Below, in pieces: positions 1 through 35,382 of a DNA stretch of 35,382 nt. The DNA comes from Desulfovibrio aminophilus DSM 12254 (GTDB taxonomy: Bacteria; Desulfobacterota; Desulfovibrionia; Desulfovibrionales; Desulfovibrionaceae): NCBI RefSeq assembly GCF_000422565.1, contig NZ_AUMA01000019.1, forward strand, positions 1 through 35,382, read 5' to 3'. The notes under the pieces are model-generated. The model ran no database searches and was not told where the DNA came from. It worked only from the letters and a program-made list of their open reading frames with translations. Made by a program: the position numbers and the translations under genes. Positions within the stretch are counted from its first letter, which is position 1. Each line of letters starts with the position of its first letter.

Positions 1-98
1 TGGTCCACCAGGCTGTTGAGCGCGTCCGGACGAAGGAACACGCCGCCCAGCACGGCCTGCTCGGCCTCCAGGGCCTGGGGGGTGAGGCGCGCGGTCAT
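1..98 (-). CDS. DnaB-like replicative helicase, N-terminal fragment (runs off window)
   Basis: Only the first 32 complete codons are present; the gene continues past base 1. The visible peptide starts MTARLTPQALEAEQAVLGG and continues through VFLRPDALNSL. This matches the start of the DnaB N-terminal domain, where the P-x-x-LEAEQ(A/S)VLGG motif is highly characteristic. DnaB is the hexameric 5'-3' replicative helicase. The ATG at 98 overlaps the stop of the preceding RMF-Lar-like gene as ATGA, so both are probably co-translated. A helicase is unexpected here, because Mu-type phages recruit host DnaB through PriA restart proteins. The ATPase domain cannot be seen, so a truncated helicase, a DnaB-domain protein or a gene of a neighbouring element remain possible. 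Confidence 0.7.
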   Translation of the reverse strand, partial: MTARLTPQALEAEQAVLGGVFLRPDALNSLVD

Positions 99-445
99 AC
101 AGCACTCCCATGATCCCAGGCAGCCCACGCGGACTCCCTAGAGGAGTAGGCTCCTGCACTCGCCCCGCACCCCCCACACGCCACCCAATACATGACAGGG
201 CGGCCAAATTGCGTGGACTCCAGACAGCCGCATCCACCACAAAAAGGACACATCCGATGCTCTCCCCCCAGCACGGCCTGCGCGGCGCGGCGGCGCTCAT
301 CCTCCATACGCTCAGACTCCCATGCCTCCTCCCACAGTCTGCGGCTGACAGGGCTCCGCATCGGATTGGCCTCCAGAGGGATGCCGGAGAGATACGCCCG
401 GCGGCCCTTAGCCCTGGCGTTGGCCCAGGTGGCGCGTTCGCTCAT
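95..445 (-). CDS. RMF-like / Lar-like zinc-finger fusion protein
   Basis: 116 aa. Residues about 8-44 (ARAKGRRAYLSGIPLEANP … W..AWES) have the G-x2-A-x-x-G … NP … W-x3-W pattern of ribosome modulation factor, which dimerises ribosomes in stationary-phase enterobacteria. Residues 65-112 carry CPFCG (Cys66, Cys69), a further pair at 90 and 93 (CGGCGA), and a terminal SRESAWAAWDHG stretch. That is the layout of Lar-family restriction-alleviation proteins (CPFCG … C-x2-CGA … A…WN). The start at 445 has a good AGGAGG four bases upstream and overlaps the ASCH gene stop (ATGA). The role is inferred: host-takeover or anti-restriction at infection. Either half could be a plain zinc-binding or nucleic-acid-binding module instead. 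Confidence 0.7.
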   Translation of the reverse strand: MSERATWANARAKGRRAYLSGIPLEANPMRSPVSRRLWEEAWESERMEDERRRAAQAVLGGEHRMCPFCGGCGCLESTQFGRPVMYWVACGGCGASAGAYSSRESAWAAWDHGSAV

Positions 446-918
446 GCGGCCTCCTGGAGTGGATAGGGATAATCCACCTGAAAGAACCCCAATCGACCAG
501 GGCAGGGCCAGAATCGCAACGGCAGTGCATTGCTCACCTTCCACCACCACTTCCCCGGCTCACACCACGGGGAAATTCTCACGTCAGGGTCTGTTGCCCT
601 CATGAAGAATGAAATGGTGGCCACGCCCACGATGCCGCCCAGGTCCAGGGCCTGGGACATGGGGTTGAGGGTGTGCCAGGGCAGCAGCTGGCCCGTGGTC
701 CGGTTGTAGGCGAGCTGGGCGGCCTGCCAGACGGGCATGGACGAGCCTCGCCGCGAATAGTCCGGCTCCCAGGGGCACTTCCGCGCTGCGGCATGGATGA
801 GCACGGGCACATTCAAATACTTGGTCGGCGGCGACCAGGAGCGGTTTTCGACGTCCTTGAGCCCCAGGGCGATCAGCGCGGCCCACGGCTGGCGGATGGA
901 GAGGGCGGGGAGGATCAT
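442..918 (-). CDS. ASCH domain protein
   Basis: 158 aa. The N-terminus MILPALSIRQPWAALIALG, followed by KDVENRSW and later PVLIHAAA, is the classic opening of ASCH-domain proteins (PUA-like beta-barrel fold). ASCH proteins bind RNA or modified nucleosides; some cleave RNA or act as amidohydrolases on acetylated cytidine. The phage substrate is unknown. The Met at 918 was chosen because it opens the conserved motif and forms an ATGA overlap with the 31-aa gene upstream. The C-terminus (EPGKWWWKV … PCPGRLGFFQVDYP) is rich in aromatics, as usual in this family. It sits between small zinc proteins in the accessory operon, so a role in RNA or defence interference is inference only. Confidence 0.85.
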   Translation of the reverse strand: MILPALSIRQPWAALIALGLKDVENRSWSPPTKYLNVPVLIHAAARKCPWEPDYSRRGSSMPVWQAAQLAYNRTTGQLLPWHTLNPMSQALDLGGIVGVATISFFMRATDPDVRISPWCEPGKWWWKVSNALPLRFWPCPGRLGFFQVDYPYPLQEAA

Positions 919-1010
919 TGCACACCCGCCGATGGGGCGTGGCACACTTCGCCCGCCAACTCCCACGAGGGGGACTCTCCGCAACCAGGACAAAGGGTCG
1001 GGGCGCTCAC
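915..1010 (-). CDS. 31-aa Cys-rich microprotein
   Basis: A very short reading frame starting at GTG 1010, reading VSAPTLCPGCGESPSWELAG then EVCHAPSAGVQ. It contains CPGC and a downstream CH, a possible zinc knuckle. Support for it being real is positional. Its GTG overlaps the upstream stop as GTGA, and its TGA overlaps the ASCH start as ATGA, the same coupling used across this phage. Without it a 90-base gap would break an otherwise gap-free operon. It resembles the small Com-type zinc proteins only in size and Cys content. No function is claimed. Confidence 0.55.
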   Translation of the reverse strand: MSAPTLCPGCGESPSWELAGEVCHAPSAGVQ

Positions 1011-1387
1011 GACGCGCCTCCCATCACCTTGCCGATCACGCACCACGGCTCATGGCCGAGGTAGGGGTTCCGGCGGCAGCGCGGGCATTCGCCGTCACTG
1101 CACCACTGCACCTCTGCCAACGCCTCGCGCAGGGCGGCAATCTCGGCCCGGAGACCGCCAAAGGTGCCGGGCCGGTCGGCATCTTCCAGGGTGATGCCGT
1201 ACGTCTCCTGGAACGCGACATAGGCGCTCTTGATTTCTGCGATGTCCTCCTGGAGCTTGTCGCGTTCGGCCACGACATCGCGCACCAGGTCCACCAGTTC
1301 ATGCAGCGCGGCGCTGGAGATGCCTGGGAACTGGGCAGGATGGAGAATGCGGATCAGTAGCGACTCAAGACGCGGATCGACGGGCAT
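1007..1387 (-). CDS. hypothetical coiled-coil protein with C-terminal Cys cluster
   Basis: 126 aa. The ATG at 1387 has an excellent GGAGGT five bases upstream, better than the ATG at 1405. The middle (about 28-95) is rich in Leu, Glu and Ala with heptad-like spacing (ELVDLVRDVVAERDKLQEDI, then AEIAALREALAEV) and is likely a coiled coil. The tail has CSDGECPRCRRN … EPWCVIG, a possible CX4CX2C…C metal site. It starts inside the 3' end of the DksA-like gene (23-base overlap). I do not recognise the family. Coiled coil plus zinc site suggests an adaptor or nucleic-acid binder, which is inference. Confidence 0.75.
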   Translation of the reverse strand: MPVDPRLESLLIRILHPAQFPGISSAALHELVDLVRDVVAERDKLQEDIAEIKSAYVAFQETYGITLEDADRPGTFGGLRAEIAALREALAEVQWCSDGECPRCRRNPYLGHEPWCVIGKVMGGAS

Positions 1388-1610
1388 TGTACACCTCCAT
1401 CTCATAATCTTGCTGGCATTCGGCGCAGCGCTCGGCGTCCGGCACGGCGGCCAGGCGCGCCACCGGAATAGGCTCGCCGCATTCGCGGCAGCAGGGAACG
1501 CCGTCGATCCACTCCGGTCCCCGGCCGGGCAGCCGGTTGGTGACCCGGCCCAGGGCTTCGGCGTTGTCCAGGGCGATGGCCAGCTGGCTCAGATCCACTT
1601 CGTCAGCCAC
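1365..1610 (-). CDS. DksA/TraR-family zinc-finger protein
   Basis: 81 aa from a GTG at 1610 with GGAGG seven bases upstream. Cys41-x2-Cys44-x17-Cys62-x2-Cys65 is exactly the CX2CX17CX2C spacing of the DksA/TraR zinc finger, and PIPVARLAAVPDAERC is the family's usual linker. TraR-type proteins bind the RNA polymerase secondary channel and can mimic DksA plus ppGpp; phage and plasmid members are about 70-90 aa, as here. A short N-terminal helix (DEVDLSQLAIALDNAEAL) precedes the finger. It lies in the post-fibre accessory operon; a role in redirecting host transcription is inferred from the family. Confidence 0.88.
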   Translation of the reverse strand: MADEVDLSQLAIALDNAEALGRVTNRLPGRGPEWIDGVPCCRECGEPIPVARLAAVPDAERCAECQQDYEMEVYNARRSAS

Positions 1611-1731
1611 GGCGACGCCTCCAACTCTTCGCCACCCTGGCCACTGCCCAGCCGAAGCCGACCACCAGAGCCAGGCCCAGGGCCAGGCCCAGAACGGCCA
1701 CAATCTCCAGCCCGCGCGCGATCTCGTGCAT
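1603..1731 (-). CDS. small single-pass membrane protein (42 aa)
   Basis: Short frame from ATG 1731 to TGA 1603. A hydrophobic segment of about 22 residues (IVAVLGLALGLALVVGFGWAVA) is followed by a basic tail (KSWRRRRG), which predicts an N-out/C-in membrane anchor by the positive-inside rule. It starts two bases after the fibre-assembly gene stop, behind a GGGGG run, and overlaps the DksA-like gene start by eight bases. Both junctions fit the tight packing of the operon. Function is unknown; superinfection exclusion or lysis control are possibilities without direct support. Confidence 0.6.
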   Translation of the reverse strand: MHEIARGLEIVAVLGLALGLALVVGFGWAVARVAKSWRRRRG

Positions 1732-1733
1732 GG

Positions 1734-2111
1734 CTACGCCCCCGGGGCCACGGGCCAGGTCACGCTGCCCGGGAATCCCGCCTGGCCGGTGATGTCGCGC
1801 AGCTCCTGGCGGTAGGCGGCCCAAGCGGTTTTGGTCGCGGCCGGGAGCGGGCTGTCCTGCAACTGGGTCCAGTCGCAGGCTGTGAGCAGGGCGTCGCGCT
1901 GGGCGCGGATGGCGGCGGCCTGGTCGGCTTCGGTGGGCTGGTTCGCGGCGGCCAACAGAGAGGCGAACACCTCGTCGGCGACCACCCGTTCCTCGTAGTC
2001 CGCCGCCTCCCCGCCATAGTCCGCCACAGCCTGGGAAATGAGTCCGCCGAGCGGATCAATGCTCTGTGCGCCGCACAACGCGCCATCAGACTTACGGATA
2101 CAACAGTACAT
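1734..2111 (-). CDS. tail fibre assembly protein-like
   Basis: 125 aa. The C-terminal half (RDALLTACDWTQLQDSPLP … KTAWAAYRQELRDI … FP … VTWP) is the conserved signature of phage tail-fibre assembly/chaperone proteins, where RD.LL..CDWTQ.PD and W..YRQ.LRDIT are typical. The N-terminal part is variable (MYCCIRKSDGALCG). The start at 2111 has GGGGGAG three bases upstream. It lies directly downstream of the pyocin-knob fibre, the normal position for a chaperone that helps fold and trimerise that fibre. The family call is firm; partner specificity is inferred from adjacency. Confidence 0.85.
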   Translation of the reverse strand: MYCCIRKSDGALCGAQSIDPLGGLISQAVADYGGEAADYEERVVADEVFASLLAAANQPTEADQAAAIRAQRDALLTACDWTQLQDSPLPAATKTAWAAYRQELRDITGQAGFPGSVTWPVAPGA

Positions 2112-2119
2112 TGCTCCCC

Positions 2120-2992
2120 CTATGCCGGACCGATCAGCGCCTGGACCGTCGCCATTCCAGTGGGCGCTCCATCTTTGCCCCACGTGACCGTGAATTGATT
2201 GTTGGCCACGGCAGTAACTTTTCCAGCGATATAGTTGCTGATATTGTAAGGGCCAGCCCATATACTGTAGGCCCCCCGCCCAATCGCCGATCCGGTCATA
2301 TTAATGGCGGCCCATCGGGTCGTCAGATCGTCGAACCCGACCGACCCCATATCCCCGCCAGCATTGGCGCTGAAGTTGAACCGCGCCGGGGTGAAGCCCC
2401 AATTCCCGGTGACGACCTGTGTCCCGGCTGCGAGGCTCAAATCGCGCGTAAAGGACACCAAGACCGGCGACGCGGACGCCCCTATCTCCGCCCACGCGCC
2501 CCAGGTTCCGTGGTGCCGGCAGCGCACATATGTCTTCCCCGTGGTCACATTGGTCGCGCGCTGGATCAGGTTGTTGACGTTGTAGGCGTGGACCACCTCG
2601 AGGGACCACGGCACCGTGCCGGTGACCGGGAAGTGCGTGCAGGAGGCCGCGTAGACGGCGTAATACCCGGCCGTGGTCAGCGAGTCGCAGTCGACCGCCG
2701 CAGTGATGTAGATCGTGTCCCGCTGCGCCTTGAGCGTCGTGCGCGCGGCCGTGTCGTTGGCGTCGTCCAGGAGCGTTTTGATATAGTCGGAGACGGTGAA
2801 GCCGAACGCCGCCCACGTGGGAGTGGCGGCGACGAGCCGCCAGACGCTGCCGTCGTCCACCTGCAGGGCGATCTTGTTGATGTCGCCGGAAGTTATCCCC
2901 GTGGCAGCCGCCCTGGCGGCCGCGTTGGCGAAGACCCAGCGGAAAGGAGTATGCACCGCTTCACCCGAAAAAGACCTGTGGATCGCACCCAT
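2120..2992 (-). CDS. tail fibre with pyocin-knob domain
   Basis: 290 aa, ATG 2992 overlapping the tail-tip gene stop (ATGA). Residues about 1-90 form an Ala-rich stalk base (FANAAARAAATGI … YIKTLLDDANDTAA). Residues about 100-171 (DCDSLTTAGYYAVYAASCTH … VHAYNVNNLIQRATNV … YVRCRHHGTWGAW) match the pyocin-knob fold seen in R-pyocin and phage fibres. The C-terminal 110 residues (GNWGFTPARFNF … AINMTGSAIG) are probably the receptor-binding head. It is the likely host-range determinant together with the tail-tip insert. It is short for a fibre, so it may be a side fibre or a spike attached to the tip protein. Confidence 0.82.
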   Translation of the reverse strand: MGAIHRSFSGEAVHTPFRWVFANAAARAAATGITSGDINKIALQVDDGSVWRLVAATPTWAAFGFTVSDYIKTLLDDANDTAARTTLKAQRDTIYITAAVDCDSLTTAGYYAVYAASCTHFPVTGTVPWSLEVVHAYNVNNLIQRATNVTTGKTYVRCRHHGTWGAWAEIGASASPVLVSFTRDLSLAAGTQVVTGNWGFTPARFNFSANAGGDMGSVGFDDLTTRWAAINMTGSAIGRGAYSIWAGPYNISNYIAGKVTAVANNQFTVTWGKDGAPTGMATVQALIGPA

Positions 2993-5900
2993 CAGACCAC
3001 CTCGAAAACATTTTGAGTAACGCCGTTGATAGTTTCGACCACCGGCTCCTCCACCCCATTCACCATCTCGACGACCTGCTCGTATATCCCGCTCAGGTTG
3101 TCGCCGGTGAAATCCACGTCCACGACCTGGCCGTCCGCCGGGTTCGACGATCCGCTCACACAAAGCTGGTAGAAGAAGCCAGTTTCCAGGCCCGGCACGT
3201 CGTAGGCCGGGTATTTGGTCGTGGTGACGAACGTCCAATCCGTCTCGCCGACCCTGCGCTTCCAGACGTAGAAATCGATGGCCGCGCCGCGCCAGAACAG
3301 CTGCAGGCGCTGCTGGTACAGACCGTCGATATACCGCTGCGACACGGCGGCCCGCAGGCCGCGCACGGCGGCCAGGCCGGTGGGGGGCAGGGACACGGGT
3401 TCCTCGCCGGAGTCCTCATAGACCTCGGCGGCATACTCCAATCCCTCCACGGCGAACCGCATGCCGGTCGTCCGCCGGATGCGATCCACCCGGAACAGGC
3501 GGATGTTGCGCTCGGCCTCGCCCACGGAAAAGGCCGCGTCCTTGGCCGGAGCGTATTGCAGCGGCGTGGCCAGCACCACCTCGTCGGTCTCCGTGGCCAC
3601 GGACACGACCGTCAGGGTCGCCTCTTCCACCAGGGCCTCGCCCGTGTCCTCGTTGCGCCGGTCCTGGTGCATGATCGTGATGACATAGGCCGTATTGGGC
3701 TCCAGGGTGACGGGCCGGTCCAGGGGCACCCGCAGGAGCGTCGCTCCGGCGCGGATGAGGCCGGATTGCCCCCACTGCATCACGTCGTTGGCCACCTGGA
3801 CGACGTCGCCCTCCTGGAACCCGAGGGCCTGCCAGGACAACGTCTGCCGCCAGGTTCGGGACAGGTAGCGGTTGCAGCGCATGAGGTAGTCGCCATAGGC
3901 CCTGGCCAGGGTCACGTCGTTGCAGGCGGCCAGGGTGTGGCTGACGATCTTGGGCGGCCGGGTGAGCGTGTTGTACCAGGGCCCGGGCACGAAGATCGTG
4001 GTGTTGCCCTTGTCCTTGTCGAAGTAGGTGATCTGGACGCCGTCCGCGCGTTCGGACGCCTTGATGTAGCCCAGGCCGCAGGAGGCGTGGACCGTGTTGC
4101 CCATCGTGGCCAGGAACCCCTGCTTCGGCGTGGACGCCGGGCGGTCCGAGATGCAGCCGATCCGCGTGCCGCGCTCCACCACCCGGAACCGGCCGAAATT
4201 GCCCACGTGGCCCAGGGCCGTGAGCATGTCCATCGGCGTGTCGAAGTACATCGACCCCTTGATGCCCTTGATGTCGTCCCACTCGGCCGCCGAGGCGAAC
4301 TCGGCGAGGATCACCCGCGACGCCTGGAAGCCGCAGCCGTACCTCCGGGCGCGGACCATGTCGTAGGCCATCCAGGCCGGATTTTCGGCCGAGCGGCGGG
4401 CCAGGCCCGATGGGATGTAGGGGGTGAGGTCGCCGCGTTCGAGCTGCGCGCCCCACAGGTAGGCATTATCCGCGCGGTCGCCGAGGATGGAGGGATAGAC
4501 CGCCGCCTGGATGAAATCGTTCGCCGCCCCGGTCGCGCCGCCTGACATGGTCTTCTTCACGGACACGCGCCACCAGTCCGACGCGCCGACCTTCTCCAGG
4601 GTGGTCATCGCCGGGGCGGGGTTCGTGATGATGGCACCGGTCGCCGGATTGAACTCGATGTAGACCACGCCTGCGGAGACGCCCGCGACATACTCGTACA
4701 TCTGCACATGGACCTTCGAGGACGTCCCGGCGGCCACATGGACGCTGAACGTGAAAACGCCAGACTCCCCGGCAACCAGCGGCTCACGCTGGAACACGAA
4801 CGCCTGTTTCCCCGCCTCGCTCGACGTGTCCTGAGCCAGTTGGCCGGAAGTGGTCCCGTCGGGAGCCGCTTTCGCGGCGGGGGTGATGGTCGTGTATGCG
4901 CTCCGGAGCCAGGTCGACGCCGTGAAGTCGCTGGAATCCGCGAACAGATTGTGGGCGGGCAGGGCCAGAGACGCGTCCGCCGGGACCGGCACGGTCATGC
5001 ACAGGACGTCGCAGGTGACCACCGGCTCGCTGGAGGACAGTTTGTCCGTGGCCAGCGCGCGCACGGCCAGCAACGCCGAATAGGGATAACGGAAATCGTC
5101 CGGAACGATCTCCTGCATGTATTCGAAATAGGTGTCGTTGATGTAGTCCGTGCCCGACGGCGGGATCTCGGCCAGCCGGACCCGCACGTCGTACTGCGCC
5201 GGGGCCAGGTCGTTGATGCGGTAATAGCGCATCACGGCCGTGCGCTTGGCGGCCGTGATCTCGAAGGTGTTCCAGACGGTCCACTCGGTGGCCGAGGCCG
5301 TCTTGTACTGCGCCTCGACCTTGACCGTGGTGTTGGCCAGGGCCGTGCCCGAGACCTGGCACAACGCCGGGCAGGTGATGCCGATGCCGATGGAGTGGAT
5401 CCCGGTGCCCATCGTCCTGGCCGTGCTCCACTCCTGGTCGCGGGAGAGCTTCAGGGACAGGCCATGCTCGTACACCCCGTCGTTGAACCAGGGGATGACG
5501 TCCTGCCACCTGGTGCCGGGCCGGAAGACGGTTTCAACGGAGTCGTAGTTGGAAAGCGGGTTGCCGTCGATCTTGATGTTCTGGACCGCGTCCACCGGGC
5601 CCTCGCCCAGAAGGAACAGGAGGTTCAGGTACTGCTTGTCGCCGTCCGTGGTGATGTGCCGGGCGATGCGCTGCGGCTTGACGTTGTGGCAGTGCCCGTA
5701 AGGCTTGGGCACCCGGCCGCCGGGCTGCACCGGGTTGGTGGTGGACGAGTCCCATTTGTAGGTGGCGGACTCCTCCAGGCCGTTGGACGCGATGGCGGAC
5801 GACTTGCCCGCCGAGGACGGGGACAGCACCGTGCTGACTATCCCGGTGACGGCCAGGGACACCACACCGGCCATGATCTTGCCGAACATGAGGCCCGCGC

Positions 5901-6288
5901 CCACGCTGGACATGATCCCGGCGTTGAAGGCCCAGACGCCGATGGCCTGGCCGATTCCCGGGGCCAGCATCATCATGCCCAGACTGACCACGGCCCCCAG
6001 GCCGTCGCTGCCGCCGTCGCCGCCGCCGTCGCGCGGGACGACCCGGAAGAAGACGCTGTCGCCGGGCTGCACCTCGTAGCAGGCGGCCTCGAACTCGGTC
6101 AGGACGCGGCCGTTGACGCTCACGCCCAGGGCCAGGCCCTCGGGAATGGGCATGCCGGTCGGGGCGTAGTCCCGAGGCCGACGCCCGAACTCCCAGGCCG
6201 CCCACTCGGAGACGGTGCGCTCCGGAGCCAGGGGGTTGGGCATGACCGTGACGAGCACGTCACCCAAGGGGTGTTTGGCCGCGCTCAC
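2992..6288 (-). CDS. central tail-tip protein, lambda I-J-like fusion with inserted jelly-roll-like domain
   Basis: 1098 aa from GTG 6288, which overlaps the K-like stop (GTGA). Residues about 15-85 (VTVMPNPLAPERTVSEWAAW … YEVQPGDSVFFRVVP) and a hydrophobic Gly/Ala stretch at about 95-158 resemble lambda gpI. From about 175 (YKWDSSTTNPVQPGGRVPKPYG, then GEGPVDAVQNIKIDGNPL) it follows host-specificity protein J. Residues about 445-627 (HNLFADSSDFTAS … DWWRVSVKKT … LWGAQLERGDLTPYIPS) look like a carbohydrate-binding-type jelly roll inserted in the J core. FNIII-like segments follow (SLPPTGLAAV …). It closes the tail tube and recognises the receptor. The adjacent M-L-K order supports the call. 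Confidence 0.88.
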   Translation of the reverse strand: MSAAKHPLGDVLVTVMPNPLAPERTVSEWAAWEFGRRPRDYAPTGMPIPEGLALGVSVNGRVLTEFEAACYEVQPGDSVFFRVVPRDGGGDGGSDGLGAVVSLGMMMLAPGIGQAIGVWAFNAGIMSSVGAGLMFGKIMAGVVSLAVTGIVSTVLSPSSAGKSSAIASNGLEESATYKWDSSTTNPVQPGGRVPKPYGHCHNVKPQRIARHITTDGDKQYLNLLFLLGEGPVDAVQNIKIDGNPLSNYDSVETVFRPGTRWQDVIPWFNDGVYEHGLSLKLSRDQEWSTARTMGTGIHSIGIGITCPALCQVSGTALANTTVKVEAQYKTASATEWTVWNTFEITAAKRTAVMRYYRINDLAPAQYDVRVRLAEIPPSGTDYINDTYFEYMQEIVPDDFRYPYSALLAVRALATDKLSSSEPVVTCDVLCMTVPVPADASLALPAHNLFADSSDFTASTWLRSAYTTITPAAKAAPDGTTSGQLAQDTSSEAGKQAFVFQREPLVAGESGVFTFSVHVAAGTSSKVHVQMYEYVAGVSAGVVYIEFNPATGAIITNPAPAMTTLEKVGASDWWRVSVKKTMSGGATGAANDFIQAAVYPSILGDRADNAYLWGAQLERGDLTPYIPSGLARRSAENPAWMAYDMVRARRYGCGFQASRVILAEFASAAEWDDIKGIKGSMYFDTPMDMLTALGHVGNFGRFRVVERGTRIGCISDRPASTPKQGFLATMGNTVHASCGLGYIKASERADGVQITYFDKDKGNTTIFVPGPWYNTLTRPPKIVSHTLAACNDVTLARAYGDYLMRCNRYLSRTWRQTLSWQALGFQEGDVVQVANDVMQWGQSGLIRAGATLLRVPLDRPVTLEPNTAYVITIMHQDRRNEDTGEALVEEATLTVVSVATETDEVVLATPLQYAPAKDAAFSVGEAERNIRLFRVDRIRRTTGMRFAVEGLEYAAEVYEDSGEEPVSLPPTGLAAVRGLRAAVSQRYIDGLYQQRLQLFWRGAAIDFYVWKRRVGETDWTFVTTTKYPAYDVPGLETGFFYQLCVSGSSNPADGQVVDVDFTGDNLSGIYEQVVEMVNGVEEPVVETINGVTQNVFEVV

Positions 6289-6716
6289 GGACGCCCTCCG
6301 GCCCAGGCCTTGATCTCCTCGACCTTGCCCGCGAACTCGGCCAGGCTGGTGGACTGCACGCCGCGCCGCCGGGTGATGTGGATGAAGTCTCCGCCGCCCA
6401 CGTAGGTTCCGAAATGGGACCGGGCCCAGGCCGCGCCCGGGGCCATGCCGCGCAACACCACCACGCAGGGGGCTTCCGGAGCGTCCAGCGTCCGCCAGCG
6501 CGGGGATCGCGTCTCGCGGGCCCAAACCTCATGCACGGCCGCCGACCTGGTGCAGCCGACGCCGAGGTCCGGCAGCTCCACGCCGTACAGCCGGTGCGCG
6601 GCCATGACCAGGCCCCAGCAGTCGTAGAGCGGGCACCTAGTGACCGGGTCGATCTCACCCCGGCCGTCGTCCCGGAACAGGGCCGTGAACAGGCGGCTGA
6701 AGTCCGGGCTAGACAT
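6285..6716 (-). CDS. NlpC/P60-type tail-tip peptidase (lambda K-like)
   Basis: 143 aa. YDCWGLV with Cys33 is the nucleophile motif of NlpC/P60 cysteine peptidases, and SHFGTYVGGGDFIH supplies candidate His101 or His113. These enzymes cut peptidoglycan stem peptides so that the tail tip can pass the wall during DNA entry. Lambda gpK carries an extra JAMM domain that is absent here, so this is a minimal K. It starts inside the L-like gene end (8-base overlap) and its stop overlaps the tip-protein GTG. The call rests on motif plus M-L-K-J order. Confidence 0.88.
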   Translation of the reverse strand: MSSPDFSRLFTALFRDDGRGEIDPVTRCPLYDCWGLVMAAHRLYGVELPDLGVGCTRSAAVHEVWARETRSPRWRTLDAPEAPCVVVLRGMAPGAAWARSHFGTYVGGGDFIHITRRRGVQSTSLAEFAGKVEEIKAWAGGRP

Positions 6717-7332
6717 GGGCCCCCTCGATGGAGGTCACCGGGAACCCCCCGAAAATCACACTGTTGATGTAGGTGCCCCGGCAGGTGGCCAGGTTCCGGT
6801 CGCAGGTGGCCACGTGGGGGCACTCCTCGACCTGGGTCCAGGGGCAGTATCCAGTCAACACGGAGCGCGCCGGGAACACCTTGCCGAACAGCCTGTCCGC
6901 GCCCACGGTGACGAGCACCCAGCGCATGGGCTCGGGCACGTCGATCCCATGCTCCTCGAACCAGTACTCGGCCTCGGGCTCGGCCTGAGCCAGCAGATTG
7001 GAGTTGACGTTGATCAGCCGCATGGGAATCGGTTCGCGGCCGTGGACCTTGCGGTAGTCCTCGAGCTGCTCGACGTGGCGGAGCATGGCCCCGCTCACGT
7101 TGGAGACGCGCATCGTCAGTTCCTGCGCCTCGCCGCCGCCCTCCTGGATGTCGTCGAAGTCGAACCAGATGTGGTTCCAGATGGTGCCGCTGCCCGTGGG
7201 CCACTCGATGTCCTCGGTGTTGCGGACCACCCGGATGGTCTCGCCGTAGGACAGCTCGATCTCCAGGAGCCAGAGGTAGGCCCCGGAGCCGTGGCGGGAT
7301 TGCTTCTCGATGATGGACAGCAGCGACGGCAT
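6709..7332 (-). CDS. minor tail protein L-like with Cys cluster
   Basis: 207 aa, ATG 7332 overlapping the preceding stop (ATGA). The first half is a beta-rich tail domain (AYLWLLEIELSYGETIRVVRN …). The C-terminal region carries CPWTQVEECPHVATCDRNLATCRG, four or five cysteines in the pattern seen in lambda gpL, whose C-terminal domain binds an iron-sulfur cluster. It connects the distal tail and the tip. Position between M-like and K-like genes supports the assignment. Whether a 4Fe-4S cluster is actually bound is inferred from the family. Confidence 0.82.
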   Translation of the reverse strand: MPSLLSIIEKQSRHGSGAYLWLLEIELSYGETIRVVRNTEDIEWPTGSGTIWNHIWFDFDDIQEGGGEAQELTMRVSNVSGAMLRHVEQLEDYRKVHGREPIPMRLINVNSNLLAQAEPEAEYWFEEHGIDVPEPMRWVLVTVGADRLFGKVFPARSVLTGYCPWTQVEECPHVATCDRNLATCRGTYINSVIFGGFPVTSIEGAHV

Positions 7333-7676
7333 CAGCTCACCCTCTTCATGGTCAGGGTCGCGCTGTAGCCGGGCTTCCCTTTGGCGGTCGACCACTTGAG
7401 GGGCTGGTCGCCGGAGAGCCGACACGTGAGGATCTGCCCGGTGTTGGGGTGCGCGTACTCGAACGTCCCGGCCCGGCCCTCGCCCCGGACCCAGGCCTCC
7501 AGGAGGTCCAGGTGCTCCTGGGGCAGCCCCTCCCAGGACGCCTGCATGGGGGTGTTGGCCGGGGCCGTGAACATGGGCCGCGACCCGTCCTGGCCTCCCG
7601 CGTAGTCCTCCTCCAGACGCGGGTCGTACACCCCGCCGGTGAGGCTGTTCGCTCGGCGGATGTTGGGAAACGCCAT
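7332..7676 (-). CDS. minor tail protein M-like
   Basis: 114 aa. Its start overlaps the tape-measure stop (TGATG) and its stop overlaps the L-like start. The sequence (MFTAPANTPMQASWEGLPQEHLDLLEAWVRG … GTFEYAHPNTGQILTCRLSGDQPLKW) fits the small distal-tail proteins of the lambda gpM type, with a beta-rich C-terminus. Length is close to lambda M (about 110 aa). The functional call depends mostly on gene order: tape measure, M, L, K, J. Confidence 0.72.
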   Translation of the reverse strand: MAFPNIRRANSLTGGVYDPRLEEDYAGGQDGSRPMFTAPANTPMQASWEGLPQEHLDLLEAWVRGEGRAGTFEYAHPNTGQILTCRLSGDQPLKWSTAKGKPGYSATLTMKRVS

Positions 7677-10315
7677 CAGCCGCGCCCTCCACCGGCGAGA
7701 AGGAACGTCCTCATGAGTTCGGTGTCATGATGATATGCCTGGAGCCACACCGACGCGACCCAGCGTTCCCCGTCGAAGCTGGACTCCTGGCGGCCGACCC
7801 GGGCGGACACGCCGTTCTCGGTCTCGACGTAGACGTTGAAGATCGGCGCGGCGGGAGCGGTCGAGCCTCCAGCGCGGCCCAGGGCGGCCATCTGCTGCGG
7901 CGTGAAGACCCATTCGTCGGCGCGCAGGATCGTGGGCACCTCGCCGGACTTGCCCGTGTGATAGCGCGGCGCGGCGCGGAACAGATCCGCGTCCGCGAGA
8001 CGCATGCGCCCCGGCGTGGCCGCGCTGCCGCCATCGTGCAGTATCCCCGCGAACAGGCTGGTCAGCCCGCCGGAGGAGGCCCACTTGGCCAGCGGCCCGG
8101 TGATCTGCTGGCGGATCATCATGCGCGTGAAGTCGGCCTGGATGGAGCGCAGCATGTCCGTGACTTCGATCTTGCCCCGCGTGGCCATGAGCGTGAACCC
8201 GTCCTCGATGTTGCCCATCGTGGACATGGCCACCGACTGCACTCCCATGAACGTGTCCGTGGCCGTGGCGCCGTACTCCCGCAGGGAGGCGTTGGCCGCG
8301 TAGAGCCAGTCGCCGTCGCGGTGGGCCGTGGCCTCGGCCAGGCGCTCGTTGATGACCTGGCGTTCCTCCTCGGTCTTGGCCAGGGTCTGCTCGATCTCCA
8401 GAAGCTGGACTTGGGCGGCGTAAAAATTCTGGGTGTGGTTGGTCATCTGGGCGTACTCGCCCCGCAGCTGGACGGCCGTCTTCAGCCGCTCGCGCTCCTT
8501 GGCCGAGATCTCGGCGGCCTCCATCGTGTCGGCCATCTGCCCCTCGACCGAGCCGGGCTGCAGGCGGGCCTTGGAGTACTTGGCGCGGATGGCCGCGATC
8601 TCGGCCTCGTAGGTGTCCACGCCCTGGAGCTGGGCCAGCTTGAGCTGGGCCTCGGCCCGCTGTTCCTCCCGCTCGGCGGTCAGGCTCTTCTCCAGGTACC
8701 CGCGCTTGATCTCGTACTTGCGGGCCTCATAGTCGATGACCCCCTGCAGCGCGGACGATTCCTCCGGGCCGGCTCCGACCATCTCCTTGCGGAGCGAGGC
8801 CACCGCGGACTCGTATTCCCGGCGCAGGGTCAGCAGCTTGGAGCCGATCTCGTCGCCCGATTGCTCGGCTGCCGTGGCCAGGAACTCCAGACGGGCGCTC
8901 TCCAGATCCTTGCGGGCGTCCAGGATCTTGCGCGTGGTGGCGTCGTCCACCGTGGTGGTTGTCTTGGGCGCGGCCAGCGGCTCACGGAAGGTGTATTTGT
9001 CGGCCAAAGCAGGGGAAACCAGCCATGCGTCAGTAACACCTCTGGCGTCAGAGAGCCTCTTCTTCTGCTTCAATTTGTCGATCTCAGCCTGGTATTGTTC
9101 CTTCTCGTCGCTGTATAAAGCGGAATCCCTCTTCGCCTTGAGAACCTCGATCTGCTTGATGATGGATTCTCCGGTTTCCATGAACTGGAGAAACTCGTCC
9201 CGGTCACCCCAGAAAGCCTGGTTCAAATCCTTCCAGTCGAGCTTACCCTGCCAATGCGCCTCCAGAATCTTGTCCCAGTCATCGGCCCAGTCCCAGGCGT
9301 AGGAAAACGCGGCCAACCCGGCCACACCAGCGGCACCGCCCATCAAGGCACCGAGGATTCCGACCTGTTGAATAATCGAGGGGAGCTTGTTCCACCCTTC
9401 CAGGATGGTCTCCAAAACGCCCCCGGCCTCAGCCCCGAACGAGACCAGGGTGTCAAACGTGTCGACGGCCGTGCTCCCAATCCCCGCCAGCCGCTCCTGG
9501 GTCTGCGGATCCTTCACATAGGCGGTGAACTCTTTCATCCTGGACGTGGCGTCCTGGACCAGCTGGCTCACGGCCGGGAGCTGGGACTGGCCCAACTCAT
9601 TCTGCATATCCGCCCAATATCTGGAAAACGAGGTGATCTGCTTGCCCGCCGTGGTCATGGCCTCAGCGTACAGTGCGGAGTACCCACGGGACGCCTCCAA
9701 AACCACGTTGACCCTGGCCTGCATCTTCTCCTGCTCGGTGAGGGCGTTGGTGGATTTGTGCAACTGCTGGGCCAGGGACTTGTAGGACGCCTCGAACTGG
9801 ACGTTCAGGCCGAGGGTGCGCAGGATCTCCACCTCTCCGGACTTGATGGCCCGGACCATGCTCGCGAACGTCTCGGAGGAGTTGAGCCCGGCGGCGACCG
9901 CCACGTCCTGGGCCGCACTGGCCAGCTCCGCCGCCTTGGAGAGGTCCATGTAGGCCGCCGCCATGCTGGTGAGCACCTCACGGGCCTCGTTCATGGCGAT
10001 GCCCTGGGACTCGAGCTGCTTCTCAAACAGGACCATCTGCGAGGGCAGATACCCGGCGTTGCGGCCCGCGCGATTCATGCTCACGCCCAGGGTCTCGTAG
10101 CGCGCGGCCGCCATCACCGTGTCCTTGGCGAAGTCGGCCATCTTGAGCGTGGCCAGAAGGCCGAGCGTCTTGCGCAGCACCGTGTTGAACATCTCGCCCT
10201 GTCGGCCGAGGCCCTGGAAGGAGGCCTCGGCCTGGCGGCCGACCCGGGAGACCTGGGCCCCGAAGTCGCGAATGACCACGGAGCCCTTGTCGTCCACCCG
10301 GATCTCGATCCTCAC
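7676..10315 (-). CDS. tail tape measure protein
   Basis: 879 aa from GTG 10315, which overlaps the T-frame stop as GTGA; ATG 10339 (887 aa) is the alternative. The opening (RIEIRVDDKGSVVIRDFG), long helical and coiled-coil stretches and one hydrophobic segment near residue 320 (GILGALMGGAAGVAGLAAF) are typical. The C-terminus has GGSTAPAAPIFNVYV, as many tape measures do. At about 1.5 Å per residue it predicts a tail near 130 nm, a siphovirus length. It sets tail length and is ejected with the DNA. It directly follows the frameshifting chaperone pair, as in lambda (G, GT, H). Confidence 0.92.
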   Translation of the reverse strand: MRIEIRVDDKGSVVIRDFGAQVSRVGRQAEASFQGLGRQGEMFNTVLRKTLGLLATLKMADFAKDTVMAAARYETLGVSMNRAGRNAGYLPSQMVLFEKQLESQGIAMNEAREVLTSMAAAYMDLSKAAELASAAQDVAVAAGLNSSETFASMVRAIKSGEVEILRTLGLNVQFEASYKSLAQQLHKSTNALTEQEKMQARVNVVLEASRGYSALYAEAMTTAGKQITSFSRYWADMQNELGQSQLPAVSQLVQDATSRMKEFTAYVKDPQTQERLAGIGSTAVDTFDTLVSFGAEAGGVLETILEGWNKLPSIIQQVGILGALMGGAAGVAGLAAFSYAWDWADDWDKILEAHWQGKLDWKDLNQAFWGDRDEFLQFMETGESIIKQIEVLKAKRDSALYSDEKEQYQAEIDKLKQKKRLSDARGVTDAWLVSPALADKYTFREPLAAPKTTTTVDDATTRKILDARKDLESARLEFLATAAEQSGDEIGSKLLTLRREYESAVASLRKEMVGAGPEESSALQGVIDYEARKYEIKRGYLEKSLTAEREEQRAEAQLKLAQLQGVDTYEAEIAAIRAKYSKARLQPGSVEGQMADTMEAAEISAKERERLKTAVQLRGEYAQMTNHTQNFYAAQVQLLEIEQTLAKTEEERQVINERLAEATAHRDGDWLYAANASLREYGATATDTFMGVQSVAMSTMGNIEDGFTLMATRGKIEVTDMLRSIQADFTRMMIRQQITGPLAKWASSGGLTSLFAGILHDGGSAATPGRMRLADADLFRAAPRYHTGKSGEVPTILRADEWVFTPQQMAALGRAGGSTAPAAPIFNVYVETENGVSARVGRQESSFDGERWVASVWLQAYHHDTELMRTFLLAGGGRG

Positions 10316-11045
10316 AGCGCTGGTATTGCCAACAGGCATTCCACTTGTCCCAGGTCTTCCCACTCCTCGGGAGTGAGGTCGTCAGCTTCCATCGGGTATC
10401 CGGCCATCTTCAAGGCATGGAGCCGGAGCATCTTCCGCGTGTAGTCTCCCAGATCCCCGGCTTCCGGGCGGCGGCGCGAGCAGTTCCCGCACGCCCATTC
10501 CAGGTTGCCGCCGAACTCGGCCGCGCACTTCGCGCGCTCCTCGTCCGTGCAGCCCGCCTCCCGGAGCCGCCGGAGATCCTCTAGGAGTTTTTTCCGGGAT
10601 CCTCCTCGGCCCCGGCATCGGCCCCGGCTTCACCCCGGGGGTCGGGTTCGGGCTCGGGCGTGGGCTCCAGGGCGGCGGCGGAATGGTCGAAGACGCGGGC
10701 GGCCAGCAGCTCCACCAGGTCGCTGGCCTGGTCGGCGACCACCGACTTCCAGTTGGGGTCGTAGTGCGGCGACTTGGGGTCGCTGGACATGGGCACCCAG
10801 GATTCGCCGGGACCGATGCGTTCGAAGTCCCCCTCGCGGAATCCGGTCAGGATCTCGAAACCGTAGCGGCGGCGGGCGTCTCCGATGTTCTGGATGACCT
10901 TGTTGCCCTTGCGTTGCAGGCTCATGTTCTCGTAGTTCACCTTCTCCCGCGTGGTGGGCATGCGGTAGTAGAGCACGATCTCGGTGCCGGACAGGTTGTC
11001 CTGGACCACCAGTTCGTTGCGCGGAGCGCCGAGGCGACGGGGCAT
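10312..11045 (-). CDS. tail assembly chaperone GT-type product made by -1 frameshift
   Basis: Predicted 244-aa product: residues 1-153 of the chaperone below, then a switch to the -1 frame at the heptamer A-AAA-AAC (10593-10587) and 91 further residues to TGA 10312. The extension starts LLEDLRRLREAGCTDEERAK and has Cys residues in C…C…CGNC and a C-terminal LTPEEWEDLGQVECL. This frame has no start of its own in a usable place and is open exactly from the slip site to the tape-measure start. Lambda makes gpG and gpGT by the same mechanism; GT recruits tail tube protein onto the tape measure. Frameshift efficiency cannot be read from the sequence. Confidence 0.85.
10581..11045 (-). CDS. tail assembly chaperone, zero-frame (G-type) product
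   Basis: 154 aa, ATG 11045 with GAGGAGA just upstream. The body (LVVQDNLSGTEIVLYYRMPTTREKV … RRRYGFEILTGFREGDF) is followed by a low-complexity acidic/Pro tail (PTPEPEPDPRGEAGADAGAEEDPGKNS). It lies between the major tail protein and the tape measure and ends one codon after a perfect slippery heptamer, which identifies it as the short chaperone. It should coat the tape measure during tail assembly and be absent from virions. Confidence 0.85.
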   Translation of the reverse strand: MPRRLGAPRNELVVQDNLSGTEIVLYYRMPTTREKVNYENMSLQRKGNKVIQNIGDARRRYGFEILTGFREGDFERIGPGESWVPMSSDPKSPHYDPNWKSVVADQASDLVELLAARVFDHSAAALEPTPEPEPDPRGEAGADAGAEEDPGKNS

Positions 11046-11081
11046 GTGGTTCTCCTCTCTGTTCTCAGGTTGCGTGCAAAA

Positions 11082-12359
11082 CTACGCGGCGTAGGCCGCG
11101 ACCTTGTTCTGGACCCGGACGATGACGCTGCCGTGGGTGTCGTCCTCGAGCACGGTGAGGTCGCCCGCCTCGGCCAGGCGCTTGCCGTCCACGGACGCCG
11201 GGGCCGTCAGTACGCCGAGGCGCGGGAAGATGATCTCCACCTGGTAGTTCTTTCCGGCCTCGTACTCCGCGCCCACGGCCAGCAGCCGCATGCCCACAGT
11301 GTCGTTGGATTCCATGTGGGCCTGGACGATGAAGTCGCGCAGCTCGCGGGAGAGCTTGAGCGTCTGCACGCGGCCCTCGCGGAAGGCGCTCGTGGCGTAC
11401 CCGCCGCCAGCACCGGGCCGGAAGCCGATCTGGATGTTGTTGTTCAGGGTCCATTCGATGGACTTGATCTCCGAGGACAGGGTGCGGCCGCCCTGAAACT
11501 GCGTGCCGTTCCACTTGCCGCCGAAGGCCACCTGGAGCTGGGCCACGCGCAGGGGCGACTCCTCCACCCGCGAGGGGAACTGGCACCAGGCGGGTTCGGT
11601 GGGGGCGTAGAGCACCTTGTAGCTGATCACGTCCGTGGCCACGCCCGGAGGGGTGATGGTGATGATCGCCGGGGTGTCCGCCGACACGGCCGAGAAGGGC
11701 ACCTCGGTCCAGACGCCGGGGGTCAGCTCGGCGCGGATCCGCTGCACGTTGTCCATGCGGGTCTGCGCGTCGGCCCCGTGCACGCCGTTGGCGGCGAGGG
11801 CGAGGCTCGCGGCGTTGACGGCGGCCTGCACGGTCTCCTCGGTGACGGAACGGTCGCTCTTGCCCGTGCCCTTGAGCGTGCCCGTGACCTTGACCCAGGA
11901 GTCCTCGGCGAAGGAGGCCGTGACCTGGTCCACGAACATGGACACGAACCGGCGCTTGTAGACGGTCTTGCCGAAGCGCTGCCCTGCTGTGAAGCTGGGC
12001 AGGCTGCGGTCCAGGTCCACGTCGCCGTCGATGGGCCGGATGGTGTGAAGCCACCCCGACCCGGAGGCGGCCGCAGCCACGTTGCCCAGGGCGTATGCCA
12101 GCAGGAAGGCGAAATGCTGGGGCTGGGCCTTCTCGAAGTTGAACGCGCCACTGGACAGGGAACCATTGTCGTAGATGGCGTCGGCCTCCTCCTTGCCGCG
12201 CAGCTCGTCGGCGTTGGACTCGCGCCTGGGGTCCAGGTTGAGCACGTCGGTCAGGCTCACGAGCATGGAGGTGTCCAGGGTCTGTGCGACGTTGATGCCC
12301 GTCTCCCTGGCCCCGGCGGACACGGCCACCAGGTTGTGTGTCGCCCTGTGCGATCTCAT
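11082..12359 (-). CDS. major tail tube protein (siphovirus type)
   Basis: 425 aa. It opens MRSHRATHNLVAVSAGARETG. Features such as ETGINVAQTLDTSMLV, GFRPGAGGGYATSAFREGR and QVEIIFPRLGVL agree with large tail tube proteins of Mu-like siphophages. It replaces the sheath and tube pair (L, M) found in Mu, and no sheath gene is seen anywhere in the window. Residues about 170-260 include an Ala-rich, repeat-like region (QAAVNAASLALAANG … ITPPGVATDVISYKVLYAP), probably an added surface domain. It follows the gp38-like gene with a 3-base gap and precedes the chaperone gene, the standard tube position. Confidence 0.78.
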   Translation of the reverse strand: MRSHRATHNLVAVSAGARETGINVAQTLDTSMLVSLTDVLNLDPRRESNADELRGKEEADAIYDNGSLSSGAFNFEKAQPQHFAFLLAYALGNVAAAASGSGWLHTIRPIDGDVDLDRSLPSFTAGQRFGKTVYKRRFVSMFVDQVTASFAEDSWVKVTGTLKGTGKSDRSVTEETVQAAVNAASLALAANGVHGADAQTRMDNVQRIRAELTPGVWTEVPFSAVSADTPAIITITPPGVATDVISYKVLYAPTEPAWCQFPSRVEESPLRVAQLQVAFGGKWNGTQFQGGRTLSSEIKSIEWTLNNNIQIGFRPGAGGGYATSAFREGRVQTLKLSRELRDFIVQAHMESNDTVGMRLLAVGAEYEAGKNYQVEIIFPRLGVLTAPASVDGKRLAEAGDLTVLEDDTHGSVIVRVQNKVAAYAA

Positions 12360-12362
12360 GGT

Positions 12363-12569
12363 CTACCCCTTGCCGGACTTGCGCCCGGTCTTGCTCGCGG
12401 GGGCATCGGCCTCCGCATCGTCAACGGCCTGCTGTACGGGCTCGAAACGGCCCGCGTCTCCGGCGGGCACCTCGTCGTAAGTCGCCCCATGCTCAAAGCG
12501 GCGTCCGGCCAGGGGGCCGTCCACCGCCGTGAACTCCGGGGCCGAGGCCTTGAGCTTGTAGCGTCTCAC
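12363..12569 (-). CDS. Mu gp38-like small protein (DUF2635 type)
   Basis: 68 aa from GTG 12569, overlapping the gp37-like stop (GTGA). The sequence (RRYKLKASAPEFTAVDGPLAG … FEHGATYDEVP … RFEPV) resembles the short DUF2635 proteins found after gp37 in Mu-like phages, with a basic KTGRKSGKG end. Its role in tail completion is not known. The call rests on size, position and a weak match of the opening residues. Confidence 0.62.
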   Translation of the reverse strand: MRRYKLKASAPEFTAVDGPLAGRRFEHGATYDEVPAGDAGRFEPVQQAVDDAEADAPASKTGRKSGKG

Positions 12570-13012
12570 GGCCGGTCCTCCTCGTTTTCGTAGTTGAAGG
12601 TCAGGACGACGCGCTGCAGCATCTCCTTGTCGTCGCCAACGGTCTCGCTGGCGGCCTCCGCCGGGCAGAACACGCCGAAAAATCCGGGCAGGCCCAAGGG
12701 CTCGTCGGCGAGCGCCGCGCGCAGCTCCCGGGCCCAGGACAGGACGCCCCGGACCCCGGCCTTGTCCCCCACCAGGTTGGCCTCGGGCTTGGAGTGCTGA
12801 ACATAGACGACAGCAAGCACGGTCCTGGTCACGCGCTCCATGTCTCCGGCCAGCTCCACCCGCGCGGTGCCGCCGTCCTTGACGCCCACGCACGGCGGGC
12901 GGCAGCCCTTGGGAATCAGGTCCAGGTGCGGCGTGATGTACACGTCCCCATCCCGGATCCCGACGAGGGAGGCGCGCAGGTGGTCGCGCATGGCGATCAG
13001 CAGCCGGTCCAT
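12566..13012 (-). CDS. Mu gp37-like protein (DUF1834 type), tail terminator candidate
   Basis: 148 aa, ATG 13012 sharing bases with the gp36-like stop. It has the alpha/beta makeup of gp37-type proteins (MDRLLIAMRDHLRASL … DVYITPHLDLIPKGCRPPCVGVKDGG … RTVLAVVYVQ). In Mu-like phages this gene follows gp36 and precedes the tail tube genes. By position it is the likely tail terminator or joining protein; this is inference from gene order. Confidence 0.75.
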   Translation of the reverse strand: MDRLLIAMRDHLRASLVGIRDGDVYITPHLDLIPKGCRPPCVGVKDGGTARVELAGDMERVTRTVLAVVYVQHSKPEANLVGDKAGVRGVLSWARELRAALADEPLGLPGFFGVFCPAEAASETVGDDKEMLQRVVLTFNYENEEDRP

Positions 13013-13443
13013 CAGAAGTCCTTCATGCCGTCACGGCTGAAAAGCCGCTCGGGATTGTCGCCGGACAGGCGCGGGGCCTCGGCTGGCTTGGGCGTGCCGT
13101 CGGGATCGCCGAGCCCCAGGGAGATGGAGCCCTTGGCCACCTGTTCCAGGAAGCGAACGGCCGCCTTGTAGCGCTCGGCCCGGGCCTCGGGAGCGCCCAT
13201 GCGCCGCGAGAACAAGTTGTAGATCGCGATGTCCACCGCGATCTTGCGCAGAATCGGCGGCACCTGGCCCAGCGGCAGCCCGTAGCGGGAGCCGAGATAG
13301 CCGTCGATCTCCCCGTCGGCGTCGGCGATGGCCTTGTCCACGCGGGACTCCACGACGATCCCGGCGTCCTCGTCGTCGGTCAGCTGGACGAGGACGGCCT
13401 CGTCCAGCTGGTCCCGGATGTCGGCCGACAGACAATAGGCCAC
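13012..13443 (-). CDS. Mu gp36-like protein (DUF1320), head-tail connector
   Basis: 143 aa. The opening MAYCLSADIRDQLDE … LVQLTDDEDAG, then KAIADADGEIDGYLGSRYGLPL … VPPILRKIAVDIAIYNLFSRR, is the DUF1320 signature. DUF1320 proteins are head-completion or connector proteins in Mu-like phages. It follows the HI1506-like gene and overlaps gp37. The match to the family is strong by eye. Confidence 0.88.
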   Translation of the reverse strand: MAYCLSADIRDQLDEAVLVQLTDDEDAGIVVESRVDKAIADADGEIDGYLGSRYGLPLGQVPPILRKIAVDIAIYNLFSRRMGAPEARAERYKAAVRFLEQVAKGSISLGLGDPDGTPKPAEAPRLSGDNPERLFSRDGMKDF

Positions 13444-13446
13444 GGC

Positions 13447-13758
13447 CTACTTGCCCCCCTTCTTGGAGGTCTTGCCCTTGTCGGGCGAGGGCGGCTGATC
13501 CCCGGACCCCGCATCACCCTGGGGACCGGGCGAGGGTGGCTGATCCCCGGGCCCCGCATCACCCTGGGGACCGGGCGAGGGCGGCGTGGCGGGGGCGGCG
13601 GGCTTCTTCGTGATCTTGACTTGAAGCATGGTGTCGGCGGACAGGATCTCGATCTCCTCGGAGGTGAACCGGCCGTCGGGGTGCTCCACCCACTGGTCGG
13701 AGTGGGCAATGCCGCAGCGGCGGAATCCGTCGCGGTTGGCCTTGATGCTCACGGGCAT
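13447..13758 (-). CDS. HI1506-like protein with Pro/Gly repeat linker
   Basis: 103 aa. ATG 13758 was preferred over 13773 because AAGGAG lies six bases upstream. The first 60 residues (VSIKANRDGFRRCGIAHSDQWVEHPDGRFTSEEIEIL) match the HI1506-type proteins that follow the major capsid gene in Mu-like prophages. The C-terminus carries two copies of a 15-residue unit (PPSPGPQGDAGPGDQ and variant) and a Lys-rich tail (DKGKTSKKGGK). The repeat is also visible as a 45-bp DNA repeat at about 13490-13590. Function is unknown. Confidence 0.75.
   Translation of the reverse strand: MPVSIKANRDGFRRCGIAHSDQWVEHPDGRFTSEEIEILSADTMLQVKITKKPAAPATPPSPGPQGDAGPGDQPPSPGPQGDAGSGDQPPSPDKGKTSKKGGK
13490..13585. repeat. 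45-bp tandem repeat, two copies, inside the HI1506-like gene
   Basis: Two adjacent near-identical 45-bp units (containing GGCTGATCCCCGG and CATCACCCTGGGGACCGGG) differ at only a few bases and encode PPSPGPQGDAG(P/S)GDQ twice. The unit keeps the frame, so copy-number change would only lengthen or shorten the linker. Confidence 0.85.
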
Positions 13759-13776
13759 ATGCGTCTCCTTCATGGA

Positions 13777-13801
13777 GCGGGGCCGCTCATCGCGGCCCCG
13801 C
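13777..13801 (-). terminator. hairpin after the major capsid gene
   Basis: A perfect 10-bp stem (GCGGGGCCGC / GCGGCCCCGC) with a 5-base loop lies ten bases after the capsid stop on the minus strand and before the next gene's RBS. No U-tract follows, so it is more likely an attenuator or mRNA-stabilising end that lets capsid protein be made in excess over gp36/gp37. Confidence 0.6.
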
Positions 13802-13811
13802 GTTCAGGTTG

Positions 13812-14690
13812 CTAGGCCAGCCAGGGCACTTCGAGCAGCTCGACGGTGTTGGCCCACTCGTTGCTCGCGCCGCCGGTGGTCAGGGCGTTCTTGATGACCT
13901 TGCGGGCCGCGCCGATCAGGGTCGGCGGGACCACCAGGTGGGTGGGCACGATACCCAAGGGATCGTCCTCCTCATTCTTCAGGCTCATCATGGCCGTATA
14001 GGCCGCGCCGAAGGAGTCCGAATCCAGGGTCTGCTTGGAGCCGTAGGCCAGCTGCCACAGCCCGTATCCGGCGTTCTTGCGGTCATCCACGCCGTAGGTG
14101 AACTTCTTGCGCTTGAACACGCTCTCGCTCGTCGGGTCGTCCTGGGCCACGAACTCCGGCTCCTTGCGGCGCTGGAGGATGAGCGGCTTGATCGGCTGGG
14201 ACAGATCCAGCAGGTACCAGGGGGTGCCCGCGCCGCCGCCGAAGTTGGAGACCGAGGCGTCCCCCACCGGGTGATCCGTATCGAAGAAGTACTGGCCGTC
14301 GTAGCAGACGCCGGTGAAGCCGTTTTTGAGCAGCTTGAAAACCAGCTGGTCGGGATGCACGGCCGCCGAGTGGGCCAGGCCCTGGATCAGGGGCGGGTAG
14401 ACCCCGATCTGATCGTCCTCGATGCTGTCGCGGTCGACCTCCACGGTCGCCTCGAAGTCCTTGTTCGTGATGGTGTAGTTGAAGGCGCTCAGATCCTTGA
14501 CCACGCGCTCGCCGACCCACTCCCGCATGGCCGGGAAGTTGGCGAGCCACTTGTAGTCCACGACAGCGCCGGTGCTCACGGCCTTCATGGCCACGAGCGG
14601 CCACATGGATTTCGCCCCGGCGAAGGCGGCGGCGAAGATGGTGTTGAAGCTGATGTAGATCCCCTGCAGGGACGCCTGATTGATGATCAT
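13812..14690 (-). CDS. major capsid protein (Mu gpT-like)
   Basis: 292 aa, close to the 305 aa of Mu gpT. The start (MIINQASLQGIYISFNTIFAAAF) and DRDSIEDDQIGVYPPLIQGLA … FKLLKNGF … YDGQYFFDTDHPVG are characteristic of the gpT family; the LFFS-like motif and FDTDHP stretch are especially telling. A strong AGGAG precedes ATG 14690. It follows the protease/scaffold and cement genes, the canonical Mu order. It forms the icosahedral head. Confidence 0.95.
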   Translation of the reverse strand: MIINQASLQGIYISFNTIFAAAFAGAKSMWPLVAMKAVSTGAVVDYKWLANFPAMREWVGERVVKDLSAFNYTITNKDFEATVEVDRDSIEDDQIGVYPPLIQGLAHSAAVHPDQLVFKLLKNGFTGVCYDGQYFFDTDHPVGDASVSNFGGGAGTPWYLLDLSQPIKPLILQRRKEPEFVAQDDPTSESVFKRKKFTYGVDDRKNAGYGLWQLAYGSKQTLDSDSFGAAYTAMMSLKNEEDDPLGIVPTHLVVPPTLIGAARKVIKNALTTGGASNEWANTVELLEVPWLA

Positions 14691-14715
14691 CGTCGTTTCT
14701 CCTCTGTGCGCCGGG

Positions 14716-15108
14716 CTAGGCGAACTCGATCCAGACGCCGTCGGGCTCGACGCCCAGGCATTTCCCGGCCACGATGCTGTTGCTGGCCGCGACGGCCACC
14801 GTCTCGGCGTCCTCGACCATGACGTTGCCGCCGATATTGGCGACCGTCACGGCGCTCGTGCCGCTGTTCTTGAACTTGAAGAGCTTTTTGCGGCGGATCT
14901 CCACGGACCGGTCGCCGTTCTGGCCGCCCGTGTTGTCCACCCGCTGCTCGGTGCGGCCCAGAATCTTGAGCCCGGCGGTGTTCGAGGCCGGGACCACGTA
15001 CCCGGCGGCGTTCAGCGCGGCCATCTTCCCGGCCTCCAGGAGCGTGGACGCGGCCACGCCCAGGACCAGACTCTCGCCGTCGCGCATGGGAGTCTTGCGG
15101 TCAGCCAT
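14716..15108 (-). CDS. head decoration/cement protein candidate
   Basis: 130 aa, ATG directly after the protease gene stop. Small, beta-rich and Gly/Ala-rich (ESLVLGVAASTLLEAGKMAALNA … VVPASNTAGLKILG … TVANIGGNVMVEDAETVAVA). Its size and place between the scaffold and major capsid genes fit the head-stabilising proteins (DUF2190-like) seen in many transposable siphophages. The function is by position and composition. Confidence 0.7.
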   Translation of the reverse strand: MADRKTPMRDGESLVLGVAASTLLEAGKMAALNAAGYVVPASNTAGLKILGRTEQRVDNTGGQNGDRSVEIRRKKLFKFKNSGTSAVTVANIGGNVMVEDAETVAVAASNSIVAGKCLGVEPDGVWIEFA

Positions 15109-15717
15109 CTACTTGTCCTCCTTCCTGGGACCGAACTTTTCCCAGGTTTCCTTGCCGATGCCGCACATCTTGTTGATGCTCATCTGCATCTCGTCGGCGG
15201 CTTTGCCGCCCAGGCCGTCGGCGGTCGGCATGCCGTCGACCGGCACCACGCTGCCGCGCTGGCGCGACAGCACCACGGCCCGGAACAGGGCCGGATCACC
15301 GGCGGCCATCTTGCGGCCCCAGGCTTCCATCTCGGCCGGGCTGGCCTTGCCGTCCTTGAGCGCCTCGGCGACGAGGCCCTCGGCCTTCATTTCCTCAACC
15401 GTGCGGCTCAGGGTGGCCAGCTGCTTGCCCATCTCGCCGGAGGCCACGGCCGGAGCCTTGAGCGCCTCGATGGCGGCGACGACCTTGGCCGCGTCGGCGG
15501 CCTGGTCCAGGCCCAGGGAGTCGAGCACGTCCTTGCAGGCCACGAGCTTGATTTCCCCGGCGGCGGCCATGCCGGACTTCAGCGTGGTCAGCTCCTTGTC
15601 GGCCTGCGCCAGCTTGTCCTTGTCCGCCTTGAGGGCCTCCACGGCCGTCACGGCGTCGGCCTCGCTGGCCGCGTCGGCCAGCCCCAGCAGCTTCTTCAAC
15701 TTCTCGAACAGATTCAT
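15109..15717 (-). CDS. scaffold protein from internal start (Mu gpZ-like)
   Basis: Within the protease gene an in-frame ATG at 15717 opens MNLFEKLKKLLGLADAASEA, preceded by GGAG eight bases upstream (and GAGG closer). The 202-aa product would be the helical, Ala/Lys/Glu-rich half without the protease domain. Mu makes its scaffold Z from an internal start in gene I in just this way. Internal initiation here is inferred from the RBS and the domain boundary. Confidence 0.65.
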   Translation of the reverse strand: MNLFEKLKKLLGLADAASEADAVTAVEALKADKDKLAQADKELTTLKSGMAAAGEIKLVACKDVLDSLGLDQAADAAKVVAAIEALKAPAVASGEMGKQLATLSRTVEEMKAEGLVAEALKDGKASPAEMEAWGRKMAAGDPALFRAVVLSRQRGSVVPVDGMPTADGLGGKAADEMQMSINKMCGIGKETWEKFGPRKEDK

Positions 15718-16197
15718 TTCCTCGGCTCCTTGATCGGGGTTGATCACATGCTTCGCGGCCAGGGCGGCCACGTTACGCATCCTCGGTTGGTTGGTCAGGG
15801 CCACGTTGTAGAGCTGCGCCACCCGGCGGTCCGCGCGGTGCAGGAACACCGGGGAGTGGTAGCGGTACTCGCGCTTGGCGATGAGCCGCGCGCCCTCCTC
15901 GGTCCACTCGGTCCGGCCCCAGAGCCCGTCCGCGCGCCAGTCCAGCTCCTTGATCCATCCCGCCGCCGGGGCGCGCCCGCCGGTCAGGGTCTGGTGCTCA
16001 TAGTCCACGACCATGTCGTGCCCCAGGGCCGCGAACGCCGAGAGCACCGATGCGGCCTCGGCGTCGCCCAACAGGAGCGGCTGGCCGTCCTCGATCACGA
16101 TCAGTCCGCGCGGGGCCAGATGGATCCACTCCGGGGTCTGGCCGTCCCGCATGGCCGTGGCGTCTCTCAACACCGCCATGAGCATCGACGTCTTCAC
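15109..16197 (-). CDS. prohead protease/scaffold (Mu gpI-like)
   Basis: 362 aa, nearly the same as Mu gpI (361). Residues about 20-150 hold the protease domain (WIHLAPRGLIVIEDG … DMVVDYEHQTLTGGRAPAAGWIKEL … YRYHSPVFLHR … ALTNQP); the DYEHQT and YHSPVF motifs are typical. Residues about 160-300 form a helical scaffold. It follows the G-like gene after a 103-bp gap with no further gene. The enzyme cleaves scaffold and itself during head maturation. Confidence 0.92.
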   Translation of the reverse strand: MKTSMLMAVLRDATAMRDGQTPEWIHLAPRGLIVIEDGQPLLLGDAEAASVLSAFAALGHDMVVDYEHQTLTGGRAPAAGWIKELDWRADGLWGRTEWTEEGARLIAKREYRYHSPVFLHRADRRVAQLYNVALTNQPRMRNVAALAAKHVINPDQGAEEMNLFEKLKKLLGLADAASEADAVTAVEALKADKDKLAQADKELTTLKSGMAAAGEIKLVACKDVLDSLGLDQAADAAKVVAAIEALKAPAVASGEMGKQLATLSRTVEEMKAEGLVAEALKDGKASPAEMEAWGRKMAAGDPALFRAVVLSRQRGSVVPVDGMPTADGLGGKAADEMQMSINKMCGIGKETWEKFGPRKEDK

Positions 16198-16300
16198 TGT
16201 CCTCGGCTCCTATCCTTCGCGTGGCGGGCATGCCCTTCACGCGCGTTTTGGACTGGTTTTGAACTAGGTCCACGCCCCTGCGGCGCAGAACCACCCGGAC

Positions 16301-16813
16301 TCACCCGGCCGACCCGGCCACGACGAATTCCCGGATGATCTCCCGGATGTCGGTTTCGTCTTCCTCCTGGACGACCATGAAGGGCCGGGCCGGGATGGTG
16401 CCCCACGGGACGGTCATGGTCCGCGTGCGGCCGTATTTCCCGGGCGTGATGCTGGTCACGCTGCCGAACTGGCCCTTGGCCGCGCCGAATTGGTGGACCG
16501 CCGCGTGGACCTTGTTGGTGCCCACAATCGCGGAGGCGGCCGAGGCCTGGGCCGTGATCGAGCCCATGAGTCCGCCGCCCATGCCCCGGACCACCAGGGG
16601 GCCGCCGGAGGACCGGCGGCGCGCCAGGGTCGAGGGCTTGAGCGGTGCCCAGCGCTGGGGCCTGCCGCCCACCTCGAAGTTGCGGATCACGGACGTCCGC
16701 AGCAGCTCGCCCGTGGCCCGCATCGCCGGGGTCAGGTCGGCCATGCGCCCGGCCACGCCGGTCAGCTCGGCTTGGACCTCGTCGTCCGTCCAGGTGAGGG
16801 ATGCGCCAGCCAT
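16301..16813 (-). CDS. phage virion morphogenesis protein (Mu gpG-like)
   Basis: 170 aa. LRTSVIRNFEVGGRPQRWAPLKPSTLARR is the hallmark of the gpG family (…F…..P.G..W.PL…T…R). The C-terminus (WGTIPARPFMVVQEEDETDI) fits the family's PARPFL motif. ATG 16813 has no recognisable Shine-Dalgarno. The predicted late -10 at 16826-16821 would place transcription start at or within two bases of this ATG, so the message may be leaderless. It is the first gene of the second late operon and takes part in tail or head completion. Confidence 0.9.
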   Translation of the reverse strand: MAGASLTWTDDEVQAELTGVAGRMADLTPAMRATGELLRTSVIRNFEVGGRPQRWAPLKPSTLARRRSSGGPLVVRGMGGGLMGSITAQASAASAIVGTNKVHAAVHQFGAAKGQFGSVTSITPGKYGRTRTMTVPWGTIPARPFMVVQEEDETDIREIIREFVVAGSAG

Positions 16814-16820
16814 GCGGACA

Positions 16821-16870
16821 GGTGTAGCTGGTCCCGCACGGGATTGCCGGAAGCTGCGCGAACTATGCAA
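16821..16870 (-). promoter_or_regulatory. putative late promoter 2 with 29-bp conserved element
   Basis: On the minus strand the element at 16870-16842 reads TTGCATAGTTCGCGC, two variable bases, then CTTCCGGCAATC. It matches 27 of 29 bases with the element at 24424-24396. TTGC/GCAA ends make it a partial dyad. At the same offset (15 bases) after both copies is a TA-starting weak -10 (TACACC here). Position upstream of a late operon and a poor -10 suggest an activator-dependent promoter, as in Mu Mor/C control. Confidence 0.65.
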
Positions 16871-16880
16871 ACTTTCGGGC

Positions 16881-16908
16881 TTGACTCAAAAAAAGACGGG
16901 CGTATATT
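16881..16908 (+). promoter_or_regulatory. sigma70-like promoter of the predicted small RNA
   Basis: TTGACT at 16881-16886 and TATATT at 16903-16908 are separated by 16 bp, with an A-tract in the spacer. This is the best housekeeping-type promoter in the window and it points away from the late genes, on the plus strand. Start of transcription is expected near 16914-16916. Confidence 0.7.
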
Positions 16909-16914
16909 AGAAGC

Positions 16915-17022
16915 GCCTTGCACCGCGAGGGCCGCGCTCCCCGCGACCGGTGCCGGGCGCGCTCCCCGCGCGGGGGAGAGTCGAACCCCATGAGAGGCCG
17001 GGAAACCGGCCTTTCTCATTTT
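16915..17022 (+). ncRNA. predicted small structured RNA (about 105-110 nt), opposite to late genes
   Basis: Between the F-like and G-like genes lie a plus-strand sigma70-type promoter, about 110 bp of very GC-rich sequence and an intrinsic terminator, with no plausible reading frame. Predicted helices include GCACCG (16920-16925) with CGGTGC (16948-16953), CTCCCC with GGGGAG around the GCGC loop near 16962-16978, and the terminator stem. A 12-base motif GCGCTCCCCGCG occurs twice (16934 and 16959). The 3' end overlaps the last codons of the F-like gene in antisense. A regulatory RNA made from the prophage is the simplest reading; its target is unknown. Confidence 0.6.
16995..17022 (+). terminator. 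intrinsic terminator of the predicted small RNA
   Basis: AGGCCGG, a GAAA tetraloop and CCGGCCT form a 7-bp GC-rich stem followed by TTCTCATTTT on the plus strand. The minus-strand reading has no U-tract, so the direction favours the plus-strand RNA, though the hairpin also sits at the 3' end of the F-like gene. Confidence 0.7.
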
Positions 17023-18257
17023 GAATGCAACAGCATGCCGGACCGCTGGGCTTGGAGATAGGCCTTGTCCTTGGTCAGCGGTATCATGGTCCAGGCCTCC
17101 ATGAGGCCCTTGCGCGCCTGGGCCACGGCCAGCAATGTGCGGTCAGGTTCGACCCGCACGACCCTGATGAGCCGCTGGCGCAGGACGACCATCCCCGTCC
17201 CCCGGTGGCGCTCGAACGCGAGCCAGACTTCTTCGGGATCCTCCAGCAGTTCCGGCAGCAGGGGCAGATATTGGGATCTGGCGGGCGGCATATGCCGCGA
17301 CAAAGTCTCGGCGTTGGCCAGCACGCTGCCCCCGCCCCAGGAATAGGCTCGCTCCTCGCCACCGAGGATGGCCCGCAGCGCGTCGTGCATCTCGGCCTGG
17401 GACGTGAGCCGTGGGCCGAGGTGCGCGCGGGGATCACGCGCCGGAAGCCGCTCGGGCCGCCCGGCGGACTCCCAATTCCCCCCGGTCAGCCGCTCCCAAG
17501 CCGACCCTCCCTGCGCCCGCCAAGAATCCATGACCTCCCGCGACAACGGCTTGCCCCAGGCCGCGCGGCCCGGGTTGTACCCCCAGCCGGGATCCACCCC
17601 CCTGGGCACGCGAGTCTCCTCGCCCGAGGCCGGGTTGACCCAATTCCGGTGCGCGGCTGCCGGGGCCTCGCGCCGCACGGGGAACGCGCCGCCCGCCTCC
17701 TCGGCCTGCAGCCGGTCGACCTGGCGCGGGGTCATGGCCACCACGCCGCATTTGCAGCCCCAGCCGTTGGGCGGGTAGTGCTCGTCCCACCAGGGATCGT
17801 CCCAGCGCAGGATGACGTTGACCCAGGCCAGGTGCTCGGGCCGGGGGTGTTCGGAGCTGGACCGCACGTAGCGCCAGTAGGGCATGGCTGCGCGCACGGT
17901 CGGGTCGGTCATGCGCTTGTAGTGCCCGGCGGAGTAGGCCGTGGACACGTTGGCCTCGTAGATGACCTTGGAGCGCCAGGCCCGCCCTCCCTTGTGCGCC
18001 CAGCCGTGGCGCTCCACCAGGGCGTCGAAGTCCTTGCGGAAGGACTCCAGGGTGGTTCCTTCGGAGATGGCTTTGTCCACGGCCCGGCGCAGGTCGCAGA
18101 GCAACCCGTCCTTGACCGCCCCGGCCACGGTGAAGGCCCGGGTGTGCATGCCCTCCCACAGGTCGGTCCAGGCCTGGGTCGGGAGATCCACCTTGTCCCG
18201 GAAGTACCGGATCGCCTCATCGAAGGGCAGCGAAGAGTATTCAGCGCTGGCCGCCAT
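17016..18257 (-). CDS. F-like head morphogenesis protein with C-terminal PBECR-like nuclease domain
   Basis: 413 aa. The N-terminal part (SSLPFDEAIRYFRDKVDLPTQAWTDLW … RTWVNPASGEETRVPRGVDPGWGYNPG-type region) with the NGWGCKCGV motif belongs to the Mu F / SPP1 gp7 family of minor head proteins. From about residue 283 a second domain (LTSQAEMHDALRAILGG … LPLLPELLEDPEEVWLAFE … VRVEPDRTLLAVAQARK) resembles the phage Barnase-EndoU-ColicinE5-RelE-like (PBECR) group often fused to F proteins. It overlaps the portal gene by 17 bases. The nuclease activity is inferred from fold family only. Confidence 0.85.
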   Translation of the reverse strand: MAASAEYSSLPFDEAIRYFRDKVDLPTQAWTDLWEGMHTRAFTVAGAVKDGLLCDLRRAVDKAISEGTTLESFRKDFDALVERHGWAHKGGRAWRSKVIYEANVSTAYSAGHYKRMTDPTVRAAMPYWRYVRSSSEHPRPEHLAWVNVILRWDDPWWDEHYPPNGWGCKCGVVAMTPRQVDRLQAEEAGGAFPVRREAPAAAHRNWVNPASGEETRVPRGVDPGWGYNPGRAAWGKPLSREVMDSWRAQGGSAWERLTGGNWESAGRPERLPARDPRAHLGPRLTSQAEMHDALRAILGGEERAYSWGGGSVLANAETLSRHMPPARSQYLPLLPELLEDPEEVWLAFERHRGTGMVVLRQRLIRVVRVEPDRTLLAVAQARKGLMEAWTMIPLTKDKAYLQAQRSGMLLHSK

Positions 18258-19791
18258 CGAACCGTCCAGCCATCTCGGCCAGGGCCAGGGCTTCCTGCAG
18301 CACCTGGGTCAGCTGGTCCAGCTCGAGCCCGGCGTACAGCCCCAGCAGGCGGTCGCGGAAGTCCTCCAACGAGGTCGCCTCGGCCAGCAGATCCTGGATG
18401 CGCTCGACCATGCCGTCCGTCGCGCCGGACTCCAGGAGCCGATCCGTGATGGCGGCGACCGTGGGCGCTCCGGTGGGGTCGTCGGCCTGGGGGGCCGGAC
18501 GTGCGGCGCGGGGCGGCTCCCGCCGCATGGGCGCGGCCGACAGCGCGGGGCGCAGCGGGGTTTCGTCCTGGGCCCGCAGCGGCACCCGGAATCGCTCGGC
18601 CACGTGCTCCTGGGAGATGTCCACGCCCATGTCGGCCAGGGCCCTGTACACGGTCGCCACGGTCGCGAGATCCTCGGCGGGTTCGGCCTGGATTCGGAAT
18701 TTCGGGACCGGTGCGTCCCAGCCGAAGTTGAACCCCACCAACGGCCGAAGCAACTGCTGGGTGATGGTCTTGGACAGGGCCTTGCAGTCCGCGATCTTGA
18801 GATCCTCGCGCACCTCGGCATGCACCTCGCCCAGCGCCCGCGACCCCTCGCCGTTCTGCCCCCCGGCCTCGCTGGTCAAGGTCTGGCCCAGGACCGCCTT
18901 GCTCATCTGGGCGTCGCAAAAGCGCGCCAGGGTCTCGTAGACGTTGAGCGAGCCGTACTTCTGGGCCTCCACGAACTCGATCTCCGTGTTCCTGGAGATG
19001 ATCCCGGCGGCGTCGGTGCCGATGGCCCTGACTGCGGTCAGCAGGGCGTCCTTGTCCGCCTCGCTGGCGTTGGGACTGTATTTGCCGAGGCGCAGCGGCT
19101 GACCGTAGACCTCCGAAAACCCTACCCAGTCCTTCACGCTGAAGTTCTTGAACAGGTACATCCAGGCGCAGACGCGCATGATCCCGGCCCGGGTGTCGTA
19201 GCCCGAGCGCGCCTTGTACCTGTGGTACACGAACTTGAAGGGCGGCGGATCCTCGCCCCGTGCCCGGTCCGCCTCGGTGAGCACCCGGGGCGTCAGGCTG
19301 TCGACGAACGTCACCTTCTTGGGATGCACCCAGCGGAGCGCGCGGATTCCGGCCTGGCCGGAGGACACGTCCCAGAGGATCTCCATCATGGAGTACCCCT
19401 TGGCCAGGGCGTCCAGGAGATCCAGGACGTGCTCGTCCCAGTCGGTCAGCCCTTCCAGGGCGGCGCGGCAGAAGTCGGCCACGCGCTGGGACGCCGCGTC
19501 CTGACCGGCAGGGATGATCTCGTACTCCAGCCCTTGCACGGCCAGCTTGCGGATCTGGAACTGCGACGCCAGGTGCGCGTCCTTCTCCTCCATCTCCTCG
19601 AACATCTCGGCCTGGCGGCTCACATCCCCGGCGTCGGCCGCCTTGAGGATGCTGGCCAGCCTGGCGGGAGTCATGCCCGAGGTTGGATAGGTGCTCCACC
19701 GGTCGCGCACCTCCACCGAGGCGATCTCGCGCCGCTCGGGACGCCGGACTTCGGCCGGAGTGATGGGCCTGCCGAACTGGTCGAACAGCAT
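18241..19791 (-). CDS. portal protein (Mu gp29-like, DUF935)
   Basis: 516 aa. MLFDQFGRPI at the start and RWSTYPTSGMTPARLASILKAAD … QFQIRKLAVQGLEYEIIPAG are the DUF935 signature of Mu gp29 portals. It forms the dodecameric ring through which DNA enters and leaves the head. The ATG shares bases with the large-terminase stop. The C-terminal 110 residues are variable and Pro/Arg-rich (PRAARPAPQADDPTGAP), followed by a helical end. Confidence 0.93.
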   Translation of the reverse strand: MLFDQFGRPITPAEVRRPERREIASVEVRDRWSTYPTSGMTPARLASILKAADAGDVSRQAEMFEEMEEKDAHLASQFQIRKLAVQGLEYEIIPAGQDAASQRVADFCRAALEGLTDWDEHVLDLLDALAKGYSMMEILWDVSSGQAGIRALRWVHPKKVTFVDSLTPRVLTEADRARGEDPPPFKFVYHRYKARSGYDTRAGIMRVCAWMYLFKNFSVKDWVGFSEVYGQPLRLGKYSPNASEADKDALLTAVRAIGTDAAGIISRNTEIEFVEAQKYGSLNVYETLARFCDAQMSKAVLGQTLTSEAGGQNGEGSRALGEVHAEVREDLKIADCKALSKTITQQLLRPLVGFNFGWDAPVPKFRIQAEPAEDLATVATVYRALADMGVDISQEHVAERFRVPLRAQDETPLRPALSAAPMRREPPRAARPAPQADDPTGAPTVAAITDRLLESGATDGMVERIQDLLAEATSLEDFRDRLLGLYAGLELDQLTQVLQEALALAEMAGRFDGGQR

Positions 19792-21314
19792 CAGTATGCC
19801 TCCCTGCGGCCCTGGGAGCCCCAGCGCCCACGGCCGACGGTCTTGATCTCGGCCCGCTCCGAGGCGGGGAACATCCGGGCGGCGTGCCGCGCCTGCACGA
19901 GCGCCGAGGCCGCGTCGCCGTGACGTTTGCCGCCGTCCCCGGCCTTGGCCCTGGCGTCCGGGATCTTGGGGACGCCCTTGACCTTGCGCACGGCGCGCAG
20001 GTCATCGGCCACGTCCGCGTCCCTGGGCAGCAGCAACGTGCCGTCCTCCAGGTCCGCCTTGACCACCGGCCAGTTCTCCAGGTTCCAGTTCTCCGTGGCC
20101 TGGACCTGGTCGATCATCTTCTCGCCGTACCGTTGCCGCGCGCGCTCGGCCAGGTACGCGCCGTTGCCCCGGGCGTCCAGGGACGCCCCGGAAAAGCGCG
20201 GCAGACGGTCGCAGATATAGTTGAATATCTGTTCCTGCTGGGTGAACGGGCAGTCGCGCAGTTCCACCAGGAACGGCGTGGAGAGGGTGAGATCCTGCAT
20301 CTCCTGGAGCGGCCACTGCACGGACAGGTCCAGGGTGCGGCCGAAGTCTTCACCGAGCCAGCAGGGCCGGTCGTCGGGCAGACTGGACAGCACGGGCAGC
20401 AGATGCTCCTTGCACCAGTCGGCCACCTCGCTTTGACGCGCCGCGTCCGGCCAGTCCACGAAGTCGCGGCTGGGCGGGGCCCAGCGCAGCACGGGCACGG
20501 GCCGCATGGCGGCCTCCACCACGGTGCGCAGCAGGTAGGCCCCGCCGCCCCTGGCGGGCACGCAATCCAGCTCCTCCTCCGCGTCGTCCCCGTAGTAGGC
20601 GCGGATGTCCTTGCGCCAAGCCTCCTCGCCCTCGGGCGCCCATGTCGTCCCCCGCACCAGACAGATGCGGCGGAACAGGCCGTCGTCCAGAGCCTCGTCA
20701 AAGGTGATCCGGTGCAGGCTGTACGGTTTGCGCCCGGCGCGGACTTCCTCGCAGAGCTGGTTGAATTCGTTTTCCTCGCCGTCGTGGGTCGACAGAACCA
20801 CGACCTGGCCGCCCCACATGAGCAGGGCCAGGGCGCTCTTGAGCACGGCCCCCAAGTCCTTGTGGAACGCGGCCTCGTCGATGACCACCCGGCCCTGGCG
20901 CCCGCGCAGGTTGGTGGGCGAGGAGGACAGGGCCACGATCTCATGCCCGCTGGCGAACTTGATGCGGAAGGCCAGGATGCTCTTGTCACCAGCCGGGTCG
21001 TCTTCCTCGAACAGAAACTCCTGGACCTCGGAGCAAACCTGGTTGAACTGCCGGGCCCAGTCCCCGCAGGTGCCGATATACTCCCGCGTCATCTCGCGGT
21101 TGTACCCGAGGTAGAGCACGTCCATGCCGTCGCGGCCCTCGGTTGCGGCCGTGAGCACGTCGTCGGCCGCCTCGGCCCAGGTCAGGCCTATGCGGCGGGA
21201 CTTCTCGCAGATCTTGACCTGGCTCTTGTCGGCGACCCAGCGCTGCTGGTAGGGCAGCAGCACGAACGTCTCCTCCGCCGGGCTGGTCTCCCTGGTCCTG
21301 AACTGTCCAGTCAT
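19791..21314 (-). CDS. terL: terminase large subunit (Mu gp28-like)
   Basis: 507 aa. EKSRRIGLTW (37-46) is the adapted Walker A of Mu-type terminases, VVIDEAAF (143-150) the Walker B with Asp146-Glu147, and STHDGEENEF the coupling motif. GEDFGRTLDLS near 321-331 supplies the first Asp of the RNase H-like nuclease. It packages DNA into the prohead and cuts it. It overlaps the small-terminase stop (ATGA) and the portal start. Headful packaging of transposed copies with flanking host DNA is expected from the Mu model. Confidence 0.95.
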   Translation of the reverse strand: MTGQFRTRETSPAEETFVLLPYQQRWVADKSQVKICEKSRRIGLTWAEAADDVLTAATEGRDGMDVLYLGYNREMTREYIGTCGDWARQFNQVCSEVQEFLFEEDDPAGDKSILAFRIKFASGHEIVALSSSPTNLRGRQGRVVIDEAAFHKDLGAVLKSALALLMWGGQVVVLSTHDGEENEFNQLCEEVRAGRKPYSLHRITFDEALDDGLFRRICLVRGTTWAPEGEEAWRKDIRAYYGDDAEEELDCVPARGGGAYLLRTVVEAAMRPVPVLRWAPPSRDFVDWPDAARQSEVADWCKEHLLPVLSSLPDDRPCWLGEDFGRTLDLSVQWPLQEMQDLTLSTPFLVELRDCPFTQQEQIFNYICDRLPRFSGASLDARGNGAYLAERARQRYGEKMIDQVQATENWNLENWPVVKADLEDGTLLLPRDADVADDLRAVRKVKGVPKIPDARAKAGDGGKRHGDAASALVQARHAARMFPASERAEIKTVGRGRWGSQGRREAY

Positions 21315-21913
21315 CCCTTCACCCCCAGGATTTTGCGGCGCACAGCCTCGGTAGCCTCAAGCGATACCCCCTTTTTCCTCGCGCCTGTGGGGGTGAGCGC
21401 CTCGGCCCGCATGCCACGCACCATTTCCACGGCCTGGCGCAATTCGCGGACAGTCTTCAAATCCACAAGCGACGGATCGGACAACATCTGCGACATGCGG
21501 ATGGCCAGGGCCTCCTCGAGGGCGGCCACCGCGTCGGCCTCGGTCTTGATCTCGCGCAACTGACGCGGGACGGCCGCGTTCTCAAGTTGCCTGCCAAGGC
21601 GCGCGGCCTCGGCCTGCTTGAGCGCCAAGGACTCCAACCCGGCCACGGCGAATCCGGTCTGCGGGTCGCGCGTCTCGATGAGGGCCTTGAGCATCTGGGA
21701 TCGGGCCAGCACAGTGTCCGCGCGGATGTCGGCCTCGGCCTTGGCGATCTCCTCACGCTTGCCCTTCCAGCCGTAGGTCTCGGCCCAACGCTTGAGCGTG
21801 GAGGCGGCCACGCCCAGGCGCTTGGCCACCTGGTCGAACGTGAGCCGGTCCACGCAGTACAGTTCCTGCGCGGCGAACACGGTCTCCGGCGGGTGTTCGC
21901 GGCGGCCGTTCAC
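21311..21913 (-). CDS. terminase small subunit-like protein (DUF1804 type)
   Basis: 200 aa. Residues 6-50 (HPPETVFAAQELYCVDRLTFDQVAKRLGVAASTLKRWAETYGW) form a helix-turn-helix of the DUF1804/small-terminase type found beside TerL in Mu-like phages. The rest is helical (VAALEEALAIRMSQML …). The ATG overlaps the previous frame's end. It recognises phage DNA for packaging; the pac site is not identified here. Confidence 0.85.
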   Translation of the reverse strand: MNGRREHPPETVFAAQELYCVDRLTFDQVAKRLGVAASTLKRWAETYGWKGKREEIAKAEADIRADTVLARSQMLKALIETRDPQTGFAVAGLESLALKQAEAARLGRQLENAAVPRQLREIKTEADAVAALEEALAIRMSQMLSDPSLVDLKTVRELRQAVEMVRGMRAEALTPTGARKKGVSLEATEAVRRKILGVKG

Positions 21914-22158
21914 CGGGCGTCCCCCAGTTCACGGTCCAGCACGGCCAGGCGCTTGTCCAGGCCGCGCAGTTCGGCCAGCACCTGGTCCAGGCTGATGGCC
22001 CCGGACAGGATAGTATCGGAATCAATCCCGGCCACGTCCTCGTCCACAGGCAGGGCCATACGGATCTGCTGCCGCAGGGCGGCGGCCTCGTTGGCCAGGC
22101 GCATTCGCTGCTGCCGCAATTCCACGCGCTTGCCGAGATTCACCGTGCGTTCGCTCAT
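21910..22158 (-). CDS. small coiled-coil protein (Mu gp26-region)
   Basis: 82 aa. ATG 22158 was chosen over 22164: GGAGG lies six bases upstream of it and it gives an ATGA overlap with the preceding stop. The sequence is helical (GKRVELRQQRMRLANEAAALRQQIRMAL … ISLDQVLAELRGLDKRLAVLDRELG), a probable coiled coil. Position just before the small terminase matches the small helical proteins of Mu-like phages. Function unknown. Confidence 0.75.
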   Translation of the reverse strand: MSERTVNLGKRVELRQQRMRLANEAAALRQQIRMALPVDEDVAGIDSDTILSGAISLDQVLAELRGLDKRLAVLDRELGDAR

Positions 22159-22574
22159 TCGCATCCTCCGATCCCGATTCGGGTCTTGATGATGGTGCCC
22201 AGCTGTTCTAGGGCGCGGGTGTTGCTGGTGATCACGTCGACAAGCCCGTCGGCGTGGCGGTTGTACTGCTTCACCAGTTCGACGTTGTCCCTGTAGTACT
22301 GGTCGGTCGCGCTCTGGTTCCCGCCCAATTCCCGCAGCAGTTTCTGGGTGTCCCGCTGATAGGCGGCGAGTGTCGTGCGGTTTTCCGCCCGCAGCATCTC
22401 GACCATGCTGTTGATCATCCGGCCCCGCAAAAATTCGATGAACATGATGGCGATCACCACCAGGGCTGGACCGGCCAGCACCAGGAGCACCACGCCTCCG
22501 GGGCCGATCTTCTGGAGCACGTTCGCGACGACTTCCAGGGAGTCGATGAGTCGCGTGATCTGGCTGGGGTCCAC
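22155..22574 (-). CDS. membrane-anchored coiled-coil protein (DUF2730-like position)
   Basis: 139 aa from GTG 22574, which shares its first base with the TAG of Rz. One strong hydrophobic segment (GPGGVVLLVLAGPALVVIAIMFIEFL, about 24-50) is followed by a helical domain (RAENRTTLAAYQRDTQKLLRELGG). It sits between the spanins and terminase genes, where Mu-like phages carry membrane/coiled-coil proteins such as Mu gp25. It may assist lysis or be a second holin-like factor. Start choice is somewhat uncertain because no good SD is visible. Confidence 0.68.
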   Translation of the reverse strand: MDPSQITRLIDSLEVVANVLQKIGPGGVVLLVLAGPALVVIAIMFIEFLRGRMINSMVEMLRAENRTTLAAYQRDTQKLLRELGGNQSATDQYYRDNVELVKQYNRHADGLVDVITSNTRALEQLGTIIKTRIGIGGCE

Positions 22575-23191
22575 TACCGCGCCTCCTTCCAGGCTTCGAT
22601 GAGGTCGATCAGGGAGTTGAGCTGGCTGGCGATGTCCGCGCATCGCTGGCCGTTGGCGTCCGCGTTGGCCAGCAGGTCCGCCTCGGTCACTCCCTCCAGG
22701 AGTCGCGGGTCAAGGGGATCGGCGGTTCCGGCCGCAGGAGCAGCTCCTGCGGCACCGGGTTCGCCGGGCACGGCGCGACCACCGGGGCCGGAGGCGCGGA
22801 GCGCCTGATTGAGCAGGCGGACAAAGCCAGGATCAAACACATGACCAGCAGCAGCGCGCGCATAGGCGTCGATCTCCTGTTTGAGGTTTCTGGATTCTGC
22901 GGCGTGGCGGCGCTTGGCCTGGGCCAGGTCGCTGGCCAGCCGGTCGGCGGTCTCGGCCCGGGTCTGATACCGCTCCCGGGCCTCGCGTTCGGCGGCGGCC
23001 ACCAGGGACCAGCGGTCGGCCAGTTCGTCGGCGTGGTCGCCCTTGAGCGTGGCCAGGGCCGCATCCCCCTTGGCCGTGGCGTAGGAGTGGCCCAGCCAGG
23101 CCCCGCATCCGGCGGCGGCCAGCAGGGCCAGAAGCACGGCAAGGGCCAGCAGGGCCTTGGGCATCTTGGTCAGTGCGTCGAGTCCGATCAT
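22574..23191 (-). CDS. Rz: Rz-like inner-membrane spanin
   Basis: 205 aa. An N-terminal membrane anchor (ALLALAVLLALLAAAGCGAWLG, about 13-34) is followed by a long helical periplasmic region (LVAAAEREARERYQTRAETADRLASDL …). The C-terminal 75 residues are Gly/Ala/Pro-rich then helical. This is the i-spanin plan. A lipoprotein gene nested in the +1-type alternate frame (next entry) confirms the pair. Rz and Rz1 bridge inner and outer membranes and fuse them at the last step of lysis. Confidence 0.9.
   Translation of the reverse strand: MIGLDALTKMPKALLALAVLLALLAAAGCGAWLGHSYATAKGDAALATLKGDHADELADRWSLVAAAEREARERYQTRAETADRLASDLAQAKRRHAAESRNLKQEIDAYARAAAGHVFDPGFVRLLNQALRASGPGGRAVPGEPGAAGAAPAAGTADPLDPRLLEGVTEADLLANADANGQRCADIASQLNSLIDLIEAWKEAR
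22687..22863 (-). CDS. Rz1: Rz1-like outer-membrane lipoprotein spanin, nested within Rz
   Basis: 58 aa, entirely inside Rz in another frame. MRALLLVMCLILALSAC is a lipoprotein signal with lipobox LSA-C17. The mature 42 residues are Pro-rich (RRSAPPAPVVAPCPANPVPQ), as in lambda Rz1. AGGAG lies about ten bases upstream of ATG 22863. Nesting of Rz1 in Rz is the classic arrangement, and a lipobox appearing by chance in the right place is unlikely. Confidence 0.9.
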   Translation of the reverse strand: MRALLLVMCLILALSACSIRRSAPPAPVVAPCPANPVPQELLLRPEPPIPLTRDSWRE

Positions 23192-23901
23192 TTCAGCACC
23201 CCCCGGCCCCAGGCCGCGTACAAGGGTTCGCGCCCGGCGATGCGGCGCGGATAGCCACGGTTTTCGGTCCAGGCCGCACGACTGCGGCCCGCGTTGACCT
23301 CGGCCACGTGGCCGTCCCAGCGGCCCGGGTCCAGGCCCCGGGAGCGCGCCAGGCGCTGGTCTTTATAGATCCAGCCCAGCCCCCCGTTGTAGCTGGCCAG
23401 GGTCATCTGCCAGCGGTCGCGCTCGGACGCGGCCGTGATCCGCGCCAGAAGCCAGGCGTCGTAGGCGCAAAGCGCCCGCAGGGCCCAGCCCGGGGACCAA
23501 GCGTCGGCCCGGCCCAGGTCCGGCCGGATCTCGCCCATCCACTCCCGGGTCGCGGGCATGAACTGCGCGAGGCCCTGGGCCCCGACCGGCGACCGGGCGG
23601 ACTCGTCCCAGCGCGACTCGGTGTGGAGTTGGGCGGCCAGGGTGGCCACCGGCGCGGCCAGACCCAATTCGAGACGAGCCGAACGGATGAGCACCGAGCG
23701 GTAGCGCTGGGCTTCGCGCGGGATGGAGGCGGCGTCCGCCGGGAGGGCCAGGGCGGCCAGGATGATCAGGGCCACGGCCAGGGTGATGGCCAGGGCGATC
23801 CAAGAGGAAAGACTGGAATCGTTGAGTTGCGGTGCGCCCAGCGTCGGCCGCTGCATAGCCGCGCAGACGTCGTGTTCTTCCCTGAGCGTGCAGTAGCGCA
23901 T
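23188..23901 (-). CDS. lytic transglycosylase endolysin with N-terminal anchor
   Basis: 237 aa from ATG 23901 (GGGG nine bases upstream); GTG 23907 gives a GTGA overlap and is possible. A hydrophobic segment at about 34-57 suggests a signal-anchor or SAR-type export. ATLAAQLHTESRWDESARSPVGAQGLAQFMPATRE is the SLT/goose-lysozyme-like active-site region with catalytic Glu95; ASYNGGLGWI is the family's second motif. It degrades peptidoglycan during lysis. It overlaps Rz at its 3' end, forming the cassette holin, endolysin, Rz/Rz1. Confidence 0.9.
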   Translation of the reverse strand: MRYCTLREEHDVCAAMQRPTLGAPQLNDSSLSSWIALAITLAVALIILAALALPADAASIPREAQRYRSVLIRSARLELGLAAPVATLAAQLHTESRWDESARSPVGAQGLAQFMPATREWMGEIRPDLGRADAWSPGWALRALCAYDAWLLARITAASERDRWQMTLASYNGGLGWIYKDQRLARSRGLDPGRWDGHVAEVNAGRSRAAWTENRGYPRRIAGREPLYAAWGRGVLK

Positions 23902-23903
23902 GA

Positions 23904-24269
23904 TCACAACCCCAGGGCCAGGCTCAGCGCGCCCACGGCCACCATGACCGCCTGGCGCGCGCAGGCCCCGACGAAGGCGGGAACGCAGCCCGCCGCGATG
24001 GGATAGTCGGGCTCGCCTGCGGCCCCGTCCCCCCCGGAGCGCAGCCAATCCTCGTCGAGGTAGCTGTCCGGCTGGGCGTAGGGCCAGAACCAGCGGTCCA
24101 GGTGGTAGAAGACCAGCCCGCCTAGGGCGGGCAGGGCCAGTTTGTACAGGATCACCGGCATCTGTTCCGGCGCGATGTGCCCCAGGGCCAGCAGCAGCGC
24201 GGTGGTCGCCGCCAGCAGCAGGGCGTGGCGGTGACGTTCGCGGAAGGTGCGCGGGGACTGGATGGACAT
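23904..24269 (-). CDS. holin candidate, multi-span membrane protein
   Basis: 121 aa, ATG 24269 with AAGGAGG seven bases upstream. Hydrophobic segments at about 16-33 (ALLLAATTALLLALGHIA), 39-57 (VILYKLALPALGGLVFYHL) and at the C-terminus (AVMVAVGALSLALGL) indicate three spans. It is first in the lysis cassette, just downstream of late promoter 1 and upstream of the endolysin, the usual holin site. No specific holin family is recognised. A long hairpin precedes its RBS. Confidence 0.72.
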   Translation of the reverse strand: MSIQSPRTFRERHRHALLLAATTALLLALGHIAPEQMPVILYKLALPALGGLVFYHLDRWFWPYAQPDSYLDEDWLRSGGDGAAGEPDYPIAAGCVPAFVGACARQAVMVAVGALSLALGL

Positions 24270-24284
24270 GAGGGCCTCCTTCCC

Positions 24285-24315
24285 GCCGCCCGGTGAGCCC
24301 CCGGGCTCGGGCGGC
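24285..24315 (-). promoter_or_regulatory. strong hairpin in the leader of the holin candidate
   Basis: GCCGCCCG and CGGGCGGC pair, with an inner AGCC/GGCT extension, leaving only a three-base asymmetry. The structure ends about 9 bases before the AAGGAGG ribosome site. It could tune holin translation or protect the 5' end of the late message. No U-tract is present, so it is not a simple terminator. Confidence 0.5.
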
Positions 24316-24374
24316 TCTCGCCCGGGGACTCGGTCGGGGCGCACGCATGGGCGTGGCGGATGTGGTAGGCCCTA

Positions 24375-24424
24375 TGGATAATCTAGAGAGGCGGCGATTG
24401 CCGGAAGGGGCGCGAACTATGCAA
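24375..24424 (-). promoter_or_regulatory. putative late promoter 1 with 29-bp conserved element
   Basis: Minus strand 24424-24396 reads TTGCATAGTTCGCGC, two bases, CTTCCGGCAATC, 27/29 identical to the copy at 16870-16842. A weak -10 (TATCCA, 24380-24375) lies 15 bases beyond it, the same offset as in the second copy. It starts five bases after the stop of the HTH gene and directs a leader of about 100 bases into the lysis cassette. Confidence 0.65.
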
Positions 24425-24428
24425 GGAA

Positions 24429-24872
24429 TCACTGCCAGCTCGTCTTGCACATCTCCTCGCGCACGGAGGCCGAGGAGACCCGGAGGGGCTTGTCCGGGTG
24501 CCTGTCCAGCACCCCCCCGTCGACCAGCTCATAGATGCGGCGGGCGCTGACGCCCAGGCACCACGCGGCCTCATCGACCCGCAGCCAGGCCTTGAGACGC
24601 ACCAATTCCTCCGCCGGGACCGCAGGGAGGTTCGCAATGGCCACCGTGAACCTCCTGCCCGTGCCCGGCAAAACAAGTTGGAACCCCGCGCCGCCGACGC
24701 GGCTGCATCTGCGGCGGCACCCCAGGCAGAGAAAGCGCGTGCCCTTGGTGAACCAGCTGGCCGCCGTCGGTCGGGAGCAGCGCAGTTCGTCATAGACCGC
24801 CCCGGCCACCTCGCCACGGTAAGGCGTGTACCCCTGGGCCAGTACATCCAGAACATCTTGGACCTGCGACAT
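24429..24872 (-). CDS. HTH (MerR/excisionase-type) protein, candidate late activator
   Basis: 147 aa, ATG 24872 preceded by AAGGGGG. The C-terminus (LRVDEAAWCLGVSARRIYELVDGGVLDRHP … SSASVREEM) is a winged-helix/excisionase-type DNA-binding motif. The middle has a Cys cluster (FLCLGCRRRC). It is the last gene before late promoter 1, the place of mor in Mu, but it shows no Mor/C resemblance. That position makes it a good candidate for the factor that binds the 29-bp late elements; this is inference. Confidence 0.72.
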   Translation of the reverse strand: MSQVQDVLDVLAQGYTPYRGEVAGAVYDELRCSRPTAASWFTKGTRFLCLGCRRRCSRVGGAGFQLVLPGTGRRFTVAIANLPAVPAEELVRLKAWLRVDEAAWCLGVSARRIYELVDGGVLDRHPDKPLRVSSASVREEMCKTSWQ

Positions 24873-24883
24873 GGCGCACCCCC

Positions 24884-25210
24884 TTACGATAAAACAACCT
24901 CCAACGCCGCCCGGGCCTGGGCCCGGAAAAGATCGTCGCAGCGGCGGCAATCCCCGCGCACTGAGCACCGGGAGCACGCCGTCCGCTTGATCGCCTCGAA
25001 CATCTTGGCCTCCGGCCCGGAGCGCCCCTCCAGGGCCTCGCGGATTCGCGCGGACTGGCGGGCCACGTCCCCGCCGTATGTCCCCGCCAGAATCATGTAG
25101 ACCGTGGCCCGGTTGACCACCCCGCGCATGGCTCGGCAGAACCGATGTACGGTGCGGTACTTGCCCACGATCTCGCGGCGCAGTGCCGCGATGTCCTCCG
25201 GCTCGCTCAC
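24884..25210 (-). CDS. hypothetical protein with CX2CX5CX2C cluster
   Basis: 108 aa from GTG 25210, overlapping the GemA stop (GTGA). Helical N-terminus (EDIAALRREIVGKYRTVHRFCRAM … VNRATVYMILAGTYGG) that may contain an HTH, then CSRCSVRGDCRRC near residues 80-92, a likely zinc or Fe-S site. It follows GemA and precedes the HTH gene, so it belongs to the middle regulatory cluster. Family not recognised. Confidence 0.75.
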   Translation of the reverse strand: MSEPEDIAALRREIVGKYRTVHRFCRAMRGVVNRATVYMILAGTYGGDVARQSARIREALEGRSGPEAKMFEAIKRTACSRCSVRGDCRRCDDLFRAQARAALEVVLS

Positions 25211-25701
25211 ACGGCGGCCCCGGCGGAGCGGCGCTTGGCCTCCACCCGCTTCTCCAGGTCCATGACCAGGCGGCGGATGTCCTGTTCCCGGGCCAGCCAG
25301 CGCAGGGCCTCGACCCCGAACTCCCGGCGCACCCGCGTGTCCAGGGACGTCATGTCGTAGCCCAGCTCGCGCCACATGGCCGCGATGTACCGCTTCACCT
25401 GGGCGCGCGGGCCATCTGGGATTTCATACCAGTCCGAACGCCTGGAGGCCGCCTTGGCCTGGTAGCCCGGCTTGTTCCGTGGCTCGGTACGCGAAGTGAA
25501 CTGCGCGCCCTGGGCCGCCAGGTGGTCCACCAACTTGATCAGCTCCACGCCCGTGAGGTCGGCCGAGCTGGACTTGCCGTACTTGGCCATCAGCAGATCG
25601 CGCCAGGTCTCGTCGTCCAGGCCGATCTGCTTGCGTCCCAGGTGGACCTTGGCATAGAGCCCGCGTCTCTGACCGGGCGTCATGCGGGGAGCGGTCTTCA
25701 T
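25207..25701 (-). CDS. gemA: GemA-like regulatory protein (Mu gp16, DUF1018)
   Basis: 164 aa from ATG 25701, eight bases after AGGAG (ATG 25707 is only two bases from it). TPGQRRGLYAKVHLGRKQIGLDDETWRDLLMAKYGKSSSADLTG is the DUF1018 signature, and REFGVEALRWLAREQDIRRLVMDLEKR fits its C-terminus. In Mu, GemA modulates host gene expression and DNA topology late in the early phase. It lies just upstream of the middle/late switch genes, as in Mu. Confidence 0.9.
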   Translation of the reverse strand: MKTAPRMTPGQRRGLYAKVHLGRKQIGLDDETWRDLLMAKYGKSSSADLTGVELIKLVDHLAAQGAQFTSRTEPRNKPGYQAKAASRRSDWYEIPDGPRAQVKRYIAAMWRELGYDMTSLDTRVRREFGVEALRWLAREQDIRRLVMDLEKRVEAKRRSAGAAV

Positions 25702-25720
25702 TCTCATCTCTCCTGCAAAA

Positions 25721-26047
25721 TTAATCGGGTTCGCCATCAACCGAGAGGATCGCGTGGACACGGGAGCGGCGCAGCTCGTAATTGGCGTCCTGCCACCGTC
25801 GGCGCATACCGGCCTCCCGTCGCCCCCAGGCGACTTCGCCCCCAGGGAACCTTTCCGCGATGTCGCGGCAAGCCGAGACGATCTTGTTCCACCGGATCAT
25901 GTGCCACCACAGAGCCTCGTAGACCTCGGCCAGCCACGACAAAGCCTCAATGCGGTCGTGAAGCGGGCAGACCTGGAGATACGGGCACGACGGGCACATG
26001 GCCTGCTGGCATCCGAGATAGTCGATCATCAGCTTGGGGTTGCTCAT
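25721..26047 (-). CDS. hypothetical protein with CX4CX2CX5C motif
   Basis: 108 aa, ATG 26047 overlapping the upstream stop (ATGA). CQQAMCPSCPYLQVC at residues about 13-27 has CX4CX2CX5C spacing, suggestive of an iron-sulfur or zinc site. The rest is helical and Trp-rich (WLAEVYEALWWHMIRWNKIV … GRREAGMRRRW). No family recognised. It is part of the early operon of small proteins between DUF4258 and GemA. Confidence 0.75.
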   Translation of the reverse strand: MSNPKLMIDYLGCQQAMCPSCPYLQVCPLHDRIEALSWLAEVYEALWWHMIRWNKIVSACRDIAERFPGGEVAWGRREAGMRRRWQDANYELRRSRVHAILSVDGEPD

Positions 26048-26490
26048 CCTCGCTCCTTCGTGGTCTGCACATCGCTGGCCGGGACATGGACCAGGCCCCG
26101 GCCCATGAGGACCACGGCCACATACCAGCGCCCGTCGAACCCCCGAATGGGCTCGCCCGCCACGCGGGTCAGATCAAACAGCGGGCCCACGCCCTCGGCC
26201 GTGCGGCCGTTGAGCACCCGCACCGGCTGCCCGGGCCGCAGGTCCGGGGCCGCCTCTTCGGCCAGCTTCGGGCCGCCAAGGCGCTCGGCCAGGAGCGCGC
26301 CGATCCCGGCCGCGTCCAGGTACAGGCGCCCGCCGTCGGCCGCATCCAGCCAGCGCCGGTCGAGGCGCACGCGGTAGCGGCCTCGCGCACCGTCCGGCCA
26401 CTGCTCGGACGGGAACATTTCAAATTTCAGGGTCAGTTTTGCGCCGTACCAGACGCAAACCGACTTCCAAACCTTGCGGCGCTCGGCCAT
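26044..26490 (-). CDS. hypothetical early protein
   Basis: 148 aa, ATG 26490 forming ATGA with the DUF4258 stop. It begins MAERRKVWKSVCVWYGAKL and contains a beta-rich segment (RGRYRVRLDRRWLDAADGGRLYLDAAGIGALLAERLGG split over two stretches) and a C-terminal RWYVAVVLMGRGLVHVPASDV. The last stretch looks like an SH3-like fold, which is a guess. No family recognised; codon use and packing support it as real. Confidence 0.75.
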   Translation of the reverse strand: MAERRKVWKSVCVWYGAKLTLKFEMFPSEQWPDGARGRYRVRLDRRWLDAADGGRLYLDAAGIGALLAERLGGPKLAEEAAPDLRPGQPVRVLNGRTAEGVGPLFDLTRVAGEPIRGFDGRWYVAVVLMGRGLVHVPASDVQTTKERG

Positions 26491-26834
26491 CACCAACACC
26501 TTCCGGCGTGGCGTTCTTCTCGTTCGATGCGCCGCCGCATCTGTCCGGGCATCCGGGCCCGGCGCTTGGGGTTGAGCCTGGCCTTCGGGGGGCGCGGGTA
26601 CAGGACCGTGATCACGGTGTGGGTGTCCCTGCTGGCCACCACGCGCAGCCCGCACAGGGACAGGCACACCGTGCCGGGCTCCAAGCCCTGCTCCACCTTC
26701 CCGGAGAACACCACGGCGGCCAGCATGGGCACCGTGACGCCGCGCTCCTCCATGCGGCTGGCTGCGTGTGCGGTCAGGGGCAGCATGTCAGCTCCGCGCC
26801 GCTCGTCGTGGATAGGGCAGTGGCGGGTGGTCAT
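26490..26834 (-). CDS. DUF4258 domain protein
   Basis: 114 aa, ATG 26834 two bases after the previous stop. LTAHAASRMEERGVTVPML … VFSGKVEQG … LRVVASRDTHTVITVLYP is the DUF4258 pattern (HA..RM.ERGI … V.….. T.ITV). These are small BECR/RelE-like-fold proteins sometimes linked to toxins. The N-terminus has CPIHDERRGADML. The C-terminal tail is very basic (KARLNPKRRARMPGQMRRR). No antitoxin-like partner is obvious; it sits within a phage early operon. Confidence 0.85.
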   Translation of the reverse strand: MTTRHCPIHDERRGADMLPLTAHAASRMEERGVTVPMLAAVVFSGKVEQGLEPGTVCLSLCGLRVVASRDTHTVITVLYPRPPKARLNPKRRARMPGQMRRRIEREERHAGRCW

Positions 26835-26836
26835 GA

Positions 26837-27211
26837 CTACACCGTTTCCTCGTTCAAAGTCCGGTAGGTGTGCACCTTGGAATTGAGATTGAAGACACCG
26901 AAAAAGGCATCCAGCGACACGCCACAGGCGTCGCAAATTCCCTGGACGGAATTGCCGCCGCGACGAATCGCGTCCAGCACCTCCTGGCGCTTCTCCTTGG
27001 GGAGAGCCAGCGCCGCCGCCTTGCAGCGGGCCTTGTACTCCACACGGTACTTCCGGCGTTCCGCAGGCAGATCAATGCCCGCGACCTTGGCGGCGGCACG
27101 AAATTCCCGACGCAGCGCCGCGCGTTCCTTCTTGGTCTCGCAGTGCTCCAGACGATCACTGATGCGCACCAGCATCTTCCGCGCTTGTGCTTGTTCTCGG
27201 CGCGTGGTCAT
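26837..27211 (-). CDS. hypothetical basic protein with C-terminal HTH-like region
   Basis: 124 aa from ATG 27211, overlapping the preceding stop (ATGA). Very basic and helical (KKERAALRREFRAAAKVAGIDLPAERRKYRVEYKARCKAAAL in pieces), ending with VLDAIRRGGNSVQGICDACGVSLDAFFGV, which reads like a homeodomain-type HTH used by transposase-related and phage regulators. Family unknown. A DNA-binding role in early control is inferred. Confidence 0.75.
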   Translation of the reverse strand: MTTRREQAQARKMLVRISDRLEHCETKKERAALRREFRAAAKVAGIDLPAERRKYRVEYKARCKAAALALPKEKRQEVLDAIRRGGNSVQGICDACGVSLDAFFGVFNLNSKVHTYRTLNEETV

Positions 27212-27420
27212 GGCTCTACCCCGACAAGCACCAACGCTTTTTCCGCCGCACTTTGCGCGCCGAACAGGTCTCCTCGCACAGCGCAGAGGATCACTTCGCG
27301 GAGGCCCTCGATGAGGATATTCCGGTCCTTGTTCCCGGCCCCAATCTCTCGCTCCAGGCAGTCCGGGCAATGATGGGGGTCCGGATACCCATGTGGGCAC
27401 TCTTTGTACTGTATCGCCAT
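27208..27420 (-). CDS. small Cys/His protein (70 aa)
   Basis: CPHGYPDPHHCPDC near residues 8-21 (CX10CX2C with three His) is a likely zinc site, followed by a helical tail (LIEGLREVILCAVRGDLFGAQSAAEKALVLV). ATG 27420 follows tandem hairpins and starts the next block of the early operon. No family recognised. Confidence 0.72.
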   Translation of the reverse strand: MAIQYKECPHGYPDPHHCPDCLEREIGAGNKDRNILIEGLREVILCAVRGDLFGAQSAAEKALVLVGVEP

Positions 27421-27449
27421 CTACGCTCTCCCTCGGCTGCTCATCAGGC

Positions 27450-27490
27450 CCGGGCCGCCACGCCCGGACGACCGCCCCATGCGGGGCGGT
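27450..27490 (-). terminator. tandem hairpins between early gene blocks
   Basis: Two perfect stems lie in the 74-bp gap: ACCGCCCC/GGGGCGGT (8 bp, loop ATGC, 27471-27490) and CCGGGC/GCCCGG (6 bp, 27450-27467). Neither has a U-tract on the minus strand; the larger has TTTCGCTATTT on the plus side. They may attenuate the early transcript or block antisense transcription. Confidence 0.5.
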
Positions 27491-27494
27491 TTCG

Positions 27495-27680
27495 CTATTT
27501 GGCGAACGTGATCGCCGTGTCCTCGCCGAACGTGTCATTGATGCCCATGACCGTGACGACGGCCATCTGTTGCGCGAGCGTGCCCTCGTCCTCGCGCTGG
27601 ACCGGCGGATCAAAAACGACGCGCACATCGACGGCCCCGCCATCCTCGTTGTCCTGGAAGGTGACAGTCACCTTGGCCAT
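27495..27680 (-). CDS. small hypothetical early protein (61 aa)
   Basis: MAKVTVTFQDNEDGGAVDV … RVVFDPPVQREDEGTLAQQM … AITFAK. A small acidic beta-type protein starting at the last base of the HU-like stop. This type recurs in early regions of Mu-like phages, but I cannot give a function. Confidence 0.75.
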   Translation of the reverse strand: MAKVTVTFQDNEDGGAVDVRVVFDPPVQREDEGTLAQQMAVVTVMGINDTFGEDTAITFAK

Positions 27681-27952
27681 CAGGCGACCGCTTCCTTGAG
27701 CACCTTGGTCATGCTGAACTTCACCGCCGTTTTGGCGGGCACCTGGATGGTCGCCCCCGTGCGCGGGTTGCGGCCCTCGCGGGCCGCGCGCCGCACGGCC
27801 TTGAGCTTGCCCAGGCCGGGAAGGGGCACCTCGCCCCCGGCCACGAGTTCGGCGGCGGCCACGCGGCCCAGGTTGTCCAGGACCAGTTCCACCGTCGTGC
27901 CCGGCACGTTCGCCGCCTTGCTCACCTGGGACACCAGTTCTGCCTTGGTCAT
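27680..27952 (-). CDS. HU-family DNA-binding protein
   Basis: 90 aa, full HU length. MTKAELVSQVSKA, GLGKLKAVRRAAREGRNPRTG and ATIQVPAKTAVKF are the family signatures, with the conserved GRNP motif and Pro in the DNA-intercalating arm. HU bends DNA; Mu transpososome assembly needs HU in the L1-L2 gap. A phage-borne copy in the transposition operon could serve this phage's own ends, which is inference. ATG 27952 has GAAGAAGAC, a modest RBS. Confidence 0.93.
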   Translation of the reverse strand: MTKAELVSQVSKAANVPGTTVELVLDNLGRVAAAELVAGGEVPLPGLGKLKAVRRAAREGRNPRTGATIQVPAKTAVKFSMTKVLKEAVA

Positions 27953-27988
27953 GGTCTTCTCCTTCGGTTTTCCGGCTTGCGCCGTGGG

Positions 27989-28393
27989 TTATTGGGTTTT
28001 CGTCAGCCGCGTGGCTTCCCGGCGCATGTCCGTGGCCTCGCCGCGCATGTGCACGGGGATCAGCCGCGAGACCCGCAAGGACTCCAGGAATTTCGCCTGC
28101 CGCCGCGTCAGGTTGGTCAACTGCGTGAGCTTGATGCGGGCCTCGGCCAGGGCGTTGTCCTCGACCGGCGCGCCCTGCTCGGCCGCCTGGGCCTGACGCT
28201 CCAGGTCCAAGGCCACGCTCCGCATGTGGCCGGGCAACAGGTTGGTCTCACGGGTGTCGCGGACGAACCGCGCAAGTTTCCGAACCAGGGCCTGAAACAT
28301 GAGGGTGCTGGACTCGGCGTCGCGCAGCGCGCGCACCAGCCCCTCGCGCGGGGGCGTGGCCGGGGTGGCCGGGGTGGATTCTTGTCCGTCCAT
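27989..28393 (-). CDS. hypothetical helical early protein
   Basis: 134 aa, ATG 28393 with AGGAGG just upstream. Mostly helical with repeated Arg/Leu patterns (LMFQALVRKLARFVRDTRETNLLPGHMRSVALDLERQ and RRQAKFLESLRVSRLIPVHMRGEATDMRREA, each shown in part). The two halves both contain R-x2-LIP/LLPxHMR, hinting at an internal duplication. Family not recognised. Confidence 0.75.
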   Translation of the reverse strand: MDGQESTPATPATPPREGLVRALRDAESSTLMFQALVRKLARFVRDTRETNLLPGHMRSVALDLERQAQAAEQGAPVEDNALAEARIKLTQLTNLTRRQAKFLESLRVSRLIPVHMRGEATDMRREATRLTKTQ

Positions 28394-28401
28394 GTGGCCT
28401 C

Positions 28402-29001
28402 CTAGACCGCCGCCATATCCAGCGGGATGGGGTCATACCGGCCCGAGGCCGTGCGCTCGTACACGCGCACGTAAGCCTTGGTCCCGGTCACTTGGATGCT
28501 GTCGCCGATGGCCCGCATGGCCTGCTGCCAGCGTTCGTCGGTGATCTCCAGGCGACGCAGGTTCAGGATGCGGCCGGTGTTGATGCGGCCTTCCTTGTCC
28601 ACCTGGAACGCCTGGTCGATGAGCGCCTGCAACTCCGAGCGGGCCCCCTCGGTCCAGTCGCGCAGGCATTCGTCCACCAAGGCCTTGGCCGCCTGGAGGC
28701 GCTCGTCGAAGGTGATGTGCTCGGCCACCTGGCGGACGATCTTGAACCGGCCGTCGTAGCTCGTCAGGCTCACGTTGCCCTTGTCCCCGCCCAGCTTGGC
28801 CCCGTACTTCTCGGCCGACAGGGCCACGAACGCGCCCACGTCGCCCATGAGTTCGGCCTTGAGCCGGGCCAGGGCCTCGCGCATCGCCCTGACCTTGGCG
28901 ACCTTTTCCATGACCAGCTCGTGCCGGGCCATGTCGATCTCGCGCACCTGGTCGCGCGGGATCAGGTGTCCCTGGGCGTTTTCCATGTATCCTTCGGGCA
29001 T
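28402..29001 (-). CDS. DUF3164 family protein
   Basis: 199 aa. ATG 29001 has GGAGG five bases upstream; GTG 29016 (GTGA overlap) is the alternative. MENAQGHLIPRDQVREIDMARHELV is the DUF3164 opening, and YDGRFKIVRQVAEHITFDERLQAAKALVDECLRDW follows the family closely. It is widespread after the transposition genes in Mu-like phages, near where Mu has gam. Its function is not known. Confidence 0.9.
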   Translation of the reverse strand: MPEGYMENAQGHLIPRDQVREIDMARHELVMEKVAKVRAMREALARLKAELMGDVGAFVALSAEKYGAKLGGDKGNVSLTSYDGRFKIVRQVAEHITFDERLQAAKALVDECLRDWTEGARSELQALIDQAFQVDKEGRINTGRILNLRRLEITDERWQQAMRAIGDSIQVTGTKAYVRVYERTASGRYDPIPLDMAAV

Positions 29002-29012
29002 GTTCTCCTCCC

Positions 29013-29216
29013 TCACTGCTTCATGGCCAGCGGCGCGGCGGCGTCAGCGATCGCCACCACAGCCAAGGCCACGCGGGTTTCGAGGTTCCGGGCATCCTCG
29101 GCCGCCTGGTCTAGCACTCGGCAGGCCGAGCGGATGATCTCCCACTGTTCCTGGGTAACGCCCCAGGCCAGCTCGCGCAGCTTCAGGGCCGCGCCCTTGA
29201 TGTTCTCGTGGATCAT
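29013..29216 (-). CDS. small hypothetical early protein (67 aa)
   Basis: MIHENIKGAALKLRELAWGV … EQWEIIRSACRVLDQAAEDARNLE … AVVAIADAAAPLAMKQ. A short helical protein with ATGA overlap to the gene before and (G)TGA junction to DUF3164. No family recognised; operon coupling supports it. Confidence 0.72.
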   Translation of the reverse strand: MIHENIKGAALKLRELAWGVTQEQWEIIRSACRVLDQAAEDARNLETRVALAVVAIADAAAPLAMKQ

Positions 29217-29803
29217 GCGTCGTCGCCTCCGTTGTCTCCGCTGCGCCAGACGACCTGGCCCAGGTTCGGGTCATACAGTTGTTTGATCCGTTGGATCATG
29301 GGCGGCCGGGGCCCGGTGTAGCGCGAGGGCACCCAGCGCCAGCGCGATGCCCCGCCGGGCTTGGAAATCCGGGCCAGGTATCCGGCGCGGCAGAGCCAGA
29401 TGCAGTACTGCCTGGCCTCGCACTGGGCCACGGCGATCCCGGCCGCCAGCACTCGTGCCGTCAGGTCGTCCACGTTGAACTCCTTGAGCACCCGCATGGT
29501 GCGCCAGAGCGCCTCGCGGCCCTGGCCCGACGTGACCGGTCCGCCGTCCTTGCGCAGGCGCGGCGTCTCCACGCCCATGTCCCGCTCCAGGCGGTAACGG
29601 ACCTCCCGGTCCGTGGTGTCGCGGCTGACGACGCCGCCCCGGGCCAGGCGGTTGAGGTAGTCCCGCGTGGTGGCCCGCAGCGTCCGTGCCGCGTCGGCGA
29701 TCTCCTGAAGCGTGCCCCCGCGCACCGTGCGCAAGGCCGCCCATATCCGGTCTTGGGGACCGAGGCCCCCGGCTGGGAGCAGATGCACCGGCCGCCGCGC
29801 CAT
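29213..29803 (-). CDS. winged-helix early protein after MuB
   Basis: 196 aa, ATG 29803 overlapping the MuB-like stop (ATGA). Two winged-helix-like parts are visible: residues about 17-75 (DRIWAALRTVRGGTLQEIADAARTLRATTRDYLNRL … VVSRDTTDREVRYRL) and about 95-165 (EALWRTMRVLKEFNVDDLTARV … CIWLCRAGYLARI). This type of double-HTH protein is common behind B in Mu-like phages. Target unknown. The frame stays open further upstream but only in antisense-type shadow. Confidence 0.82.
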   Translation of the reverse strand: MARRPVHLLPAGGLGPQDRIWAALRTVRGGTLQEIADAARTLRATTRDYLNRLARGGVVSRDTTDREVRYRLERDMGVETPRLRKDGGPVTSGQGREALWRTMRVLKEFNVDDLTARVLAAGIAVAQCEARQYCIWLCRAGYLARISKPGGASRWRWVPSRYTGPRPPMIQRIKQLYDPNLGQVVWRSGDNGGDDA

Positions 29804-30528
29804 CAGATGTCCCTCCGAGCGGCGCGGCCGGTATAGAAGGCCAAGCCGGACAAGGCCGCCAAGTCCACGGTGTCCAGGCCCAGCTCTGCGGCCCGTTCCC
29901 GGGCCAGTTCCAGGTTGACGCAGATCCTCCGCGCCGACCCTTGTGACAAATCGTGGATGCGCCGCAGCAGGTCCGCGCCCATGCGCACGCCCGGGCACCA
30001 GAAACGGGCCAGCTCGGCCGCGTCCTCCAGGCTGGCGGGCTGGGCCGCCACCCAGTTCAGGATGCGGCCGTGAAACCGCTCCCAGCGCTCCAGCTTTCCG
30101 GGCAGGCCCTCCTCGCCGATGAGCATGATGGCCGCCCGGCTGGCCTCGTAAATATCCTTCACGATCTGCGCCAGACCGCGTTCCACCACATGATCCATCT
30201 CGTCGATGATGAGTGGGCGACCCGAAAGCGCGAGCTGCTCGGCCGCCTGGTCCGCCATCTCCGGGATGGTCCGGCCGGGTTGGATGCCCATCTCCTTGAG
30301 CATGGCCGTCAGCATGGCCTTGCGCGTCCAGGTGCTGCGACCCTCCACGTAGTAGGCTCGGTGCGCGTTGGCAGCCACCACCGCACCCGTGGATTTGCCC
30401 CAGCCGGACGGGCCGTGGAAGACCACCAGGCCGGGCAGATGCCGGGGCCGGGACATGGCCCGGTCCAAGGCGGTCAAACATATTCCCACATTCTGGAGCG
30501 GGGCCATTGGTTCCATCGTCTGCGTCAT
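29803..30528 (-). CDS. AAA ATPase transposition activator (MuB-like)
   Basis: 241 aa, shorter than Mu B (312). GPSGWGKST (39-47) is Walker A and LIIDEMD (106-112) is Walker B; PASLEDAAELARFWCPGVR and DLSQGSARRICVNLELA look like the C-terminal lid. It binds target DNA with ATP, delivers it to the transposase and gives target immunity. The N-terminal HTH of Mu B is missing, as in other B3/D3112-type relatives. It directly follows the transposase gene. Confidence 0.92.
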   Translation of the reverse strand: MTQTMEPMAPLQNVGICLTALDRAMSRPRHLPGLVVFHGPSGWGKSTGAVVAANAHRAYYVEGRSTWTRKAMLTAMLKEMGIQPGRTIPEMADQAAEQLALSGRPLIIDEMDHVVERGLAQIVKDIYEASRAAIMLIGEEGLPGKLERWERFHGRILNWVAAQPASLEDAAELARFWCPGVRMGADLLRRIHDLSQGSARRICVNLELARERAAELGLDTVDLAALSGLAFYTGRAARRDI

Positions 30529-30540
30529 GTCTCCTCCCTG

Positions 30541-32703
30541 TCAGTTGGCCTGGGCCACGCGCGCGCCATAGATGCGCTCCATGGTCCGCATGGCTCGGTA
30601 GCCCGAGGTGTTGGGGTAGGTCTGATGCCAACGCTTTTCCTGTTCGGTCACGGCCTCGCCGGAGGCGATCCGGGCATCCAGTCGCTTCCAGCGCGCGTCG
30701 ATCTCCTGCGGGGTCTCTTGCTTGACGGGCATGGGCGTCACCTGGCCGGAGCGCACCCGCTCCAGGGCGGCGGCCTCGGCCGCGTCCAGGGGCCGAGCCT
30801 GGGGAGTGGAGGGCAGGGCCGCGCGCCTGGCCTCCACGGCCTTGACCGCTTCCAGGGTCTCCAGGCGGCGCTGCGCCTCGGGCAGGACCACCCGCTTGAG
30901 CATCTCCCCGGCCGTCGAGGCCACCAGCTTCTTCTGCTCGGCCTTGTAGGCCAGCTTCTGTTGCAGGGAGGCCTGCTGTTCCGGGGTGCCCAGGATGGCG
31001 GCCATCGGGTGCTCGGCCCCGTAGGTCCGCGCCTCGCACATGAATTTCCCGTCCGTGTCGTAGACCAGGATGGTGTCGGGCTCCTGGGGGTCGTAGCGCA
31101 CCACGCATTTGTGGCGGCGGTCGGAGAGCATGGGGTGGTAGTAGTGCCGCCCGCGCAGGCTCACGCCGTGCTTGGTGATCCCCTTGACTTCCTTGGAGAG
31201 CATGAGCAGGTCCAGCCGGGCCAAATCCACGCCGGGGCCCACTCCCAGGCTGAACACGTCGATGGGCGCGCGGCCCCTGAGATGAGCCGCCCGGCTGGGA
31301 CGCCGCACGTACTCGTCGAACCACAGCGCCAGGGCCTTGTAGGTCTCCTCCAGGGTCAGGGGACGGCCGCCCATCGCCGCATAGGCCCGCCGATGCACGT
31401 CCTCGCCGCGTTTCATCCGCGCTGGCTTGGCGTCGATGCAGTTGCCGGTGTACGAGGGCGACCAGACCTCAAGCTCATGCAGGGTGCCGAAAAACCGCTC
31501 AACCGGCTTGCTCTGGCCGTGGTACGGCTGGGCGTGGACCACGTGCATGTCCAGGTCGTCATAGAGCCCGTTCATGCCCACCGTGGTCCCGGTGTCCTCC
31601 AGCAGACTGGCGATGCCGCACTGCCGGAAATCCGCGACCCCCGAGAAGAACCGGGCCCGGAACGCCTTGCCGTTGTCCAGGTAGGCCACTTTCGGGGTCT
31701 TCCCCAGGGCGATGCAGGCCCGGCGGAACGCCGCCGCGATGCACTGCACGTTCTCCGTAGCCATGACTTCCCAGCCCACCGGGTAGTTGCTGGCCCCGTC
31801 GAACCACATGAGCAGCGTCATGCGGCAGGGCTTGCCCGTGGCGGGATTGATGGACTCGAAATTGAGCGTGTGGCCGTCCGCGATGAGCACGTCGCCCACG
31901 TTGATGAGGCTCCAGTCCCGGCGGATGGACCAGGCGCATTTGTCGTTCCAGGCCTTGGTTCCCTCGCGGACCATGACCCAGGTTTGGTGGCACTCGCCGA
32001 TGTAGCGGTCCAGGAAGCGGCGCATGGTGGCCTCGGACGGAATGGGCGAGAGGCCCTGGGCCCGCATGATCTTCCCGGCCTCGCGCACCGCGACGGAGAT
32101 GGCAGGGCTGTTGGGGTTGAGCGCCGTGCGCAGCAGCACCCGGCGGTGCTCGTCCGTCAACACGGACTGCCCGCGATGCGCCAGGCCCCGCCGATCCGCC
32201 AGCACGAGAACTGATCCCTGGCGCTCCTGGGCCACTTTCCAGCGCTCCAGGGACTGCCACGACACCTTGCCCAGGGCGTCCAAAAGGTTGGGCCAGCCAC
32301 CAGCGAGGTACGCCTCGACAAAGTCCCGCTTCGCCGCCACGGTCGCGCCGTGCCGTCGCTGCCATTCCAAGTACAGTCGGATCAAATCCGCCTTGGCCAG
32401 CGCCTTGGCCCGGCGCGCGGCGTCCAGGGCCTGGGCCGGAACCGGCGCGCCGGGGGCCGCCGGGAGCTGCGCGACGGCCAGGGCCGGGGAGGTCTCGGCC
32501 AGGGCCTTCTGCTCGGCCACCCGGATGGCCAGCCGCGTGGCCTCGGGCATGGACGCCACCAGCCACTCCCGGCCGCCGCCTCGGCCCGCGCGGGGGCGGG
32601 ACTTCCAGGACTCACGGGTGGCCATTCTGTGGACGGCCCTCACCGGGCGGTCGAGCAGCCCTGACAACTCCGTGGAGCTATATGATTCCTTGATGGTGGA
32701 CAT
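30541..32703 (-). CDS. DDE transposase (MuA-like)
   Basis: 720 aa (Mu A is 663). The first 50 residues (YSSTELSGLLDRPVRAVHRMATR … RGGGREWLVASMP) are the Mu-type N-terminal winged helix. The catalytic triad is visible: Asp276 in IADGHTL, Asp343 in YLDNGKAF, Glu402 in KPVERFFGTLHE. The D-D spacing of 67 equals that of Mu A (269/336). A beta-barrel and helical C-terminus follow. ATG 32703 was chosen because the conserved domain begins there. It cuts and joins phage ends and drives replicative transposition. Confidence 0.95.
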   Translation of the reverse strand: MSTIKESYSSTELSGLLDRPVRAVHRMATRESWKSRPRAGRGGGREWLVASMPEATRLAIRVAEQKALAETSPALAVAQLPAAPGAPVPAQALDAARRAKALAKADLIRLYLEWQRRHGATVAAKRDFVEAYLAGGWPNLLDALGKVSWQSLERWKVAQERQGSVLVLADRRGLAHRGQSVLTDEHRRVLLRTALNPNSPAISVAVREAGKIMRAQGLSPIPSEATMRRFLDRYIGECHQTWVMVREGTKAWNDKCAWSIRRDWSLINVGDVLIADGHTLNFESINPATGKPCRMTLLMWFDGASNYPVGWEVMATENVQCIAAAFRRACIALGKTPKVAYLDNGKAFRARFFSGVADFRQCGIASLLEDTGTTVGMNGLYDDLDMHVVHAQPYHGQSKPVERFFGTLHELEVWSPSYTGNCIDAKPARMKRGEDVHRRAYAAMGGRPLTLEETYKALALWFDEYVRRPSRAAHLRGRAPIDVFSLGVGPGVDLARLDLLMLSKEVKGITKHGVSLRGRHYYHPMLSDRRHKCVVRYDPQEPDTILVYDTDGKFMCEARTYGAEHPMAAILGTPEQQASLQQKLAYKAEQKKLVASTAGEMLKRVVLPEAQRRLETLEAVKAVEARRAALPSTPQARPLDAAEAAALERVRSGQVTPMPVKQETPQEIDARWKRLDARIASGEAVTEQEKRWHQTYPNTSGYRAMRTMERIYGARVAQAN

Positions 32704-32710
32704 TGGAGAC

Positions 32711-32854
32711 CTACGCGGCGTCCTTTCGATTCCGTTTCGGCTTGGGCTCTCGGCGCGTACCGCCCCGGAATGCCGGACCGTTGTCGATAAGCACGATGCG
32801 CGGCGCACAAAACGGATTGTGCATCAACATCTTCGCGATCTTGACCTGGTCCAT
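32711..32854 (-). CDS. 47-aa early protein
   Basis: ATG 32854 overlaps the Ner-like stop (ATGA) and the frame ends seven bases before the transposase ATG. The peptide is MDQVKIAKMLMHNPFCAPRI then VLIDNGPAFRGGTRREPKPK and NRKDAA. It has a basic C-terminus. The tight overlap and lack of any other gene in the gap support it. No function recognised. Confidence 0.6.
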   Translation of the reverse strand: MDQVKIAKMLMHNPFCAPRIVLIDNGPAFRGGTRREPKPKRNRKDAA

Positions 32855-33132
32855 CACGCCACCTTCCCTTCGGTGTCAGCCGCTTCCGTTTGATTCGGGT
32901 CGAACAGATATTTCTCCGGCACACCCAGCTCCCGCAGCCGGTCCAACACCAGGGCGGAATGCTTGTTCCCGTTGATGGTCCCGGACACGAGTTGATGGCA
33001 GACGCCCAGCTCCCGGGCCAGATCGGCCTGGCTGATCCCATGCCCGTCCAGGCATTCCTGGATGCGCCGCCGGACCTTGAACCGCGCCAGGCCGCACTTC
33101 AGCCGCACCCCCGGCATTCTCTTCGCCTTCAT
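32854..33132 (-). CDS. XRE/Ner-like HTH regulator
   Basis: 92 aa. ATG 33132 has GGAGGA six bases upstream and overlaps the preceding stop (ATGA). KVRRRIQECLDGHGISQADLARELGVCHQLVSGTINGNKHS is a clear XRE-type HTH (GISQADLARELGV). Position between the first early gene and the transposase matches ner of Mu, which represses early and repressor promoters. The inverted repeats in the 33582-33715 region are its likely targets, as for the main repressor. Confidence 0.88.
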   Translation of the reverse strand: MKAKRMPGVRLKCGLARFKVRRRIQECLDGHGISQADLARELGVCHQLVSGTINGNKHSALVLDRLRELGVPEKYLFDPNQTEAADTEGKVA

Positions 33133-33557
33133 ATGGATTCCTCCAATTGCTTCTTCTTCCTCCGTGCCTCCCGCTCGGAGACACAAGCCCGGCCATAGTC
33201 CCGCAGCTTGCGGTCCTCGGCCGTGAGCACGTCCAGGCCGACCACGCGGAGCAGCATCCGCAGGGGATCATAGTTTTTGGTGGCCAGACAAAAGACCACC
33301 ACCGCCAACAGCGAGGGGGTGTGATCCCGGTCCCCGGGCGAGAGCCACTTATCCAGTGTGTCCTTCGAGATTGCCTTGACGTTCCCGGCCGTGAGCCGGA
33401 CCCCGGCCGAGACTGCCACCGCGTTGATGCGGTCCAGCAGGAGCTTGCGCCCCTCTTCATCCGCCCCGGCCGCGCGGTTCATCGCGGCCCGGACGGAGGG
33501 GATGAGTCCGGCCAATTGGCTCATGCCGTCGTCATCAAAGAGGGAGAGTTGTTTCAT
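33129..33557 (-). CDS. first early protein with N-terminal sliding-clamp motif
   Basis: 142 aa, first gene of the early operon. Residues 3-7 (QLSLF) are a perfect beta-clamp binding motif (QLxLF). The rest is helical, with NVKAISKDTLDKWLSPGDRDHTPSLLAVVVFCLATKN, which reads like an HTH regulator of the CII type, and a basic Lys-rich end (RRKKKQLEESI). Similar proteins occur at this place in Mu-like phages, but a function is not established to my knowledge. A role in switching or in recruiting host DNA polymerase clamp is inferred. RBS is poor (GAGGT one base from ATG). Confidence 0.8.
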   Translation of the reverse strand: MKQLSLFDDDGMSQLAGLIPSVRAAMNRAAGADEEGRKLLLDRINAVAVSAGVRLTAGNVKAISKDTLDKWLSPGDRDHTPSLLAVVVFCLATKNYDPLRMLLRVVGLDVLTAEDRKLRDYGRACVSEREARRKKKQLEESI

Positions 33558-33581
33558 GACCTCGCCGTCCGCTCGGGTTCA

Positions 33582-33622
33582 GGGTCGACGTCCGATTTGG
33601 ATTCAAGGTCGGACGTTGACCC
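33582..33622. promoter_or_regulatory. long inverted repeat before the early operon, candidate operator
   Basis: Arms of 14 bases (GGGTCGACGTCCGA and TCGGACGTTGACCC) pair with a single G·T position and a 13-base spacer. The repeat begins 25 bases upstream of the first early start codon on the minus strand. Its length and symmetry suit a dimeric repressor or Ner-type site controlling the early promoter. Confidence 0.65.
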
Positions 33623-33678
33623 GGGCAAGTGGGGCGGGTAATGTCAAGCCTGCTAGGGACTCGGCTACCGCCCACGAG

Positions 33679-33715
33679 TATGGTTTAGGCAAAATAATGG
33701 TCATGGTCAACCATA
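33679..33715. promoter_or_regulatory. ATGGT half-site cluster, candidate repressor operator
   Basis: ATGGTT (33680), ATGGTC (33697), ATGGTC (33703) and the inverse AACCAT (33709) lie in 37 bp. The outer pair forms TATGGTT-N23-AACCATA. The cluster is between the early operon and the repressor promoter region. Autoregulation by the phage repressor is the simplest reading. Confidence 0.5.
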
Positions 33716-33734
33716 AAAAAGGTGTCAAACTTAT

Positions 33735-33763
33735 TTTTATGTTTAAAATATATTTATTATAAC
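33735..33763 (+). promoter_or_regulatory. possible repressor promoter
   Basis: An AT-rich stretch has TATAAC at 33758-33763 and TTTTAT at 33735-33740, 17 bp apart. The -35 is weak. It lies just upstream of the repressor start at 33827 and downstream of the ATGGT cluster, so repression or activation at those sites is plausible. Confidence 0.4.
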
Positions 33764-33826
33764 AAAATAAAAGAGATAGATGATAAATACACTGTCCAAC
33801 TATCTGTCCAGCTTCGAGGAGTGAAC

Positions 33827-34348
33827 TTGGACACCACGTTAGGCACACGACTTAAAGAACTCCGCCAAGGGATGAGCCAAGCTGCTTTCGCGCGCAAGCT
33901 CGATGTAAGCCCGAGCGCGATCGGGCAATACGAACGTGGGGAGCAACTACCTGGCGCAGCTTTTTTAATGGCTGTATCCAGACACTATAATGTTAGAGTC
34001 GACTGGCTGCTGTTCGGCGAAGGTCCAAAACACCCGGACTCGGGCGTAAAGATGGAGCACTTGGAAAGCCAAGCTGACCGAGAACTCGAGACCTATTTGG
34101 AGTCTGAGGGAGTGACCGACCGAAAAGCGCTGGCGGAAGAAATGGGGCTGTATAATAAGGATCGCGACGATTTTTTTAAAAATCTGTCCTTGGGGCGCAT
34201 GGTTGAGCGTCTAGTGAAAGAAAATGGGGAGTTAAAGCTAGAAAATTTACAGTTATCCATGCAATTAGACGCAGCACGTAAAATGTGCCTCAATTACTAT
34301 AAAAGCCTACAGAAGTATCGTAACGGTGGGGAGCCTCCTGGTATGTAG
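33827..34348 (+). CDS. phage repressor (XRE HTH, c-type)
   Basis: 173 aa from TTG 33827, chosen because GAGGAG is five bases upstream; an in-frame GTG at 33722 would add an AT-rich unlikely leader. Residues 5-60 (LGTRLKELRQGMSQAAFARKLDVSPSAIGQYERGEQLP … NVRVDWLLFGEG) are an XRE HTH. The rest is charged and helical and may mediate oligomerisation (LGRMVERLVKENGELKLENLQ). It is divergent from the early genes and more AT-rich than the rest. It should maintain lysogeny. No LexA-type cleavage domain is visible. Confidence 0.9.
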   Translation: MDTTLGTRLKELRQGMSQAAFARKLDVSPSAIGQYERGEQLPGAAFLMAVSRHYNVRVDWLLFGEGPKHPDSGVKMEHLESQADRELETYLESEGVTDRKALAEEMGLYNKDRDDFFKNLSLGRMVERLVKENGELKLENLQLSMQLDAARKMCLNYYKSLQKYRNGGEPPGM

Positions 34349-34386
34349 TTTTAGTGGGGCAAAAAACAAAAGAATATGGAGGTAAA

Positions 34387-34950
34387 ATGCCTCTTATTCC
34401 TTGTCCAGAATGCGGAAAAGAAGTAAGCACGAGCGCCAAAATGTGCCCGCACTGCGGGCTGCAAAACCCTATTTATGTAAGGAAAGACTCTGATGGTAAA
34501 ATAATTACAGGTGGGAGCGAAGACGTTAATAAACGAAAAAATAAAACTAAGATCGGTTGTTTTTCCTTGGTGTGTCTAGCTATATTACTAAATTCTATAT
34601 TTGGTGGTGGCGAGAAAAAGCAAAAAGATATTTCCGCAGCACTAGATTCCAAACAGGCAGTTACCCAAGTCTGTACGCCAGAACAAAAGCAGTCAGCATC
34701 AAACATACTTTTGATACTGCGTCAACGTGGGACGCGTGAGGTCGTTGGAGGCGGTGCTTGGTATGATTGGCGTGAAAATTGGTATGGGATGGATTTCCAG
34801 CGCCAGATGGATACGATGAGACTGATAGCCGACACGGAATATTGCGTAAGTAATGGGAAAATCACCCATATGCATATAGATTTTAATGGGGAGCATGTTG
34901 CAGAAGCAACCCCAACCGGCGGTATCCGTGTCCTCAAGTCTAGGCCATGA
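34387..34950 (+). CDS. zinc-ribbon membrane protein, lysogeny moron candidate
   Basis: 187 aa. ATG 34387 has GGAGG four bases upstream; the GTG at 34354 is less likely. CPECGKEVSTSAKMCPHCG at residues 6-24 is a zinc ribbon, a linker of about 30 residues is rich in Lys and Asp, and CFSLVCLAILLNSIFGG is one membrane span. The C-terminal 110 residues form a soluble domain. It is AT-rich and on the same strand as the repressor, so it is probably expressed in the lysogen. Superinfection exclusion or another host-benefit function is plausible but unproved. Confidence 0.85.
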   Translation: MPLIPCPECGKEVSTSAKMCPHCGLQNPIYVRKDSDGKIITGGSEDVNKRKNKTKIGCFSLVCLAILLNSIFGGGEKKQKDISAALDSKQAVTQVCTPEQKQSASNILLILRQRGTREVVGGGAWYDWRENWYGMDFQRQMDTMRLIADTEYCVSNGKITHMHIDFNGEHVAEATPTGGIRVLKSRP

Positions 34951-34962
34951 TTCTATTTCGTT

Positions 34963-35033
34963 TTTTGCGCCGGATAGTGCGCAATAAAAGAGTAAAAAAA
35001 AGGCCCTAGATTTTGCGCGGGATCAGGCGCAAT
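34963..35033. repeat. two copies of a TTTTGCGC-N8-GCGCAAT element
   Basis: 34963-34985 and 35011-35033 match at 19 of 23 bases and each is a dyad TTGCGC/GCGCAA. They are 48 bp apart, between the moron gene and the inner transposase-like site. They could be regulatory sites, transposase accessory sites or weak terminator hairpins for the moron. Confidence 0.65.
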
Positions 35034-35046
35034 TTGCGGGGTTTCT

Positions 35047-35220
35047 ATTCTCAAATTGGATGCAAATTTGGTCCGAAGTAGGCCCGACATTCTCATCTTG
35101 ATTTCGTGCCCTAAATTTTCTTCAACCTCCCCTCGCAGCCCGTGTCAGTCCTACATTCGTCCTACTTTTGTCCGACCCTACCTGGGTGTCTAGCCCATTC
35201 TCAAGTTAGCTGTCCCCCCA
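35047..35220. other. putative phage left end with L1, L2, L3-like transposase sites
   Basis: Read on the minus strand the end begins TGGGGGGACAG, and a motif C(T/C)AA(C/T)TTGAGAAT occurs at 35209-35197, in weaker form at 35100-35089, and at 35059-35047. From the proposed end these lie at about 12-24, 121-132 and 162-174. Mu L1, L2 and L3 have a similar layout with a wide L1-L2 gap. The terminal TG dinucleotide fits Mu-family ends. The exact end base is inferred. Confidence 0.65.
35149..35181. repeat. three 11-bp tandem units in the L1-L2 gap
   Basis: TCCTACATTCG, TCCTACTTTTG and TCCGACCCTAC follow each other without gaps. The 11-bp period is near the DNA helical repeat, and the array lies between the L1-like and L2-like sites, the place where HU bends Mu DNA. 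Confidence 0.6.
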
Positions 35221-35281
35221 TAGGAGGAAACACCTCCTCTTCCTTGAGACCATACAGGGCCGCGTCGGCGCGGGCTCCTGG

Positions 35282-35382
35282 ACGCAGGCTGACGCCCCCG
35301 CGTGGGGGGTGTCACCCGGCCACGATCACGGCGGTTTATGCCCGAGCAGTTTCAATCCACGCCCCCGCGTGGGGGGCGTCCT
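35282..35382 (-). CRISPR. trailer end of a type I-C-like CRISPR array (partial)
   Basis: A full 32-bp repeat is at 35349-35380 (plus strand begins GTTTCAATCCACGCCCCC). This belongs to the GTCGCCCCCC…GTGGATTGAAAC repeat class of type I-C systems. 67 bp to the left a degenerate copy (35282-35313) keeps 21 of 22 bases at one end and has lost the other 10. The 35-nt spacer is 35314-35348. By the usual I-C orientation transcription is leftward, and a degenerate last repeat marks the distal end; the leader and cas genes would be beyond the window. Confidence 0.85.

Follow-up and report, generated by a model that had tools for sequence, protein, structure and literature searches.

The block of overlapping genes at the start of the window is best read as part of a modular takeover slot, with RNA polymerase control, helicase supply, and counter-restriction as its predicted activities. 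We propose, with moderate confidence, that a Mu-like transposable prophage of about 36.7 kb carries this block in an accessory slot at its right end and that the block acts there as an operon for host takeover, with translationally coupled genes. The kinds of parts are already known; the combination of genes and the repeated capture of host dnaB look new.

Gene content of the block

The window, i.e., the whole stretch of DNA that was analyzed, is one complete contig (C12) of 35,382 bases. The genome comprises 25 contigs that total 3.42 Mb and is that of a sulfate-reducing bacterium, whose family is presumably Desulfovibrionaceae. Its relevant features are as follows.

35047..35203, minus strand: three TGAGAAT-type sites, left phage end (inverted counterparts on contig C10 beyond dnaB)
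30541..32697, minus strand: Mu-type transposase, context (phrog_310, 1.3e-115)
2992-6525, minus strand: lambda-J-like tail tip, context (Pfam and PHROGs scans)
1734..2111, minus strand: tail-fiber assembly gene, upstream context (PF16778, 8.2e-25)
1603..1731, minus strand: small membrane protein, 42 aa (open reading frame and hydrophobic stretch, both by eye)
1365..1610, minus strand: TraR-type DksA-like protein, 81 aa (PF01258, 6.8e-12; phrog_54, 7.7e-14)
1007..1387, minus strand: coiled-coil-like protein, 126 aa, with a Cys-rich C terminus (coiled coil judged by eye)
915..1046, minus strand: possible 43-aa CxxC open reading frame, doubtful (open reading frame alone)
442..918, minus strand: ASCH-like protein, 158 aa (phrog_3193, 1e-26; 4-nt overlap on each side)
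95..445, minus strand: RMF-Lar fusion, 116 aa (PF14354, 3.4e-7; PF04957, 3.2e-4)
1..98, minus strand: start of the phage dnaB (gene complete on C10, L006 18432-19763, 443 aa)

A gap of 2 nt separates the tail-fiber assembly gene from the membrane gene, after which successive genes overlap by 8 (membrane gene with DksA gene), 23, 40, 4, 4, and 4 nt. The sequence-only reading had described tightly overlapped genes behind the fiber genes, and this description holds: every gene that it named is present, in a chain of overlaps of 4 to 40 nt. In the Pfam, PHROGs, and NCBIfam scans, the membrane gene returned nothing convincing and the coiled-coil protein no family above chance; the 43-aa open reading frame was blank in PHROGs and had a Pfam match at chance level. 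The block genes other than this open reading frame and the membrane gene recur elsewhere, and to judge from sequence comparison the block is more than a chance arrangement, as parts of it are found again in a separate virus contig and in a second prophage.

The prophage and its right end

The phrog_310 transposase, together with inverted TGAGAAT-type sites at both ends, identifies the element at the sequence level as a prophage of the transposable kind. Along the minus strand, the order is transposase, terminase, head, and protease genes, tail tip, assembly gene, and then the block, and the transposase is the sole full match within this genome. Contig C24 begins with sequence that matches window bases 1-918 at 97% identity, the first ~775 of these bases being fully identical. 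In addition, bases 1-335 overlap exactly with the end of C10 and bases 1-324 with the end of C25, each of which continues with a full-length dnaB, after which the flanks of the two differ; dnaB therefore comes next whichever of the two is joined. Beyond dnaB, C10 holds two inverted TGAGAAT sites. One of them has 13 bp exactly in common with the first of the three left-end sites. Because of these sites, the window most likely joins C10, with a Mu-type right end ~1.46 kb past base 1 and, most likely, a prophage length of about 36.7 kb (by arithmetic, 35,233 bases of the window plus 1,457 of C10). The sequence AGAGGAG is present at both junctions, the positions of which are approximate, and is a candidate target duplication. 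The right flank of the prophage holds a tRNA-Met gene, and the left flank holds what we take to be a CRISPR-type repeat, found in one copy.

A phage end between positions 1731 and 1 is ruled out by the right end beyond base 1, and the block, which is contiguous with the tail genes of its own phage, does not belong to the early region of another prophage; the sequence-only reading had raised both as grounds against itself.

Predicted activities of the block proteins

The DksA-like protein carries a C4 zinc finger of the dksA/traR type (zf-dskA_traR, PF01258; 45.6 bits, above the cutoff of 24.9), and it missed TIGR02419 by 2.8 bits (56.9 against 59.7). TraR and lambda Orf73 are reported to need residues D3 and D6 of the DxxDxA motif, and Orf73 to raise lambda yield (PMC9239242). 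The protein encoded here resembles F TraR and lambda Orf73 in its zinc finger, its small size, and the presence of both D3 and D6, but differs in the replacement of A8 by Ser, in its length of 81 aa, in falling short of TIGR02419, and in its placement behind tail genes.

The ASCH-like protein scored 16.6 bits against PF04266, below the cutoff of 21.2, and it shares with ASCH proteins (ASC-1 and YqfB) the motif QPWA...G.K..ENR.W, in addition to its phrog_3193 match. ASC-1 ASCH chains in the PDB match it at 6e-4, and 50 phage records match it, each at less than 60% identity; its structure model, with a mean pLDDT of 51.7, was too poor for use. The catalytic triad of YqfB is reported as Lys21, Thr24, and Glu74 (PMC9599836). 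Lys21 is kept, and the position of Thr24 is occupied by Glu in 6/6 aligned phage-type sequences, which rules out a YqfB-like amidohydrolase identity. Because the catalytic Thr is missing, nucleic acid binding is likelier than deacetylation as the predicted activity.

In the RMF-Lar fusion, the Lar half has a zinc ribbon above the Pfam cutoff (PF14354; 30.8 bits against 28.6), as in Lar proteins, and scored 24.7 bits against TIGR03655, below its cutoff of 39.6; restriction relief is predicted by analogy. The N-terminal helices resemble RMF best (PF04957; 21.1 bits, below the cutoff of 27.9), with the difference that RMF is here fused with Lar. The top PDB fold match of the model (mean pLDDT, 69.4) was likewise an RMF, 2jrm, at a nonsignificant E of 1.6 and probability of 0.60, and the RMF-like half thus points weakly to the ribosome. 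Searches of phage records, viral contigs, and named genome contigs with the fusion found nothing, and across 288 genomes of the host family its matches outside this genome were two weak, partial ones.

From these assignments, a course of events can be proposed. Transcription of the block would coincide with that of the tail genes or follow it directly. The TraR-like protein would bind in the secondary channel of RNA polymerase and turn down ribosomal promoters, and DnaB would supplement the helicase needed at the numerous forks that replicative transposition creates. The RMF-Lar and ASCH proteins would take the place of Com-Mom in countering restriction and might also adjust ribosome activity; the Lar-type and ASCH proteins are the likeliest candidates for this substitute role against restriction.

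Variability of the slot behind the tail-fiber assembly gene

The assembly gene had matches in 83 of 288 host-family genomes, a count that includes this genome; the other genomes together contributed 114 places. We sampled 59 of the 114, in an order that followed score roughly and not strictly: G221:C28, which has no sequence behind the gene, was left out, as were G190:C88, G110:C214, G051:C43, and G148:C19 despite scores better than that of the last place taken. The 59 slots were probed with the block proteins, with Mom and Dam proteins from two relatives, and with a zinc-finger pattern. Mom or a DNA methyltransferase was found in 6 of the 59, and any of Mom, methyltransferase, Com, or DksA in 9, as listed here with one further slot.

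L153 (same place as L094): TM-DksA-Com-Mom, Pfam confirmed
L147, L162, and L167: Com plus N6/N4 methyltransferase, Pfam confirmed
L157: methyltransferase, Pfam confirmed
L142: D12 methyltransferase, 1.6 kb on, after other small genes, by similarity search
L146: Com, Pfam confirmed
L152: Com/DksA-like remnant, by similarity search
L139: DksA, Pfam confirmed
L097 (reached by another route than the 59): DksA, then D12 methyltransferase

Since the remaining 50 slots had no match to the probes used, a "mom slot" is minority content in this sample, and the slot is variable. The earlier description of the block as lying in the gin/mom position is therefore sound as regards position, directly behind the fiber genes and on the same strand, with Com plus Mom or methyltransferases, which serve to hide phage DNA from host restriction enzymes, in some relatives; it does not extend to content, as the Pfam scan and probes found no Com, Mom, or invertase within the block. 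The likeness to the Mu right end with com-mom accordingly consists in a place behind the tail-fiber genes of a transposable phage, where host-family relatives have Com, Mom, or methyltransferases, whereas this block has DksA, coiled coil, ASCH, RMF-Lar, and DnaB instead. Desulfovibrio prophages with Mom, methyltransferases, and restriction alleviation genes have been described in print (PMC12724379). The slot comparison offers a map position at which to seek anti-restriction and takeover genes in transposable phages, with four candidates: ASCH, RMF-Lar, the coiled-coil protein, and, from the virus contig described below, the 122-aa protein.

Mosaic composition of the block

Two other phages share parts of the block. 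The first is a 37.6-kb virus contig, IMG/VR 3300022181_000052 (L236, L298, and L299), with a transposase of its own (phrog_310, 2.4e-97), a MuB-type protein (phrog_296, 9.3e-68), and a baseplate-J gene. The window transposase had no match in this record, although the record has its own phrog_310 transposase. At its end lie a 273-aa gene, DksA, coiled coil, a 122-aa gene that matches no Pfam family, and DnaB; amino acid identity to the block is 84% for DksA, 82% for the coiled coil, and 97% for DnaB, and dN/dS is 0.096/0.364 for DksA and 0.119/0.281 for the coiled coil. A scan of viral contigs with the coiled-coil protein returned this contig alone. Its last bases match the end of C25, after which both diverge, and this marks a phage end. 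Because its early genes lie on the opposite strand to the late genes and its far end has repeats like those of C25, the contig may be rearranged; the adjacency of DksA, coiled coil, the 122-aa gene, and DnaB lies within one 11.5-kb stretch.

The second phage is another prophage of the same genome, which most likely consists of C24 with C25. There, the tail genes are followed by a different, 147-aa gene and then by ASCH, RMF-Lar, and DnaB, and the part common to C12 and C24 starts at the ASCH start codon. The second half of the 147-aa gene weakly resembles DNA methyltransferase families (31.7 bits) and no Pfam match.

DksA-coiled coil is thus common to one phage, ASCH-RMF-Lar to another, and DnaB to both, and because of this distribution DksA-coiled coil and ASCH-RMF-Lar are, as far as sequence can tell, separable pieces. 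The suggestion that the genes form a single, possibly undescribed unit gives way to that of a mosaic whose parts are common to different phages. The same mosaic character is consistent with another explanation, which we regard as unlikely, namely that these are unrelated cargo genes (morons) at a permissive phage end, with separate stories and with overlaps that reflect compact packing. Mu-like phages of Pseudomonas aeruginosa are reported to keep accessory genes at a few fixed sites as a rule (PMC4378225), in keeping with such cargo. However, the three phages that share DnaB all have it as their final gene, and DksA and the coiled coil stay together, both of which argue against separate stories. 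DksA, the coiled coil, and DnaB are under purifying selection.

Capture of host dnaB

The complete DnaB on C10 (443 residues) passes TIGR00665, with 574.5 bits against a cutoff of 385.25, and Walker motifs can be recognized by eye in its translation; on the 42 codons inside the window, the Pfam match to the DnaB N terminus scored 20.7 bits, below the cutoff of 23. The dN/dS values of the phage copies are 0.028/0.223 and 0.030/0.224, and this dN of 0.03 against a dS of 0.22 speaks for a DnaB that is probably a working protein. The cellular DnaBs closest to the phage protein belong to the host genus (87, 86, and 84% identity), with other genera at 72% or less; the nearest named relative is that of Desulfovibrio sp. 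UBA4079 at 84%, followed by Desulfothermus at 83% (best segment), with other named relatives at 72% or less. The sequence-only reading had placed DnaB in a possible takeover or counter-defence cassette; it looks more like a captured host replicative helicase than a counter-defence gene. The gene is not plain flanking host DNA, since the host has a dnaB of its own on C1 and the sequences that flank the two phage copies differ.

Among 269 family genomes with a dnaB match at 1e-100, 5 have more than one dnaB (this one, G010, G011, G031, and G174), so a second dnaB of host type is uncommon. Both G174 and G031 have theirs in the early region of a Mu-like prophage, after MuA and MuB and ahead of a gene related to window positions 25207-25761, which is presumably GemA-like. 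The second dnaB of G011 lies ~12 kb from the last recognized gene of a Mu-like head block, with no MuA or MuB match in the 31 kb taken, and that of G010 has no other phage markers in 14 kb. In a tree of 24 chosen DnaB sequences, each phage dnaB groups with its own host genus, with support of 1.00 for G174, 1.00 for G031, and 0.998 for the node uniting the window group with its genus; branching within that node is weak (0.68 or less). Because phage copies in three genera each group with the DnaB of their own host, the tree suggests that Mu-like phages have captured host dnaB three times or more, with the gene at the right end here and in the early region in the two other genera.

P1 ban is a precedent for a host-type dnaB in a phage. 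Like Ban, the protein is a full-length host-type DnaB in a temperate phage; it differs in that the phage is transposable, the position is different, and the gene is that of this host genus. P1 ban matches the phage DnaB at 51% (among the best 60 of 268 phage records with a DnaB match), and helicase replacement is predicted by analogy. In the titles and abstract openings of open-licence literature, we found no report of host-type dnaB in Mu-like phages.

Mu is the classic example of a phage that relies on the replisome of its host, and its replication is known to draw on host DnaB: PriA-dependent loading of DnaB is reported to be required (PMC3325207). We tentatively suggest, while holding it doubtful, that transposable phages of this family repeatedly capture the dnaB of their own host since forks outnumber host DnaB capacity, and that here the gene has been wired into one coupled operon with an RNA polymerase regulator and RMF-Lar, by which transcription, translation, restriction, and replication would be retuned together. 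Repeated capture, if true, would mean that helicase supply or identity limits replicative transposition. The position of DnaB at the end of a late operon is an oddity against a role in replication.

Alternatively, DnaB may be a decoy or resistant version with which the phage evades a factor, from the host or from a rival phage, that would bind or block the DnaB of the host. The differences between the two phage dnaB copies do cluster at about nt 400-600, as if one stretch had been swapped; however, DnaB adjoins transposition genes in G174 and G031, which fits replication, and we consider a decoy quite improbable. Least credible of all is an assembly artefact in which tail genes and ASCH-RMF-Lar-dnaB from different replicons were joined at a repeat, as the identity to C24 over the first ~775 bases and the contig break there might suggest, since C12 and C24 have different 5' parts of ASCH, each continuous with its own upstream genes, the DksA-coiled coil-X-DnaB order (X being the 122-aa gene) also occurs in an independent metagenome contig, and dnaB is next under either contig pairing. 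The host dnaB on C1 adjoins genes read by eye as rplI, rpsR, and rpsF.

Hammerhead ribozymes and gene content of related Mu-like phages

A type II hammerhead ribozyme was detected in the early region of each of three Mu-like phages, namely, the prophage in the window, the virus contig (IMG/VR 3300022181_000052), and the prophage of family genome G031, with all scores compared to a gathering score of 37:

Window 27431-27497, minus strand, type II hammerhead ribozyme, 77.3 bits
Virus contig, L299 4779-4845, type II hammerhead ribozyme, 55.6 bits
G031 prophage, L302 10581-10647, type II hammerhead ribozyme, 64.5 bits

The stretches of G174 examined, from another genome with an extra host-type dnaB, held no match to this ribozyme. 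In addition, a tRNA-Thr predicted within the fibre gene (window 2786-2866, minus strand) is probably a false call, since no Rfam tRNA match there reached the gathering score.

In the virus contig, a 122-aa protein assigned to no Pfam family (L236 9630-9998) lies between the coiled coil and DnaB, the position held by ASCH and RMF-Lar in the window. The G031 Mu-like phage, which carries a host-type dnaB, likewise has a TraR-type gene, here ahead of its terminase genes (L302 4368-4619), scoring 60.9 bits, over the TIGR02419 cut-off of 59.7; DksA and DnaB may be co-travelling genes.

Prophage copies and prophage ends

Comparison of the two prophage copies showed mismatches grouped at about nt 53-147 in ASCH (window 442-918) and at about nt 400-600 in dnaB (contig C10 versus C25). 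This grouping points to recombination involving a third allele. The second prophage (C24:1-40000; L010 and L011) has tail genes followed by a CI-like repressor, a DNA ligase-like protein, a helicase, and a serine integrase and looks like a Mu-like tail end joined onto another prophage.

At the contig end, window 35349-35375 is what we take to be a CRISPR-type repeat, and a genome-wide search tolerating 2 or fewer mismatches located no further copy; thus, the prophage seems to adjoin a CRISPR array, the remainder of which is unassembled. On C10, the contig most likely continuing the window past base 1, the interval between dnaB and the phage end contains one promoter-like site (TTGGCT-17-TATAGT; L006 18383-18411, minus strand) versus 0.3 expected, from which a small RNA could be transcribed at the phage end.
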